Of a DNA stretch of 64,000 nt, positions 1 to 64,000 are shown piece after piece. The stretch is taken from NCBI RefSeq assembly GCF_007860105.1, contig NZ_SJPU01000002.1:857739-921738 (forward strand). Reading direction: 5' to 3'. A model generated the notes under the pieces. That model was given only the letters and a program-made list of their open reading frames with translations, was not told the DNA's origin and did no database searches. Source of the stretch: Allorhodopirellula heiligendammensis (GTDB lineage Bacteria; Planctomycetota; Planctomycetia; Pirellulales; Pirellulaceae). How positions within the stretch are numbered: the first letter of the stretch is position 1; each line of letters opens with the position of its first letter. The position numbers and the translations under genes were made by a program.

Positions 1-1342
1 CGCAGCCGATGCGGTGATAAAGTTCATTGCCGCGGTCAGCGAGAGATTGACTGACCACACGGTCAGCAATTTGACCGTGCCCGCGCAGAATAAGGTAACT
101 GGCTATCTTTTCGGCATTCTGTTTCCGCGTAGCGGCGTCCGCGCCCGGCCACGGATCGGGCATCGTAGTGCCGCGCTTCGTTGCGTGTGGATCCGCGATC
201 ATGGCGACAATCGCATCGGCGCGAACCCGACCCGCCAGTTCACTTAAATCCGGCCCGTGCTGGACCGGTGCAATGGAATCTTGGTCAGTGTGACAAGCCG
301 TGCAGGCGAGGGAATTGAGCAAAATTTCGCCGGCTTCGGCAAGAGGTGTTGAATCCGTCCCGACAAACCGCTCAAAGCCGGGCACGATCGGGCGGGCGGA
401 CTCGCGACTGGCGTCTCGCGGTGCCAACCAAATATTGCGAAAGCGAACGGGATCCCCGTGATCTTGCAGCATTAGCGGGCCGAGTGGTGCATCGTCGGAG
501 AAGGCCGCCGCACGAGTGAATCCAGGCACTTCCACGTCGTTCTGCACCATGACGCCATTCAACCGCACGGTCATTCTCGCGTTGGATATTTTCTTACCCG
601 TGCCGTCAAAGCGCGGCGCCGTGAAATCAACATCGTAAGTCTGCCAACGCAGAGGAGGGAAACATGTGTTGACCGCAGGAGCACTAACGGTATAGATGCC
701 CCCGGCTTCATCGTTGCGACCCTCTAAACCAAACGAATCGAGAATTTGGGTCTCGTATCGGCCTTGGTGATAGATACCGCTATTGCCACGCCCTTGGCCA
801 CGTGCCTCTGGTGCAAAGGGGGTGCGGAATTCAAGGTGCAAGTGGTAATCACCAAATTGCTGTTTCGTCGTGGTGCCCGGCTCGAGCAGTCCATCAGCGG
901 TGAGGTTGGCGTTGTTCCAGTGTTTGGCAAGCGATTCAGCGGTGCCGTCAAACAACACAATCGCGCCGCTCGGCGCAGCTCGCTGCAAGGTCGGGCTTGT
1001 CCGTTCGACGCGTTTCATCCCCAGCGATGCGATCAGATCGCCAATCGAATCGATATCGCTCTCGATACGGCGTGGTTCACCGCGAGCTCCTGCTCCTGGC
1101 AAACCGCCTTCATAGATGACGATATCGAACTCGCCATCCCCTACCGCAATCACCTGCATCGCACGGTCGATACCAATGTATTCGCCTTGAATTGCGAAAT
1201 CAGGATCTTCTTGGGCGACGGCAGGCACGGGCGTGCCAGCAGCCTCGGCGCGGTGCTGCATCGCCACGATCAACGTCGCGATCACCCCAGTCACAAGGTA
1301 CGGAAGCAGCCGAAACGGGCGTGAGGGGCTGAGTGGATACAT
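1..1342 (-). CDS. DUF1080 (3-keto-disaccharide hydrolase-like) and cytochrome c protein, 3' end outside window
   Basis: This reading frame begins with ATG at 1342 and is open to the window edge (447 codons). The N-terminus is a membrane anchor or signal (residues about 10-30, LLPYLVTGVIATLIVAMQ). A short planctomycete-type region follows (FAIQGEYIG, then EGGLPGAG). The DUF1080 beta-sandwich occupies about 105-320 and contains IVLFDGT, HLHLEF and NSGIYHQGRYETQILDSFG. A cytochrome c domain follows, with heme site CTACH and a likely Met ligand in GTTMPDP. The last visible residues, RIGC, may open a second CxxCH site. Proteins of this build are abundant in planctomycetes and are linked to periplasmic carbohydrate oxidation or hydrolysis; the substrate is unknown. 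It is divergent from the phosphoesterase gene. Confidence 0.85.
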   Translation of the reverse strand, partial: MYPLSPSRPFRLLPYLVTGVIATLIVAMQHRAEAAGTPVPAVAQEDPDFAIQGEYIGIDRAMQVIAVGDGEFDIVIYEGGLPGAGARGEPRRIESDIDSIGDLIASLGMKRVERTSPTLQRAAPSGAIVLFDGTAESLAKHWNNANLTADGLLEPGTTTKQQFGDYHLHLEFRTPFAPEARGQGRGNSGIYHQGRYETQILDSFGLEGRNDEAGGIYTVSAPAVNTCFPPLRWQTYDVDFTAPRFDGTGKKISNARMTVRLNGVMVQNDVEVPGFTRAAAFSDDAPLGPLMLQDHGDPVRFRNIWLAPRDASRESARPIVPGFERFVGTDSTPLAEAGEILLNSLACTACHTDQDSIAPVQHGPDLSELAGRVRADAIVAMIADPHATKRGTTMPDPWPGADAATRKQNAEKIASYLILRGHGQIADRVVSQSLADRGNELYHRIGC

Positions 1343-1704
1343 CACAGAAATTCCGAAGGCGGAGTCGACATGCGAGTGCACTCCGGCGAGGAGCACGACT
1401 CATCATCGAGAAGCAAGGACGAGAGCCACCACACGTGGAAGTTGCGCAGCAAATCGTCGTTGGGTGGGGGGATGGTAGGCGGGCAAACGAGGGCGAAATC
1501 GAGCGCGAGATCACCGTCGGGGCAAATCATAGTCACACCAACGTCGCAGTACAAACCCGCTCCCCCCACATTAAGGGACGATGATCCGCCATTTTCAGAA
1601 AAGCGCTTGCATGCCCCTGTACTAGGTTAAACTGATAGCCTTGCCACAGCCGGTAGTTGAGAACCAGTCCGGCGTCCATCTTTTCGCGAAGGCCAGCAAC
1701 AAAA
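1343..1704. other. Divergent intergenic region
   Basis: This spacer lies between two divergent genes and should hold promoters for both. Several short overlapping frames occur, but none resembles a known family. I found no convincing hairpin, operator or RNA gene. A loose sigma-70-like pair, TTGCAT at 1607 and TAAACT at 1628, points toward the phosphoesterase gene, but its 15-bp spacer is poor. Confidence 0.4.
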
Positions 1705-2553
1705 ATGGCGAATCATTCTTCACCTACCACCGCGGTTCGCACGCTCCTGATCAGTGATGTGCACCTGGGCTCGAAGCACTCGCAAGCCGCTCGGTGCCTC
1801 GAGTTCCTGCAGTCCTATACGCCGGAGCAGGTGTATCTCGTCGGTGACTTCATTGACGGATGGCGGTGCAACCAGGGCTGGCATTGGTCGGGCGCCTGCA
1901 AAGAAATGATCGATCACATCGAATCCCTCATCGCTCAAGGAACAGAGGTTTTCTACGTGCCTGGCAACCACGACTCGTTTCTACGAAATGAGCAAAGCCT
2001 GGGGATGATTCCCGATCAGTTCTCTGACATTCATTTTGCTAACGAGTTCGTGTTCGAATCCCTCGGTGGCTGGCGATTCTTGATCACACACGGTGACCTC
2101 TTCGACGTTGTCGAGACTCAAGCACAGTGGGTTTCCAAAGTGACTTCGTTTGCCTACGACACTGTGCTCAGCGCGAATCGCCTGTTCAACCGATTGACGG
2201 GAAGGCGGCACAAGAATCCCTATGGTGCCTGCGCGACACTGAAATCCTTTGTTAAACGGATCGTGATGTGGCTCAGTGGCTTTGAATCAGCAATTATGCA
2301 GCATGCCTGCGAGCAGAACTGCGACGGTGTCGTCTGCGGGCACACTCACACGCCCGCCATCGTGTACAGCGATGATATGCTGTATCTGAATACCGGGGAC
2401 TGGGTCGAAAATTGCACTGGGTTGGTAGAGCATCTCGACGGCAGCCTCTGCCTGGAGTCCAACTACGGCTCACCTCGAATGCTGCAACTACCCGTCCACC
2501 CGCGCAAGGTATCCAAGTCCGTGGGCCAGCGGACTGAGATCGCTACGCACTGA
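1705..2553 (+). CDS. UDP-2,3-diacylglucosamine diphosphatase-like metallophosphoesterase (LpxH family)
   Basis: A calcineurin-type phosphoesterase of 282 residues. The metal-binding blocks appear in order: SDVHLGS (residues 17-23), GDFIDGW (about 47-53), GNHD (about 87-90), ITHGD (about 125) and GHTHTP (about 213). LpxH enzymes cleave UDP-2,3-diacylglucosamine to lipid X in lipid A synthesis at the inner membrane. The GWHWSG insert and the short catalytic core fit the YbbF/LpxH-like group. An upstream TTG at 1657 would add 16 residues, but the ATG at 1705 sits directly before the conserved core and is preferred. The gene stands alone and converges on rplK. Exact substrate is inferred from family only. 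Confidence 0.8.
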   Translation: MANHSSPTTAVRTLLISDVHLGSKHSQAARCLEFLQSYTPEQVYLVGDFIDGWRCNQGWHWSGACKEMIDHIESLIAQGTEVFYVPGNHDSFLRNEQSLGMIPDQFSDIHFANEFVFESLGGWRFLITHGDLFDVVETQAQWVSKVTSFAYDTVLSANRLFNRLTGRRHKNPYGACATLKSFVKRIVMWLSGFESAIMQHACEQNCDGVVCGHTHTPAIVYSDDMLYLNTGDWVENCTGLVEHLDGSLCLESNYGSPRMLQLPVHPRKVSKSVGQRTEIATH

Positions 2554-2591
2554 AGTGCGCGATGTTCCGACAGGATCCGCCGGATGGGACT

Positions 2592-2607
2592 CGGGACGTT
2601 AGTCCCG
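2592..2607. repeat. Short palindromic repeat, GTTA loop
   Basis: CGGGAC (2592-2597) pairs with GTCCCG (2602-2607) around the loop GTTA. The core is nearly the same as that of the palindrome at 2798-2821, which suggests a small dispersed repeat family rather than chance. Confidence 0.55.
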
Positions 2608-2797
2608 TTCGACGACCACGCCGAGAGCGGTGAGACCCATTCGAGCGAGTTAGCCCAACATCTGATTGCCGGCACTTGATCGCGGCACGAAGCAAAACTT
2701 TCTGTGTAGGATCAGTGTCGCGGCGTGGCACCAGCTGACTTGCGAGATTGGGCTTGGTGCGGCGTAGCAATGAAAGACCAGCGTCTTACTGAACGAT

Positions 2798-2821
2798 AAT
2801 CCCGGACGTCAGTCCGGGATT
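2798..2821. repeat. Perfect 10-bp palindrome downstream of rplK, possible terminator
   Basis: AATCCCGGAC (2798-2807) pairs perfectly with GTCCGGGATT (2812-2821) around the four bases GTCA. It lies 67 bp after the rplK stop on the transcribed strand. It may end the transcript, but no run of T follows, so a repeat-element origin is equally likely. Confidence 0.6.
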
Positions 2822-2888
2822 GCCACGCATCGGTATTCCTCCGGCATCGATAGTGCACGTTGCCGGGGGAGAATTTTTCGGTCGGCTA

Positions 2889-3314
2889 CTAGCCTTCGAC
2901 GACGATGCCCATGCTGCGGGCGGTACCCTGGATCATCATGGCGGCTTGCTCGACGCTGCGTGCGTTGAGGTCGTCCATCTTTTTCTGTGCGATTTCTTCG
3001 CACTGTGCTGCCGTTACTTTTCCGACTTTGTCCTTGTTCGGCACGCCACTACCTTTGGCGATACCTGCGGCAGCTTTGAGCATCGATGCTGCTGGGGGGC
3101 TCTTGGTGATAAAGTCAAAGCTACGGTCGTTGTAAACTGTGACGACGACAGGAATCGGGGTGCCGTTGTATTCTTTGGTACGATCGTTGAATTGTTGGAC
3201 GAATTGGCCCAAGTTAACGCCGTACTTACCCAACGAGGTGCCGACGGGAGGCGCAGGAGTGGCTTGTCCGCCAGGAACTTGGAATTTGGCTTGGCCAGTG
3301 ACTTGTTTTGCCAT
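2889..3314 (-). CDS. rplK: 50S ribosomal protein L11
   Basis: A full-length L11 of 141 residues. The N-terminal domain carries the conserved proline-rich [13 protein letters not shown] segment, where the usual family sequence has PALGQHGVN. The C-terminal RNA-binding domain includes [15 protein letters not shown] and ends with [13 protein letters not shown]11 binds the GTPase centre of 23S rRNA and is needed for RelA activation in other bacteria. The gene is the last of secE-nusG-rplK, 155 bp after nusG. The usual next gene, rplA, is missing: the next gene downstream is a convergent phosphoesterase. Confidence 0.98.
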
Positions 3315-3469
3315 GAGTGTAGCTATTAGCTGTTTGCGATTAGCGCTTCGCTGGAGTGCTGCAGCTTTCGCTGCAAAGCGTACGCAATCAAGGGTCAGGA
3401 AACTTGGAATACAGTAAATTTTTGCTGTCGGGCGTCGCTGGGAGCAAGCCGCTAGCAGCTAGTTGCTCG
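3315..3469. repeat. TAGC-rich repeats in the nusG-rplK spacer
   Basis: The spacer is full of short, mostly self-complementary words: GTAGCTATTAGC (3319-3330), GATTAGCG (3338-3345), GCAGCTTTCGCTGC (3361-3374) and CCGCTAGCAGCTAGTTGC (3450-3467). The same words recur in the tRNA and cysD-cysNC spacers, so this is probably a member of a dispersed repeat family. I saw no rplK leader resembling a known regulatory RNA. Confidence 0.5.
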
Positions 3470-4171
3470 TTAGAGCGGTTCGACTTGCCAGTGATCGAGT
3501 TCCATCGGGACACTACGGCCGAAAATATTGATAATCACGGTCACGCGTCCATTGGCTTCGTCGACCACATCAACTTCACCTTCCTGGTTCTCAAAGTTGC
3601 CTTCCTTGACACGAATCCGATCTCCAACCTTGAATGGGATCGCTGTCTTAATCGGGGCGTCGTCCTCATCGTCGACCAAGGGGCGGTTGACGAAACGTTC
3701 GACGTCCTCGGGCTCCATCGGCTGGGGTTTGCCCGCCGACCCGGTGAAATCGCTGATCCCGCCGGTCTCACGGACGAGGAACCAGGTGTCATCATTGATC
3801 GACATGTAGACCATGATATAGCCGGGCAACAGCTTGCGTTTGCTGATGCGTCGCTTGCCATCACGCGTGAAGGTGGCGACGTCCTCACTGGGGACAACAA
3901 TCTCGCCAAAGAACTCCTCCATGCCTTCCATCTTGACCTTCTTGCGAAGTGCGTCTGCGATGGAATCTTCGCGATTGAAGGCGACTTTCAGGATATACCA
4001 ATCCATCGGTGACTCGTCGGTCACCTCGGGACGGGGTGGAGCATTGGGGTCCACCGGGGCCGCGGGAGGTAATGCTGGCGACGGGCTGGCCGATTCTGCT
4101 GCTGGCTCGCCGGCACCGCTGGATTCTTCGTGTTCGACGAGCTCCTCTTCCGAAATTTCGTTATCGCTCAC
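3470..4171 (-). CDS. nusG: Transcription elongation/antitermination factor NusG with acidic N-terminal extension
   Basis: A NusG of 233 residues starting with GTG at 4171, which overlaps the secE stop as GTGA. Residues 1-55 form an acidic, alanine- and proline-rich tail absent from the usual protein of about 180 residues. The NGN domain runs from MDWYILKVAFNRE (about 56) through KRKLLPGYIMVYM to VNRPL. The KOW domain follows (FKVGDRIRVKEGNFENQEG to about 228). NusG binds the RNA polymerase clamp and links transcription to Rho or ribosomes. The role of the tail is unknown; acidic NusG inserts or extensions occur in several phyla. Confidence 0.96.
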   Translation of the reverse strand: MSDNEISEEELVEHEESSGAGEPAAESASPSPALPPAAPVDPNAPPRPEVTDESPMDWYILKVAFNREDSIADALRKKVKMEGMEEFFGEIVVPSEDVATFTRDGKRRISKRKLLPGYIMVYMSINDDTWFLVRETGGISDFTGSAGKPQPMEPEDVERFVNRPLVDDEDDAPIKTAIPFKVGDRIRVKEGNFENQEGEVDVVDEANGRVTVIINIFGRSVPMELDHWQVEPL

Positions 4172-4614
4172 GAAGTAACCCCGAGCTTGTTAAAGACAAA
4201 TTGCCAGATGACATCGAAGGCGAACAGCGTAATGGCGAGGAAAAAAATGGTGAAGATGACCACGACCGCAGCCCGCTTCAATTCGTCCTTGCTGGGCCAG
4301 GTGACCTTGTTCATTTCGGCTTCGACAGCGATCAAAAAGTCCGCAAACCGAGGCCAATTGACGACGCGAAATCCAAACCATAAACCAGCCGCCAGGAGGA
4401 CCCCAGCGATCGAGCGTGCGACCACCACGTTGCTCATGACGGTGGGGAGAAACCCATACAGACGCCAGCAGCCCAGTGCGACAATCACAAATACTGCAAG
4501 GGCAGTCAATTGGCGAACCAATCGCCCCTGATTTGGCTTGTACACGTTCCCGTGGAACAGTTCACTCGCCAATGGAGTCATGGCTGTGCCTGATTGAGTG
4601 ATCTCTTTTGACAT
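4168..4614 (-). CDS. secE: Protein translocase subunit SecE, three-membrane-segment form
   Basis: A SecE of 148 residues. The essential part is C-terminal: an amphipathic helix with AEMNKVTWPSKDELKRAA, followed by the membrane segment VVVIFTIFFLAITLFAFDVIW. Two more hydrophobic segments lie upstream (about 40-58 and 70-92), so the protein has three segments like the Escherichia coli form and unlike the short single-segment form of many bacteria. SecE clamps SecY in the translocon. It is translated into nusG through a GTGA overlap. A second ATG at 4581 could also be the start. Confidence 0.95.
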   Translation of the reverse strand: MSKEITQSGTAMTPLASELFHGNVYKPNQGRLVRQLTALAVFVIVALGCWRLYGFLPTVMSNVVVARSIAGVLLAAGLWFGFRVVNWPRFADFLIAVEAEMNKVTWPSKDELKRAAVVVIFTIFFLAITLFAFDVIWQFVFNKLGVTS

Positions 4615-4669
4615 TCCCTTAGGTCCTTCACAGCCAATGATTTCGGCAGGAATTGTTTACGTTAAAAAG

Positions 4670-4742
4670 CAGGGGCGGCGAGAGTCGAACTCACAACCGC
4701 TGGTTTTGGAAACCAGTGCTCTGCCAATTGAGCTACGCCCCT
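4670..4742 (-). tRNA. tRNA-Trp (anticodon CCA)
   Basis: The gene folds as a standard cloverleaf. The acceptor AGGGGCG pairs with CGCCCCT, the anticodon loop is TTCCAAA with anticodon CCA, and the T arm contains GTTCGAC. The discriminator base is G, and the CCA tail is not encoded. It lies between tuf and secE, a position seen in many bacteria. Confidence 0.97.
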
Positions 4743-4752
4743 GAATTAGCGA

Positions 4753-4787
4753 GGCCTTGGATGGCGAATGGTTCACCATCCAAGGCC
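4753..4787 (-). terminator. Perfect 12-bp stem-loop between tuf and tRNA-Trp
   Basis: GGCCTTGGATGG (4753-4764) pairs without mismatch with CCATCCAAGGCC (4776-4787) around an 11-base loop. It starts 64 bp after the tuf stop and ends 10 bp before the tRNA-Trp 5' end on the transcribed strand. No T-run follows, so it may be an RNase processing site or a partial terminator that lowers secE-nusG-rplK expression relative to tuf. Confidence 0.55.
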
Positions 4788-4851
4788 CAGCAATGTGATT
4801 GTAGCGACAATCCCTCCTCAGCTAAATACCAAGGCGGGTTGAAGCCAGCAA

Positions 4852-6048
4852 CTAGCTGAGGATTTTCGTCACAACGCCCGAACCAACGGTACGTCCGCCT
4901 TCGCGGATAGCGAATCGAACGCCGTCATCCATCGCGATTGGCTTGTGCAATTCGACTTCAACCTTGACGTTGTCGCCAGGCATGCACATGTCGGCGCCGA
5001 CAAGGTTGGCGGTGCCGGTGACGTCGGTCGTGCGGAAGTAAAACTGAGGACGGTAGCCGCTGAAGAATGGCGTGTGACGGCCGCCTTCATCTTTGCTGAG
5101 GCAATACACTTCAGCTTCGAACTTGGTGTGCGGGTTGATGCTTTTTGGCTTAGCCAACACTTGGCCGCGTTGGATGTCTTCGCGTTTGACACCACGGAGC
5201 AGGCAACCGACGTTGTCGCCTGAACGGCCTTCAGTCATTTCCTTGCGGAACATCTCGACGCCGGTGCAGGTTGTTTTGACAGGGGTTTCAGCGAGGCCGA
5301 CGATTTCGACTTCTTCGCCAACCTTGACGACGCCACGCTCGATACGACCGGTAGCAACGGTTCCGCGACCTTCGATCGAGAAGACGTCTTCGATTGCCAT
5401 CAGGAACGGCTTGTCGTCTTCGCGAACTGGCTCAGGAATGTATTCATCGAGGGCATCCATCAATTCGGTGATGCACTTCGACGCTTCGGGGTCTGCTGGG
5501 TTGTTGTAAGCAGGCAATGAACTGCCCTTGACGACAGGAACGTCGTCGCCGGGGAAGTCGTACTTGCTGAGTAGTTCACGAACTTCGAGTTCAACCAACT
5601 CAAGCAGTTCTTCGTCGTCGACGAGGTCACACTTGTTCAGGTACACAACGATGTAAGGCACGCCGACCTGACGGGCCAACAGCACGTGTTCTTTGGTTTG
5701 TGGCATGGGGCCGTCGGCAGCCGACACCACCAGAATCGCACCGTCCATCTGGGCGGCACCGGTGATCATGTTCTTGACGAAGTCAGCGTGGCCGGGGCAA
5801 TCGATGTGGGCGTAGTGCCGGTTTTCCGTCTCGTACTCAACGTGAGCCACGGCGATGGTCACGGTCTTCGTCGCATCGCGAACCGTACCGCCCTTGGCGA
5901 TATCGGAATAACCTTTCGCCTTGGCCAGACCCTTGGCCGCTTGAACGGCCAGGATGGCACCCGTCGTGGTCGTTTTACCGTGGTCAATGTGGCCAATTGT
6001 CCCGACGTTCACGTGGGGCTTGGTCCGGTTAAATTTATCCTTAGCCAT
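4852..6048 (-). CDS. tuf: Elongation factor Tu
   Basis: EF-Tu of 398 residues. The GTPase motifs are all present: GHIDHGKT (P-loop), [12 protein letters not shown] (switch II) and NKCD. Domain 2 is marked by [14 protein letters not shown] and domain 3 by the C-terminal [14 protein letters not shown]. An upstream in-frame start at 6090 would add 14 residues unrelated to the family; the ATG at 6048 with GGTG about 9 bases upstream begins at the usual [16 protein letters not shown]. The factor delivers aminoacyl-tRNA to the ribosome. It sits between tRNA-Thr(GGT) and tRNA-Trp in the same orientation, as tufB does in Escherichia coli. Confidence 0.98.
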
Positions 6049-6289
6049 GCTAATTTCACCTACAATTGCAATCTGCACCACTACTTTCACTGAGATACGC
6101 TCTGCGAAAGCCCTCGCCGCTCGCGACCGTGTTCACACCCACGGTGGACCGCTGACGACTCGGCCGTGCCGATCGCATTCGACTTTGAAAAGTCGAAACG
6201 AAACGGAAATGTTTGGACGTCCCGTATCTGGTTGGGTCAGCCACGTGCTTCTTTGCACGTAATAAAGCCGACCCTCCGGACGCCCCGAA

Positions 6290-6361
6290 AGCTGCTGATG
6301 GGATTTGAACCCATGACCTCATCCTTACCAAGGAGGCGCTCTACCCCTGAGCTACAGCAGC
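6290..6361 (-). tRNA. tRNA-Thr (anticodon GGT)
   Basis: The acceptor GCTGCTG pairs with CAGCAGC, the D arm is GCTCAGGGGTAGAGC, the anticodon loop is TTGGTAA and the T arm contains GGTTCAAATCC. The discriminator is T and CCA is not encoded. The anticodon stem, CCTCC with GGATG, has one C-T mismatch at 28-42. Confidence 0.95.
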
Positions 6362-6474
6362 AGGAAGCTGCCAGCCTTAAGCCATTAGCGACTGGACTTC
6401 GGCCGCCGCGAGTGACGCGGTCGACAAGAAAACCAGCGACCAATAGCTAACTGCTATAAGCTTTCTCTCTCAAA

Positions 6475-6545
6475 AGCGGGTGAAGGGAATCGAACCCTCG
6501 TATTCAGCTTGGAAGGCTGCTGCTCTACCATTGAGCTACACCCGC
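6475..6545 (-). tRNA. tRNA-Gly (anticodon TCC)
   Basis: The acceptor GCGGGTG pairs with CACCCGC and the anticodon loop is CTTCCAA, which places TCC at 34-36. The T arm reads GGGTTCGATTCCC. The discriminator is T and CCA is not encoded. Position 27-43 of the anticodon stem is G-A rather than a pair. Confidence 0.95.
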
Positions 6546-6654
6546 ACAACAGGCTACTAGGCCTCGCTTCCCACCACTCGCTGCTGTCGACCTCGGCATG
6601 GGCCGCTGCATCTCGCTCGTGGCTAGTAGCGAATCGCTAGTAGCTTTTCTTCAA

Positions 6655-6736
6655 TGGGGGCTACAGGATTCGAACCTGTGTAGGCATAGCCAGCGGATTT
6701 ACAGTCCGCCCCCTTTAACCACTCGGGCAAACCCCC
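6655..6736 (-). tRNA. tRNA-Tyr (anticodon GTA)
   Basis: A class II tRNA with a long variable arm. The acceptor GGGGGTT pairs with AGCCCCC, the anticodon stem-loop is CGGACTGTAAATCCG with GTA, and the T arm reads CAGGTTCGAATCCTG. The discriminator is A and CCA is not encoded. Confidence 0.96.
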
Positions 6737-6941
6737 AAAAATCACTTCAGTCGTTCATTCGTTGTTTGGTTTCGGCCAGCGGCAATGTCGCTGGTCGATG
6801 TGCATCATACCGATGTCTTTCAATCTGTTTAAGCGGTAGCAAGCGAAATAAATCGCCCGTCAGAAAGCCGCGACAACTTTTGCGAAAAAAATCTCAAGTA
6901 TCCTGCGTTTCTCGGTTCGGCAACGTGCGACGAAATCAAAG

Positions 6942-7014
6942 AGCCAACGGAGGGATTCGAACCCACGACCGGCTGATTACAAATCAGCTGCTCTGCCAAC
7001 TGAGCTACGTTGGC
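6942..7014 (-). tRNA. tRNA-Thr (anticodon TGT)
   Basis: The acceptor GCCAACG pairs with CGTTGGC, the anticodon stem GCTGA pairs with TCAGC around loop TTTGTAA (anticodon TGT), and the T arm is GGGTTCGAATCCC. The discriminator is T and CCA is not encoded. It is the first gene of the tRNA-tuf block. Confidence 0.96.
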
Positions 7015-7039
7015 CGCTGTTGCCGACCAGGAAGGGCAG

Positions 7040-7067
7040 AGTGTACCGATCCGCAGATTCGGAACAA
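7040..7067 (-). promoter_or_regulatory. Candidate promoter of the tRNA-tuf block
   Basis: On the minus strand TTGTTC (7067-7062) and TACACT (7045-7040) are separated by 16 bp and resemble a sigma-70 promoter. A GC-rich stretch, CTGCCC, follows, as in discriminators of stringently controlled stable-RNA promoters. Transcription would start about 20 bases before tRNA-Thr. Matches to consensus are only moderate. Confidence 0.4.
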
Positions 7068-7615
7068 GACGGAATTGATGCAAAAAAAGCCTCAAGAAAC
7101 AAAAAATCTTTTCCGCCACGCTCACGCGGCGGGTCTAGGGACCGCATAGGGCGCAATTGGGTTCGTATTGGAACGTGCATGGAGCGAGTTGATGCAGATT
7201 CGATAGCGGTGCGAATTCGCGAGTAAAATTGTTTTAAAAATCGTTGCGCCAGGTTGGTTGCCCGGCAGCAGCCGATGTTTATTCGCGGGGCTGCGAGTCG
7301 TTTTGCCGCGAATTCCAAAAATCGGCAAGAATTGAAACTGTCGCTACCTATTTGTGTAGATTCGAGCAGATTCGATGCTCATCGCTTTCGGCAAGCTGAT
7401 GGCGCGAGAATTTTCTCATGTTTACTGTGCTGGTGGGCATTGCGGACGGTTGTCTGGCCGCACGTCCGTCGATTTCCTTTGCCTGGCCCAGTGAGCGGGA
7501 GGGGCTAATCTTGGGTCGCCGCTCGAGCCGCTACGCGTCGCACCATCGGCGAATCCAACAATCCACGCCAACGCGCCCTTTTCGCTTGCCCGGCGGCTTG
7601 GTATCACCTGCGAGC
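7068..7615. other. Divergent intergenic region between tRNA-Thr and rsmG
   Basis: About 550 bp without a gene I can support. A frame from 7418 runs into rsmG, but its first 66 codons match nothing I recognise and precede the family start. AT-rich tracts near 7200-7240 could carry the rsmG promoter. No RNA gene or strong hairpin was found. Confidence 0.4.
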
Positions 7616-8347
7616 ATGAACGAAAATACTGAAAACCTGGACTCCGAAGACAGCTTCGAGGCCGCTCTGCAGCGACATGGTATGGAATTCGACGCGCCGT
7701 TGGCGGAGTCGCTGCGGCAATACGCCGAGTTGATGTGGCGATATAACGAACAGCTGAATCTCACTCGCCACACCACATGGGATCTGTTTGTTGGCCGTGA
7801 TCTGCGGGACTGTTTGCAGCTCGCTCATTTGATTCAGCCCGATGAAGTGGTTTTGGATCTGGGCAGCGGCAACGGCGTCCCGGGGATTCCACTGGCAATT
7901 CTCCGGCCTGATGTGGAAGTGTCTCTCGCTGAATCGGTGGGCAAACGCGCCAAAGTGCTTGACGAGATGGTGACGGAGCTGAATCTGGCCGTGCCAGTCT
8001 ACGCTGCCCGCGGAGAGCAGCTCTTAGAGGATTTTCGCTTTACGACCATTGTCAGTCGAGCGGTGGGCAGTTTGCTAAAATTTTGCCGCTGGGTGGAGCC
8101 GCACTGGAGCAGTTTCGACCGACTGTTGCTCGTCAAAGGGCCTCGTTGGGTAGAGGAACGCGGAGAGGCTCGGCATCACGGTGCTCTCAAAGATGTCGAC
8201 CTGCGGGTGCTGGCCAGTTATCCGCTCGGACCTCCCGCTTTGGATGGGGGTGATGACGAAACGCCCGAGGGCGATGAGGGGGCGGACGACGCTGGACCCG
8301 GGCAGGGCGTGGTTTTGCAGTTGTCACGCAAGGGGCGGTTTGAATAG
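7616..8347 (+). CDS. rsmG: 16S rRNA (guanine-527 N7)-methyltransferase RsmG
   Basis: RsmG (GidB) of 243 residues from the ATG at 7616. The SAM-binding site is seen in [17 protein letters not shown] (about residues 77-93), with the acidic [13 protein letters not shown] next and the conserved SRAVG further on. The N-terminal helical cap has [13 protein letters not shown], the usual YN..LNLT signature. The enzyme methylates G527 of 16S rRNA; its loss gives low-level streptomycin resistance in other bacteria. The frame is open upstream to 7418, but that part does not fit the family. The C-terminus has an acidic glycine-rich tail. Confidence 0.93.
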
Positions 8348-8493
8348 GGCCTCTGTTTTCATGGGGCCTCCGTGAGACCGGACGGTCACGATTTGGCGGG
8401 CCTGTTGAAATATCTCCAGACCACTATACTTGGCCATCCCGCCAGACGAAAAAAACTACCAATTTCCTTCAACGCATTCGCTCAACGGTTCCC

Positions 8494-9405
8494 ATGTCAG
8501 ATTACAGCCTCACTCACTTGAGACAGCTCGAGGCCGAGAGCATCCAGATTTTCCGCGAAGTCGTGGCGGAATTCGACAAGCCGGTGATGCTGTACTCGAT
8601 CGGTAAGGACTCTGCCGTGCTGTTGCGGTTAGCCCTCAAGGCGTTCCACCCAGGCAAGCTGCCCTTCCCGCTATTGCATGTCGACACGACCTATAAGTTC
8701 AAGGACATGATCGAGCATCGCGAAAATTACGTTCGCGGCGAACTCGGTCTGGATGTGCTCGTGCATATCAATTCGGAAGCGCTCAAACTCAATATCCATC
8801 CCTGGGAAGATAGCGAGCGGCACACGGAATTGATGAAAACCGACGCGCTCAAAGCCGCCCTCGATAAGTATCAGTTCGATGCAGCCTTCGGTGGTGCCCG
8901 CCGCGACGAGGAGAAAAGTCGGGCGAAGGAGCGCGTCTTCAGTTTCCGGGATAAATCGCACCGCTGGGATCCGAAAAACCAACGCCCTGAGCTGTGGAAT
9001 CTGTACAACGGACGGGTCAATAAAGGGGAGTCGATCCGCGTCTTCCCGATGAGCAACTGGACCGAGCTGGATGTGTGGCAGTACATCCATTTGGAAAACA
9101 TTCCGATCGTCCCGCTGTATCTGTCGGCACCTCGCCGGGTCGTTCGTCGCGATGGCGTGTTGTTGATGCGAGATGACGAGCGGATGCCGCTGCTTCCTGG
9201 CGAAGTCGAAGAAACCAAAATGGTCCGCTTTCGCACGCTCGGCTGCTACCCGCTCTCGGGCGCCGTGGAAAGCGAAGCGACGACGCTCCCTGAAGTCATC
9301 CAAGAAATGTTGCTAACCCGCACGAGTGAGCGTCAGGGCCGTGTGATTGACCAAGACGAAGGCGGCGTTGGCATGCAGAAGAAAAAAGAACGCGGCTATT
9401 TTTGA
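8494..9405 (+). CDS. cysD: Sulfate adenylyltransferase small subunit CysD
   Basis: The catalytic subunit of ATP sulfurylase, 303 residues, a common length. It is a PP-loop enzyme with [13 protein letters not shown] (about 34-46), followed by HVDTTYKF and [16 protein letters not shown]. The C-terminal part includes [21 protein letters not shown] and RTLGCYPL, typical of CysD. It makes adenosine 5'-phosphosulfate from ATP and sulfate in complex with CysN. cysNC follows after 235 bp in the same direction, so one transcript is likely. Confidence 0.97.
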
Positions 9406-9640
9406 GCGGCGCCGCCGTTGCCAGCTATCAGCGTCGAGCTGACAGCCAAGTGCGGACCATGTGTTTACTCGCCGCTGAATCGTTTTTCGTACAGAATTGA
9501 GCCCATCGCTAGTCACGAACCGCTATTTGCGAGTGGCTAACGGAGTGTCGCTATTAGCAATCCGCTCGTAGCTCAGAACCATCCATCACCAACTTGTTTT
9601 TAGCTAGCAGCTAGAAGCGAACAGCTAGTAGCTACCAAAA
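9406..9640. repeat. TAGC-rich repeats between cysD and cysNC
   Basis: The second half of this spacer is built from imperfect copies of short words: CGCTATTAGCAATCCGCTCGT (from 9550), TTAGCTAGCAGCTAG (from 9600) and CAGCTAGTAGCTACC (from 9622). Close variants occur at 3319, 6620 and 6640. The copies can form small hairpins. No gene is present. Confidence 0.55.
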
Positions 9641-11581
9641 ATGTCACATCAATCTGATCTCATCGCGACTGACATCGACGCCTATCTGAAACAGCATGAG
9701 CAGAAGCAGCTGCTGCGTTTCATTACCTGTGGTAGCGTCGATGATGGCAAGAGCACGCTGATCGGGCGTCTGCTCTACGATTCCAAGCTGGTTTACGAAG
9801 ACGAACTCGCTAAAGTCCAAAGTGATTCGGTGCGTCAGGGCTCTGTCGCAGGCGGATTTGATCCGGCGTTGTTCATGGACGGGCTGAAGGAAGAACGCGA
9901 GCAGGGCATCACGATCGACGTGGCCTATCGATATTTTAGCACCGCCAAGCGTAAGTTCATTATCGCGGACACGCCCGGGCACGAGCAGTACACCCGCAAT
10001 ATGGCGACGGGAGCGAGCACCGCGGATCTCGCCATCATCCTCATCGACGCCCGTCATGGCGTGCTGACCCAGACGCGCAGGCACTCGTTCATTGTCTCGT
10101 TGTTGGGGATTCGACACGTCGTCGTGGCAATCAACAAGATGGACCTCGTCGACTTTAGCGAAGAACGCTTTGAAGAAATTTGTGCGGAATACCGGTCCTT
10201 TGCGGCGCGGCTGGACCTGCCCGATTTGAATTTCATTCCGATCAGTGCTCTCAATGGAGATAATGTCGTTGATCGCAGTCCCGCGTCGCCGTGGTACAAC
10301 GGTTCGACACTGATGAACTTCCTCGAGACCGTTAACATCGGTTCGGATCGAAACCTGCAAGACTTCCGTTTGCCGGTGCAATACGTGAACCGTCCGAACC
10401 TGAATTTCCGAGGTTTTTGTGGCACGATCTCGTCGGGCATCATTCGTGCTGGCGATGAGATCATGGTGCTGCCGAGTCGGCAGAAGTCCAAGATTAAGCA
10501 GATCGTTACTTATGACGGAGACATCGAGGAAGCCTTCGCGCCCATGTCGATCACACTGACGTTTGAAGATGAGATCGATGCCAGTCGTGGAGACATGATT
10601 GTGCGCAGCGGCAACGTGCCTCGCAGTGATTCAAATGTCGAAGCGATGCTGGTCTGGATGGGTGAAGAAGCCATGGTGCCGGGCAAGACGTACCTTGTCA
10701 AACACACCACCCGTACTCTGCCGGGCAATGTGCAGACGCTGAAATACCAAGTAGATGTCAACACGCTGCACCGAACGCCTGCACCCACGCTCGAACTGAA
10801 CGAGATTGGCCGCGTGGCGATCGAGTTATCGGCCCCCGTTCAGTTTGACCCCTACCGCCGCAATCGATCGACCGGAGCGTTTATTCTGGTCGACCGGATC
10901 ACGAATGCCACGGTCGCTGCGGGAATGATTCTCGATCGCGGAGCAACCGGCAAAACTCGGTCGGTGTGGGACGACGACATTGAGGCGGCAACGGATACCG
11001 AGGGTGAAGTCTCCACAGTATCGACCGAAGAGCGAGCCGCCCGCTTTGGGCAGAAACCCGTCACCGTGCTACTGACAGGCCTGACCGGCAGTGGCAAGAC
11101 CTCGATCGCGAAAACGGTCGAGCGGAAGCTCTTCGATCGCGGCCGCGCTGTCGCCGTTATCGACGGGGAGCAGATGCGCCGGGGACTCAGTCTCGATCTC
11201 GGCTTCACTGCCGAAGACCGCAGCGAGAACCTGCGTCGTGGTGGTCACCTGGCTCACGCGCTCAACGATGCGGGCTTGATCTGCATGGCAGCGATGGTGG
11301 CCCCTGCCGAAGACGTTCGTCAGAAGGTTGGCAAGCTGATTGGCGACGCCCGCTATCTGGTCGTGCATGTGGCCACGCCCCTCGCCGTCTGCCGCAAACA
11401 GGATACGAAGGGGCAGTACGCCAAGGCTGATGCCGGCGAGTTGCTCAACTTCCCAGGGGTGACTGCTGACTACGAAACACCCACGTCACCTGATCTCGTC
11501 GTCGATCCCTCTGAATCATCCGTGGGCGCCTGTGCCGATGCGGTGATCGAACTCTTAACGACTCGCGGATTTGTGAAATGA
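9641..11581 (+). CDS. cysNC: Bifunctional sulfate adenylyltransferase large subunit / APS kinase
   Basis: A 646-residue fusion. The CysN part (1 to about 445) is an EF-Tu-like GTPase with [28 protein letters not shown] and NKMD. The CysC part (about 475-646) is an APS kinase with the P-loop [27 protein letters not shown] and [16 protein letters not shown] hydrolysis drives ATP sulfurylase, and APS kinase then makes PAPS. The linker (about 445-472) is acidic. The stop overlaps the next ATG as ATGA, which couples it to the M3 peptidase. PAPS may feed cysteine synthesis or sulfotransferases; the window does not decide which. Confidence 0.97.
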
Positions 11582-13836
11582 AATTCGATATCGTTCGCGT
11601 GCTCAGTGTGACCACTGTGCTGCTGGCTTTGAACTACCACCCTTGTCTGGCTGGTCCGCCTGCGACGCGGGCCGATTCCGATCCACCGGCCCCCATTGAG
11701 CAGACTGTGACTGACATCTCGAATCACAAGAACACCGCACACGCCTCAACAATGCTCGATTCGTGGACGGGACCGTACGGTGGCGTGCCGCCTTTCCGCT
11801 CCGTTCGCGTCGACGAATTCTCAGCAGCGTTTGACGTCGCGATCGAGCAGGCTCAACGCGACATCGACGCGATCGCCAATAATCCTGAGCCCGCGACTTT
11901 TGCAAATACGCTCTTGGCACTCGAGACCGCTGGCGAGTCACTCGATCGGCTCGAAACCCTATTCGATGTTCATGCATCGAACCTCAACGTCGGTCCAATC
12001 CCCGACCTTGAGCGAGAGGTGACCCCTAAGCTCGCTGCTCACTCGGACAACATCACGCAGAACAAAGAGCTGTTCGCGCGGATCGAGGCGGTGCACCAAG
12101 ATGTGTTCGATAACAAGACCGTTGAGCTGCAGCCAGATGCTCGGCGGTTGCTCGACGAGACCTACAAAGGTTTCATTCGCAGTGGTGCAAAGTTGTCTGA
12201 TGCTGACAAGTCGAAGCTGTCTCAGATCAACGCTCGTTTGGCACGGCTGTTCACCGATTTCAACCAGAATGTGCTCGAAGAAGAAAAACGGCATGTGACC
12301 TGGATCGACTCACCCGCAGACCTCGCAGGGCTGTCTGATTCGACGATCGCGGCGATGGCTGACGCTGCGAAAGAAAAGGGCGGCCAAGCGGCGTACGCGG
12401 TCACCAACACGCGTTCCTCGATGGATCCGTTTTTGACCTATGCCGAAAACCGGGCGCTGCGTGAACAGGTTTGGCGTCACTACTACTACCGCTGCGATAA
12501 CGGCGGCGAATTCGATAATAAAAACATCATCCGCGAGATTTTGCATCTCCGTAGCCAGCGCGCCCAACTGCTCGGTTATCCCTCCCATGCTCATTGGCGC
12601 ATGGAGTCGACGATGGCCGCCAAGCCTGAGGCGGCGATGGAATTGATGATGCAGGTTTGGGAGCCCGCGATCGCGCGGGTGGCTAACGAGGTCGCCGATA
12701 TGCAGCGCATCGTCGATGCCGAGGTCGCCGCCAACGGCACGCAACCCTTCGCGATCGCGCCATGGGATTATCGCTTCTACGCCGAGAAAGTCCGTAAAGA
12801 AAAATACGACCTCGACATGGCAGAAGTCCGCCCGTACCTGCAGCTCGACAAGATGCGTGAAGCGATGATGTACTGCGCCGAGCGATTGTTCGGCTTGCAT
12901 TTCGAACGCGTCTCCGGTCTGCCTACTTTCCATCCCGATGTGACGGTCTACGAGGTCACTCGCGATGGTGAACATGTTGGTTTGTTCTATCTCGATCCGT
13001 TCGCCCGCGAAGGCAAACGCAGCGGTGCCTGGATGACCGACTATCGTGAACAGTCGGGCACGGGGCTGGCTGAGTCGGATACAAATATTCCTGTGAAGAC
13101 ACCGATCGTTTCCAATAATAGCAACTTCATCCCAGTCTCCGGTGAAGGGCCGATCCTGATCTCGTGGGACGATGCGACGACGTTGTTTCATGAGTTCGGC
13201 CATGCACTGCATGGTCTCTCTAGCGATGTGCGATATCCATCCCAGTCCGGGACCAATGTGGCTCGTGACTTCGTTGAATTCCCCTCGCAGATTCTTGAGC
13301 ACTGGTTGTCGACGCCGGAGGTGCTCAGCAAGTTTGCGACGCACTACGAAACCGGCGAGCCGATGCCCGCGGAACTGCTTGAGAAAATCGAGCGGTCGTC
13401 GAAGTTCAATAGCGGGTTTGATACGACGGAGTATCTCGCTTGTGCAATTCTCGATATGAAGCTGCACGAAATGAATGCAGCGAATATCGACATCAGTGAA
13501 TTCGAAGCCGATGAGCTGGCCGCAATTGGCATGCCTGATGAGTTGCCGATGCGTCACCGGTTGCCTCACTTCAGTCACCTGTTCAGTAGCGATGCCTACT
13601 CGGCGGGGTACTACAGCTATTTGTGGAGCGACGCGTTGACAGCTGACGCTGCGGAGATGTTTGAGCAAGCCGATGGGAAATATTTCGACGCCACCGTCGC
13701 ACAAAAACTAAACGACCACGTTCTGAGCGTTGGCGACACGATCGACCCCGCGGAAACATATCGCGAATTTCGCGGTCGCGATGTCGACACCGACGCGCTG
13801 CTGCGAAAACGCGGGTTCGCGCCCGCAAAACCGTAA
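11578..13836 (+). CDS. Exported M3-family metallopeptidase (oligopeptidase A/Dcp-like)
   Basis: A zinc peptidase of 752 residues. The N-terminus is a signal peptide ([17 protein letters not shown]) followed by a variable linker to about residue 60. The active site reads [15 protein letters not shown], with the third zinc ligand in the following RDFVEFPSQ helix. Sequence around [11 protein letters not shown] and [26 protein letters not shown] is characteristic of dipeptidyl carboxypeptidase and oligopeptidase A. It probably degrades oligopeptides in the periplasm. The start ATG overlaps the cysNC stop, so it is co-translated with sulfate activation, a partnership with no clear functional link. 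Confidence 0.92.
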
Positions 13837-13871
13837 CTTGACTCTCTCACGTCCCACTGCCACCGCCATTC

Positions 13872-14090
13872 ATGCCTGATTCGATCGAACAACGCCTCAC
13901 CGATCTTGAGATTCAGCTGGCGCACATGCAACGGACCTGCGAGCAACTCAACGAGGTCGTGACGCACCTCTCGGTATCCGCTCAGTCGCGCGAACGTTTG
14001 ATGCAGCGGATGGTTGACCAGATCAAGGATCTCAAAGCCAACCTCCGCGACCCCGGTTCACCGAGCGACGAGAAGCCCCCACACTATTGA
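13872..14090 (+). CDS. slyX: SlyX family protein
   Basis: A 72-residue protein that is coiled coil over most of its length (IEQRLTDLEIQLAHMQRTCE and onward) and ends in EKPPHY, the SlyX signature. SlyX proteins are small conserved coiled coils of unknown function, named from a neighbour of slyD in enterobacteria. It follows the M3 peptidase gene by 35 bp and precedes the MoxR gene by 69 bp. Confidence 0.88.
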   Translation: MPDSIEQRLTDLEIQLAHMQRTCEQLNEVVTHLSVSAQSRERLMQRMVDQIKDLKANLRDPGSPSDEKPPHY

Positions 14091-14159
14091 TGTGTGTTAA
14101 AATCGTCTCGACCACACGCTCTTTTCAAATTCGGCTCTCTTCTCCCCAGGCGTTTATCC

Positions 14160-15161
14160 ATGTCGACCGTTGAAACGATGCAGGCCGATGCGGAGCAATT
14201 TCGAGCTCGCTATGCCGCCGTACGAGAGATGATCGGTCGGGTGATTGTCGGGCATACCGAAATCGTCGACGGTGTCCTGACCGCGATGCTGTGCCGTGGT
14301 CATTGTCTGCTGGAAGGTGTCCCGGGACTCGGCAAAACGATGTTGGTGCGGACGCTATCGGAAGTACTCGATTTGCAGTTCAGCCGTATCCAGTTCACTC
14401 CCGACCTGATGCCCGCAGATATTCTGGGCACGAACATGATCGTGGAAGAGGAGAGTGGTCGACGGAAATTTGAGTTTCAACGGGGGCCGGTGTTCACGCA
14501 AATCCTACTCGCCGACGAGATCAACCGAGCCACACCCAAGACCCAATCCGCGATGCTCGAGACGATGCAAGAAGGCACGGTCACCGCTGCGGGCACACGT
14601 TTCGAGCTTTCTCAGCCATTCTTCGTTTTGGCCACGCAAAATCCGATCGAGCAGGAAGGGACCTATCCACTGCCAGAGGCACAAATGGATCGCTTTCTGT
14701 TCAAACTCGTGGTGGGCTATTCATCGCGTGAGGAGCTCGGGACGATTGTCGACCGCACGACGCGAGGCGAGCAACCGGCGATCGAGAAAATCATGGACGG
14801 TGACGAGATCATCCGATGGCAGAAACTCGTGCGAGATGTCATTTTGGCACCTCATGTCCAAGACTACCTCGTGCGTTTGACGATGGCGACGCACCCGCAA
14901 GGGGCCCACAGCGTGCCGATCACCAATGAATACGTGCGGTGGGGTAGCAGCCCTCGGGGTGCCCAGACCCTGGCGTTGACCGCGAAGGTGCGAGCGTTGC
15001 TCGACGGCAGGTTTAATGTGTCCTTCGAGGACCTGCGGCGTGTTTTCTTGCCCGCCATGCGGCACCGCGTGCTGCTCAATTTCGAGGCCCAAGCCGAGGG
15101 GATCGAGCCGGATACGGTGTTGCTCGATATTCTCGAAAAGGTACCCGAGAAAGCTGACTGA
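14160..15161 (+). CDS. MoxR-family AAA+ ATPase
   Basis: An AAA+ ATPase of 333 residues from the ATG at 14160; an upstream GTG at 14094 would add 22 unrelated residues. Walker A is GVPGLGKT (about 48-55), Walker B is LLADEINRA, and the family-specific NPIEQEGTYPLPEAQMDRF follows, with the lid domain after it. MoxR ATPases act as chaperones, usually with VWA-domain and DUF58 proteins, to mature enzymes or envelope complexes. Those partners are usually adjacent but are absent here, so the target is unknown. Confidence 0.93.
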   Translation: MSTVETMQADAEQFRARYAAVREMIGRVIVGHTEIVDGVLTAMLCRGHCLLEGVPGLGKTMLVRTLSEVLDLQFSRIQFTPDLMPADILGTNMIVEEESGRRKFEFQRGPVFTQILLADEINRATPKTQSAMLETMQEGTVTAAGTRFELSQPFFVLATQNPIEQEGTYPLPEAQMDRFLFKLVVGYSSREELGTIVDRTTRGEQPAIEKIMDGDEIIRWQKLVRDVILAPHVQDYLVRLTMATHPQGAHSVPITNEYVRWGSSPRGAQTLALTAKVRALLDGRFNVSFEDLRRVFLPAMRHRVLLNFEAQAEGIEPDTVLLDILEKVPEKAD

Positions 15162-15218
15162 GCCCGACGCCCCACTCGCCGCTCACAAGACATTTTTAAT
15201 CATACTCAATGAAGTTAT

Positions 15219-15950
15219 ATGGCCAGTCCGAAATCTACCGAGATCAGTACCCCTTTACTCCGCCGTCTGCACCGCATCCATCAACAACGCGCCGACTTGG
15301 AGAGCCAAGCCCGACGCGGTCCCCTGCAGCTCAAGGCGGTCCAGGCTTCGATCGACGTTGCGACCCAAGCCGTCGACGCTGAAATCGCCGTGTTAAAGAA
15401 AGCACGCATGGTGTCGGATGAAAAACACTTGCAGCTGCAAACCCGCGAGGCACATGTCAGCCAACTCCAACGACGACTCAACGAAGCAGCTACCAATAAA
15501 GAATTTGCATTGCTCAAAGAGCAGATCGCCGCCGACGAGCAAGCCAACAGCGTGCAGAACGATGAAATCTTTGAGATCCTCGAACGCATCGATACACTCG
15601 AAGCTCAGCTCGCCCGCACGAAAGAGAAGTTAGCGGAGGTTGAAGCCGACGCCGCCAAACGGCGAGCTGAAATTGAAGATCGCCAGAAACGCGTTGCTAT
15701 TGATCTTGATCGCGTGGAAGTGCAGCTCGAAGAGGCCGAAACGTTGATTCCCGCTGCGGTGAAGGCTGACTACAAACGGCTGCTCGAAGCGCGTGGCGAG
15801 GAGGCGCTCGCTCCGATCGAAAACGAATCGTGCGGCGGTTGCTATCAGACGCTGACGACCCAGGTCGCCAACCAAGTCATGCTGTCCCAGCTTACTTATT
15901 GCCCGAACTGCAACGCCATGTTGTATCTACCCGAAGACCGATCCGTCTAA
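15219..15950 (+). CDS. Coiled-coil protein with C-terminal C4 zinc ribbon
   Basis: 243 residues. Residues about 10-180 form a long charged antiparallel coiled coil rich in Q, E, R and A. The C-terminus holds a zinc ribbon with ligand pairs CGGC (about 206-209) and CPNC (about 228-231). This build (DUF164, also called zf-RING_7) is widespread in bacteria, often near RNA genes or the RNase HI gene, and its role is not firmly known. It lies 57 bp after the MoxR gene. Confidence 0.85.
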   Translation: MASPKSTEISTPLLRRLHRIHQQRADLESQARRGPLQLKAVQASIDVATQAVDAEIAVLKKARMVSDEKHLQLQTREAHVSQLQRRLNEAATNKEFALLKEQIAADEQANSVQNDEIFEILERIDTLEAQLARTKEKLAEVEADAAKRRAEIEDRQKRVAIDLDRVEVQLEEAETLIPAAVKADYKRLLEARGEEALAPIENESCGGCYQTLTTQVANQVMLSQLTYCPNCNAMLYLPEDRSV

Positions 15951-16453
15951 GGCGATCCAGCTTCGATACTGGTTGCGTTACCAGCTTTTAGCTTGAGATC
16001 AATCCAAGCCTAAAATTGAATCTGCCCCGACGCGTTGTCGTAGATTCTGCCGGAATGAACTGCCTGCCGTAGGCGAGCGCGACAAACGGCTGTACTTACT
16101 ACGCCTCTGGCACAGGTCGGTTGCGCGCAGTCCGGCGTTTTGAGTGCCAACGAGCACGCACACCACAAGCACACATGACGCCGAGCGTATTCTTCGTGCA
16201 ATTCCGCCTGGAAGATACATCTTTCCGTCCGCAAAAATAATCATTTCCTATAGAATCGCCAGTCTTTCGATACTACTTCGTGCTTATCAACAGCCAATCA
16301 GTATTGGATCAATTTGAGTCTACTGTGAGACCCAGAAGCCCACGCCTGGCAAGCGACTGAGACCGTTCAGAGAGTGGATTTCTAAGCGAGCGAGCCAGGG
16401 GGTGCTGGCGTGAGTCGGCCTTGGGTGAGTACTTTTGGAGAACGCCCCTGCTC
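15951..16453. other. Convergent intergenic region, possible remnant repeat
   Basis: About 500 bp between two convergent genes. Frames of 74-81 codons exist on the minus strand (15999-16244), but their cysteine- and arginine-rich translations look like neither a family nor normal coding. TAGATTCTGCCGGAATGAA near 16041 holds a small palindrome. I could not match the region to RNase P RNA, tmRNA or SRP RNA. Confidence 0.35.
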
Positions 16454-17323
16454 TCATTTGCTGTCGCCCAGTTGCAGCAATACGTTCCCCGAGTTCGGGA
16501 TCACATCGACCGATGCTCCCGACTCAATCAGTTGGTTGATCTCCATGACTTCGAGGACGGTATCGAGCACCTCCGGATCATGTTTGGCGATCTCATTAAG
16601 CTGCTTGCCGACGATTTCGGGTCGAGCAGCAGCAGCCTCGGCCATTTTCTGACTGACCTTGAACGCCGTCTCGCTTTTGATCAGACCGACGCGGTTTTCT
16701 CCGTCCTGTTTCATGGCGCTGGTGACCTGTACCAATCGCTTGACCACTTTCTCGGTGATGTTGTGCACCATCTGCATGTCTGTGAACTCGACTTTGCGAA
16801 TGTAGACCGAACCGAGGCGATAGCCCCACTTTTCGGACAATGGCGAAACGGCCTGGCGTACTGTGCGACTAAGACTGTGCCGATTCTCAAGCATCGTTTC
16901 CATTTCGAGATTGCTCAGCGTCGAGATCGTTGAGCTGGTCACGTTGGCCTGCAGCGAACCATCAGGATTCGCGTTGGTGAACAGATAGGAGACGGGATCG
17001 GCCACTTGCATCTCGTACCAGATGCCGACACCCATCGGTGTCCCCTCCTCTGAGTTAACCATCTGACTTCGCAGGTAGTGTTGTCGCAGCGCGGTGCTGA
17101 CGACATAGCGTTTCCCAAAGAACGGGATCAACATCGCGCGAGGTCCAAAGATTGAAATCGGGAAATGCAGTCCAGGACGGGTGAGGGTTCCAATGACCTT
17201 GCCAAATAGAGTGAAGACCTGTGCTTCACACTCCTGAACACAGGTGTAAATACCGAACGCGCGGGCGAGGGTGAGTAACAGCGGGATGGTAACGAATCCA
17301 AAAACGAACAAAGCAATGTGCAT
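16454..17323 (-). CDS. SPFH/Band 7 membrane protein (HflC-like partner)
   Basis: 289 residues. One N-terminal membrane segment (ALFVFGFVTIPLLLTLA) is followed by an SPFH domain (about 30-200: LTRPGLHFPISIFGPRAM, WYEMQVADPVSYLF, LSRTVRQAVSPLSEKWGYRLGSV) and a helical tail (about 200-289) rich in K, E and A. SPFH proteins build ring- or dome-shaped membrane assemblies, for example HflK/HflC around FtsH or flotillin rafts. It is the second of two SPFH genes in one direction, 54 bp apart, which matches an HflK-HflC style heteromer. No protease gene is adjacent. Confidence 0.85.
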   Translation of the reverse strand: MHIALFVFGFVTIPLLLTLARAFGIYTCVQECEAQVFTLFGKVIGTLTRPGLHFPISIFGPRAMLIPFFGKRYVVSTALRQHYLRSQMVNSEEGTPMGVGIWYEMQVADPVSYLFTNANPDGSLQANVTSSTISTLSNLEMETMLENRHSLSRTVRQAVSPLSEKWGYRLGSVYIRKVEFTDMQMVHNITEKVVKRLVQVTSAMKQDGENRVGLIKSETAFKVSQKMAEAAAARPEIVGKQLNEIAKHDPEVLDTVLEVMEINQLIESGASVDVIPNSGNVLLQLGDSK

Positions 17324-17377
17324 GATAAAATCTTGATGGAAGGCAATGGTTGGGTCGAGTGAATTGAGTTGCGGCGG

Positions 17378-18400
17378 CTACGCACGCTGCGGTTTACTCA
17401 ACACGACGCGGGAGGCGAGACCATGCAGCGGCACACGCGAATTCCGCAGATATGCCTGTAGGCATTCCGAGCCACCCTCCTGCTTGATCGATGTGAGTGT
17501 GCCAGCGAGTTCTTGCAACGGGGCGACTTCCGCGTGGGCATTGTTGGTCGCGATTTCGACAGCGCGGGCGCTCATGGTAATCTGCTGTTCGGCGTCAGCC
17601 CGAGCCGTACTGATGTCTGCTGCCACTTGATTTCGCGTGCTATTGATGGCTGAGAGGGCGCGGTCAACTTCCTGTGGTGGATCGATCTCGGTAATCAAAG
17701 CCGCATCGAGCTCAATACCGTACCGACCTGTTGTCGATCGACACTGCTCTTCCATGTACTGGTTTAGCAGCGGCAGGTTTTTGCGTAAATCATTGATCGA
17801 CACGCCGTCAGAAAGGTCCACCGAACTGCTGCGTGAGGCACCTTCGGGAGCCTCGTCCTCAATTTCCGTGCTAAGGAGACTCGCGCCCTTCGGGTCTACA
17901 AAGTTCGCGATCCGTTCCCGCATGACGGACACAAAAAATCCCATCACATGTTCGAGTGGACTCTTCACGCCGAACAGAAATGGATAAAGATTGCTCTCAC
18001 TGACTCGATAGCGAATCTGCCCATTGACGCCGGTGGTGAGGTTGTCTTTCGTGACCGCTTCGATTGTTTCTTGACGCTTGGACGGGTCCCAGGCGAGATC
18101 AACGGCTTGGGTAGCCACGTCAACTCGATGGACCGTCTCCCAAGGCAACTTGAAGTACGGTCCCCCTGGCCCAATCACGCGTACTTGGGGGTAGGTGTAT
18201 CGACGGCGCTCGTCCTCACTGAGCGATGGATCTAAGGGCGGAGCGATATCGGGGGACTCAGCAACCATGGGTAGTAGTTCGGCGGCTCCAAAGCGAGTCT
18301 TCACCGCGCGCTGATTGGGTGCCACGGTGTACAGGCACCCAGGCAATATTCGAACGGCAGCGTATGCCGCTAGACCGAGAAAAAACCAAGACAGAATCAT
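17378..18400 (-). CDS. SPFH/Band 7 membrane protein (HflK-like partner)
   Basis: 340 residues. A membrane segment lies at the N-terminus (WFFLGLAAYAAVRILPGCLY). The SPFH domain begins at VAPNQRAVKTRFG (about 27) and includes GPGGPYFKLPWETVHRVDV and LTTGVNGQIRYRV. A long tail follows with EIDPPQEVDRALSAINSTRN and an alanine-rich coiled coil (VAADISTARADAEQQ). The PP..V..A segment and the alanine-rich helix are typical of HflK, HflC and stomatins. A serine-rich insert near 205-220 looks disordered. It is the first gene of the SPFH pair. Confidence 0.86.
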   Translation of the reverse strand: MILSWFFLGLAAYAAVRILPGCLYTVAPNQRAVKTRFGAAELLPMVAESPDIAPPLDPSLSEDERRRYTYPQVRVIGPGGPYFKLPWETVHRVDVATQAVDLAWDPSKRQETIEAVTKDNLTTGVNGQIRYRVSESNLYPFLFGVKSPLEHVMGFFVSVMRERIANFVDPKGASLLSTEIEDEAPEGASRSSSVDLSDGVSINDLRKNLPLLNQYMEEQCRSTTGRYGIELDAALITEIDPPQEVDRALSAINSTRNQVAADISTARADAEQQITMSARAVEIATNNAHAEVAPLQELAGTLTSIKQEGGSECLQAYLRNSRVPLHGLASRVVLSKPQRA

Positions 18401-18862
18401 GCTGGATGCTCTTTGAGAAGGAAATGCGGAGGGTGGAGGGGCAACCTACCACCAATTCTAGTTCGCTGCGCAGGGAAGCTACCAAGTTCAGGCGTGAAAA
18501 CGACGCTGTCTAGGCGCGAATTCGTTTGCGGCGACGAGCGATCCAGGTGATTGCCTTCGCCACTGTCGCACGTTCATAGGCCCATCGGGTTCTGCCAGTG
18601 GTTTTCCAGCGGTGGGCCTGATGGGTGAGGTTTACCTAAGAACGCGGCCGCACCCGCCGGCGCCTCGGATGAACACTCCTCTGTACGGTCCAACTCGCTG
18701 CGCAGGCAGCACAATCGTTGCGACCAGATTCTCTTCGTTAATGATCAATCTCACCCGTGATGTCTGCCGATGACATCAGTGGTATGCCGCCACTGCGAGC
18801 TGAGTTGAGGAATTGCCTCGGGCTTTCTTATCAGTTCAGAGTTGCGGGCGCATCATCCGATC
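18401..18862. other. Divergent intergenic region upstream of the SPFH pair
   Basis: About 460 bp between divergent genes. AGGCCCA (18578-18584) and TGGGCCT (18613-18619) form a 7-bp stem, and two copies of a CTCGCTGCGCAGG-like word occur (near 18465 and 18700). I found no SRP RNA, 6S RNA or riboswitch signature. Promoters for both flanking genes are expected here. Confidence 0.35.
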
Positions 18863-20935
18863 ATGGACGGTCGAACAAAAACGTACTCTCCATCACTTGG
18901 GTCCATTTTGCTCTCGCGCCGTTTCATACAATCGTTTTGCTACGTGGTGCTATTGGTCAGCGTCAGCGGTTGCTGCTGCATGGGACCGACACCATTGCAA
19001 ACGGCGCACGTCGTCCCTGCCGCATTGGCCGGTTCACCGTGTAACTGGTGGTTTAAGTCGCCAGACTGCGATCCCGTATGCACCTGCGAGACTGGACTGG
19101 TTCGGTCACCAGCACTCACGTCGTCGACCAAGTCGGCGTTGTTAATGGGAGAGAGTGCCTATATTGTCGCCGAGCGTTTGCATGAAAAGTGCGACGAACG
19201 AGCGGTCGATTACTGGGCCAGAGCGGTCGCATGGACAGCCGAAGCAATGCGGGAGGGGGAACAATGCCCGTATCAATCGACATACAAGTTATACGTTCTT
19301 GGCCACAGAGAAAGTTTTGCTGACCGCGCGGCACAGATCCACAACAGCGCGATGATTCGAATTCTTTCGCAGGGGCAAGCTTATGGACGACTCGACCCGT
19401 CATCGCATCTCCAGATAAATGGTGCCAACCAGACCGTCCGCATCCCTGTGATTCATCATGGCTTTGCGTGGCAGAGTAGCGATTTCCAACAGTTACTCGT
19501 TTTCGAACCACCTCCCGGAGCCCCGGGCAATGTCTGTGGGCGAGGCGTGCCCCTGGTCGTGTTGTCGGCATTCAAAGCCCGTACTCAGTCCGGGCGGCTG
19601 ACCTGTGATGGAAGCGAGATCCAGGACCTTGCACCTTCCCAGTGCGAATCCTTCATCGACTCGCAAACACCCTTCGCTGCCACAGCGTTGATGGACATTC
19701 CAGTAGCGATCTTTCTCGACGAAACCTGTGAGCGAGATGAGGGACCTGACGTAATTGATGTAGGATCGGTGACATTGGTGAATCCACTTGTGATTGATCC
19801 TGGCACCAACGGCGGACTCGATGAGGGGCCTGCCATCGCGCAGAGTCCCGCGATGCCGCTGGACTATGCGCGTCAATCGAGTCGCTACAATCCACTAAGA
19901 GCGTTTCTCAGCGGTGACAATGGGATCGATCAGCCACGCCTTCGTTTCCTTGAGCCATATTCACCGGACAAGATCCCACTGCTCTTGGTGCATGGATTAT
20001 TATCAGATCCAGCGGTTTATCTACAAATTGGTGAGGCCGTCCATGCCGATCCGCTACTGCGCCAACGCTACCAAATATGGTTGTTCCGCTACCCGACGGG
20101 TGACAATGTCTTGAATTCGGCGGCCTCGCTGCGGCGCCAGCTTGCTGCTGCGTATGCCTGCGCTCAGGGATGCGATTGTCCGTCGCGATCAGCCGAAACG
20201 TTGCATCTTGAGGCCGGTAATTCGCCCGCCCACCGCGCTGTGATTGTCGGTCACAGCATGGGCGGCTTGCTGTCGAAACTGCAGGTGACCGATAGCGGTG
20301 ATCGACTATGGCGTGCGGTTGCCAATGTACCGTTTGAACAATTGCAAGGTTCACCAAAACTGCTCAAACAGCTGCACGAATCATTTTTCTTTCGTGCCAG
20401 CCCAAATATCGGTCGCGTCGTTTATATCGCCACACCGCACCGTGGGTCGCAGTGGGCGTCACGGTGCATCGGGCGGCTCGGTTCTACGCTGGCGGGGATC
20501 TGGGGGCAGGAGCGAGATGACTACGAGATCATTGTGCGAGATAATCCCGGCGTTTTTTCTGGTCAATACTCTGACTCTTTTCCCTCAAGTGTGGAAATGC
20601 TCCGACCCAACAGTCACCTTCTCGAAACGCTCGCAGCTACCCCATCAACGCCGTCGAGTGTGATCAACTCAATCATCGGGAAATCATGTTGGTGGCCTCG
20701 ATCGGGATGGTCCGACACGGTGGTTCCCGTCAGCAGCGCATACCGGGCGAACGCAGAATCGACCACGCTCGTCGATGCGACCCACACGGCTATCCTGCAA
20801 TCTCATGCGGCGCAGCAAACCCTGCTGGAAATCCTTCGAGTTCATCTGTCAACGCTTTCCGAGACCGCCACGCCCCCCGCCCTTGAAGATGACTTTTCGG
20901 AACTCGATCTTCATCCCGCGTTAATCGAAATCTAG
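18863..20935 (+). CDS. Lipoprotein with C-terminal alpha/beta hydrolase (lipase-like) domain
   Basis: 690 residues from the ATG at 18863. The N-terminus is a lipoprotein signal: YVVLLVSVSGC with the lipobox cysteine, followed by two more cysteines. Residues about 40-365 are an unrecognised domain rich in cysteine. The hydrolase domain starts near IPLLLVHGLLSDPAVY and has the nucleophile elbow GHSMGG, the Asp in SDTVVPV and the His in DATHTAIL. ATPHRGSQWA is lipase-like. It probably acts on a lipid, ester or polymer at the outer membrane. It shares the GHSMG core with the hydrolase at 61256. It precedes the AAA-TPR pair but is about 300 bp away. Confidence 0.82.
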   Translation: MDGRTKTYSPSLGSILLSRRFIQSFCYVVLLVSVSGCCCMGPTPLQTAHVVPAALAGSPCNWWFKSPDCDPVCTCETGLVRSPALTSSTKSALLMGESAYIVAERLHEKCDERAVDYWARAVAWTAEAMREGEQCPYQSTYKLYVLGHRESFADRAAQIHNSAMIRILSQGQAYGRLDPSSHLQINGANQTVRIPVIHHGFAWQSSDFQQLLVFEPPPGAPGNVCGRGVPLVVLSAFKARTQSGRLTCDGSEIQDLAPSQCESFIDSQTPFAATALMDIPVAIFLDETCERDEGPDVIDVGSVTLVNPLVIDPGTNGGLDEGPAIAQSPAMPLDYARQSSRYNPLRAFLSGDNGIDQPRLRFLEPYSPDKIPLLLVHGLLSDPAVYLQIGEAVHADPLLRQRYQIWLFRYPTGDNVLNSAASLRRQLAAAYACAQGCDCPSRSAETLHLEAGNSPAHRAVIVGHSMGGLLSKLQVTDSGDRLWRAVANVPFEQLQGSPKLLKQLHESFFFRASPNIGRVVYIATPHRGSQWASRCIGRLGSTLAGIWGQERDDYEIIVRDNPGVFSGQYSDSFPSSVEMLRPNSHLLETLAATPSTPSSVINSIIGKSCWWPRSGWSDTVVPVSSAYRANAESTTLVDATHTAILQSHAAQQTLLEILRVHLSTLSETATPPALEDDFSELDLHPALIEI

Positions 20936-21228
20936 GTGTCAAATCGAGCGCTCGGCGCGACGCTGGCCAGATTGGGCCTATCCCGCCGGTTGACGACCGC
21001 CGAGTCGAGCGCCGCCTAGCTCGACGTTAGACTACCTATGTCGGATAATTGCCATCCGAATACCCGGCTGAGAGACCTATGCGTTTGGCGAGGTATTGGC
21101 AAACGGCGGAAACACAATGTGTCGAGGTAGAGCTCCACATTGACGGGCGGTTTCGAATCCGTGAGATTGGTGGCAATCCTATCTCGGCATGCGTTGCTGG
21201 CATATTTTTTTCTCAATCACGATTAGCG

Positions 21229-22596
21229 ATGATGGACCCCAACCAAATTGCGATCGATGCCCTGAGCGCTGCCACGGCGGCGGCACCGGGGAATATCGAA
21301 TTAGTGCGTCAACTTTGCGAGTTGCTGATGCGAGTTGGACGTGATGGCGAAGCGGAAGAACAGGCCAAGGCAGCTGCGGCTCGGTTTCCAGAGCGTCACA
21401 ACTTCAAACTGTTGATGGCGCAGATCTTTTTCCGCCGCGGGAAAGACTCTCACGCATCAGCGATCGTCGAGACTTTGCTGAAGGCGGATCGAGACAACGC
21501 CGCAGTATTGTTGTTACATTGCCGACTGCAGCAGCGTCGCGGTGATATCCGGGGCGCCGTCGCGACGTACCAAGACGCCGTTGCCAACGACGAATCTGCA
21601 CGTGATTCAGAATTGGAAAGCCTCCTTGGGCTGCGAGATTTCGACGAATCCAACAGTGACAAGATCCCGGACGCAGTCGGCCTGCCGGGGCCGGACGATC
21701 GTGCGGACGATAGTGGTTCACTGCCGGATTTAGAAGCAGACCTATCCGACGGTTTCGAATCCGTCGGTGGCATGGATGCGGTCAAGGAACAAATCCGACT
21801 GAAGATCATTTATCCACTGCAACACGCCGAGATGTATGCGGCCTACGGTAAAAAGGTAGGTGGCGGAATTCTTCTCTATGGTCCTCCCGGATGCGGCAAG
21901 ACGCACCTCGCTCGCGCGACAGCGGGGGAGGTGGGCGCTGGCTTTCTTTCAGTCGGCATCAACGATGTCTTGGACATGTGGGTAGGTAACAGCGAAAAGA
22001 ATCTGCACGCGATCTTTGATAAGGCGCGTCGCAGTAAACCCTGCGTTCTGTTCTTCGACGAAGTCGACGCGCTCGGGGCGAGCCGTAGCGATATGCGGCG
22101 CAGTGGTGGACGGCAGATGATCAATCAGTTCCTCAGCGAACTCGATGGTGTCGAAAGCAATAACGATGGGGTGTTGATTTTGGCGGCGACCAACACTCCT
22201 TGGCATCTCGATAGTGCCTTTCGGCGTCCAGGGAGGTTTGACCGTGTGATTTTTGTACCTCCACCTGATGCCAAAGGACGGGAGGCGGTGCTCGCGATTC
22301 AACTGCGCGGCAAACCGACCGACTCGGTCGATCATGCTAAAGTAGCGGCCAAGACCGAGGGATTTTCAGGGGCGGATCTGAAATCCGTCATCGATGTCTG
22401 CGTCGAACAGAAGCTCACCGAAGCGATTGCGACGGGGATGCCCAAACCGATCGTGACAAAGGATCTGCTCGCTGCAGCCAAAACCATTCGCCCCTCGGTC
22501 AACGAGTGGTTTGCCACCGCGAGAAACCATGCTCTGTATGCAAATGAGGGTGGCGTCTACGACGAGGTGCTCGACTACATGAAAGTAAAACGCTGA
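21229..22596 (+). CDS. AAA+ ATPase with N-terminal TPR-like helical domain
   Basis: About 455 residues; the frame is open upstream to 21049, but the ATG at 21229 (or the next, 21232) begins the helical domain. Residues about 5-125 are TPR-like (ALSAATAAAPGNIELVRQL and repeats). After an acidic linker, the AAA module (about 170-400) shows GPPGCGKTHLARATA, VLFFDEVDALG, AATNTPWHLD and the arginine-finger RRPGRFDR, closest to the CDC48/FtsH type. There is no protease domain or membrane segment. The stop overlaps the start of the next gene (TGATG), so this soluble ATPase is probably made with the TPR membrane protein and may act on it. Confidence 0.87.
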   Translation: MMDPNQIAIDALSAATAAAPGNIELVRQLCELLMRVGRDGEAEEQAKAAAARFPERHNFKLLMAQIFFRRGKDSHASAIVETLLKADRDNAAVLLLHCRLQQRRGDIRGAVATYQDAVANDESARDSELESLLGLRDFDESNSDKIPDAVGLPGPDDRADDSGSLPDLEADLSDGFESVGGMDAVKEQIRLKIIYPLQHAEMYAAYGKKVGGGILLYGPPGCGKTHLARATAGEVGAGFLSVGINDVLDMWVGNSEKNLHAIFDKARRSKPCVLFFDEVDALGASRSDMRRSGGRQMINQFLSELDGVESNNDGVLILAATNTPWHLDSAFRRPGRFDRVIFVPPPDAKGREAVLAIQLRGKPTDSVDHAKVAAKTEGFSGADLKSVIDVCVEQKLTEAIATGMPKPIVTKDLLAAAKTIRPSVNEWFATARNHALYANEGGVYDEVLDYMKVKR

Positions 22597-23870
22597 TGTC
22601 CAACGATCCAAGTGAAACGATATTGCGCCGCGCCTCGATGCTGCTAGAGCAACGACGTTACAGCGCCGCTCAATCGGAACTGCGTCAGGTATTAGCGGAG
22701 AATCCGGAGCACACCTATGCACATGCATTGTTGTCACTGGCGCTCGCCCAGGACGAGCGTGTAGGAGATGCTGCCCGAACGCCGGAGCACCGGGAGCAGT
22801 TGATCGAATCCACACGGCATGCCGAATCGGCGATTGCCAGCGATCCCAATGACTCGCTCGGATTCTATGCGTTGGCATTCTCGCGTCTGCAGCGGGGTGA
22901 CTGCCCAGCAGCAATTGAAGCGGGACAAACGGCGATTGCTCTCGATCCCTATGATGCCGACTCATACGCGATTGTCGCCGGAGCTCAGCTTCAAAGCCGG
23001 CACTACGCCGAAGCTCTCGAAACCGCAGAGCAAGGTTTGAAAGTCGATCCCGAGCACGGTTCCTGCACGAATATTCGCAGTCTGGCGTTGGAACGACTCG
23101 GCCGCGGTGGGGAAGCTATCGTGGCCGCTCAGGCGCAGCTGAGTCGTCAACCCGATGATTCAACCGCTCACGCTGCGGTCGCCTACGCGCACCTCAATCA
23201 GGGCGAGTACAAAGAGGCTCAACTCGCGTTTCGTGAAGCACTACGTTTGGACCCCACCGATGAGTTTGCCCGGCGAGGGATGATCGAAGCGATCAACTCG
23301 AGCAATTTTTTCTATCGCACACTGCATCGCTATTTCGTGTGGATGGGGCGTTTGGATCAACGTGTGGCCTTCGCGTTGATGATCGGATTTTATCTGCTGA
23401 TCCAAAATATTGATCGTTTGGCCGATGCGGTTCCATTCCTGGCGCCGTACACGAGCGTTATCGTGATGGGATATGTGATTTTTGCTCTGACGACTTGGAT
23501 CGCTTCGCCGCTGATGAATACCGCCCTGCGGCTACATCCTTTCGGCCGCCACCTCCTCAATGGCAAGGAGCGACTGACCTCAACATTAATTGCGATCTTG
23601 ATGGGGTGTGCGCTGCTAAGCCTCGCCGCCGGGCTAATCTGGTTCAATCTGACCTATGCGATGGCGGGTGTGATGTACTGTTTCCTGTTATCGGTGTTCG
23701 TCGTCGCCACCATGAACATGCCCACACCCGCGGGGCGAATCGGAATTGGGATCGCGTCCGCCGTCGTCGCCATTCTTCCGTTTGCTGGAATGTTTCTTTA
23801 TTTCGTCTACGGAAGCCTGGCCATCCAGCTCGGCAGCCAAATGCTCGCTGCTCGTAGTCGAGCGTTCTAG
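22596..23870 (+). CDS. TPR protein with C-terminal membrane domain
   Basis: 424 residues. At least five TPR units fill residues 1-225 (for example RRYSAAQSELRQVLAENPEH, GDCPAAIEAGQTAIALDPYD and GEYKEAQLAFREALRLDPTD). About six hydrophobic segments follow from near 245 to 415 (VAFALMIGFYLLIQNI, VIVMGYVIFALTTWIA, LIAILMGCALLSLAAGLIW and onward). TPR units bind partner proteins, so it looks like a membrane scaffold. It overlaps the upstream AAA gene by one base. I do not recognise a named family for the membrane part. Confidence 0.82.
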   Translation: MSNDPSETILRRASMLLEQRRYSAAQSELRQVLAENPEHTYAHALLSLALAQDERVGDAARTPEHREQLIESTRHAESAIASDPNDSLGFYALAFSRLQRGDCPAAIEAGQTAIALDPYDADSYAIVAGAQLQSRHYAEALETAEQGLKVDPEHGSCTNIRSLALERLGRGGEAIVAAQAQLSRQPDDSTAHAAVAYAHLNQGEYKEAQLAFREALRLDPTDEFARRGMIEAINSSNFFYRTLHRYFVWMGRLDQRVAFALMIGFYLLIQNIDRLADAVPFLAPYTSVIVMGYVIFALTTWIASPLMNTALRLHPFGRHLLNGKERLTSTLIAILMGCALLSLAAGLIWFNLTYAMAGVMYCFLLSVFVVATMNMPTPAGRIGIGIASAVVAILPFAGMFLYFVYGSLAIQLGSQMLAARSRAF

Positions 23871-24021
23871 CAGTTCAGGATCGAAGGATCGCCCTGTCGC
23901 GGACTGATTTAGTTGCTCGAGCAAGGGATGCGGAGGAATTCAGTAGGCCCCACGCATCAGGCTGGCACGATGGCGAAGCCGTGAGGCGATGCCGAGACCT
24001 TAAGCGATGAGCGACCGGTTC

Positions 24022-25317
24022 TTAATAGCGGCCACGATTGGGTGCCGATACACGGCTGCTGACTTGGGGAACCATCGGTGTTTGCGTTATGTTGTGAGAT
24101 GCTTTACCACGGAACTCGATGAACATGAGTGCGTCAGCGCGGCCGGCAGTGGTACCAGTGATCGAGGCGAAGTCGAGAAACGGTATCGCCGCTTGTTCTC
24201 GATCGGGACTCGCAACGACTCCGCAGGACAGCAGCAGGACCATATCCGATGGCCAGCGAAAACGCTCGTGTAAACGCCAGCTAACCAACTGAGGAACTTC
24301 AATTTTGGTTCGGTGAACCTGTTGGTTGGGCAGTGGCAGGTCGAGTTCAACGGGCACGAGCTTGTCAACTTGATCGATATTGGCATTGATGACGCAATCG
24401 AGCGTGCGGCCATCGATGCTGAGCAGTGGGCTGAGTTCGAGTTGGTACCCTTCTTGGATCTCGCCAGTCTCCGGTTCATAGGGAGGCCAACCTGCTGGTG
24501 ACGGTTTGACATTGATGACGTAGTTGCGGCCCCGCGTACTGGCGAGCTTTTTCGTCTGACCGTTGTGCGTGACCATATCCACCGCTTGTACCTGTCGCAC
24601 ATCCGTACGCTGTCGCAACAGGTTCATCACTAAGGCGGCATTTTCTTTGGTCAGCAACCATGCTTGGATGCCGGGTGTTTGGACGTTCACGTGCTGCATC
24701 AGCATGTGTGCACGGCTCCGCCAATTTGGGTTGCCGACCGTCATGACTTTGAGATTCATGACCTGCGGGTCTTTGTCGCCTGCAACGAAACGATCGACGA
24801 TCGCGGCGATCGCCTGGTGCATTTCATTGGTGTGATAAACCGTCAATTCATCTCGGTCAGCAGTCATGAATCCGAAGGGTTCGGTGTGCCAGACATCGGT
24901 GCCTGTTTCACGAACGATCCAATCCACCACCGCCTGGTGAGGTCGGTCTTCGGTAGTGAGGTAGCCGGTATACGGACGCAAATCGTAGACGCGAAGTTCT
25001 TGGCCTGCGCCTCGGGGGAGTTCGCCCCCGTTGCTGAGCCGGCCCGATGATCCGCCTGAGGGAGGATTCGGGGGGGGCGCATCCTGCATACTCGGCGGTG
25101 TATCAGCACGCGACACGAATCCACCTTGCGGAGATCCTTGCGGCTGCGTCGAGGGTGCTCGGGCGACGGATGTCGACGGGAGCTGGGGGCCTTGGGCGAA
25201 TCCGTTAGAATTACACAGGCCACAAGCCAAAAGTGGGAACGCCAGCGCCACCGCCCAACAGAGCGATCCAGTAAAGACTCGTGCGCTGTCGGCCAATGCG
25301 GTTGATTTGCGTCGCAT
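24022..25317 (-). CDS. Exported protein with secretin-like domain
   Basis: 431 residues from the ATG at 25317; the frame is open upstream to 25521, where the extra part overlaps the fliM end. A signal peptide (SLCWAVALAFPLLACGLC) is followed by a proline-, serine- and glutamine-rich linker to about 100. The next region (VVDWIVRETG, then DELTVYHTNEMHQAIAAIVD) resembles the N-terminal ring domains of secretins. The end (YQLELSPLLSIDGRTLDCVI and WPSDMVLLLSCGVV) resembles secretin beta strands. It lacks the full length and pore lips of a secretin, so a secretin-derived periplasmic protein is my best reading. It follows the fliM-like gene. Confidence 0.6.
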   Translation of the reverse strand: MRRKSTALADSARVFTGSLCWAVALAFPLLACGLCNSNGFAQGPQLPSTSVARAPSTQPQGSPQGGFVSRADTPPSMQDAPPPNPPSGGSSGRLSNGGELPRGAGQELRVYDLRPYTGYLTTEDRPHQAVVDWIVRETGTDVWHTEPFGFMTADRDELTVYHTNEMHQAIAAIVDRFVAGDKDPQVMNLKVMTVGNPNWRSRAHMLMQHVNVQTPGIQAWLLTKENAALVMNLLRQRTDVRQVQAVDMVTHNGQTKKLASTRGRNYVINVKPSPAGWPPYEPETGEIQEGYQLELSPLLSIDGRTLDCVINANIDQVDKLVPVELDLPLPNQQVHRTKIEVPQLVSWRLHERFRWPSDMVLLLSCGVVASPDREQAAIPFLDFASITGTTAGRADALMFIEFRGKASHNITQTPMVPQVSSRVSAPNRGRY

Positions 25318-25507
25318 GATAAGTTCGTGGAGCAAGAGGAACGGCGTCAAGTTGCTGGCGACAGGAGGATGCAACGCTGTGAGTTTGCAAGTCTGTCGGC
25401 AAGGGTTCCTCGCAGCTATAGGAATTTTCCGCAATTTTCCGCAAGTCGAATTGCGAGAAATCGAGCCGCGAAAACCGACAGGATTCACTCTTGCAAGGCA
25501 AATCCAA

Positions 25508-26542
25508 CTACCTCGGTTCAATCACAGATCGAATCTGAACCGCTTTCTTGCCATGGTAGGCTCCTGCGGACGCCTGGAATTTGGGGATTTCCTGGATCGC
25601 CACTTCGAGCGGATGGGCAATCTCCTGCTCGGTCGTGATGATGTCTCCAACCGCGAGACCGAGCAGATCGCTGGTCTTGATTCGGCTCCGAGCGAGAGTG
25701 ACGACTACATTGACGTTGGCAGCATCAATATTCCCGGCAATTTGACTCCGATTCCCTACGGTGGATGGAGCGTTTCCCTGCTCGTCGCGGCCGCGTTCTG
25801 ATAGTTTTTCGCGACACCTCTCAACCGATTGGACAGGGATACACAACGTCATCTGGCCCGAGTTCTTGCCCCAGTGAACCTCAAAACCAACTTGAATCAC
25901 AGGGTCGTCCACACCCGCAATCGGGACACGATGCGGTGTGCTCTCAATGGACTCTAGCTCAGGTTGCAGCGTGGCAACATTCGTCCACGCAGAAATGATT
26001 TGATCCAAGAACAAGGTCACGACTCGCGACATCAAGCGGGTTTCCACCTCCGTCAGGGGCCGACAGATGTTCTCGCCGGGCACTGGGTCACCACCGAGCA
26101 TGCGGTCGATGATTGCGAACGCCAGCGGCGGAGCAATGTCGAGCATCCAGCTGCCGTCCAGGGGCGCAGGCGTGATCACGCCCAGGCAACTCGGTTTTTG
26201 TCGGGACGATACAAAATCACCGTAAGCCACTGCGTCCATGCTAGACAGTTTGACGTCGAGCGGGGCGCGTAATAGACGCGAGAACGAGTTGCTAAAATCG
26301 CGAGCGAGAGACGCATGCAACGACCATAGCGTGTGCATATGATCCTTGCCGATGCGGTCAGGGCGTTTGAAGTCATACGCTCTGATCTCGGGCTCCTCTA
26401 CCGAGGGGCCCGGTTCGCTGCTCGCTAAACGAGTTCCAGAAGATGGCTGGTGGCGTTCCTGTGGATCCTCACCACCCAAGGCCGATTCCATGGCTTTACG
26501 CAAATTCGCGACTTGATTGGGGCTTAGCGATTCGGCGGACAT
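25508..26542 (-). CDS. fliM: Flagellar motor switch protein FliM-like
   Basis: 344 residues, near the FliM length. The middle CheC-like domain has DFKRPDRIGKDHMHTLWSLH, ARDFSNSFSRLLRAPLDVKL and DIAPPLAFAIIDRMLGG. The C-terminal SpoA domain contains VVVTLARSRIKTSDLLGLAVGD. FliM forms the C-ring of the flagellar rotor and binds phosphorylated CheY through an N-terminal LSQxEIDxLL peptide. Here that position reads LSPNQVANLRKAM, so CheY binding is doubtful. No other flagellar gene is near; it sits 8 bp after proA and upstream of a secretin-like gene. Confidence 0.9.
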   Translation of the reverse strand: MSAESLSPNQVANLRKAMESALGGEDPQERHQPSSGTRLASSEPGPSVEEPEIRAYDFKRPDRIGKDHMHTLWSLHASLARDFSNSFSRLLRAPLDVKLSSMDAVAYGDFVSSRQKPSCLGVITPAPLDGSWMLDIAPPLAFAIIDRMLGGDPVPGENICRPLTEVETRLMSRVVTLFLDQIISAWTNVATLQPELESIESTPHRVPIAGVDDPVIQVGFEVHWGKNSGQMTLCIPVQSVERCREKLSERGRDEQGNAPSTVGNRSQIAGNIDAANVNVVVTLARSRIKTSDLLGLAVGDIITTEQEIAHPLEVAIQEIPKFQASAGAYHGKKAVQIRSVIEPR

Positions 26543-26550
26543 GAAAAACC

Positions 26551-27813
26551 TCAGCTACGTATGTGACCGTTCCCACGTACGATGTACTTGTAGCTGGTCA
26601 GTTCCCGCAAGCCGCATGGGCCACGGGCGTGAAACTTATCGGTGGAAATTCCAATTTCAGCGCCCAGACCGAACATCCCACCGTCATTGAACCGCGTGCT
26701 GGCATTGACCATCACCGCAGCGCTATCGACTAGGTTTGTGAATTGCTCGGCCGTGGCAATGTCATTGGTGATAATCGCCTCGGTGTGCCCGGACCCATAT
26801 TCCGCGATGTGGTCGGTCGCGGCGTCGAGTGAATCGACGACCGCGATACTGATCGTCGGACCTAGGTACTCCGTCGCAAAATCCTCTGGCGTGGCAGGAA
26901 CGCCGTCTGAGACGTACTTCGCCGCTCGCTCGTCAACCCGCATCTCGATACCTCGCGAGGTCAGTCGCTCGGCAATTTTTGGCAATACTTCGGCGGCGAT
27001 TTTCTCATGAACGAGTAAGGATTCACACGCATTGCAAACACCCAAGCGATGACATTTCGCGTTCTCGACGACGCTGACTGCCATGTCGATGTCAGCGTTC
27101 GCATCGACGTAAACGTGGCAGTTTCCGTTGTAGTGCTTGATAACGGGCATGGTGGCTTCGCTGGCTACCCGGCGAATCAACCCCTCACCGCCACGCGGGA
27201 TCGTGACGTCGATTTGTTTATCCATTTTCAGGAAGTGCCCCACAGCGGCACGATCGGTCGTTGCGACCAACTGTACAGCGTGTTCGGGAACACCGACTTT
27301 ACGAGCAACTTCGGAGAGTACGTCGACGATTGCCCGGCTGCTGTGCATGGCTTCTTTACCACCACGCAAGATTACTGCATTGCCGCTTTTAACGCAGATG
27401 CCGGCGGCGTCTGCGGTCACATTAGGACGACTCTCGTAGATGAAGAATACCACTCCCAGCGGCACCCGGCGCTTCTCAATCCGCATCCCGCCAGGACGTG
27501 TAAACCCGTCGAGAATCTCCCCGATGGGGTCCTTGAGGGCAGCAATTTCGCGTAAACCCGTGGCAATTCCCTCGATACGGCCAGCATCCAACCGCAAGCG
27601 ATCGATGCTGGCGTCGGTGAGCCCATAATCTGGCGCGGCAGCCAAATCTCGCTCATTGGCAGCGAGAATGGTTGGTGTGGCGGCGACGAGTGCATCGGCC
27701 GAATCCAGGAGCCAGCGATTCTTGATCGTGGTATCGAGAGTAGCGAGTTGGCGGGAGGCCGCCTTCGCCGCGGACGCGATTTCGAGACAGGTTTCAGATA
27801 ACTCAGCTGACAT
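26551..27813 (-). CDS. proA: Gamma-glutamyl phosphate reductase
   Basis: 420 residues, the normal length. It reduces gamma-glutamyl phosphate to glutamate semialdehyde with NADPH, the second step of proline synthesis. Conserved segments include VPLGVVFFIYESRPNVTAD, AVILRGGKEA, TIPRGGEGLIRRV and the active-site cysteine region CHRLGVCNACESLLVH. The C-terminus has NASTRFNDGGMFGLGAEIG and STDKFHARGPCGLRELTSYK, both typical. proB is not in the window. The fliM-like gene follows after 8 bp, suggesting one transcript. Confidence 0.97.
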   Translation of the reverse strand: MSAELSETCLEIASAAKAASRQLATLDTTIKNRWLLDSADALVAATPTILAANERDLAAAPDYGLTDASIDRLRLDAGRIEGIATGLREIAALKDPIGEILDGFTRPGGMRIEKRRVPLGVVFFIYESRPNVTADAAGICVKSGNAVILRGGKEAMHSSRAIVDVLSEVARKVGVPEHAVQLVATTDRAAVGHFLKMDKQIDVTIPRGGEGLIRRVASEATMPVIKHYNGNCHVYVDANADIDMAVSVVENAKCHRLGVCNACESLLVHEKIAAEVLPKIAERLTSRGIEMRVDERAAKYVSDGVPATPEDFATEYLGPTISIAVVDSLDAATDHIAEYGSGHTEAIITNDIATAEQFTNLVDSAAVMVNASTRFNDGGMFGLGAEIGISTDKFHARGPCGLRELTSYKYIVRGNGHIRS

Positions 27814-27944
27814 TTTGTTTCGTAAATTGTTGGAAATACGTCGAGATCCGATCGCCGCAGACGACGACCACGTACACCATTAGCCTAGAGCAACAAGCAA
27901 GACTCCGCGACCGTGGAGGGCGAAAGCCCCGGTGGGGTGTGCTT

Positions 27945-30728
27945 TCACTCTCGTTTTGACGGGACTGCCGTGACCGCTTGGGGGCTAGCAGCCATCAGCG
28001 ATTCGATAACTTGTGCGAGCTGCTCGGGACCGCCAGCAATTTTGACGTACGTGTGTTTCCCATCTGCGTCTTTCTTCCACGTTGTCAAGCCTTGGTCGTT
28101 GATAACCACTTGGCCGCCGGTGATGGTTTCCCAGTGGCTGGGGTCGGCTCCTCGCACGGCGAACAACGCTGCCGCTTGATCGTAGCTTGGTTTGCCGCGA
28201 TCGATCGACATCCTTCCTGCGTGCGGCCTCAACTCATAAGCTCGCCGAACGGGGTTTTTCCTTGACACCTGTTTTAACCCAGCGCCCGTAACGAGGACGT
28301 TACCGACTTCAAAACCATGCCAGACGATACTGCCCGGCCAATGTGCGGCCACGAACTTCGCCGCCTCGGGGTGAGTTGCGATGTTTGCTTCGCGTCGCGT
28401 CGATGTAGGAAATTCACCGCCCATCACGACCAATTGCTTCACTTTTTGCCGAACCAAGTCTGGCTTCCTGCGACACAGTTCAGCAAGATTTGACAGCGCA
28501 CCGACACTGCAGATGGTAACGCTATGGTCGGGTTGCGCGGTCAACGTTCGGCAGTAGGTATCAAATGCATCCTCGGCAAGGTCGTCGGCAACCATGTCGT
28601 TTGGAAACTCGTCACGCAAAGCTGCTGCGTAAGGGCTCGTGCGTTGCAGCGCGGTCGGCCCCTGTTTATCGGTACCAATCGCAATTTCCGGCCGGCCGTA
28701 ATACGTGTTGATTGCATCCACCGCGGCAGCGGATGCGTTGCTGAGGTCCCTCCGATTGGTGACGACAGCAAGCAGTTCGCATTCACCACGGTCTGCGAGG
28801 GCATGCAAGAGCCCCAATGCGCCAGCGTCGTCGCAGTCACCAGACATGTCTGTATCGAAGATCAGCGTTACTGGGGACGCCGCTTCGAGGCGTTCGGCCG
28901 TGACATAATATGCACCTCCAATTTCCTGTCCCTTGCCGTCGCTAAGCCACGTCTGCATTGTCGTCCGTCCCGCGGCCAAAGGCATTTCAAACTTGACCGA
29001 GCGAGCCCCCGCGCTCACGTGCGTGCTCCGCTCCACGTCGCCTACCCGGATCCTCGCAGAGGCGACGTCCCAAGCTGGACCGCTGCTCAGAATGCCATCG
29101 GTCACGCGGGTTTCTCCAATGCCGTCATTGAGCGCCAGTCCTGACTCCTGCGGCCAGCGACTCAGCGTGAAGGAATAGTCTCCTGCAGCTGCAACCTCGA
29201 TATGCCAAAGTCCGTTCTTACGTTCACCTCGCCGTACCTGCGATTGCTGATCAATGAACACATCCGCCCATTCGCAGGCGGTCAGCTGGACCGGATTCTG
29301 CGCATCATGCCCGATCAAAGACGGCTCAAAGTCGTTGGCATGGGCTTGCACGCCGCCCCACCACTCATTGAGATGGGAGCGCATTTTCGCGACAACCTGG
29401 GGATGATGATTGATCACGTTGTGCTGCTGCAGCGGATCTTCTCGTAGGTTGTAGAGTTCGTTGTCGTGGAGTAGCCGCCAATGTTTCCACAAAACTGCTG
29501 CGCCCTCGCGTCGGGGCACTGCTGGGTTGCGCAGCGTGGTACGTACGGTCTTGAACGGCATCCGGCTGTAGTTGATGGTGAGCATGCGTTCGTCCGGCAC
29601 TTCAGACCTGCCTCGCAACACTTCTGCAAGGCTGATCCCATCAAACTTGGTAGCGGCTGGCACCTCGATATCCATCAAATCAGTCAGGGTAGGCAGTAGA
29701 TCTTGAACCTCCGTTAACCCGTCGACATCTCCAGCTGGTCGCAATCCGCCTCCAGGCCAACGAACGAAGCACGGCACACGATGGCCGCCCTCCCACAGAG
29801 TCGTCTTGCCGCCCCGCATGCCCGCATTGAAGTATTTCGGCCCGAAGGTGCTGCCATTATCGGTCATGAAAATAAGCACGGTATTCTCCCGAATCTCTTG
29901 CTCTTCCAGGAATTTCTCCAGCCTTCCCATGTTCTCGTCGATGTTGACGCACATCGCTAGAAACCGAACCAGCTGCTCCTTGGCAGCCGGTTCCAACACC
30001 GGCAACTGATCGGCAACCGCCTCCAACGCCGCTTGGACAGGAGCCAGGTACTGCTCGGGTACGTAATGCGGTTGATGTGCTGTGGCTGTAGCCAAATAGC
30101 AGAGAAACGGGCGTTCCGCGCCGGCCTCCTGCTTCATCCACTGCATCGCTTCATCGAACAGTACATCGGTCGTATAGCCCGTGTATGACTGCCGGGTGCC
30201 GTTGCGAATGTAGGTGTCGTCGAAATAGTCGTTGTTCCATGTGTCTGGAACGGACCCGATATGAGAGGAGGGATACCAGAGGCTCTCCTGGAAGCCGCGG
30301 TCCTGGGGACGGTAGGGGTAGGCGTCACCGAGATGCCACTTACCAAAGAGCCCAGTGCTCCAGCCGGATTCCGCAAACAGGTCTCCCATCGTGGGGAAAC
30401 TCCGACGCAGCAATGTACGTCCGCTGCTGACATTCATCGCACCGTTGCGCAGGGCGTCCACGCCAGTCATCAGTTGGCCTCGCGTGGGGGTACACATCGG
30501 CGCGACATGGAAGTCCGTGAAGCGGATGCTCTCTGAATACAACTGGTCAAGGTGCGGCGTTTGCAGCACGGGATTACCATGACAGGACATCTCGCCGTAA
30601 CCTTGGTCGTCAGTCACGATCACCAGTACATTCGGCTGCGGCGATGGCTGTCCGCTACCGGTGCCAGCGTGAACTGTAGCAAGTGGTGTTAGAAATAATG
30701 TTGCGACTAGTGTCAGTAAAATCTTCAT
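27945..30728 (-). CDS. Secreted sulfatase fused to a nucleoside hydrolase domain
   Basis: 927 residues from the ATG at 30728, which gives a clean signal peptide (ILLTLVATLFLTPLATVHA); the upstream frame to 30827 is unlikely. Residues 30 to about 490 are an arylsulfatase-type domain with metal-binding TDDQGYGEMSCHGNP, the formylglycine site CTPTRG (Cys79), GKWHLG and FMTDNGSTFG. A beta-rich segment follows (about 500-615). Residues 620-927 are a nucleoside hydrolase-like domain with the calcium motif FDTDMSGDCDDAGALG, then GGEF and EANIATHPEAA. Formylglycine conversion needs an enzyme not in the window. Sulfate-ester cleavage and N-glycosidic or related cleavage could be combined on one exported chain; the substrate is unknown. 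Confidence 0.88.
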   Translation of the reverse strand: MKILLTLVATLFLTPLATVHAGTGSGQPSPQPNVLVIVTDDQGYGEMSCHGNPVLQTPHLDQLYSESIRFTDFHVAPMCTPTRGQLMTGVDALRNGAMNVSSGRTLLRRSFPTMGDLFAESGWSTGLFGKWHLGDAYPYRPQDRGFQESLWYPSSHIGSVPDTWNNDYFDDTYIRNGTRQSYTGYTTDVLFDEAMQWMKQEAGAERPFLCYLATATAHQPHYVPEQYLAPVQAALEAVADQLPVLEPAAKEQLVRFLAMCVNIDENMGRLEKFLEEQEIRENTVLIFMTDNGSTFGPKYFNAGMRGGKTTLWEGGHRVPCFVRWPGGGLRPAGDVDGLTEVQDLLPTLTDLMDIEVPAATKFDGISLAEVLRGRSEVPDERMLTINYSRMPFKTVRTTLRNPAVPRREGAAVLWKHWRLLHDNELYNLREDPLQQHNVINHHPQVVAKMRSHLNEWWGGVQAHANDFEPSLIGHDAQNPVQLTACEWADVFIDQQSQVRRGERKNGLWHIEVAAAGDYSFTLSRWPQESGLALNDGIGETRVTDGILSSGPAWDVASARIRVGDVERSTHVSAGARSVKFEMPLAAGRTTMQTWLSDGKGQEIGGAYYVTAERLEAASPVTLIFDTDMSGDCDDAGALGLLHALADRGECELLAVVTNRRDLSNASAAAVDAINTYYGRPEIAIGTDKQGPTALQRTSPYAAALRDEFPNDMVADDLAEDAFDTYCRTLTAQPDHSVTICSVGALSNLAELCRRKPDLVRQKVKQLVVMGGEFPTSTRREANIATHPEAAKFVAAHWPGSIVWHGFEVGNVLVTGAGLKQVSRKNPVRRAYELRPHAGRMSIDRGKPSYDQAAALFAVRGADPSHWETITGGQVVINDQGLTTWKKDADGKHTYVKIAGGPEQLAQVIESLMAASPQAVTAVPSKRE

Positions 30729-30903
30729 CGTTGCCTTCGTGTGCGTTCCGTGGCTGAAATGTTCGCCAGACTCATCAATGTACTCGAACTGGAGTCCTGT
30801 TGTGCCCCACAGGTTCCCCCCTATCAACCTCCCACGCCCCCCGTTTTGAATCGAGTCGGCATCTCCTAAAAGGTGATTTTGCCACCGTGCCCGTGGGACT
30901 CGG

Positions 30904-31674
30904 CTAGTGACGGCGTGGACCGGGAAAAAACGCGTTGGTCCGTTGCACGTATTCGCGATAATCGGGCTTGCTTTTTTGGAGCGATTTCTCTAGCAGCGTC
31001 ACACCTGAAACTCGCATCAGAAAGATTGACATGGTGATCGGACCGATCACCGTCCATGCTGCGTCACTGGTCGCATAGGAAGCAAAAAACAGGCCCCACC
31101 ATACTAGAAAGTCACCGAAGTAGTTGGGATGGCGCGTGTATCTCCATAGCCCCTGGTCGAGTACTTCCCTTTCGTTTCTGGGATCAGACTTGAATCGAGC
31201 CAACTGCCAGTCGCCGATCGATTCGAAGAAAAGTCCGGCTGCGAATAGGAGCATTCCGATCATGCTCGCCCATCGGTGGTGGACTCCAGACTCCTGAAAC
31301 AGGACCTGCAGGGGCAGCGAAACAATCCACATCACGACTGCCTGGACACCGAAAACGGTTACTAAGCTGACCCATGGAAATGAATCGCCCCAATTCGCTC
31401 GCATGTTCCGGTAGCGAGGGTCTTCGCTTTTGCCGTAATTCCGCCAAGCCAGGTACACACTTAAACGGATACCCCACAGGGTTGTCAGGCAGGGCACAAT
31501 CAAGCTGTCACCAGCTTTGGACCGGACGAAGTATGCCGTCCAGGCGACGAGTACGAAACCTAACCCCCAAGCGATATCAACGACACTGACATCTCTGAGG
31601 TAGAGGCTAACCAGCCACATGCTGAACATCAGCAAGCCGATTACCGCGGCGCAGTAGGAAAGACTCATGGCCAT
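30904..31674 (-). CDS. DUF1295 membrane protein (steroid 5-alpha-reductase-like fold)
   Basis: About 257 residues from the ATG at 31674, four bases after the stop of the upstream methyltransferase. Six or seven hydrophobic helices are visible. The C-terminal signature LDQGLWRYTRHPNYFGDFLVWWGLFF is that of DUF1295 and the related steroid reductase and isoprenylcysteine methyltransferase families. Such enzymes reduce double bonds or modify lipids inside membranes with NADPH or SAM. As the last gene of the FAD-DUF1365-CFA operon it may reduce or rearrange a methylated acyl chain. The reaction is not known. Confidence 0.85.
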   Translation of the reverse strand: MAMSLSYCAAVIGLLMFSMWLVSLYLRDVSVVDIAWGLGFVLVAWTAYFVRSKAGDSLIVPCLTTLWGIRLSVYLAWRNYGKSEDPRYRNMRANWGDSFPWVSLVTVFGVQAVVMWIVSLPLQVLFQESGVHHRWASMIGMLLFAAGLFFESIGDWQLARFKSDPRNEREVLDQGLWRYTRHPNYFGDFLVWWGLFFASYATSDAAWTVIGPITMSIFLMRVSGVTLLEKSLQKSKPDYREYVQRTNAFFPGPRRH

Positions 31675-31678
31675 GGTT

Positions 31679-32743
31679 CTACTTTTCAAATAGATAGTGC
31701 GAGACATACCACTCTTGGCCTTCATTGAAGGCAAAGAGTTCTTCGCAAGCCATGAAGAAGATTCGCCATCGATGGAACCAACGTTTGGCGTCGGGACGCC
31801 CGTATGTCTTGGCCAAGATCGGCTGGACAGTCTCGGAGGCGGCGTCCAGGTTACTCAGCCAAGCTCGACAGGTTTTCGCATAGTGGCTTCCGTTCCACGC
31901 CCATCGCTCGGCGACTCGCAATGGACCACCGCAGCGAGGCAACCAGTCGTCGCTGGGCATCATGCCACCAGTGAAAAAGTAACGACCCATCCAATTCTGT
32001 GCCCCATCAATATCAAACAAATAGGGCGTCGTAGCGTGGCAGAATACGTGCACAAACAACTGTCCCTGGGGGCGCAGCCAACGGTCGATCTTCTCCATCA
32101 ATCGGTCGTGGTTACGCATATGCTCAAACATCTCTACAGACACGACGCGGTCAAAGGTCTCGATGGATTCAAAGACATTGATGTCCGCAGTGACAACATC
32201 TAAGTTGGAGATTCTTCGATCTCGCGCTGCCGACTCGATGTAGCGGCGCTGTGAGTTGGAGTTCGACACGGACGTGATCCGACTATTGGGATACCGTTCT
32301 GCCATCCACAGCGATAACGAGCCCCACCCGCATCCGAGCTCAAGGATGCTCATGCCATCGGTGAGCCCGGCATGCGACGCCGTGACTCGCAGTGCGTTTT
32401 CCTCTGCCTCCACGAGCGTTTTGGTATTCGGCTCCCAGTAACTGCAGCTGTACTTTTGTTGTGGGCCCAAGACCTGCTGAAAAAAGCTCGCTGGCACCTC
32501 ATAGTGCTGATCGTTCGCATCATGTGTGCAAACCGCTATCGGCTGAGAGGCGACTTCGGAGCGTAATTTTTCCGCAACTTCATCTGGCCTACGTTGATTC
32601 AAATCGCCGAGCCGGTTGTGAAGCAGGTTGCGAATCCCGCGTCGCACCAGCCAATCAGGCACACGGCCCTGCTCTGCAGCGTCCGACAGTCGCGAGACGA
32701 CGTAGTTGGGGATGGTGGACCAGGCGGACTCCAGCGAATTCAC
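31679..32743 (-). CDS. CFA-family SAM-dependent methyltransferase
   Basis: 354 residues from a GTG at 32743 that overlaps the upstream cfa stop as GTGA; a longer frame reaches 32830. The SAM site is LELGCGWGSLSLWMAERYPN. Residues that bind bicarbonate in Escherichia coli Cfa seem conserved: Cys in YSCSYW, Glu in VEMFEHM and His in LFVHVF. Overall the protein looks closer to the CFA-like group that includes coclaurine N-methyltransferases than to classical Cfa (LGPQQKYSCSYWE, SVSNSNSQRRYI). It probably methylates a lipid or an intermediate of the same pathway. It is the fourth gene of the lipid operon. Confidence 0.85.
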   Translation of the reverse strand: MNSLESAWSTIPNYVVSRLSDAAEQGRVPDWLVRRGIRNLLHNRLGDLNQRRPDEVAEKLRSEVASQPIAVCTHDANDQHYEVPASFFQQVLGPQQKYSCSYWEPNTKTLVEAEENALRVTASHAGLTDGMSILELGCGWGSLSLWMAERYPNSRITSVSNSNSQRRYIESAARDRRISNLDVVTADINVFESIETFDRVVSVEMFEHMRNHDRLMEKIDRWLRPQGQLFVHVFCHATTPYLFDIDGAQNWMGRYFFTGGMMPSDDWLPRCGGPLRVAERWAWNGSHYAKTCRAWLSNLDAASETVQPILAKTYGRPDAKRWFHRWRIFFMACEELFAFNEGQEWYVSHYLFEK

Positions 32744-34050
32744 TCTTGCGTTTTGTCCCAAACAATCTGGACAACTCTGGCGGTGTCTTCGCGGAACGCT
32801 GCTTCGCAGTAACATAAATAATACTCCCACATTCGAATAAAGCGGTCGTCAAAGCCGAGTTTGCGAACTTCGCCGAGTTGATTGAGAAACCCTGCACGCC
32901 AATGCATGAGTGTTTCAGCGTAGTGCCGTGACATGTCGTCGACTGATTGCAATCGAAACGATGTCATGCGACCTGCAGATTGTTGAATTGCAACGATGGA
33001 AGGCAGAAATCCACCCGGGAAAATGTACTTCTGTATGAAGTCGACGCCGCGTCGGTAGGTGTCGTAGCGCTGCTCTGGCATCACGATGGCCTGCATGACG
33101 CACCGCCCGCCAGGTTTGAGTAGTTCGTTGGACTTGCGAAAAAATTCGTCCAAGTGACGCTCTCCGATCGCTTCGATAACCTCGATCGAAACGAGTTTGT
33201 CGTAACGCCCCTCGAGATCACGGTAGTCGCTCGACAACGCTTTGATGCGATTGTTCAATCCAGCGTGGCGGACGCGATCATTTGTCATCTCAAACTGCGC
33301 TGGTGATATCGTGGTCGTTGTGACGTGACAGCCAATATGCTTTGCAGCATAGAGCGAGAATCCTCCCCAGCCAGTTCCAATCTCGAGCACGCGGTCGCTG
33401 GCTTGCAGATCCAGTTTGCCGCAAAGACGTTCAAGCTTGCACAATGATGCTTCATGAAGAGACATGCGGTCGTGCTCAAACCAAGCCGATGAGTACATCA
33501 TGGTGGGATCGAGGAACAACTCAAAGAACGCATTACTGAGGTCGTAGTGAGCTGCGATATGACGTCGGCTACCGCTGCGAGAATTGCTGTCAAACCGATA
33601 ACCTAGTCGACGGAAGTAGCCCGTGATTGCTGACAATCCTGTCTTGAGTGACGAGGTCCGTTCGAGATTGCGGCAGAGAATTTGGATGAAGGTCGTCAGG
33701 TCATCCACCTGCCAGTAGCCGCGCAGATATGACTCAGCAAGCCCGATGGCTCCCTGCGACGCAAGCAGGCTATAAAACGATGGATGATTGACCTGCCATG
33801 AGACGCACAGGGGCGAATCCCACGGCCCAAAAACCTCGCCTGTCTGCGCGTCAGAAAATTGAATCTGCCCGCCCTGCAGCCCTCCAAGCCAATCCATCAT
33901 CTTGCGACGCGTGAAATGTTGCATCCACGTGAACTTCCGAGTCGGTGCGGCATCGTCGTTGATGCGGGAAACCTCCGGTCGCCAGTCCACGTTTGTATAT
34001 TCGGTATCGGTCCCGCTCGACATCGTGTGTGCTCTCAAAACGTCTATCAA
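32740..34050 (-). CDS. cfa: Cyclopropane-fatty-acyl-phospholipid synthase
   Basis: 436 residues from a TTG at 34050 that overlaps the upstream stop as TTGA; an ATG at 34023 would give 427. The N-terminal lipid-binding part (VSWQVNHPSFYSLLASQG, AESYLRGYWQVDDLTTFI) and the SAM site LEIGTGWGGFSLYAAKHIG are typical. Compared with Escherichia coli Cfa as I recall it, the Cys139 position is Ser (MYSSAWF) and His266 is Gln (CVMQAIV), while Glu239 and Tyr317 are kept. The stretch PEQRYDTYRRGVDFIQKYIF resembles plant cyclopropane synthases. It transfers a methylene or methyl group to phospholipid acyl chains at the membrane. Confidence 0.92.
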   Translation of the reverse strand: MIDVLRAHTMSSGTDTEYTNVDWRPEVSRINDDAAPTRKFTWMQHFTRRKMMDWLGGLQGGQIQFSDAQTGEVFGPWDSPLCVSWQVNHPSFYSLLASQGAIGLAESYLRGYWQVDDLTTFIQILCRNLERTSSLKTGLSAITGYFRRLGYRFDSNSRSGSRRHIAAHYDLSNAFFELFLDPTMMYSSAWFEHDRMSLHEASLCKLERLCGKLDLQASDRVLEIGTGWGGFSLYAAKHIGCHVTTTTISPAQFEMTNDRVRHAGLNNRIKALSSDYRDLEGRYDKLVSIEVIEAIGERHLDEFFRKSNELLKPGGRCVMQAIVMPEQRYDTYRRGVDFIQKYIFPGGFLPSIVAIQQSAGRMTSFRLQSVDDMSRHYAETLMHWRAGFLNQLGEVRKLGFDDRFIRMWEYYLCYCEAAFREDTARVVQIVWDKTQE

Positions 34051-34823
34051 GGAGTGGATTTCAGTGGAACTTCGGACGGCCTAGGATGTGGAAATGAAGG
34101 CGTTTTCTTCAGCCACAACCGGAACGCTTGCCAGTAGATCCCGCCGACGACTTGGCCGGTCATGAGGGGAAACCGCAACAATGTTTTTGCAAGTTGGGTT
34201 GGGGTAAGCGGCTTGCGCTTCATCAGCAATGTCGAGTCAAACAGGCAGCCGTCCTGATCGTGGTCCTCAAGATGGATGGAGAGGCTTCGGCCGGGATTAC
34301 TCAGACGCCACTGATACTCGAGATCCATCGGCAGAAACGGTGATACATGGAAAGCTTTTTCGCATCGGTGCCTCTGGACGCGGTGATTGCTTTCCCAAGG
34401 AATGACGTAGCAATGTCGTTCTCGCCAAGGCGTGTTGGTGACCTCGGCGATAACCGCAGCAGGCGATTGACCATCTGCATGAAAGCAATAGTAGAGTGAG
34501 ATCGGATTGAAGACAAAACTCGCATAACGCACATGGGCAAGCATCCGAATTGGTCCATCAAACTCGATACCCGCGTCGGTCTGCACGATCTTCCGAATGC
34601 TGTCGGCGAGTGGTTGGTCTGCCTCCCCGACGTAGTCAGCTCGGTTGTAACGGACGAGACTGAAACGACGAGTCGAAACCAAAGGTGCAGCTCGGAAAAC
34701 CTCGTCCAACTCATCGAGGTCGAGATAGAAAAAAAATAGCGGATAACAGAATTCGTGCGACGTCGTCCGAAAACGCCGATGGCGAATTGATCCTTCATAG
34801 AGACAGCTATGCTGGATGCTCAT
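34047..34823 (-). CDS. DUF1365 protein
   Basis: 258 residues from the ATG at 34823, which overlaps the FAD gene stop as ATGA; the frame is open to 34961. It begins MSIQHSCLYEGSIRHRRF and has the family motifs FCYPLFFFYLDLDELDEVF, YASFVFNPISLYYCF, NTPWRERHCYVIP and AFHVSPFLPMD. DUF1365 proteins are of unknown activity and almost always sit with an FAD oxidoreductase and a cfa gene, as here. In plants a similar region lies between the oxidase and methyltransferase parts of cyclopropane synthase, to my memory. Confidence 0.9.
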   Translation of the reverse strand: MSIQHSCLYEGSIRHRRFRTTSHEFCYPLFFFYLDLDELDEVFRAAPLVSTRRFSLVRYNRADYVGEADQPLADSIRKIVQTDAGIEFDGPIRMLAHVRYASFVFNPISLYYCFHADGQSPAAVIAEVTNTPWRERHCYVIPWESNHRVQRHRCEKAFHVSPFLPMDLEYQWRLSNPGRSLSIHLEDHDQDGCLFDSTLLMKRKPLTPTQLAKTLLRFPLMTGQVVGGIYWQAFRLWLKKTPSFPHPRPSEVPLKSTP

Positions 34824-36127
34824 GGGCGACGTCCTCCTGTCGGCAGCGTTGTCGAGATCCTCGCGGCTCCCTCCGATCCAATGCGCCAATTTGGTATGCC
34901 GAATGCCCGCCCCACGGCCAGACCACTGACGACACCATCTTCGTGAAATCCGTTTCGCCAATAGGCGCCGCAGTACGACGTTCGCCGCCGGCGAATGATC
35001 TCGCTGTGACGCCGCTGAATGACGCTCCGCTCACTCGTAAACAGGGGATGCGAATACTGGAATCGGCCAAGCACCTTCGCCGGATCAATCATATCGTCGG
35101 CATTGAGCGTCACGCACAAGGTGTGAGGTGACTCAATGCGTTGTAATTGATTGAGGTTGTAAGTCACCTGCGGGCGCGTTTCCAGTTCCGCAGGGATGAG
35201 ATAGTTCCAACTCGCCCAGGCACGTTGGCGTCGAGGCAGCACTGACTCGTCCGTGTGCAGCACCGCGGTATTCACACCGTACGGAAAGGCAGACAGCAAT
35301 TCTGTCTCTAGCTCATCGGCGTCTGCTAGAATCTGCAGGGCCTGATCGCTGTGGCAAGCAATGATGACTTCGTCAAAATCCTCCTCGCCGCCTGCGTAAC
35401 GCACCCGGACTTCGTTTTCGAGTCGACTCACACTTCGCACAGGACAACCGCAGCGAATCCGCTCACGAAAAGGCGCGATCAATTTCGCGACATAGCGATG
35501 TGATCCACCCACAACCGTTCGCCACACGGGACGATTGGTTAAGCTAAGCAGACCGTGATGATGGTAGAAATCGAGAATGAAACGAATTGGAAAGTCTGCG
35601 AATGACTCCCGCGGACATGACCAGATCGCGGCTCCCATGGGCAATAAATAGCGATCTGCAAACGCTCGCGAGTATCTGCCGGCGGCGAGATAGTCACGAA
35701 CCGTTTGGTCGTCCGAGACGTGGTCAATGTCACGAGGTCCATTGCGATTGAAGCGAACGATATCCGCCAACATCCTCAGGAACGAAGGACGCAGAGCGTT
35801 TTGACGCTGGGCAAAGAGTCCATTGATCGAGGTGCCATTGTATTCCGTGTTGGACCGGTCGCAGCGAACGCTAAAACTCATCGAGGAAGGTGAGGTTTCG
35901 ACGTCGAGGTCGTGGAGCATCTGCGCGAAAACAGGATAGGTGCGATCGTTGTAGACAAGGAATCCGGTATCGAGATCGTGCCGCTCATTTCCGACCTCCA
36001 CACTGACGGTATGGGCGTGACCGCCGACATGGTTAGACGCTTCGAAGACGGTGATTTGATGCTCACCGGACAGGATTCGGGCGCACGTTAGGCCCGAAAT
36101 CCCCGATCCGATGATAGCAATTCGCAC
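34820..36127 (-). CDS. FAD-dependent oxidoreductase (amine-oxidase fold) of a cfa operon
   Basis: 435 residues, GTG start at 36127. The N-terminal dinucleotide site is RIAIIGSGISGLTCARIL (2-19), then VFEASNHVGGHAHTV. A further family stretch is HDLDTGFLVYNDRTYPVF. Toward the end AYWRNGFHEDGVVSGLAVGR binds flavin in homologs. It is the first gene of a five-gene operon with DUF1365, two CFA-family enzymes and DUF1295. Related gene sets are controlled by RpoE/ChrR in Rhodobacter sphaeroides. The likely role is oxidation or reduction of a methylated unsaturated acyl chain; this is inferred. Confidence 0.9.
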   Translation of the reverse strand: MRIAIIGSGISGLTCARILSGEHQITVFEASNHVGGHAHTVSVEVGNERHDLDTGFLVYNDRTYPVFAQMLHDLDVETSPSSMSFSVRCDRSNTEYNGTSINGLFAQRQNALRPSFLRMLADIVRFNRNGPRDIDHVSDDQTVRDYLAAGRYSRAFADRYLLPMGAAIWSCPRESFADFPIRFILDFYHHHGLLSLTNRPVWRTVVGGSHRYVAKLIAPFRERIRCGCPVRSVSRLENEVRVRYAGGEEDFDEVIIACHSDQALQILADADELETELLSAFPYGVNTAVLHTDESVLPRRQRAWASWNYLIPAELETRPQVTYNLNQLQRIESPHTLCVTLNADDMIDPAKVLGRFQYSHPLFTSERSVIQRRHSEIIRRRRTSYCGAYWRNGFHEDGVVSGLAVGRAFGIPNWRIGSEGAARISTTLPTGGRRP

Positions 36128-36289
36128 GAAAACACCTGTACTGACTCGTTAAGCTTTGATTCCTCGCGACCGGTTAGTAGACGATTGCTCAAAAATGACC
36201 ACGCACGCGATCAGATATTCTACCGTCGGCCCGGCGAACAGCTTGCTATCGAAGTGATAAGCAGGTACGCACAAGTAATTCGGTGAAAC

Positions 36290-36351
36290 CACGTAGCAGC
36301 GTCTCTCCGAGACGCTGAGAGTTGCGAGTCTCGGAGAGACTCGCCTACGTG
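36290..36351. repeat. REP-like nested palindrome in the divergent promoter region
   Basis: Two palindromes lie side by side: AGCGTCTC-TCC-GAGACGCT (36298-36316) and GCGAGTCTC-GGA-GAGACTCGC (36324-36344). Their cores are reverse complements of each other, and CACGTAG and CTACGTG flank the whole, so about 60 bases can fold into one long imperfect hairpin. It sits in the roughly 390-bp gap (36128-36520) between the FAD operon and the sigma factor gene. No clear -35/-10 pair could be assigned in this gap. Confidence 0.65.
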
Positions 36352-36520
36352 AGTTATACCGAAACATTTCCCCCGACCTGCTTAGAAGCGGTTTCGTTAA
36401 CGCACAGGTCAGCCCTATGCCGCACCTCAACGGGCAGTTTCGCGAGCCCGGTTGTCGAGCGTCTCGGCTCACCCAGTCAGCAGACCGGAGACGACATCTT
36501 CAATTTTTTTGCTGGTCATT

Positions 36521-37450
36521 GTGAGGGCTTCTGTTACAAACACGGAAATTGCTCGTAGCGAACACCAACCAGCGACTGAGACTGCCGTGGCTGACGCCGA
36601 AATCCCGTTCATACCGCATGCCGACTTTGAGTCGGCGCACGAGCAGGATTTTGCCGAGATTGACTGCGCACTTTACGTCGAGGAAGACGATCGCGCGGTT
36701 GGCGACGTTGGCCACGCGGCAGCTAATTTTCTAACGGCGGTAGAGGAATGTCGGATTCTGACTTTCGAAGGGGAGCAGTTTTTATTCAAGCGGCTCAATT
36801 TCCTTCGGTTTCGAGCTCACGCGCTCACCGCAACCTTGCGCAACCAGCGACGACCCCGCAAGACGCAAGCCGAGATTGGGCGCTTGCTCGATGAAGCCAA
36901 TGACACCCGAGAGGAAATCGCACGGTCCAATCTCCGTCTGGTCTCGTTCGTGTGCCGCAAAATCTCATCATCGAGCGATGAATTTGATGAGTTTGTCGCC
37001 GAAGCGAATCCGATCCTGCTCAATGCGATTGATAAGTTTGACTTCAGTCGCGGTTACCGCTTCAGTACCTATCTGACCCATGCTGTCCAACGGCATATCG
37101 CTCGATTGATTGGTCGCGCTTGCAAACGCAGGTCGCATGAATTGAGCGATGGCAATGAAACACTTTACTGGGCCGCTGCCACGGTGGACTCGGATCAGCC
37201 GTCGGCTGCGGATCTACTCGCTGCGGCCACCGTTGTACTGAAGGAGATGGACGAGGTTCTTGATGCTCGCGAGTGTTTTATTGTCCGCGGGCGGTTTGGA
37301 TTGGACGGTTCCGAGAAGGGGAAATCCCTGCGTGCGTTGGGTGACGAAGTTGGAATTAGTAAAGAGCGAGCGAGGCAAATCCTTTATCAGAGTTTGGAGA
37401 AACTCGCCAAAGTCGCCCAGCCGTTCGAATCCATGTTCGCAGTGAAATAG
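36521..37450 (+). CDS. RNA polymerase sigma factor, sigma-70 family (non-ECF)
   Basis: About 309 residues from a GTG at 36521; the frame continues to a TTG at 36452, so the start is uncertain. Region 1.2-like sequence (LTFEGEQFLFKRLNFLRFRA) is followed by a long helical spacer. Region 2 contains RSNLRLVSFVCRKI and IDKFDFSRGYRFSTYLTHAV. Region 4 ends in ISKERARQILYQSLEKL. The usual DLIQEG of region 2.2 reads EFVAEANPILL, which is divergent. It looks like a group 3 or planctomycete-specific sigma factor. It is divergent from the lipid operon and two bases upstream of a redox protein gene, so it may control them; no anti-sigma gene is visible. Confidence 0.85.
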   Translation: MRASVTNTEIARSEHQPATETAVADAEIPFIPHADFESAHEQDFAEIDCALYVEEDDRAVGDVGHAAANFLTAVEECRILTFEGEQFLFKRLNFLRFRAHALTATLRNQRRPRKTQAEIGRLLDEANDTREEIARSNLRLVSFVCRKISSSSDEFDEFVAEANPILLNAIDKFDFSRGYRFSTYLTHAVQRHIARLIGRACKRRSHELSDGNETLYWAAATVDSDQPSAADLLAAATVVLKEMDEVLDARECFIVRGRFGLDGSEKGKSLRALGDEVGISKERARQILYQSLEKLAKVAQPFESMFAVK

Positions 37451-37452
37451 TC

Positions 37453-38424
37453 ATGAATTACCAACCGAAGAACTGGATGAAGTACGTTCTGCTCGCCGCA
37501 GCAGTCTACAATTTTGTGTGGGGAGTGATCGCCGTCTTCATGCCCACGTCGATGCTCGGATGGTTTGGACTGCAGCCCTCGGCGACCGAGGCCGTCTTTT
37601 GGCAATGCATTGGCATGATTGTCGGCGTGTTCGGCGTCGGCTTTTTGATCGCAGCGACCCATCCCTACCGACACTGGCCAATCGTACTGGTGGGCTTTCT
37701 AGGAAAGCTATTTGGCTTGGTAGGGTTTGCCGTCGCGTTGTCATCTCATGCTTTACCAGCCCAATTCGGTTGGGTGATATTGACCAATGATATCGCCTGG
37801 CTCGTTCCTTTCACAATCATTTTGTGGGGTGCTGTCCTACATGATCATGCGGCCGGGTCTGCCTACGACACCCCGGAGGCTGACGTGCCCCTCCAGGACC
37901 TGCGAACGAATACGGGCAGAACGATGGATCGACTCGCCAGCGAGCAAGCTCAGATGGTGGTGTTCTTGCGACATTCGGGCTGCACGTTTTGCCGTGAGGC
38001 ACTCGCTGAAATATCCTTACGACGAAATGAGATTGAAGCCGCTGGCTGCGGAATTGTCTTGGTCCACTTGGGCGCGGGCGATGGTAGGGAGTTTTTCGCT
38101 CAATACGGCATGGACGACGTGCCGCGAATCTCCGACCCGCAGTGCCGGCTCTATCGCCAGTTCGGGCTCGATCTTGGCGATTTTCGGCAACTGTTCGGCA
38201 TGCGGGTGTGGATACGTGGCATCGTGGCTGGCTTGCTGCACGGTCATGGACTCGGGTGGCCGCAGGGAAATTCCTTCCAGATGCCGGGCGTGTTCACCTA
38301 TTATCAAGGTCAAGTGATCGAGGGTTTTCAGCACGACCAAGCCTCGGATCGGCCAGACTATGTCGAACTGGCCAAGCGGTCGAGCCGGCCAAGTCCAGTG
38401 GCGAAGGCCGTCGAGATGGCGTGA
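37453..38424 (+). CDS. Membrane protein with C-terminal peroxiredoxin-like (PRXL2/SelL-type) domain
   Basis: 323 residues. Four hydrophobic segments occupy about 10-130 (YVLLAAAVYNFVWGVIAVFM, IGMIVGVFGVGFLIAA, IVLVGFLGKLFGLVGFAVAL and WLVPFTIILWGAVL). A thioredoxin-fold domain follows from about 165 with VVFLRHSGCTFCREALAEI (Cys177 and Cys180) and later GNSFQMPGVFTYYQGQVI, as in AhpC/TSA-type PRXL2 proteins, where some homologs carry selenocysteine. It probably handles thiol or peroxide redox at the membrane. It starts two bases after the sigma factor stop, implying one transcript. Confidence 0.8.
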   Translation: MNYQPKNWMKYVLLAAAVYNFVWGVIAVFMPTSMLGWFGLQPSATEAVFWQCIGMIVGVFGVGFLIAATHPYRHWPIVLVGFLGKLFGLVGFAVALSSHALPAQFGWVILTNDIAWLVPFTIILWGAVLHDHAAGSAYDTPEADVPLQDLRTNTGRTMDRLASEQAQMVVFLRHSGCTFCREALAEISLRRNEIEAAGCGIVLVHLGAGDGREFFAQYGMDDVPRISDPQCRLYRQFGLDLGDFRQLFGMRVWIRGIVAGLLHGHGLGWPQGNSFQMPGVFTYYQGQVIEGFQHDQASDRPDYVELAKRSSRPSPVAKAVEMA

Positions 38425-38439
38425 TCAACGAGTGCATCC

Positions 38440-38811
38440 TCACTCTTGATGTTCATCTTCGCCCGGTGTTTGCTGTGAGATCCTCGTCTCGAGGTCGTCC
38501 AACAATTGGCCGAGAGCCGTTCGTAAACATTTTATCGAACACCAATTCAAGTCGAACTGGCCATAGCTCACATCATCGACCAGTAAAAAATCACCCGAGT
38601 CTCGCATCTCAGAATCTCGCCCGTGGAACCCCACATGCAAGAATCCTTTGAGGCGTTCTGTATGAATGGAATCCTGGCCATCACCCGAGAGCAGCATCCC
38701 GCCTCCACTGAGGTACGCGAAGCCGTCTGAGAAATCGCCTCCGCAAGTCAGACATTGGCGATTAGCCGGATAGAAACCGTCGCTTGTATTTGCAAGCCAA
38801 GGAAGTTCCAT
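38440..38811 (-). CDS. Hypothetical protein with possible zinc-binding cysteines
   Basis: 123 residues from the ATG at 38811; a TTG at 38862 would lengthen it. I do not recognise the family. Two cysteine pairs, CLTC (about 20-23) and CSIKC (about 90-94), could hold one metal ion. The rest is mixed, with an acidic C-terminus. It converges on the peroxiredoxin-like gene with a 15-bp gap and is divergent from queE. Confidence 0.6.
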   Translation of the reverse strand: MELPWLANTSDGFYPANRQCLTCGGDFSDGFAYLSGGGMLLSGDGQDSIHTERLKGFLHVGFHGRDSEMRDSGDFLLVDDVSYGQFDLNWCSIKCLRTALGQLLDDLETRISQQTPGEDEHQE

Positions 38812-38955
38812 GGTGGCTGATTCTCGACTGGCAGGAGGATTGGCGTCGTGCGGAAGATTCAATGTATCTTACTGATTCCCCAGTTGAGTAGGGATCATGC
38901 GTGGTCGCGGGTTGCTGGTATACGGGTTTTCGCGATATTAGAGTGATTCACCCTC

Positions 38956-39774
38956 GTGTTGGTCAGACGGTCTCGGAATTTGAAAACGCAAGAACACGTA
39001 TTATCCCCGAACGGGCATGCCGACGTCTCGCTGAGGATCGCAGAGACGTTTTCCAGCCTACAGGGCGAAGGTTTGCTCACGGGCGTGCCGAGCTTTTTCA
39101 TTCGCACCAGTGGCTGTAACTTGCGGTGCTGGTTTTGCGATACGCCCTATGCATCGTGGCGGCCTGAAGGCGAGCGGTCCACCATCACTGAACTGATCGA
39201 ACGGGCGGTGCAGGCGCGGATGCCGGATGCTGACGGCGGCCCCTCATCGGCAGCGAGAATTGGACATGTGGTCCTGACTGGCGGTGAACCGCTGATCATG
39301 AAAGGAATGACAGAATTGGCGACCGGACTGCGGGCGGGCGGCCTGCATGTGACAATCGAAACTGCGGGCACAGTCGATGTGGAGGTGCCCTGCGATCTAC
39401 TATCACTGAGTCCCAAGTTGCGGGCGAGCACGCCGGGACGAGGTGCCGGCCCAGCATTGGCGGACGATTCACGCTGGGCTGAACTGCATGAGCAGCGAAG
39501 AATGCCGATCGCCACGATGCGGCGGCTGATCGACCGAGCGCCCACCACGCAGGTCAAATTTGTCGTTGATTCCCCTGCCGAGTACGACGAAATTCTCACG
39601 GTCGTGGGCGATCTTGGTGTCGCCGCGGCGGACGTGTGGATCATGCCCCAGGGCATCACCGTCGATCAGCTCGATGCCGCCGCAGTTTGGCTACGTCCCT
39701 GGGCTGCTGCAGCTGGGTTCCAGTATTGCGATCGCATGCAAATACGTTGGTACGGCAACCGGCGTGGCACATGA
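38956..39774 (+). CDS. queE: 7-carboxy-7-deazaguanine synthase
   Basis: A radical SAM enzyme of about 272 residues from GTG at 38956; TTG codons a little downstream are alternatives. The cluster motif is CNLRCWFC (Cys54, Cys58, Cys61) in the QueE context SLQGEGLLTGVPSFFIRTSG and DTPYASW. LTGGEPL and IETAGT follow. QueE contracts 6-carboxytetrahydropterin to the 7-deazaguanine base used for queuosine in tRNA and for some DNA modifications. No queC, queD or queF is in the window. The stop overlaps a small ORF as ATGA. Confidence 0.93.
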   Translation: MLVRRSRNLKTQEHVLSPNGHADVSLRIAETFSSLQGEGLLTGVPSFFIRTSGCNLRCWFCDTPYASWRPEGERSTITELIERAVQARMPDADGGPSSAARIGHVVLTGGEPLIMKGMTELATGLRAGGLHVTIETAGTVDVEVPCDLLSLSPKLRASTPGRGAGPALADDSRWAELHEQRRMPIATMRRLIDRAPTTQVKFVVDSPAEYDEILTVVGDLGVAAADVWIMPQGITVDQLDAAAVWLRPWAAAAGFQYCDRMQIRWYGNRRGT

Positions 39775-40004
39775 ACCGACTGACGGTGTCCAGCGACGGT
39801 AGTGATCGGCCTCGCCCCAGCAAAGCTGGACATGGTGTGACTCCACCCCTTGCCAACGCAGTTCGTGGAATGCGGGCTCGTGTCCCGTGTGGTCCGTCGA
39901 CGGTGTCGCAACTCACAGCGATGCGGGATACCGTGCCGACGGCCATCTCCGATTTGCTGACGGTTCGACGGCCGATCCACCCAGCTTGGCCGAGGGTGAA
40001 TTAA
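39771..40004 (+). CDS. Small hypothetical ORF coupled to queE
   Basis: A 77-codon frame that begins at an ATG overlapping the queE stop (ATGA) and ends at the base before the GTG of the DUF2752 gene. The product is arginine- and proline-rich with no membrane segment and no family I recognise. Its tight fit between two genes argues for translation; the plain sequence argues against a conserved protein. Confidence 0.35.
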   Translation: MNRLTVSSDGSDRPRPSKAGHGVTPPLANAVRGMRARVPCGPSTVSQLTAMRDTVPTAISDLLTVRRPIHPAWPRVN

Positions 40005-40487
40005 GTGGCTGCCGACCAGATCCCGCCAGGTTGCGAGAACCCTCAGGAGGGAGTTTCAGAGCTTAAGGAGACATCTCACCGCTGGGCGAGTTGGTTACGC
40101 GTAGCCGCTGGAGCCCTTGCCCTGGGGCTGGTCATGCTGCTTGGCTTGGCCCGCTCACTGGTACCCGCTGCGGCAGGTTTGGGAACCCATCAACAGCTCG
40201 GTTTGCCGCCGTGCTCCATGCGGGTCTTATTGGGAATGCGCTGTCCCGCTTGCGGGATGACCACGTCTTGGAGCCATTGGACTCGAGGGCAATGGTGGGC
40301 GGCGGCTCAAGCCAACGCAGGTGGACTTTGCTTGGCATTCCTCGCACTCGCAGTTTTTATCGCGGCGGCCCGCGTGACCTGGACGGGCCGATTGCCAGCT
40401 ACACGCACGCTAACCGCATTGGGCTGGGCAATTGTCGCAACCGGCGTGGTGACTGTTGTCGATTGGCTGTTTCGAGTGTCAGTGTGA
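40005..40487 (+). CDS. DUF2752 membrane protein
   Basis: 160 residues, GTG at 40005. Three hydrophobic segments are seen (about 30-55, 100-120 and 135-155). The signature is CSMRVLLGMRCPACGMTTSW (about 71-90), a cysteine-rich loop typical of DUF2752, a small membrane family of unknown role. It follows the 77-codon ORF without a gap. Its last 181 bp are overlapped on the other strand by the long tail of the ogt-type gene. Confidence 0.8.
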   Translation: MAADQIPPGCENPQEGVSELKETSHRWASWLRVAAGALALGLVMLLGLARSLVPAAAGLGTHQQLGLPPCSMRVLLGMRCPACGMTTSWSHWTRGQWWAAAQANAGGLCLAFLALAVFIAAARVTWTGRLPATRTLTALGWAIVATGVVTVVDWLFRVSV

Positions 40488-41038
40488 ACTCCTGCTTCGT
40501 ATTCGGGCAATTCCTGCTCGAGCAATTCCTGCTCGAGTAATTCGTGATTCAGCAAAAAACGTTTGCGGTCGCAGCCGCCAGCGAACCCAGCAAGACCACC
40601 GCCGCTAGCAATGACTCGGTGGCAGGGGACAATGATGGACAACGGGTTGCGGGCGACGGCGGAACCGACTGCCCGGACGGCGGCGGGGCGATCGATCAAG
40701 GTGGCGATTTCACGATAAGTCCGTGTTGTGCCCGCAGGGATCAGCGTGAGTTGGTGCCAGACCTGCTGTTGGAAATCCGTTCCGCTGAAATGGCACGGCA
40801 GCTCGATGCGAAATTTTCCGTCGGCAAAATAGGCCGCCAACTGATCGACAATGTGTCGCACAAAATCATGCTGACGCCAGTCCAACTCAGTCCTGTCATC
40901 AGACCAGAATTTGGGAGTCGGCTGGTGACCGGGGAAATACAGCCCCACGCAATGTGGGGTGCCGTCGCCCTGTTCGCTCACCGAGATCCGCAGGCGACCA
41001 ATGGGACTCTCCCAACTCGATTGAATAAACGGTGCCAT
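40307..41038 (-). CDS. ogt: Methylated-DNA-[protein]-cysteine S-methyltransferase with repeat-containing tail
   Basis: The core (1 to about 168) is a normal O6-alkylguanine-DNA alkyltransferase: TDFQQQVWHQLTLIPAGTT, VGSAVARNPLSIIVPCHRVI with acceptor Cys139, and GGLAGFAGGCDRKRFLLNHE. It repairs O6-methylguanine by suicidal methyl transfer. The chain should end near 168 but runs on for about 75 residues through repeats (LLEQE, LLEQE, LPEYE) and a tail that is antisense to the DUF2752 gene. Two 15-bp DNA repeats at 40511-40540 underlie the LLEQE copies. Loss of the old stop by repeat growth is likely. Confidence 0.9.
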   Translation of the reverse strand: MAPFIQSSWESPIGRLRISVSEQGDGTPHCVGLYFPGHQPTPKFWSDDRTELDWRQHDFVRHIVDQLAAYFADGKFRIELPCHFSGTDFQQQVWHQLTLIPAGTTRTYREIATLIDRPAAVRAVGSAVARNPLSIIVPCHRVIASGGGLAGFAGGCDRKRFLLNHELLEQELLEQELPEYEAGVHTDTRNSQSTTVTTPVATIAQPNAVSVRVAGNRPVQVTRAAAIKTASARNAKQSPPALA

Positions 41039-41317
41039 TGTTGAGATTTCCCTTGCGTGAAATGTTTTGACTCATGCCTGCGTGGCAGATTGGGATGATA
41101 TCGCAATCCCCCGTGACGGACGAAGCCGTCGATCGACAATCTGCCCATTCGACCGCTTCGCTCGGACGAGGTAGAATGGGCGGTTGATCGGGAGCCTGCT
41201 CGTGGATCGCAACTCATGAATCCCAACCAGAGCTCTGGTTCTATTCTAGAGCCCAGCGAAATCCAGTTCCAGCGGTTTTCCGCTAACACCGTGTGCTCTC
41301 TTCCCAATACCGACACC

Positions 41318-42643
41318 ATGATTTTGAGGTCTTCCGTGCGAATGTCTTCCTTGTTCCGATCCCCGGTGCTGCGCCACACGGCGGCAGCATGTTTTGCGAT
41401 CTCTGCGGCAAACTCGCTGCCCGTCGCAACCGCGTTTGCGGAGAGTCCCGACTCCCCGACGATTAATCTTGCCAACCCCCCAGCTGAATTGAACGCGAGT
41501 CCGTTGGATGTTCAGGTGGTGGAGGCCTATCCCAATTTACGGATCAGTCGCCCGATTGTGATGATGGGTGCGGGTGACGGGAGCGGTCGGTTGTTCGTGG
41601 CCAGCCAAACGGGCGAGATCTACGCTTTTGACCAGGATGACGAAACGGTCGAGGAGCCTGAGATCTTCATGGATCTGAGCGATCGCGTGGGCTATAAAGA
41701 TCGTGAAAACGAAGAGGGGTTTCTCGGCTTGGCATTCCACCCCAAGTTCAAAGAGAACGGCAAGTTCTATGTTTACTACACGACTTCGCAGCGTCCTCAT
41801 GTCTCGATCGTGAGTGAATTCCGCACGCAGGAAGGATCCCAACACAAACTTGGCGACGCCGATAGCGAACGTGAGTTGATGCGTATCGACCAGCCGTTTT
41901 GGAATCACAATGGTGGCACGGTCGCTTTCGGTCCCGATGGATACCTGTACATCGCGTTGGGTGATGGTGGCAAAGGAAACGATCCACTCAAGTCAGCTCA
42001 GGACCTCAGCAAGCTGCTCGGATCGATCTTGCGGATCGATGTCGATTCCCAGGACGACGGACTGGCCTACGGTATCCCCGACGACAATCCGCTGGTCGGA
42101 CGCACCCATGTTTGGCCAGAAATCTACGCATGGGGTATCCGCAATATTTGGCGGATGTCGTTCGACCCGGCCACCGGCGAACTCTGGGCCGCCGACGTCG
42201 GTCAGAATGACTGGGAAGAAATCAACTTGATTCGGAACGGGGGCAACTACGGCTGGAGCGTTCGCGAAGGTGCTAACCGGTTCACCCTAGGGGGAGAAAA
42301 AGGTTCCGACGTCAACGAGAAATACATCGAGCCCTTGATCGAATACCCCCACACCGATGACTGGGGGAAATCGGTCACAGGCGGTTCGGTCTATCGTGGA
42401 AAAGACACGCCTGTACTCGATGGTTATTACCTTTACGGTGACTACGTCAGCGGTCGCCTGTGGGCCATGAAGATTGATCCCGCGTCTAAGAAGGTGCTCG
42501 AAAACCGCACGATCGCATGGGAGCAACTTCCTGTCTTCACCTTCGGCGAGACTGAATCGGGAGAGGTTCTCATGAGCACCATGATGGGTGGCGGACGAAT
42601 CTACAAATTCGTTACCGGTGACGACGACGCTGCGCAGCAATAG
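41318..42643 (+). CDS. PQQ-dependent sugar dehydrogenase (Gdh/Asd-type beta-propeller)
   Basis: About 441 residues from the ATG at 41318 (ATG at 41342 and an upstream frame from 41216 also exist). A signal-like N-terminus (HTAAACFAISAANSLPVATA) precedes a six-blade propeller. Typical segments are LGLAFHPKFKENGKFYVYYT, HNGGTVAFGPDGYLYIALGD, GSILRIDVDS, YAWGIRNIWRMSFDPATG and GDYVSGRLWA. Relatives oxidise aldoses in the periplasm with pyrroloquinoline quinone. No PQQ synthesis gene is in the window. A small gene overlaps its stop by one base. Confidence 0.88.
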   Translation: MILRSSVRMSSLFRSPVLRHTAAACFAISAANSLPVATAFAESPDSPTINLANPPAELNASPLDVQVVEAYPNLRISRPIVMMGAGDGSGRLFVASQTGEIYAFDQDDETVEEPEIFMDLSDRVGYKDRENEEGFLGLAFHPKFKENGKFYVYYTTSQRPHVSIVSEFRTQEGSQHKLGDADSERELMRIDQPFWNHNGGTVAFGPDGYLYIALGDGGKGNDPLKSAQDLSKLLGSILRIDVDSQDDGLAYGIPDDNPLVGRTHVWPEIYAWGIRNIWRMSFDPATGELWAADVGQNDWEEINLIRNGGNYGWSVREGANRFTLGGEKGSDVNEKYIEPLIEYPHTDDWGKSVTGGSVYRGKDTPVLDGYYLYGDYVSGRLWAMKIDPASKKVLENRTIAWEQLPVFTFGETESGEVLMSTMMGGGRIYKFVTGDDDAAQQ

Positions 42644-43107
42644 TGGAATTGATATCGCGTCTCCGTCGAGCTCTGTTCGGCGACCCGATCCGCATCGCCT
42701 CCGACGAAGGCCAGCTATTGCGGTTACGCGTCGGCCAGCGTGTCATTCTCGATGATACGCTATTGGTGGTCGTCGAGCGTGACGAGACGCGAAACGCTCC
42801 AACTCCAGCCGTCCGGTACCGCCTCGTCACCTACGACGAGGCGGTTGGGGCTGCTGTTTTGCCGGATGCTCCTTGCGTGATCGACTCCGCCCGGTTGGAG
42901 ATAGATTTCCGCGGCATGGAAGTGCGTGTTGTTGACGGTCCTCTGCCTGGCACAGCGACCGCAGATGAGGAACCAACGGCCGCGTATGAGGAGCCGGTTC
43001 GTTCCCAACGCGAGGTGAATCACCCCCAATCCCATGACCGGCCCAGTGTTTGGTTGGATTGCCGCGTCGACGACCGCTTTGGCCGTCCAGGTGGAGCTGG
43101 CGAGTGA
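42643..43107 (+). CDS. Hypothetical protein downstream of the sugar dehydrogenase
   Basis: 154 residues from a GTG that shares one base with the upstream stop (TAGTG), so it is probably co-translated. The first 110 residues have beta-strand character (LRLRVGQRVILDDTLLVVVE, ARLEIDFRGMEVRVVDG). The C-terminus is acidic and hydrophilic. I do not recognise the family. Confidence 0.6.
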   Translation: MELISRLRRALFGDPIRIASDEGQLLRLRVGQRVILDDTLLVVVERDETRNAPTPAVRYRLVTYDEAVGAAVLPDAPCVIDSARLEIDFRGMEVRVVDGPLPGTATADEEPTAAYEEPVRSQREVNHPQSHDRPSVWLDCRVDDRFGRPGGAGE

Positions 43108-43341
43108 TTATGCCTGCCAAGTGCCGCTGGCCAGCGGGGCGTAGCTGATCGCTGGCGTCGTGGATCGAGAATGCCGAAACACATTTCTTGGCTTGTTCAA
43201 GCATCAGGATACGGTCGGGGCCTCGCTGCCTGTTGATTCGGTAACCCGACAAACCAGCGAGGCAACCCGCCTCGTCCATCGCTTGCGTTTCGGGTTAGTA
43301 TTTATGCGTCCGGGCAGCGAAAGCATTAACCTAACAGGCTG

Positions 43342-44346
43342 CTAAATCTCAACGGCGTTGGAGACCGCTTTGCCAGTCTCGGCTTGACGGTGGCAGCGGG
43401 GACGAATGATATGACTGGCTAAACCGACCAGTTCGAAACCTCGAATGACGTAGTAGTTGATGTCGATTTCCCACCATCGGTGCTGGACGGAAGCGCTCGC
43501 CGGGTCCGCGTGGTGGTTGTTATGCCAGCCTTCACCTGCGGTCAGCAACGTCACCAACCAATTGTTTCGACTGTCGTCGTTGGTGTCGTAGTTACGGTAG
43601 CCGAACATATGACTGAGCGAATTGACCGCCCAAGTAATGTGCCAGACCCACACGGTGCGAGCGATCACGCCCCACAAAACAATGCTGGCAATCATGCGGT
43701 ACGCCGCAGCTTCATTGCCGTAGATCGCGAGGCATATCGCGGTCGTGATCAAGGTATAGATCAACGCATGACCGAGCCAAAATAATCCCGCGGGTGACGG
43801 TAATTTTTCGATCCATCGATAGTATGGGTCCGCTAACACATCCCGAGCGTATTTTTCGTACATCGAGAACGTCGCCAGTCGCGTGCGGGTTTCATGGACC
43901 AACCACCGAACATGGGACCACAGGAATCCTTGGCGAGGCGAATGGGGGTCTTCCGCATGATCCGAGTGGGAATGATGCATCCGGTGCCACGCAACCCAGT
44001 GCGCTGGTGTTTCCTGGGCAGCACACATGGCGAGCGTTACGAGCGTGCGCTCAAACCATTTCGGGGTGCGAAAGCTGCGATGCGTGAGCAGTCGATGGTA
44101 GCCGATGGGAATCGCCATTTGACCGAACAGTACAACGCCCACCACAAAAGCGATCACTCCCGCCCAGCTAAAAAACCACGATAGCAGGCACAACAGGGTA
44201 AGCAGGTGCAGCGTGACGAAAAAGAGAGTGTAGTCCCAGCGGATGGCACCGCGACGCCGCGGGTCGGGAACGGACCGCTGACAGGGTAACGCAAGTTCAA
44301 CGGGCTCGCTTACCGCAGTGTCGGCTTCGGGGAGGGTGACGTCCAT
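43342..44346 (-). CDS. Membrane fatty acid (acyl-CoA type) desaturase
   Basis: 334 residues. The three iron-binding histidine boxes are present: HRLLTH, HRMHHSHSD and HNNHH. Hydrophobic helices flank them (YTLFFVTLHLLTLLCLLSWF, ALIYTLITTAICLAIY). PIGYHRLLTHRSF and GEGWHNNHHADPASA are typical of delta-9 desaturases that act on acyl-CoA or phospholipid chains. The product could supply the double bonds used by the cfa operon 7 kb away, though nothing in the sequence ties them together. It stands alone. Confidence 0.92.
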   Translation of the reverse strand: MDVTLPEADTAVSEPVELALPCQRSVPDPRRRGAIRWDYTLFFVTLHLLTLLCLLSWFFSWAGVIAFVVGVVLFGQMAIPIGYHRLLTHRSFRTPKWFERTLVTLAMCAAQETPAHWVAWHRMHHSHSDHAEDPHSPRQGFLWSHVRWLVHETRTRLATFSMYEKYARDVLADPYYRWIEKLPSPAGLFWLGHALIYTLITTAICLAIYGNEAAAYRMIASIVLWGVIARTVWVWHITWAVNSLSHMFGYRNYDTNDDSRNNWLVTLLTAGEGWHNNHHADPASASVQHRWWEIDINYYVIRGFELVGLASHIIRPRCHRQAETGKAVSNAVEI

Positions 44347-44759
44347 GTAGGCTTTGATATCCGTGCACGATATGGGAAAAGACGCCCATGATCGTAGAGG
44401 ATTTCATCATCAACGCACTAGCAAATGCGGAGAATCAAAGTGAATTCCCCGGGACGTGCCGACAAACTCAACCCAATTCGTGCATCTCGCGAGCGGCATT
44501 GAAGACCACTGGTCTAAGCTTGTACACCGTCCACACTCTGAACTGCTGGAGCGTTCGCGGTGCACCGCTATCAACGCTTCACTTGCGTCCCAAAAAGCGA
44601 ACCTGCTAACGAACAAAACACTTCGTATTAGGGTTCGCCACAATCTGCCCAACCCCCGTCTGGCGGTAGCAGCCACCCTGGTGAGCTCGCGATCCATTCG
44701 CTCGTGGGGCGGGCTTCACGCCAGCTCGTAGTTCCGGCTGCACCTCCATTCAGGCGATT
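44347..44759. other. Intergenic region between desaturase and mlaD
   Basis: About 410 bp. Frames of 73-95 codons exist on both strands, but their translations look random. No palindrome, RNA gene or repeat stood out. It should contain the desaturase promoter and the end of the mla transcript. Confidence 0.4.
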
Positions 44760-46322
44760 CTATTTCAGCCCCGCGCCCGTCGGTCGATGTCCCAACGCTC
44801 CTCGGACGCCGAGTTGCCGTGGATCACGAGCAATTTTGTCTGTGAACACCCGAACATCATCGAGAATGGGACGTATCCGGGCAGTTGCTGCTTCGATATT
44901 TTCAACGGTACGTTTGATCTCATAATACATCTCATCGTCTTCGATCAAGCGTTTGAGCGTTCCGTCGGAGCCATTGATTGTCTTGCCGAAAGTATCGATC
45001 TGCGTCAGGGCATTATCGACACTGACGAGACTTCTCAGAACCTGCTCAGCAAACTCTTCGCTTCGTCGGCCAAACGGATCTGTGAATGCCTCGACGTTCT
45101 GGGCGGTCGCTTGGAAGCTTTCGAGTGTGCCCCCGGCGGTCGTTTTGAGTTCGGTGATGGCCTGTTCGGCGACCGAGCCAACTTGCTCAAATTGCTTTCC
45201 AACCTCAGCGAAGTTATCGAATGTTTTTTGAGCGGTGCGAAGTGTTTCGTTGGCTTGATCGAGCATGCCGGGGAAGCGTTCCACCGAGTCGTGGATCCCT
45301 CTGCGGATCTGCTCATTGCCAAGAATCGAGCGTGCGTCGCGAATCGCGCCTTGAAGCTCTTCCAGCGTCTCGATGGCTTCGTTTTGCAGCTGAACAAACG
45401 TGGGTGTACCAGCCCCACCGCGAGGCGTCCCTACAGGTGGCGTCAAGCCAGGTTGCAAGGATCGGGCGGGGTCTGCACCGAGTTCGCCCGGCGGAAGCGA
45501 GTTCTGATTGGGCTGCGTGAACGCGGCTGTTTGAACGGTGGATGCACCGGTATTTTCAGAGGCGCTTGCTGACACCAGGCGGACGGGATGCGCCCACGAC
45601 GGAGCGGGCGGCATCTGCCCTCCCGGACTCGCGTGCGCGAACATGGGTGCGGAGTTGCCGATGCCCATCGACGAGTGTCTGGGGAGCACGGAGGTTTGAG
45701 GAGGAAAACCTGGCGGGTAAGCGTTCGAGGAGGGTTCGATCCCAATCAAACCACGCACATCGTTGACCAGCGACTGAATACTCTCGCCGGTGCCCTGAAC
45801 GGCATCACCCGCATGCCGAATGCTGCTGAACGTCGACCGCAACTCGTCTTCCATGCCAAATAACAGGGTGAACGGATCATCGAGTTTCTGCCCGTAATCG
45901 AGATGCTCACCGTTACTATAGGTACGGTCAATCATCGCAGGATCATCAGGAAAAAGAGCCGCCAATTCTTGCGGTTCTGCTTTGCGAAACTCCAGTTTCG
46001 AATCGCCGGTGATCAGTGATCCGATGCCAATTTGTGGGATGTACTGGTGCAGCATGGGATACGCTTCATCCATCGCCAGGGTGAGCGTGACGCCGCCCTC
46101 ACTACGCAATTGTATGTCCGAAACACGCCCAATCTTCACACCGTCGCGAAGGACGGGCGTATTGGTATTGATACCCTGAGCCGATGGAAAATTGACCGTT
46201 AAGATGTATTCGCGGCTGAGGATGGCCGGAAACGCACCGAACAGAAACGTGAGGATCACGCCGATTCCGATTGCTGCGATGACCAACACGCCCACCCCAA
46301 ATCGTAGTCTGCTGTCGTCCAT
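44760..46322 (-). CDS. mlaD: MlaD/MCE-domain lipid-transport protein
   Basis: 520 residues. One N-terminal membrane helix (GVGVLVIAAIGIGVILTFLF) leads into the MCE domain (about 40-115: LTVNFPSAQGINTNTPVLRD, GVKIGRVSDIQL). A proline- and serine-rich linker (about 190-300) and a long helical coiled-coil tail (about 300-520) follow. MCE proteins form rings that carry phospholipids between the inner and outer membranes. The tail is much longer than in Escherichia coli MlaD and resembles the needle-forming MCE proteins. It follows mlaF by 5 bp. Confidence 0.92.
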   Translation of the reverse strand: MDDSRLRFGVGVLVIAAIGIGVILTFLFGAFPAILSREYILTVNFPSAQGINTNTPVLRDGVKIGRVSDIQLRSEGGVTLTLAMDEAYPMLHQYIPQIGIGSLITGDSKLEFRKAEPQELAALFPDDPAMIDRTYSNGEHLDYGQKLDDPFTLLFGMEDELRSTFSSIRHAGDAVQGTGESIQSLVNDVRGLIGIEPSSNAYPPGFPPQTSVLPRHSSMGIGNSAPMFAHASPGGQMPPAPSWAHPVRLVSASASENTGASTVQTAAFTQPNQNSLPPGELGADPARSLQPGLTPPVGTPRGGAGTPTFVQLQNEAIETLEELQGAIRDARSILGNEQIRRGIHDSVERFPGMLDQANETLRTAQKTFDNFAEVGKQFEQVGSVAEQAITELKTTAGGTLESFQATAQNVEAFTDPFGRRSEEFAEQVLRSLVSVDNALTQIDTFGKTINGSDGTLKRLIEDDEMYYEIKRTVENIEAATARIRPILDDVRVFTDKIARDPRQLGVRGALGHRPTGAGLK

Positions 46323-46327
46323 GATGA

Positions 46328-47185
46328 TTACGCCATTGCTCGAGACATTTCACGAATCCGATCGCCCGCTTCGCCACGGACGAACTGGCGAACCCGCCGG
46401 TCATCGGCGTGTTCGAGTCCGCTGGGAGGTCCGTCGAATAAAATTTGAGACTGCCCCTCGCCGAGCATCCGACGAGGAAAAAACATCATCACACGATCGG
46501 CAACCTTACGCGCCGTGTGCATGTCGTGCGTGACCACCACGCTGGTGACGGGGTACATCCGCCGAGTATTTAAAATTAGTTCGTTGATCACGTCGCTCAT
46601 GATGGGATCGAGTCCAGTGGTCGGTTCGTCGTACACGATCAACTCGGGTTTCAACACGAGTGCCCTCGCTAACCCGACGCGCTTCTGCATCCCGCCTGAA
46701 ATTTCAGCTGGGAATTTCGCGGCGACCTCTTCGGGTAATCCGACCTCGAGCAGATGGGTTCGCACGCGATCGCGAACTTCGTCCTCGCCGGTGTCGGGTT
46801 CGTTTTGTCGAATCGGAAAGGCCACATTGTCGAAAATATTCATGCTGTCAAATAACGCAGCATGTTGAAATACAAAACCAAATCGCCGCCGGATCTGAGC
46901 GAGTTCAGCGGGGGAGAGCTGATTCAAGTCAGCCCCATCAAAACTTATTTGACCGCGAGTTGGTTTGATCAGCGCGACGAGCGTTTTCATGAATACCGTT
47001 TTGCCGCAACCACTCTCACCGATCACAGCGACAGTCTGGCCACGTGTGATGCTGCGAGTGATCCCCGATAGAATCACATGACCGTCGAACTCAACGTCCA
47101 GTCCGCGGACTTCAATCAACGCGTGCCCAAGGGGCTCATCTGCAGAGGCGTCATGCGGCGTCTCGATGGCATCGTGATCGCTCAA
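46328..47185 (-). CDS. mlaF: ABC transporter ATP-binding protein MlaF
   Basis: 285 residues. It starts with TTG at 47185, overlapping the mlaE stop as TTGA. Walker A is GESGCGKTVFMKTL, the Q-loop lies in FGFVFQHAALFDSMN, the signature is EISGGMQKRVGLARAL and Walker B is LIVYDEPTTGLDP. ISGGMQKR rather than SGGQ is typical of the Mla group. It energises lipid movement through MlaE at the inner membrane. About 18 extra residues precede the core. Confidence 0.95.
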   Translation of the reverse strand: MSDHDAIETPHDASADEPLGHALIEVRGLDVEFDGHVILSGITRSITRGQTVAVIGESGCGKTVFMKTLVALIKPTRGQISFDGADLNQLSPAELAQIRRRFGFVFQHAALFDSMNIFDNVAFPIRQNEPDTGEDEVRDRVRTHLLEVGLPEEVAAKFPAEISGGMQKRVGLARALVLKPELIVYDEPTTGLDPIMSDVINELILNTRRMYPVTSVVVTHDMHTARKVADRVMMFFPRRMLGEGQSQILFDGPPSGLEHADDRRVRQFVRGEAGDRIREMSRAMA

Positions 47186-48063
47186 AACAGCACCGGTCCC
47201 TGGGGATATACCATGAAGTAAATCGAATCCAACGCGATGTTCAGAAACAAATCCACGGCGAGGATCAATACGAACGAGTAAACGAACGCCGCCGTGGCTG
47301 CTTTACCGACCCCCTCAGCCCCCGGTTGGCAATTGAATCCACGGTAACAACTGACGATCGCAATAATGGCGCCGAAAAAGAAACTCTTGAAGATTCCCAT
47401 GAACAGGTCGAATCCGACGACGCCTTCCCGCGAATGGTGCAGATACGCAGCCCGGTCGATACCTAGAATCACCACGCTATAAAAATATCCTCCCACGATC
47501 CCCATGAAATCCGCCATGATGGTCAACGCGGGAATCAACAACAGGCAGGCGAGGAATCGGGGCACGACCAAATAGTGAATGGGATCGGCTCCCATGGTCG
47601 TCAACGCGTCAATTTGTTCGGTGACACGCATCGTGCCGAGCACGGCGGCCATCGCGCCGCCTACCCGACCGGCGAGCATGGTCGCAGCCAGCACCGGTCC
47701 AAGCTCACGGACCAGTGACGTATTGATCACCACGCCGAGCCGACTGGCCAATCCGATGGCTTGGAATTGATAGAAACTTTGGACGGCGAGCACCATGCCG
47801 ATGAACGTACCTGTCAATGCGACCACCGGCAGGCTCAACACCCCAACCTGATAGAAGTTGGTTAATAAAGTTCCCCGCCGCGGTAAGCGTGTGAACATCC
47901 ACCCCAGCATCTGCCAGGTGAAGCAAGCCAAATCGCCGATGGCAGCAATGCCGTCGACAATCGCTGTGCCCCATTGCATCACCCAGGCATGCAGCGGTTG
48001 CGGCAAGCGAGACGGCAACGTCAATCGGCGATCTCGGTCGAGAACCTTGGAATCGCCCGACAT
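47182..48063 (-). CDS. mlaE: ABC transporter permease MlaE
   Basis: 293 residues with five or six hydrophobic segments. MlaE motifs include VVALTGTFIGMVLAVQSFYQ, LVRELGPVLAATMLAGRVGG and MRVTEQIDALTTMGADPIHY. It is the membrane subunit of a phospholipid ABC transporter that keeps the lipid asymmetry of the outer membrane. It is the first gene of mlaE-mlaF-mlaD. Its presence supports a Gram-negative outer membrane in this organism. Confidence 0.95.
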   Translation of the reverse strand: MSGDSKVLDRDRRLTLPSRLPQPLHAWVMQWGTAIVDGIAAIGDLACFTWQMLGWMFTRLPRRGTLLTNFYQVGVLSLPVVALTGTFIGMVLAVQSFYQFQAIGLASRLGVVINTSLVRELGPVLAATMLAGRVGGAMAAVLGTMRVTEQIDALTTMGADPIHYLVVPRFLACLLLIPALTIMADFMGIVGGYFYSVVILGIDRAAYLHHSREGVVGFDLFMGIFKSFFFGAIIAIVSCYRGFNCQPGAEGVGKAATAAFVYSFVLILAVDLFLNIALDSIYFMVYPQGPVLF

Positions 48064-48118
48064 TCAGAAAACCTCGCGGTGGACTAACCCTGGAAAATCA
48101 CACTCGCCCGCGACAGGA

Positions 48119-48133
48119 GACTCCGTCGGAGTC
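48119..48133. repeat. Palindrome upstream of mlaE
   Basis: GACTCCG and CGGAGTC surround one central T. Weaker complementarity extends outward (CACTCGC at 48101 and GCGAGAGTG at 48142). It sits in the 248-bp gap between the FHA gene and mlaE and resembles the other short intergenic palindromes of the window. Confidence 0.5.
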
Positions 48134-48311
48134 AGGGCGCAGCGAGAGTGCCTGTGAGGATTGTATCGGCGAGATAAGAAATGCGGATTAGCTAAAATCA
48201 AACGATTGTCGAACCGTCTCGGAATCGCAAGTCTGAGGTAACCAACGTTGCCAAAGCGTCGGATCCAATTGTTGGCCAACGCAGCTACCTGGTTTGCTCA
48301 TCCCATGTCGC

Positions 48312-48764
48312 TCAGTCCGACTTGCGGTTGAACAACCCCTTTTTAGGGTCGCGTTTGGCGACACCGGCCCGGTCCATCAACGAGCTCTTCATGACTTCTT
48401 CGATGTAATTGTCATCCGGTGGAGGAGGACCATAGGCACCGAGAACCTGTGGATCGTACTCGAGAATATAGTTATGCCGTGCAATCGTGACCTTGCACTT
48501 GGGATCGGCACGCTTGCGGATCACGGGCCGCCCGTCAACCTTCGTCCCATTGCGGCTATTGAGATCGCGAATAAACCAGTAGCCGTTTTCCAGCGTCATC
48601 CGGCAGTGCTGGCTGGACACGTTGGGAAAGTCCAAGCAAATATCGCAATGTTTGCGTCGACCGATCAGTAGATTGTCTTTGATCAAGGGGATCGGATCGC
48701 CACCACCGGTGGGGGTCAGTTGGCCGAATGCGCCGGCTAGGTCGTCTACTTTGTCTTCGCTCAT
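48312..48764 (-). CDS. FHA-domain protein
   Basis: 150 residues. The FHA fold spans about 20-105 with LIGRRKHCDICLDFPNVSSQ, HCRM and DLNSRNGTKVDGRPV, so the phosphothreonine-binding Arg, Ser and Asn are in place. A proline-rich tail (about 112-150) ends in basic residues. FHA domains read phosphothreonine made by Ser/Thr kinases, which are numerous in planctomycetes. No kinase is next to it. Confidence 0.92.
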   Translation of the reverse strand: MSEDKVDDLAGAFGQLTPTGGGDPIPLIKDNLLIGRRKHCDICLDFPNVSSQHCRMTLENGYWFIRDLNSRNGTKVDGRPVIRKRADPKCKVTIARHNYILEYDPQVLGAYGPPPPDDNYIEEVMKSSLMDRAGVAKRDPKKGLFNRKSD

Positions 48765-48858
48765 GGCACTTCCGCAGAAAATATCGCTCAGTGGGGATTC
48801 GGATACTCCAGTGTATGAAAATTATAGAATCCGTGTGCCCGAATCGCCAGACTTCAAC

Positions 48859-50328
48859 TCAAAACAGATCGAGAATTCGGCGGATCCTAGCGGCGACGTG
48901 CGGATCGGTCTCGCCGGCCAGGAGCTTCCTTAGACCTGCTGAAACGGCCGCGCCGCGTGATTTCTCCAAGGCACCGACCACCTCCAAACGCACGCGACGG
49001 TCCGGATCATTGATCGCATAGGACAACCAGGGCTCGGTTCCGAGTTCGCCCGAACGAGCCAGAGAACTGATCATTGCAATCCGCTCCTCGGCCGCTGCGT
49101 TGCTCCATTTGGCGGCCGATTCCAGCTGTGATTTGGAGAACCCTCGCGCGGTTAGCTCCGGGTAACCTCGTTCGTTTGCTGCGTCGCTAGAATTCGAGAC
49201 TTTCTCCAGGGTTCCCGCTTCACTGAGCGTCTCGATGGGAGCGTCCGCATCCGCCGATACCTGGATTACCCGACTGACCGGTCGATGCGCCGCAACCGCA
49301 GGCGAGGATGAAGCGACAGGCTCGTGTGACGTGATCTGCTGCAACGGCGCCATCACACCACGTGGCAGGGCTTGCAGACTCGCTGGTGCCGTCAGCGTTG
49401 CTGACATATCGGCTTGGTCTGCCAAGCTCGCCTGCTCCACACTCGCGCGACGAGCACCAGAGCGGACGATTTGAGCGGTTTGAGTACTGGTGGGTGGTGG
49501 CCAGTCGGTCCAGCCCGATTGGCGAACGGGCGTAGCAAGCCGCGCAACCTTTGCTACGGAATGACGCCGCGGGGCCGAGCGCAGTTGCACCGGGGAGTTG
49601 GCCAGCATCGCGTTGGTCGACGCGGGACCGTCGAGTTCCGCCAGTAGATCATTGGCGGCGCCGAGTAGTTCCGGTGTCTGAGACGGCGCTGATGAGAATT
49701 CGAGAATCGACTGCCTCAGCAATTCACTGGCCCGACCACGCTGAGCTGGCCCCGGTATCCCAGCCTGTTCCGATGGACGTCGAAATGCAGTTGCAATCGA
49801 CTCAATCAAGCGGCTGTGAGCTGCTTGGGCGGCTGCGGGAGATAGCGTGATCCAGTCATTCTGGAGCTGCTGAAGCAGCGTGAATGCAGCTACCGACACC
49901 GCATCCTCCTCGTTTGCTAGCTTGCCGGCCAGTGGTTCGACCGCATCAAGTCCGAAGCTCGCGATTTGTGTCAAGCGAGCCTGTTTGCCCGCAGCATCGA
50001 GATCATCGAATCCAGCGACCAGCTGAGCGAGCAGGAATTGCTTGCCAAAAAACACACCTGCGAACAGAATTGCGGTTAACGCGAGTGTGACCACCAGTGT
50101 TCTCACCGCCCTCACGAACCGATCCTTGGCCGAGGGTTCACTGGCGGTGAGCACCCGCGAAAACGGATTGGGAGCGTTATCCCACTGCGATTCAGGATTG
50201 CAATCGGTGCGGTCGACCGTTCCCAGCGGAAGGCCATTACCGCGAGGGTGGGAGGCCGACGGGGATTGAGAGGACGAGCGGTTTGATTGAGGAGGGGGAG
50301 TCATGCCGCCGATTGTGCCTTCGCCCAT
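48859..50328 (-). CDS. Membrane-anchored HEAT-like repeat protein
   Basis: 489 residues. A disordered N-terminus rich in Ser, Pro and Asn (1-60) precedes one membrane helix (LVVTLALTAILFAGVFFGK, about 85-105). Residues about 110-240 are helical (ALASF-like HEAT units: FGLDAVEPLAGKLANEEDAV). A low-complexity Ala/Ser/Pro stretch follows (about 250-385). A HEAT-like end (DPDRRVRLEVVGALEKS) closes it. I do not recognise a named family; it looks like a periplasmic or cytoplasmic scaffold. Confidence 0.65.
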   Translation of the reverse strand: MGEGTIGGMTPPPQSNRSSSQSPSASHPRGNGLPLGTVDRTDCNPESQWDNAPNPFSRVLTASEPSAKDRFVRAVRTLVVTLALTAILFAGVFFGKQFLLAQLVAGFDDLDAAGKQARLTQIASFGLDAVEPLAGKLANEEDAVSVAAFTLLQQLQNDWITLSPAAAQAAHSRLIESIATAFRRPSEQAGIPGPAQRGRASELLRQSILEFSSAPSQTPELLGAANDLLAELDGPASTNAMLANSPVQLRSAPRRHSVAKVARLATPVRQSGWTDWPPPTSTQTAQIVRSGARRASVEQASLADQADMSATLTAPASLQALPRGVMAPLQQITSHEPVASSSPAVAAHRPVSRVIQVSADADAPIETLSEAGTLEKVSNSSDAANERGYPELTARGFSKSQLESAAKWSNAAAEERIAMISSLARSGELGTEPWLSYAINDPDRRVRLEVVGALEKSRGAAVSAGLRKLLAGETDPHVAARIRRILDLF

Positions 50329-50350
50329 GAAATCACGGCAAGATCAATTC

Positions 50351-50406
50351 AAGTGCCCGCTGCCGAGCTAAGTGCCCCCTGCCGAGCTAAGTGCCCGCTG
50401 CCGAGC
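50351..50406. repeat. Tandem repeat, 19-bp unit, three copies
   Basis: Units at 50351-50369, 50370-50388 and 50389-50406 (the last one base short) share AAGTGCCCGCTGCCGAGCT; the second copy has one change. It lies upstream of both the HEAT-like gene and tyrA. No function is evident. Confidence 0.85.
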
Positions 50407-50509
50407 ATGGTTTCGACGGTCGGCCGACTGCTCGCCCGAGCGTGAATTTTGGTGTGGAGAGGGATCCTACGGCTGGGCTTGACCCCCGCGATGCGATATT
50501 CTGCTGCGC

Positions 50510-51415
50510 GTGAATACACCTGATTTTGCTACCGAATCGCCCCTCTTGCCGATCCGCACTGTTGCGGTGATCGGGTTAGGGTTGCTCGGTGGGAGTGTCG
50601 CAAAATCGCTTCGTCGGACGGGCGCAGATTCACAGGTTCGTGTGATTGGGTGGGCACGCCGGGCGGAAACCCGTGAATTTGCGATCGATAATGACTTCGT
50701 CGACGCTGTTTCAGACGATTTTATCGAGGCGTCCAAGCTGGCGGATCTCGTCATCATCGCGACGCCGGTCGACCGCATTGCAGAATATGCTCTGAAAATA
50801 GCGGCCGCATGCCCCCATGTCTTAATCACAGACGTGGGCAGTACCAAGTGCGGCATTGTGCAAGCGGTTGCAACGGTTCCTGAGGCAATGGCTCGGTTCG
50901 TAGCCTCCCACCCCATCGCGGGCAGCGAGAAAACGGGCATTGAGCACGCTCGTGGCGATTTGTTGGACGACAAGTTGGTTGTGCTCACGCCATCGGGAAC
51001 CGAAAACAGCGGCGTGGTCGATGCCATCGAACGGTTTTGGCAGTCCACCGGCGCGCGGACTCTGCGGCTATCGCCCCAGCGGCACGACGAATTGATGGCA
51101 GTGACTTCCCATGCACCCCATCTGCTGGCGGCGGTCGTCGCCCGGCAGGTCCCTGAGGAAGCGCTTCGGATGGTGGGATCGGGATGGCTCGACACCACCC
51201 GGATTGCGGCCGGTGACGAGGGGCTGTGGACCGCCATCGTGTGTGAAAATCGGGCCGCTATCCTTGCGGCGATACAGGCCACGGCCCAAGATTTATCGCA
51301 GCTGATCGAGATCATTCAATCTGCCGACGACCCCGCCCTAACCACTTACCTCCGCGACGCCAGAAAAAGACGCGAAGCGGCGTCATCCCCGCCATCGTTC
51401 CCGCCGCCCTCATAA
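50510..51415 (+). CDS. tyrA: Prephenate/arogenate dehydrogenase
   Basis: 301 residues, GTG at 50510. The NAD(P) site is VAVIGLGLLGGSVAKSL (about 18-34). DVGSTK and SHPIAGSEKTGIEHA are classic TyrA motifs, and the helical C-terminal half holds the second part of the active site. It oxidises prephenate or arogenate in tyrosine synthesis. It lacks an ACT domain, so feedback control by that route is absent. The C-terminus is Ser- and Pro-rich. Confidence 0.92.
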   Translation: MNTPDFATESPLLPIRTVAVIGLGLLGGSVAKSLRRTGADSQVRVIGWARRAETREFAIDNDFVDAVSDDFIEASKLADLVIIATPVDRIAEYALKIAAACPHVLITDVGSTKCGIVQAVATVPEAMARFVASHPIAGSEKTGIEHARGDLLDDKLVVLTPSGTENSGVVDAIERFWQSTGARTLRLSPQRHDELMAVTSHAPHLLAAVVARQVPEEALRMVGSGWLDTTRIAAGDEGLWTAIVCENRAAILAAIQATAQDLSQLIEIIQSADDPALTTYLRDARKRREAASSPPSFPPPS

Positions 51416-51498
51416 GTTCCGCCTTCCCCGCTACTATTGTCCTCTGCTCCTCAGCCCACTTCTCCCCATCCCTCATTCTCAAAAACTGAGCTCCAGAC

Positions 51499-54513
<3,015 letters not shown>

Positions 54514-54519
54514 ATTCCT

Positions 54520-55179
54520 ATGAAATCACGCTCGAAATCTAAATCGAAGCCCAACTCGAAAGCCACCAAGCTGCGGATCATTGGCGGTGACATGGGTGGC
54601 CGCACAGTCACGTACCATGGCGAAGAGTTCACTCGGCCCATGCGCGACAGTGTGCGCGAAAACCTGTTCAACATCCTCGGTCGCGGCGTCCGCGGGACCA
54701 CGGCTTTCGATCTGTTCGCCGGCACCGGCGTGTTGGCGTTTGAGGCGATCAGCCGTGGAGCGATTCGTGCCGTCGCCGTTGAGCCGATGAAGCAGGCTGT
54801 GAACCAAATTCGCAAAACGGTGGAGCATCTTGATCTCGATAGTAAGTTCAAACTCGTGCAAGCGGATGCCTTTGCCGTCGCGAATCGCCTACTGAGTTGT
54901 GATGGAGAGGACGACACCCCTTGGATCGTGTTCCTCAGCCCACCGTATCGATTCTGGAATGACCCGGAGATGTATCCCAAGCTCGCTGCGATCATCCGGC
55001 ACGTTCAACGGCACGCGCCACCGGGCAGCATCCTCGTTGCGGAGACCGATTACACCTTTGACACGGACCTCCTGCCTGCTGGCGATTGGGACATCCGCGC
55101 CTATGGCATCACTCGGCTCGCGTTCATCGAACCGGGTAATCACTGTGGAATGAGCTTACCCGACACGTTGGAGCTTTAA
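54520..55179 (+). CDS. rsmD: 16S rRNA (guanine-966 N2)-methyltransferase RsmD-like
   Basis: 219 residues. A basic Lys/Ser-rich start (1-15) precedes LRIIGGDMGGRTV and RPMRDSVRENLFNILG, which mark RsmD. The SAM site is DLFAGTGVLAFEAISRG. The catalytic motif reads SPPY instead of the usual DPPY, a change at the first residue that could affect activity. RsmD methylates G966 of 16S rRNA. Translation is likely linked to purL through the 6-bp gap. Confidence 0.85.
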   Translation: MKSRSKSKSKPNSKATKLRIIGGDMGGRTVTYHGEEFTRPMRDSVRENLFNILGRGVRGTTAFDLFAGTGVLAFEAISRGAIRAVAVEPMKQAVNQIRKTVEHLDLDSKFKLVQADAFAVANRLLSCDGEDDTPWIVFLSPPYRFWNDPEMYPKLAAIIRHVQRHAPPGSILVAETDYTFDTDLLPAGDWDIRAYGITRLAFIEPGNHCGMSLPDTLEL

Positions 55180-55269
55180 GGGCCACGACCGCCGGAACGC
55201 GTGTGGGGAGTGAACGAACTTTCACGAGGGATTTTTCAACGAGTATGTGGCCCTCTTGCCACCACGCGG

Positions 55270-58200
55270 TCACGGTGTGCTGGGACCGTTGGCATTGGGA
55301 GAAAACCTCTTGGCGATGATCGGGACGAAAATCCCGGCGATGATGAATGCGATCTGCACCGCGAAGAAGATCGCGAGTGCTTGCAAAATGCCTTCGGTGA
55401 AGCCGTAGCTGTGCAGTCCGATGCCGAGCTCATTGGTACCGAACCAGCTCCACGCGGTGATGATATTGCCACCAATGGCGAGTATTGCAAACCCTCTCGC
55501 TTTGACCATTCCGTCCCAGCGTGCGTGCAACATCAACGCATTCCAAATCACGATCAATAGGGCGCCGTTCTCTTTCGGATCCCAGCCCCAGAAGCGGCCC
55601 CAGGAATCGTCTGCCCATAGGCCACCAAGCACCGTGCCTATAAAGCTGAACAGGATCCCAAAACAGGATGCCCCATAAACCACGCGGTACAAATCTCGCT
55701 TCGCACGATCGCTCGCACCCACCCATTCGGAAACGACGTAACCGATCCCCAGCATGCCCGCGACCAAGGTCGCGACATAACCGAGTGCCACGGTGATCAC
55801 ATGTGTGGACAACCAGAACTGGGTGTCGAGCACCGCCTGCAGTACACCCATCGTTTCCGCTGAGCCGACAACCGTTAGGTAACCGGCGACCTGCAGGGTG
55901 ATGAAGCCCACTAACGAGGCCAGCAGGTTACCCGTACCGTAGCGGAAGATTCGTTCGATCACCAAGCCGAACAGAGCGGCCGCCCAACCGACAAAGATCG
56001 CGGAAGAATAAAGATTGATTACAGGTGCACGGCCCGTGATGTAGATACGTGATCCAATTACGATCGTGTGCACGACGAAGGCCACCACGACTGTTCCCCA
56101 TACCGCCGTGTTCAGTCGTGGAGAGTCAATCGCCATTGCGATCAGGCCCAGCACGAAGGCGACGAGGTAGATCATGATTGCGACCGACGTGGGATCGGCA
56201 CCGCCGAGCCACCGCTCGAGCGCCACAGCGGTCGTGTCATAACCAATGATCGGGTAGGACTGCACCGCACCGAGATGCTCATCCACAGCGGCATTGAAGT
56301 CGGCGGGGTCGTCGTTACCGTAGGCTCGAATCATCTCGCTGAAGGAGAGAATTCCCGCGGGTGCTTGATCTTCGTCGAGCCCATTCTTAGCCATGTCAAA
56401 AAACGCAGGTGCAAACGCTTTCCATCGCGGTTGATTCACTGTCGACACGGATTGCTCCGCTGACGGAGGAATCAGCGTGGGCGCGTTCATGCTCGACAGA
56501 CTCTCCATGCGATCCTGCAGCCGTTGCAGAGCAAAGAGCTGGCGGGTCTGCTCGCTCGTCCCTTCGGGGAAAAACTCCTCCGGAATCGCATCGGGGATCG
56601 GCAGTCGAAACGAGGCAGCCGCGAGAGTGTACTGACGCGTTCGCAGATCCAGCTCAATCAGCTTCTTCTCTTTAAAGTCTCGATCTCGGGGCTCCTTTTC
56701 ACCGGCCTCCCTCACCAACTCGGTAAACCTATTGAGCCGTTCGGGGTTCTCGCCGATATCATTGAGCGAATACAGTTTGCTCTCATGTCGATCCAAGCCA
56801 AGTTCGGACAACACCTCGCTCGCGTCGATCCGAAACATCGGCAAACGGCGAACTTCTTCGCGGTCGGCGGCGACTTCCATCAACCACTGCACCGCGGACA
56901 TCTTGCGTGTTTCTACACGGTCCTGGAGCTTGGCGGGGGTTCCCTTGATTGGCAGAGATTCCTTGTTCGTCATCGACTTGAGCGTCTGCCGTGCATAGGC
57001 GTCCAAGGGCATCACACGCCCGCCGTACTGAACCGGGATTTTCCCAGCTTCCACGAAATCAAACGAGGTATCCCGTTCGGACGGTCGACGAAAGTTTTGC
57101 AGCGACGAGGCAGGCAACAACAGATAAACGGTGAACAACACGACGGCGGAAATCCACAGTGCGACCGGCCAATTCGAAGGTGTCGTTTCTGCCGCCGAGA
57201 CCGGGTCCACGGGATCCATCGGATCCACGGGCGCCGCTCCGGAGCGGGTTTCGGACAAGTTGCCCGACAGTTCCTCTTCACTAAACCGACCGAATGGATC
57301 GGGCTGCAGCGGGGCATCGACGAGGTTATTGGTCTCACGACGGCGACGGGCAATGAACCGCGTCAGCGTGCCCCAAAAGTGCACCAGCATGCCCAACGCT
57401 GTGATGCTGCAGGCGACATAGGGAATCAACCATCCCGAGTTACGGACGACTTGGAGCCCCGTCATTTCCTTGCCGCCTGGCAATGGCGAATAGCTCGATT
57501 GATAAAATGTCTCACCGCGATATCGCAGCGGGTTGTTCATCCATACGCGTTCCTTGCGATCCTCGCCGGTCTCGTTGTCGACGATGCGTATGAACGAAGA
57601 GTAATCTCGCGGCGTGTCCGAGTTGCTCCAATTGATCCGCTGGACGTCATCGAGTTGTACCCAGTAGGGTTTGACCTCCCGGTGCATCCGCAAGCCGATC
57701 TCGTAGGTTACTCCGTCGACGGTGACCGAATCCAGTTCGTCCGAATTTGTACCGTCTGGCATCAGCATGGCTTGATCGTTGAGCATCAGCGTCACGAAAT
57801 ACGTTCCCAGTGAGGCGTCACTCTCTGGATCGAGCAATTCGATGTATGCTGCCGGAATATTCGTTTCCATCTTGGCACCACCCGACTTGTCCCGTTTGAC
57901 TGCCGCGTAATCCAATCCGAGCCCCGTGGTCGCTGGATTTGAATCGTCGGGCTTGGCCAGTGTCGAGTTTTCGAAAAACTGCTCCACACGTATTTTCATT
58001 GGCAGTGCGGGATCGTCGAGCACGGCATCGCTGCTCGCGGCTGTTTGCAATCTCGCTGCAGGAATCGCCGTGACGGTTTGGATACCGTCCTCGGTGTGAA
58101 TCAATTGCAGTTCGATCTCATCAAGATTGACGAATGTGTTGGTCGATTGCCCCTCGATCAAACTCAATCGTTGTTCGGTCTGCCGATCACCAAACGCGAA

Positions 58201-59016
58201 CTGGCCGACCATCAAAAGACCTACACCCAGGTGCAACAGAACGTTACCGCCCTGTTTACCGAAGGCGAGTTGACATCCCACCAACATTACCAAGCCCGCA
58301 CCGAGCCCCTTGGCTAACTGCCAGACAATTCGCAGGCCTGGATCTCCAATACGAAAGCCCGTCGAGATCGATGCGATCACCGCAACGGCGAGTACTGCCG
58401 CGGTGACATAACCGAGTCGCTTGACAACAACCGACCGGCTGCTCGAGGCGGCCACCCCACAGGCAACTGCAGCGATCGCGAGCATCCCCATGATTAACGA
58501 CCAGAGACGCTCGTACCCGAGCCACTCCGGGGGTGTGCCCTGCAAGCCGTCGTCGTTATGCCCCATGAACACAACGATGCCAGCGATCCCGATACCGATT
58601 GCTAAAAATGCGAGCCCCGCGGCCAAACGCCCGCCACTGGCCTGGACCCGAAAGCGTGTGATTTTAGCGGCAATCAAGTTCACCATTAGCAACAGCCCAA
58701 TCAGGGCACCGCCTGGGTAGGGGATGATGCCCGGAATCGGCTTGTCATGTCGGTAGAACGCTTGAGGAAAGAAGTCGTCGATATGCAGCGGCGCGACCCA
58801 GGACAGGAAATATCGCTGTTTCACCTCCTGCATGTTCATTTCATCTTGCGCGAGCGTCCCAACCAAGACGAGGATCAGTGAAAGGGCAAACAGCACCACC
58901 GTCATCTTCAGTGAACCGAGAGCAGCGAGCACTCCGTGAGCAATGGAGCCACGTTCGTGCAGCCGCGATTTCGATGCGGCCGCGTCGGTGGTGTAGGGTG
59001 AGCTAGCAGAAGCCAT
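55270..59016 (-). CDS. ResB-CcsA (CcsBA) cytochrome c biogenesis fusion
   Basis: About 1248 residues from the ATG at 59016. The N-terminal half is ResB-like: four or more membrane segments and a large periplasmic loop (SLKMTVVLFALSLILVLVGT near 35; LRYRGETFYQSSYSP near 500). The C-terminal third is CcsA-like, with at least eight segments and the heme-handling WGRFWGWDPKENGALL near 1170. A hydrophilic insert with LPASSLQNFRRPSERD and a region of about 300 residues separate the two. The complex moves heme outward and attaches it to CxxCH sites, which suits the cytochrome c domain of the first gene of the window. Confidence 0.92.
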   Translation of the reverse strand: MASASSPYTTDAAASKSRLHERGSIAHGVLAALGSLKMTVVLFALSLILVLVGTLAQDEMNMQEVKQRYFLSWVAPLHIDDFFPQAFYRHDKPIPGIIPYPGGALIGLLLMVNLIAAKITRFRVQASGGRLAAGLAFLAIGIGIAGIVVFMGHNDDGLQGTPPEWLGYERLWSLIMGMLAIAAVACGVAASSSRSVVVKRLGYVTAAVLAVAVIASISTGFRIGDPGLRIVWQLAKGLGAGLVMLVGCQLAFGKQGGNVLLHLGVGLLMVGQFAFGDRQTEQRLSLIEGQSTNTFVNLDEIELQLIHTEDGIQTVTAIPAARLQTAASSDAVLDDPALPMKIRVEQFFENSTLAKPDDSNPATTGLGLDYAAVKRDKSGGAKMETNIPAAYIELLDPESDASLGTYFVTLMLNDQAMLMPDGTNSDELDSVTVDGVTYEIGLRMHREVKPYWVQLDDVQRINWSNSDTPRDYSSFIRIVDNETGEDRKERVWMNNPLRYRGETFYQSSYSPLPGGKEMTGLQVVRNSGWLIPYVACSITALGMLVHFWGTLTRFIARRRRETNNLVDAPLQPDPFGRFSEEELSGNLSETRSGAAPVDPMDPVDPVSAAETTPSNWPVALWISAVVLFTVYLLLPASSLQNFRRPSERDTSFDFVEAGKIPVQYGGRVMPLDAYARQTLKSMTNKESLPIKGTPAKLQDRVETRKMSAVQWLMEVAADREEVRRLPMFRIDASEVLSELGLDRHESKLYSLNDIGENPERLNRFTELVREAGEKEPRDRDFKEKKLIELDLRTRQYTLAAASFRLPIPDAIPEEFFPEGTSEQTRQLFALQRLQDRMESLSSMNAPTLIPPSAEQSVSTVNQPRWKAFAPAFFDMAKNGLDEDQAPAGILSFSEMIRAYGNDDPADFNAAVDEHLGAVQSYPIIGYDTTAVALERWLGGADPTSVAIMIYLVAFVLGLIAMAIDSPRLNTAVWGTVVVAFVVHTIVIGSRIYITGRAPVINLYSSAIFVGWAAALFGLVIERIFRYGTGNLLASLVGFITLQVAGYLTVVGSAETMGVLQAVLDTQFWLSTHVITVALGYVATLVAGMLGIGYVVSEWVGASDRAKRDLYRVVYGASCFGILFSFIGTVLGGLWADDSWGRFWGWDPKENGALLIVIWNALMLHARWDGMVKARGFAILAIGGNIITAWSWFGTNELGIGLHSYGFTEGILQALAIFFAVQIAFIIAGIFVPIIAKRFSPNANGPSTP

Positions 59017-59157
59017 GGGAGGGACCAAGGGCTAAAAGGCGGGGAGGGATGAAAGCGAAAACGCAGTGAGCGGGCTGCCGAGCGAGTGAGCCCCAACGCA
59101 GTGGCGACTGGCGCGGCGGTGCTGCCTCGTGCCGCACGGCACTCGGCTCAAGGTGGG

Positions 59158-60495
59158 CTAAAATTGGAGGGATTCGAGGAAGGATTTCATCTGTTCAGAT
59201 TGTTGTTGGACCGTTTCCACAGGGCCTGTCATCTTAATGAACATGGCAAAATCGTCGCTTAGCGGGACCATGGTGCCATCGATTGCCGTGGCGCCCTCAG
59301 AACTGTCGGTGGCGGACTCCTCTTTCGGCGGCAGCAACACGAACCGCTGGGCCGGTCTGCCGCTGATGTCCATTTTTTCAGCATCTTCAAACGCCGCGTC
59401 CACGTCTTCGTCCGGAACCGCCGACTGGCGGATTTGGCCCATCCAGCGAGCGACGTTGTTGCGGAGGTTGCCGCCGGCACTGATGATCGTTACCTCAGCG
59501 GGTGCATCCTCGGGACCAACGCTGAATGCAGCCAGCCGCATGGAACTCATCCTACCATCGCGCCAGCCCTCCGGGCGATCAAATTTTAATTTTGAACTGG
59601 GATCGCCAACTTGGTCGCCGGACTCCGCCGCGGACGTCACCGCCGGGGTATCCGATTCACTCATGGAATTGGGAGCCTGCAATGATTTCGACTTGGCAGC
59701 GATCGCATCACGGGTGGTTTGGGGCAGGCCTGCATGCGGGTCTGCAGGCATCTCCCCAGCCCCCCCGGCGGTTCCCGCAAAGGGGGCATTCCCCATCATC
59801 GGCGCGCCCATCATGGGCGATCCTGATTCTGCGGGACGGCCTGTGATATCCACCCAAATCGCAGCGGCGGGGGGCGTGTCCGCATCCTCGGCCTGTCCCG
59901 ACTGCCAGGCAAGCTGTTGGGCGCCGGACCATTTTTCCTCGGTGGGCTCTAGCCCTACCTGACCTCGCCAGCGGTTGACGTTACTGGTCACGAGCGAATC
60001 CCAATCGTCGCTACGGGAGAGTTGCGAGATGCTCAGGTCAAGTTGTTCGGTGGGCGTGTTGATATCAATCGAAGCAAACCGCATCGGGCGATTTCCACTC
60101 CGCTTCCATTCCGGTGGCAAGTCACCGATGACGGGCTCGCCGTCTTCAAACTCAATTTCCTCAACGAACTGGCGGAACTCTTCGGCGGCCACGTCAACCG
60201 CTGATTTCCGCCCCATCAACTTGAAAAACCAAGCTTGATTGGCTTGCGGGATAATCGCAGCGACCATGCGAGTGTCCTCAGCCGCTAGCGCCGCTGGCAC
60301 CGTCGTCGGGATCTGATAGGTGACGATAGGCGCCTCTTCGGAGCAGCCCGTCAGCAGCATGGTGCTGGCGAAGATGCCTGCCAAAACGAGCGCTCGCAGA
60401 GTGGGGATGTGAGCCGAGCCGGCTGGAACCGATAGGGTGGACAATTGAATAGCAGGAGGGTGGGGGAGGTGGGAGAGGCGGGAACTTCCTAGCAA
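59158..60495 (-). CDS. Lipoprotein with two copies of one domain
   Basis: 445 residues from a TTG at 60495; internal TTG codons are possible starts. The lipobox is MLLTGC (Cys51), so it is probably tethered to a membrane. Two similar segments are seen. Segment 1 (about 100-225) has PPEWKRSGNRPMRFASIDI, SNVNRWRGQVGLEP and VDITGRPA. Segment 2 (about 305-445) has RPEGWRDGRMSSMRLAAFSV, NNVARWMGQIRQ and MDISGRPAQRF. A Gly/Met/Pro-rich linker joins them. It lies 141 bp upstream of ccsBA in the same direction. The function is unknown; a role near cytochrome assembly is only positional. Confidence 0.7.
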   Translation of the reverse strand: MLGSSRLSHLPHPPAIQLSTLSVPAGSAHIPTLRALVLAGIFASTMLLTGCSEEAPIVTYQIPTTVPAALAAEDTRMVAAIIPQANQAWFFKLMGRKSAVDVAAEEFRQFVEEIEFEDGEPVIGDLPPEWKRSGNRPMRFASIDINTPTEQLDLSISQLSRSDDWDSLVTSNVNRWRGQVGLEPTEEKWSGAQQLAWQSGQAEDADTPPAAAIWVDITGRPAESGSPMMGAPMMGNAPFAGTAGGAGEMPADPHAGLPQTTRDAIAAKSKSLQAPNSMSESDTPAVTSAAESGDQVGDPSSKLKFDRPEGWRDGRMSSMRLAAFSVGPEDAPAEVTIISAGGNLRNNVARWMGQIRQSAVPDEDVDAAFEDAEKMDISGRPAQRFVLLPPKEESATDSSEGATAIDGTMVPLSDDFAMFIKMTGPVETVQQQSEQMKSFLESLQF

Positions 60496-61255
60496 TCGTG
60501 CTGTTACATCCAGACGAGGAGCCGATACCGCAGGCCAAGGTCATCGCGTTAGGATACCAAATCAGCTCGCTGAGCCGTACCGCTCTTGAGGTGCGTTTCT
60601 ACCTTCCAACGCGGCAACCGTTGGTTTTGTTCTCTCCATGGAGCAATCGGGTTGGGGTATCATAGTCCACCAAGCAGGTACTGATCGAGCCTCACCAAGG
60701 CAGAGCATTCCACGGTTATAGACGGATAGTGTTGATCTGGGCTTCCTTATCCGATGTCGCCTGTCGTTTCCTCGCCTGGAGATCGAACGCAGTCGGGACG
60801 GACCGGAAATCATCGGAAATCATGGTCCGTAAAGCGTTTTACGCTCGATCTTGCTCACAGCCGAGCGATCAGCAACGGCTTCCCACGGATTGAATTGAGG
60901 TACTGCGGCGATGAGTATACGTCTGATTTTAATAGCGAGACTCACCACGCTGGTGTGCTGCTGGTTGACTCAGTCGGCGAACGGGAGGTACAGAAATGCG
61001 GCCAGCAACTTGCCACATGCCGTTTTTTAGATGGGGAACACTGCGACGATCAACCGCATGATGAAAAACACTCGCGCGGAGCTAGACACGCTCCAAGACG
61101 ACGGCGGATGTTCCTGAAATGATCTGCGTACAGCTAAGAAGTCGGGCCCACGCAAGCGTGGACCGCGTTTCGATGAGCATCGCACCGGAAGTTGTCGCGC
61201 TGCGTTCTCTATCGGGCGGGCTCTGGATCGGAGTACATTTATCGATTTGATTCCC
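60496..61255. other. Intergenic region between the lipoprotein and lipase-like genes
   Basis: About 760 bp without a credible gene. A 122-codon frame (60754-61122) shows no family features. A structured spot at 60799-60829 has CGGACC and GGTCCG around two copies of GGAAATCAT, followed by a small AGCGT/ACGCT hairpin at 60833. It holds the divergent promoters. Confidence 0.4.
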
Positions 61256-62248
61256 ATGCAAGACATCTGCAATATGTTGCGAACCTCCATCCGCCGATTC
61301 TTCAGGTTTAGCCTCGGCATGACTGCTCTGGGAATTTGCGCATTTACGTCGTGCCGAGCGATTGGACAGAATGAAAGCGAAACCGTGGCGAGAAAATTCA
61401 ATGTCGCCCTGCCAACTGCAGGGGGGGCACAATTGTGGACGGACTTGGAGGTTCGAGGCGGATACCGTGTTCAACGCAACGCCCTGACCGGACACTGCCG
61501 GATTCTGGACTCCAATAATGTGCGGCGTGGGTGGGGCAGCGAGACAGACTCACTCGAGCTCCTCGATGAACTTTGTCCGGAGATTCCTGAACCTCCGGCC
61601 AAGCCGATCGTCATACTCATGCACGGATTGATGCGGACCGATGGATCGATGAAGTCGCTTGAGAACGCCTTGCGCGCGGATGGATACGAGCAGGTCATTC
61701 GCTTTGGATACGCCAGCACGCGATCGAGTTTGTCCGCGTCCGCTGCCTCGCTAAACCGGGTACTCGCGGGCCAGCATCCCGATGCCGAGTTCTGTATTGT
61801 CGGTCACAGCATGGGAAACATTGTCACGCGGCACCTGATCGGCGATCTGCAGAGGGACGGCGATCCCAACGGAATTCTGCCGCGGTGCCGTGCGATGGTC
61901 ATGCTAGGTCCACCCAATCAAGGTGCTGCAATCGCCCGCCGATTGGGACCAACCGGTGTGTTTGGATGGGTGGCGGGTCCGGGCGCGATGGAATTGGGGC
62001 CGCGATGGGCCGACGTGCAGGCCAACCTCGCGACACCTCCATTTCCGTTTGCGATCGTGGCTGGCAAATTCGATTCAGGACCGCTCCGCAATCCACTTGT
62101 TGATGGCGAGAGCGATTTTGTGGTCAGTTTGGAAGAGGCCCAACTCGAGGGTGCCGAGATCGTGCATCATGTTCCGGTGCTGCATTCGTTTCTGATGAAT
62201 GACGAAGAGGTGCAGCAGTGGACGATCGATTATTTAGACGAGCATTAA
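61256..62248 (+). CDS. Exported alpha/beta hydrolase (lipase-like)
   Basis: About 330 residues from the ATG at 61256 (a TTG lies 9 bp upstream and another ATG at 61274). The N-terminus is a signal peptide (FFRFSLGMTALGICAFTSC) that may be a weak lipobox. The hydrolase has ILMHGLMRTDGSMKSLENAL, the nucleophile elbow VGHSMGNIV, LGPPNQGA and a late His in VPVLHSFLMN. It is likely a lipase or esterase acting outside the cytoplasm. It resembles the C-terminal part of the lipoprotein at 18863 but lacks that gene's long N-terminal domain. Confidence 0.85.
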   Translation: MQDICNMLRTSIRRFFRFSLGMTALGICAFTSCRAIGQNESETVARKFNVALPTAGGAQLWTDLEVRGGYRVQRNALTGHCRILDSNNVRRGWGSETDSLELLDELCPEIPEPPAKPIVILMHGLMRTDGSMKSLENALRADGYEQVIRFGYASTRSSLSASAASLNRVLAGQHPDAEFCIVGHSMGNIVTRHLIGDLQRDGDPNGILPRCRAMVMLGPPNQGAAIARRLGPTGVFGWVAGPGAMELGPRWADVQANLATPPFPFAIVAGKFDSGPLRNPLVDGESDFVVSLEEAQLEGAEIVHHVPVLHSFLMNDEEVQQWTIDYLDEH

Positions 62249-62296
62249 CGAACCATGACACGCGGGAAGCCTGTCCTACGTTTTTTTGAATAGATT

Positions 62297-62725
62297 ATGT
62301 CTGATTTGAGTGTGACGAAACGTTTCAAGATTCCCGATAGTGATCTTCGCTGGTCGGCGAGCCGAAGCAGCGGCCCGGGTGGGCAGAACGTGAACAAGGT
62401 GAACTCCAAAGTGACGCTGCGTTGGACACCAGTGGCTCAGCCGGGTTTCGACGATAGTTGGCGGCATCGCTTTATGTCGCGTTTTTCCACTCGGATCAAT
62501 CGGGAAGGGGAATTGGTGCTGCACAGCGAGAAGACGCGAGATCAAAACCGCAATCTCGCTGACGCCCGTGCTCGCTTGGTGGGGATGCTGTTGGAGTGTC
62601 GTTTACCACCGAAAACCCGCACTCCCACCCGGCCGACTTTGGGTAGTAAAAAGCGACGAATCGAAGGGAAACGCCGTCTATCTGATAAAAAACGACTGCG
62701 TGGCCGCCCCCAACGCGACGATTGA
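62297..62725 (+). CDS. arfB: Alternative ribosome-rescue factor ArfB (YaeJ/ICT1-like)
   Basis: 142 residues. The catalytic SRSSGPGGQNVNKVNSKV has the GGQ at 28-30 that hydrolyses peptidyl-tRNA. The C-terminus is a basic tail (KKRRIEGKRRLSDKKRLRG) that fits into the empty mRNA channel of stalled ribosomes. The compact size and lack of codon-recognition domains separate it from RF1 and RF2. It lies 48 bp after the hydrolase gene. Confidence 0.93.
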   Translation: MSDLSVTKRFKIPDSDLRWSASRSSGPGGQNVNKVNSKVTLRWTPVAQPGFDDSWRHRFMSRFSTRINREGELVLHSEKTRDQNRNLADARARLVGMLLECRLPPKTRTPTRPTLGSKKRRIEGKRRLSDKKRLRGRPQRDD

Positions 62726-62801
62726 AGGTTCACTTGTGGCGATTGACTGATATACTGGATGGAACCTGACGCATCCTTTCGCTCTGAACCCTTTGAACTA
62801 C

Positions 62802-63536
62802 ATGAAACGCTCGCGGCACTTGGACGACCTGCTCAAACAATGGGCATTCGACCCGGCGACATTGAACGTGCGCATGGTGAAAGGTAAGGATGAGCGAGAC
62901 GTGCTGCAAATGCGGGTGGAATTGGGTGTCCTCCAACTCGAGACGACCGGTCGGCCTGACGGTGAGATGGTCAGTGGCTCGGACACCTATCTCGAACATT
63001 TGAATTTGTGCCGACTCAACGAGCCCGACTATGAATTGAGCGAGCACGACTGCAATGAGATTGATCGCGAGTTCATGCAGTTTTATCACCGTCGGATCTG
63101 CTGGTTGCGGTTGCAGTTCTACCATCGAGCGGTGATGGACGCCGATCACACGCTGCGGCTGATGGATGTGTGCGAAGACCTATCGGACGATCCGGATTGG
63201 TCGGCTTCGCACGAGCAATACCGACCCTTCGTGCTGTTTCATCGCACCCAGGCCGAAGCCCTGGGCGAACTTGAAGAGAACACACCCGAGGAGGCGATTC
63301 AGGCAATCAATCGCGGACTCGAAACGCTGCGTGAGTTTTTTGTCAAACACGATGCGGAAGAGCACTTTGACGAAGACGAATTGATTGTCCGTTTGATCGA
63401 TCTGCGGGAATCATTGCGGACAGAATACTCCGTCGGACAGACCTTGCGAGAACGGCTCGATCAAGCCGTTGAGCACGAACACTACGAGTTGGCTGCGAAG
63501 CTGCGTGATGAATTGACGCGACGCGAAACGCACTGA
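62802..63536 (+). CDS. UVR-motif protein
   Basis: 244 residues from the ATG at 62802; a TTG at 62793 is also possible. The N-terminal part (HLDDLLKQWAFDPATLNVRM, LQMRVELGVLQLETTGRPDG) is a conserved planctomycete-type region of unknown role. The C-terminal UVR motif, LDQAVEHEHYELAAKLRDEL, is the UvrB-UvrC interaction helix, also found in McsA and Clp-related proteins. It is not UvrB or UvrC itself. The histidine kinase gene starts 3 bp after its stop, implying one transcript. Confidence 0.8.
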   Translation: MKRSRHLDDLLKQWAFDPATLNVRMVKGKDERDVLQMRVELGVLQLETTGRPDGEMVSGSDTYLEHLNLCRLNEPDYELSEHDCNEIDREFMQFYHRRICWLRLQFYHRAVMDADHTLRLMDVCEDLSDDPDWSASHEQYRPFVLFHRTQAEALGELEENTPEEAIQAINRGLETLREFFVKHDAEEHFDEDELIVRLIDLRESLRTEYSVGQTLRERLDQAVEHEHYELAAKLRDELTRRETH

Positions 63537-63538
63537 GG

Positions 63539-64000
63539 ATGAGGTTCATCTCATCGGCCCCGTTAGGATCGGCTTCCTGGTTGTTGCGGCTCCGCTCGTT
63601 CGCGAGCCTCGGTCAGCTCATTACCATTCTGCTGGCAGGTCCACTGACGGCGACGCCGTTGCCGATCGTGCCTCTGCTACTGTTCGTTGCCCTCACCGCA
63701 TGCACCAATTTTGCGTACGGCTGGTGGTTGATGCGCTGGGAGCAACCGTCGTCGTCCGATGAAACCAGTGTGATACCACTTCGCGTGGCGTTCGCGTTGA
63801 TGGCACTCGACCTGGTGACGCTGACAGCGATGCTCTTCCTCAGTGGCGGCGCCGACAATCCATTCTGTTTTTTTTACTTTGTCAATCTCGCGGTCGGTGG
63901 CGTGATGCTGGAGAGGTCTGCCGCATGGACGCTGACGAACTTGGCGGTCATGGGCTACGTTTTCCTCCTGGTGCATTCGTGGCCTGTGAAAGGCCTGAGT
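63539..64000 (+). CDS. RegB/PrrB-like sensor histidine kinase, 3' end outside window
   Basis: An open frame of 154 codons from ATG at 63539 to the window edge. Hydrophobic segments are seen (SFASLGQLITILLAGPL, IVPLLLFVALTACTNFAYGW, LDLVTLTAMLFLSGG, FYFVNLAVGGVM). The GGADNPFCFFYFVNLAVGG stretch matches the NPF motif of the RegB membrane sensor, which reads quinone or redox state. Kinase domains are not visible because the window ends. It follows the UVR-motif gene by 3 bp. Confidence 0.75.
   Translation, partial: MRFISSAPLGSASWLLRLRSFASLGQLITILLAGPLTATPLPIVPLLLFVALTACTNFAYGWWLMRWEQPSSSDETSVIPLRVAFALMALDLVTLTAMLFLSGGADNPFCFFYFVNLAVGGVMLERSAAWTLTNLAVMGYVFLLVHSWPVKGLS

Follow-up and report, generated by a model that had tools for sequence, protein, structure and literature searches.

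Gene arrangement at the locus

The window, meaning the whole stretch of 64,000 nt from Allorhodopirellula heiligendammensis analyzed here, contains five genes on the minus strand between positions 30904 and 36127 (Table 1). In gene order, their products belong to the Pfam families Amino_oxidase (90 bits), DUF1365 (264 bits), CMAS (275 bits), CMAS (141 bits) and DUF1295 (239 bits). Inspecting the junctions by eye, we found that the stop codon of the first gene and the start codon of the DUF1365 gene share ATGA (34823–34820), that TTGA (34050–34047) is shared by the DUF1365 and first CMAS genes and GTGA (32743–32740) by the two CMAS genes, and that a 4-bp gap (aacc) separates the second CMAS gene from the DUF1295 gene at 31674. 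A previous reading of this DNA from its letters alone (in the following called the sequence-only reading) had described a five-gene operon with 4-base overlaps and one 4-bp gap; its extent, coordinates, strand and junctions all agree with ours.

Table 1 Features of the operon and its divergent neighbors, with the basis of each assignment.
Feature	Position	Strand	Basis
UfaD-like FAD-dependent fatty acyl desaturase, 435 aa	34820..36127	-	Pfam, R. palustris JSC-3b homolog
UfaO-like DUF1365 protein, 258 aa from ATG 34823	34047..34823	-	Pfam, homolog, model
UfaM-like fatty acyl methylase; 436 aa if started at TTG 34050, 427 aa if at ATG 34023	32740..34050	-	Pfam, residues, clade, homolog
FufM-like methylase, 354 aa from GTG 32743	31679..32743	-	Solved relative, homolog, clade
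DUF1295 integral membrane protein, 256 aa, "type 2" subfamily (our label)	30904..31674	-	Pfam, model, fold match, trees
Sigma-70 family factor, divergent to the operon	36452..37450	+	Sigma70_r2 and r4
Redoxin-like protein adjoining the sigma factor	37453..38424	+	AhpC-TSA_2, below cut-off

Probable assignment to the furan fatty acid pathway

Compared by sequence, the first four genes are a match to the published enzymes of furan fatty acid synthesis (PMC7380195), which makes this a known pathway. The FAD protein looks like UfaD, the DUF1365 protein like UfaO, the first Cfa like UfaM and the second CFA-like protein like FufM. The sequence-only reading had thus rightly proposed a lipid-tail modification operon and named furan fatty acids among the product options; its suggestion of an undescribed pathway does not hold against this match. 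Sequence identities were taken against Rhodopseudomonas palustris JSC-3b, whereas the experimentally tested strain is CGA009. JSC-3b has homologs of all four enzymes, with UfaD, UfaO and UfaM side by side, and its relatives are 34–49% identical to the proteins encoded in the genome of the window (UfaD 40% over 433 columns, to the homolog adjoining UfaO and UfaM; UfaO 34% over 265 columns; UfaM 42% over 344 columns; FufM 48.5% over 338 columns).

The pathway steps and their order were established experimentally in R. sphaeroides and R. palustris, and UfaM, UfaD, UfaO and FufM were sufficient for synthesis in the published reconstructions (PMC7380195). For the window operon, we infer steps and order from homology and gene context. 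UfaM would methylate an unsaturated acyl chain with SAM as the donor, and UfaD would desaturate the resulting methyl-branched alkene to a conjugated diene; UfaO would then insert one oxygen from O2 and close the furan ring, and FufM would place a second methyl group on the furan. The DUF1295 protein may act as a fifth, accessory membrane protein with a reductase fold that handles the furan lipid or an oxidation product. The membrane lipids made with this operon very probably bear methylated furan fatty acids, in all likelihood dimethyl ones. Dimethyl furan fatty acids are thereby predicted in a phylum for which a search of the literature collection used here gave no paper combining planctomycetes with furan fatty acids. 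As a class, these fatty acids are membrane lipids that trap reactive oxygen.

The UfaO-like protein is proposed to be the O2-using, furan-forming enzyme. It is predicted to form a beta-barrel (model pLDDT 93), with only weak matches to solved barrels; the closest, nitrobindin 2a13, had a probability of 0.97 but a TMq of 0.34 and an E-value of 0.049, too weak for reading a heme or metal site from it. Its sequence had no match up to E 1 in the PDB set.

The first Cfa carries S-E-A-Q-I-Y at the positions corresponding to residues 139/239/240/266/268/317 of E. coli Cfa (alignment to 6bqc). The replacements of Cys139 by Ser and of His266 by Gln had been read correctly before, and alignment at 139, 239, 266, 268 and 317, the check proposed there, leaves these two as the non-canonical positions, with Glu239, Ile268 and Tyr317 kept. 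In E. coli Cfa, Glu239, His266 and Tyr317 are the side-chain ligands of the catalytic bicarbonate (PMC11387697); the window enzyme keeps Glu239 and Tyr317 and has Gln in place of His266. It falls into a clade of 31 sequences (support 100/97) that includes the R. palustris homologs and stands apart from eight Cfas. Among 27 UfaM sequences of the window's phylum, 26 were readable and one was truncated. His266 is replaced by Gln in every readable UfaM sequence examined, and nine of the 26 retain the Cys at 139. In these alignments it is therefore the His266 to Gln change that marks the UfaM group; Cys139 as the key change is ruled out, as this residue varies within the clade. Together with the change of residue 240 to Ala, this gives a sequence rule for telling UfaM-type enzymes from true Cfas where both are annotated as cyclopropane synthase.

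Residues alone do not exclude a cyclopropane ring, because cotton GhCPS1, with Ser at 139 and Gln at 266, and GhCPS2, also with Ser at 139, both yield cyclopropane fatty acids in yeast (PMC3132707). The first Cfa might accordingly make a cyclopropane fatty acid, as the FAD-fused plant synthases do, with the other genes modifying the ring. We consider this highly unlikely: the window enzyme lies inside a clade of UfaM homologs that adjoin UfaO and UfaD, all but one of the 56 genomes counted for UfaM also have the DUF1365 gene (55 of 56), and Agrobacterium genes for an FAD oxidase and a Cfa-like protein, co-expressed or fused, gave no cyclopropane in yeast (PMC3132707). Moreover, the genome of the window encodes a third, separate CMAS protein, canonical at all six positions (C-E-H-H-I-Y). 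The pathway could also end at the monomethyl furan if the second CFA-like protein were an amine N-methyltransferase. Its solved matches are indeed topped by coclaurine and related N-methyltransferases (best relative coclaurine N-methyltransferase 6gkv, E 2.3e-64). This reading is hardly probable at all, given that FufM of R. palustris CGA009 methylates the furan lipid (PMC7380195), that the JSC-3b relative shares a clade with the window protein (five sequences, support 100/100) as well as the identity given above, and that UfaO occurs in 52 of 53 FufM genomes too. We propose that the FufM-like protein carries out the second methylation of the furan ring. The sequence-only reading had seen two different CFA-family enzymes, the second keeping Cys, Glu and His; these residues are confirmed at 139, 239 and 266, and the two CMAS proteins are distinct, the second being of the FufM/coclaurine N-methyltransferase type rather than a Cfa.

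Distribution of the gene set and the DUF1295 partner

Of 199 genomes surveyed in the window's phylum, 51 have all five genes, and in 46 of these 51 they form a single cluster. The exact gene order of the window is shared by five genomes, the window's included, so the conservation of the gene set that had been named as a check is seen. Three of the 199 genomes have UfaD, UfaO and UfaM without FufM and without a strong DUF1295. For these counts, 60 of 89 genomes were kept for DUF1295 (best or joined rows of 69 bits or more, leaving out weak matches), 56 of 58 for UfaM (G105 and G198, with Cfa-like rows only, left out) and 59 of 64 for UfaD (G018, G037, G065, G133 and G191, with weak or short rows, left out); second, Cfa-like CMAS rows of six further genomes were also excluded. 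Fisher values computed on such counts take no account of relatedness and are not read as probabilities here. A role of DUF2177 as a general cluster member in the phylum is not supported (1 of 56 UfaO genomes). SOUL genes co-occur with UfaO (24 of 56 UfaO genomes, 10 of 143 others), and by eye lie near a cluster only in G064 and, loosely, G079, out of 35 places.

From its position, the neighboring sigma-70 family factor is a possible regulator that may set transcription of the operon. Homologs lie at the operon's 5′ end in three relatives, G121 (56%), G181 (33%) and G048 (29%). The redoxin-like protein scores 20.9 bits for AhpC-TSA_2, below the cut-off of 27, and has a hydrophobic N-terminal part by eye; a homolog lies beside the operon in G121 (59%), and weaker ones in G025 (36%) and G042 (40% over 115 aa). 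Six of eight proteobacterial plasmid records with FufM have a sigma-70 family gene and a nearby anti-sigma gene, named ChrR in four. SigmaE-ChrR is a singlet-oxygen system (PMC6852236).

The DUF1295 protein also matches Steroid_dh (35.8 bits, cut-off 22.6), and its model (pLDDT 94) has PbSRD5A as the nearest solved fold, both as the best profile match (7c83, E 3.9e-7) and by Foldseek (TMq 0.59, E 0.018, 16% identity over the structural match); ICMT methyltransferases and sterol reductases also matched, less well. This predicted reductase-like fold, nearest to steroid 5-alpha-reductase, fits the reductive step suggested in the sequence-only reading. In our trees, the window copy belongs to another subfamily than the usual partner, which is why the DUF1295 slot has probably been filled more than once.

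DUF1295 co-occurs with FufM in 52 of the 53 FufM genomes of the 199-genome sample; in 4 of the 53 it lies elsewhere in the genome, and the one lacking it is fragmentary. It is found beside FufM in 65 of 80 named loci and within 180 bp of it in all 44 FufM plasmid records (defined by an E-value of 1e-60 or lower against the Shinella protein). Two Streptomyces plasmids have the order UfaD-UfaO-UfaM-DUF1295, and Legionella lytica plasmids UfaD-UfaO-UfaM-DUF2878-DUF1295, both without FufM in the stretch; with the G064 cluster, these rule out that DUF1295 is tied only to FufM. Six of the 60 genomes carrying DUF1295 strongly have none of the other four genes, and no shared hint came from ten proteins encoded beside DUF1295 genes that are free-standing or in G064.

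DUF1295 could be a hitch-hiking membrane gene that plays no role in the metabolism of furan lipids: the reconstructions published in PMC7380195 do not count it among the genes required for either the mono- or the dimethyl furan, and it is missing from the stretch around FufM in 15 of the 80 named loci. We regard this as unlikely, since the coupling recurs, with differing gene orders, in the window's phylum, in Streptomyces and in Alpha-, Beta- and Gammaproteobacteria, two subfamilies occupy the same slot, and no comparable association is seen for DUF2177 in the 199-genome sample. DUF1295 as a recurrent partner of the antioxidant furan pathway is the new part of our analysis. Because the four enzymes suffice in published work, it probably acts after synthesis, perhaps on oxidized furan lipids.

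When singlet oxygen attacks a furan, the ring opens to an ene-dione, and a saturated 1,4-diketone can close again to a furan. As a speculation that we hold to be distinctly improbable, DUF1295 might be an NADPH-dependent membrane ene-reductase that converts the ene-dione of the opened furan to the saturated 1,4-diketone, which would close back to the furan. If so, the antioxidant lipid would be reused rather than spent. Such recharging would explain why DUF1295 is dispensable for synthesis, the likeness of its fold to enone reductases, the two subfamilies in one slot and the singlet-oxygen induction of the Chlamydomonas gene annotated DUF1295. The latter, with genes annotated CFA1, CFA2 and DUF1365, is in the SAK1-dependent singlet-oxygen list of PMC4067076, where CFA2 is elsewhere called coclaurine NMT. 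For R. palustris CGA009, a deletion strain of RPA0923, which adjoins fufM, appears in the cloning section of PMC7380195, whose Results and Discussion sections are silent on it; from its place in JSC-3b, RPA0923 is probably the DUF1295 gene.

Comparison with known systems

The pathway described for R. sphaeroides and R. palustris (Lemke et al. 2020, PMC7380195) and the window have all four enzyme families in common, and the adjacency of UfaD, UfaO and UfaM is shared with R. palustris JSC-3b. In the window, all genes are joined in a single overlapping five-gene operon, and in a phylum other than that of these systems. DUF1295 follows FufM in the window, whereas in JSC-3b it overlaps and precedes FufM, and the window copy differs in subfamily from the R. 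palustris-type partner. A full counterpart of the published furan system would be controlled by a singlet-oxygen sigma factor (ECF11-ChrR); the divergent factor in the window is placed to the sigma-70 family.

E. coli Cfa and the UfaM-like enzyme share the CMAS fold family, SAM use, Glu239, Ile268 and Tyr317, and differ in His266 (Gln in the window enzyme) and residue 240 (Ala). The predicted membrane helix fold of the DUF1295 protein resembles that of the steroid 5-alpha-reductases (PbSRD5A 7c83, human SRD5A2 7bw1), and an Asp and an Asn-x-x-x-Glu stretch align between them by profile.

Plant FAD-Cfa fusions plus DUF1365 (cotton CPS; AtUFAMD1, AtUFAO1 and AtFUFM1) comprise the same domain set as the window. 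In plants, a single protein unites the FAD and Cfa parts (cotton, PMC3132707; Arabidopsis AT3G23510, PMC10940516), whereas the window has separate genes. The Arabidopsis DUF1365 protein is encoded by a gene of its own, AT1G30130 (PMC10940516), so that FAD-DUF1365-Cfa is not the split form of the plant layout, as had been supposed. For the Arabidopsis set a furan role on lipid droplets has been proposed (PMC10940516), while cotton GhCPS1 and GhCPS2 are cyclopropane makers, in contrast to the furan role predicted for the window operon.

Operon layout and published counterparts

The sequence-only reading described five genes linked by four-base overlaps (ATGA, TTGA, GTGA) and, at one junction, a 4-bp gap, and this layout was found as stated on the minus strand. 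In order, the genes belong to the Pfam families Amino_oxidase, DUF1365, CMAS, CMAS and DUF1295. The same reading had proposed an undescribed pathway, which has to be given up because genes 1–4 match, one by one, published furan fatty acid enzymes (PMC7380195); by sequence they correspond to UfaD, UfaO, UfaM and FufM. DUF1365 is the domain of UfaO, the furan ring oxygen comes from O2, and FufM adds the second methyl in R. palustris (PMC7380195).

Coordinates of features in and beyond the window (window positions unless a genome or locus is named)
Feature	Position	Strand	Remark
Five-gene operon	36127 down to 30904	minus	junctions read from sequence
Divergent sigma-70 family gene	36452–37450	plus	
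Inverted repeat	36301–36340		40 bases, 12–13 bp arms
Sulfatase/nucleoside hydrolase protein	27945–30827	minus	960 aa, one frame
Third CMAS of the window's genome (L208)	G000:C2:1949211-1950080		all canonical Cfa residues
UfaO-UfaM fusion of G064	L185:5094-7061		one 656-aa frame

The predicted UfaO model (pLDDT 93) shows a beta barrel and, at the C terminus, two helices. No sequence relative of UfaO was found in the PDB up to E 1, and the fold search gave weak barrel matches only, nitrobindin being the most plausible. Among the positions that never vary across 51 rows are His15, Arg17, Asn106, Pro107, Thr131, Tyr139, Lys156 and Ser161-Pro162-Phe163.

The CFA-like enzymes were compared at six positions of E. 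coli Cfa (139, 239, 240, 266, 268 and 317), which read CEHHIY in all three solved Cfas and in five further CMAS proteins, including the third CMAS of the window's genome, through which this genome may form cyclopropane lipids too. The operon's first Cfa-like enzyme reads SEAQIY, confirming the exchanges claimed for it, Cys to Ser (139) and His to Gln (266); UfaM of R. palustris JSC-3b has the same six residues. In the phylum's other genomes, 26 of 27 UfaM rows have S, C or A ahead of EAQIY (13 S, 9 C, 4 A; one row incomplete), and S or A precedes EAQIY in all 39 UfaM rows of plasmid and named loci compared and in four more from another set of genomes; L159 and L169 in this comparison are a single gene entered in two groups. 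In a 44-row tree the EAQ rows, 31 in all, form one side (100/97); the eight Cfas (group only 85/58) and the five FufMs (100/100) stand apart. Among the proteins fetched, the second CFA-like enzyme, which has Cys, Glu and His at 139, 239 and 266, groups with FufM; its nearest solved structure is coclaurine N-methyltransferase.

His266 of E. coli Cfa binds the catalytic bicarbonate through its side chain (PMC11387697). Loss of this base would be a simple explanation for the UfaM product, a methyl-branched alkene with the ring unclosed. A Halomonas UfaM homologue in E. coli yields 11-methyl-octadec-12-enoate (PMC12089945), and an Agrobacterium pair of FAD-oxidase and Cfa-like protein made no rings in yeast (PMC3132707). 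Cotton GhCPS1 has Ser and Gln at 139 and 266, yet made rings in yeast (PMC3132707).

Conservation and neighborhood in the phylum

Within 199 genomes from the window's phylum, weak or Cfa-like rows being dropped before counting, DUF1365 was present in 56, FufM in 53, UfaM in 56, UfaD in 59 and a strong DUF1295 (≥69 bits) in 60. The complete set occurs in 51 genomes and forms a single cluster (neighboring genes <5 kb apart) in 46 of these. The window's own order, UfaD-UfaO-UfaM-FufM-DUF1295, was found in only five genomes, window included; the most frequent order is UfaD-UfaO-UfaM-DUF1295-FufM (19 genomes). The gene set is therefore conserved and the gene order is not. Three genomes have UfaD, UfaO and UfaM alone. 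Genome G064, without FufM, carries a UfaO-UfaM fusion adjoining UfaD, a DUF1295 of the window's subfamily (type 2), DUF2177, and genes for a DCC1-like redoxin and a heme-binding protein of the SOUL family.

A homologue of the divergent sigma-70 family gene, a possible operon regulator judging by its position, keeps its place in G121, and weaker homologues lie on the operon's upstream side, same strand, in G181 and G048. Sigma-70 family and anti-sigma genes neighbor furan genes in six of the eight proteobacterial FufM records viewed and in a Phyllobacterium record; an ECF SigK pair does so in one of two Streptomyces plasmids. The inverted repeat lies between operon and sigma gene, and its pattern has three exact copies in the genome (reversed control: 0). 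The 960-aa protein combines a sulfatase with a following inosine-uridine nucleoside hydrolase domain; a 56% homologue of the sulfatase part lies beside the operon in G181. PSD1, a family typical of planctomycetes, has 37 matches in the window's genome and 0 in 14 control genomes, in keeping with the planctomycete label of the sequence-only reading.

DUF1295 as a recurrent partner

DUF1295 accompanies FufM in 52 of the 53 FufM genomes and shares a cluster with it in 48, on opposite strands in four. Among the best 80 of at least 590 named FufM loci, 65 have a same-strand adjacent DUF1295 and 15 lack it in the stretch. All 44 FufM plasmid records (E ≤1e-60 to the Shinella protein) contain DUF1295, with matched parts ≤180 bp apart. 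Across plasmid and named loci, DUF1295-then-FufM junctions are most commonly 4-base overlaps (35/69).

Fifteen of 59 DUF1295 plasmid records are without FufM at that E cut-off. UfaO lies 1.5 to 3.9 kb from DUF1295 in five of them (three Streptomyces, Legionella lytica, one Phyllobacterium) and 95 kb away in one; in nine, no UfaO is among the matches listed. Two of the four such records viewed, both Streptomyces plasmids, have the order UfaD-UfaO-UfaM-DUF1295; Legionella lytica has DUF2878 before DUF1295 in the same order, and Phyllobacterium has UfaD and UfaO beside sigma, ChrR, hydrolase and DUF1295. An alpha/beta hydrolase gene, perhaps a lipase for oxidised chains, directly adjoins DUF1295 in Mesorhizobium (L074) and in the two Streptomyces and Phyllobacterium records (L209, L211, L212). 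Genes of the lipocalin and chalcone-isomerase families are found repeatedly in clusters of Proteobacteria (L069, L070, L071, L072).

Trees group the window's DUF1295, and the four from operons with the same arrangement, with copies that stand free or come from Streptomyces and G064; a 100/100 split separates all these from the FufM-paired DUF1295 of Proteobacteria and other phylum genomes. The bootstrap of one tree is not fully settled. The simplest reading is that different DUF1295 subfamilies would have filled this slot more than once. Alternatively, an ancient linkage may have been lost later in the free-standing lines.

Searched against solved structures, the DUF1295 profile scores best with PbSRD5A (E 3.9e-7); human SRD5A2 and ICMT, with the same E value, come next, followed by AtTam46 and sterol reductases. 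Foldseek with the predicted model (pLDDT 94) also puts PbSRD5A on top (7c83; TMq 0.59, prob 1.00, E 0.018; none under 0.001). Because both agree on PbSRD5A, DUF1295 is likely a membrane reductase. The model (m2168c7d56a41) also resembles AtTam46, which is chain G in 8xku, the structure of the Ycf2-FtsHi motor complex from Arabidopsis.

Since published reconstructions made mono- and dimethyl furans without added DUF1295, its step would come after furan lipid synthesis. In the boldest form, DUF1295 would recycle furan rings opened by singlet oxygen, which we consider improbable. Singlet oxygen destroys furan fatty acids, whose genes belong to the core of the sigmaE-ChrR regulon (PMC6852236). In Chlamydomonas, genes with the annotations CFA1, CFA2 (elsewhere named coclaurine N-methyltransferase), DUF1365, DUF1295 and DUF2177 all stand in the SAK1-dependent singlet-oxygen list (PMC4067076). 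Titles and abstract openings of the other papers found to name DUF1295 announce no function for it.

Comparison with Rhodopseudomonas palustris

R. palustris JSC-3b, which differs from the strain tested in print, was the best named reference reached, via the FufM alignment. The window's proteins are identical to its homologues at 40% over 433 columns (UfaD), 34% over 265 (UfaO), 42% over 344 (UfaM), 48.5% over 338 (FufM) and 34.5% over 200 (DUF1295). Unlike in the window, only UfaD, UfaO and UfaM are adjacent there, and FufM lies elsewhere, directly behind DUF1295.
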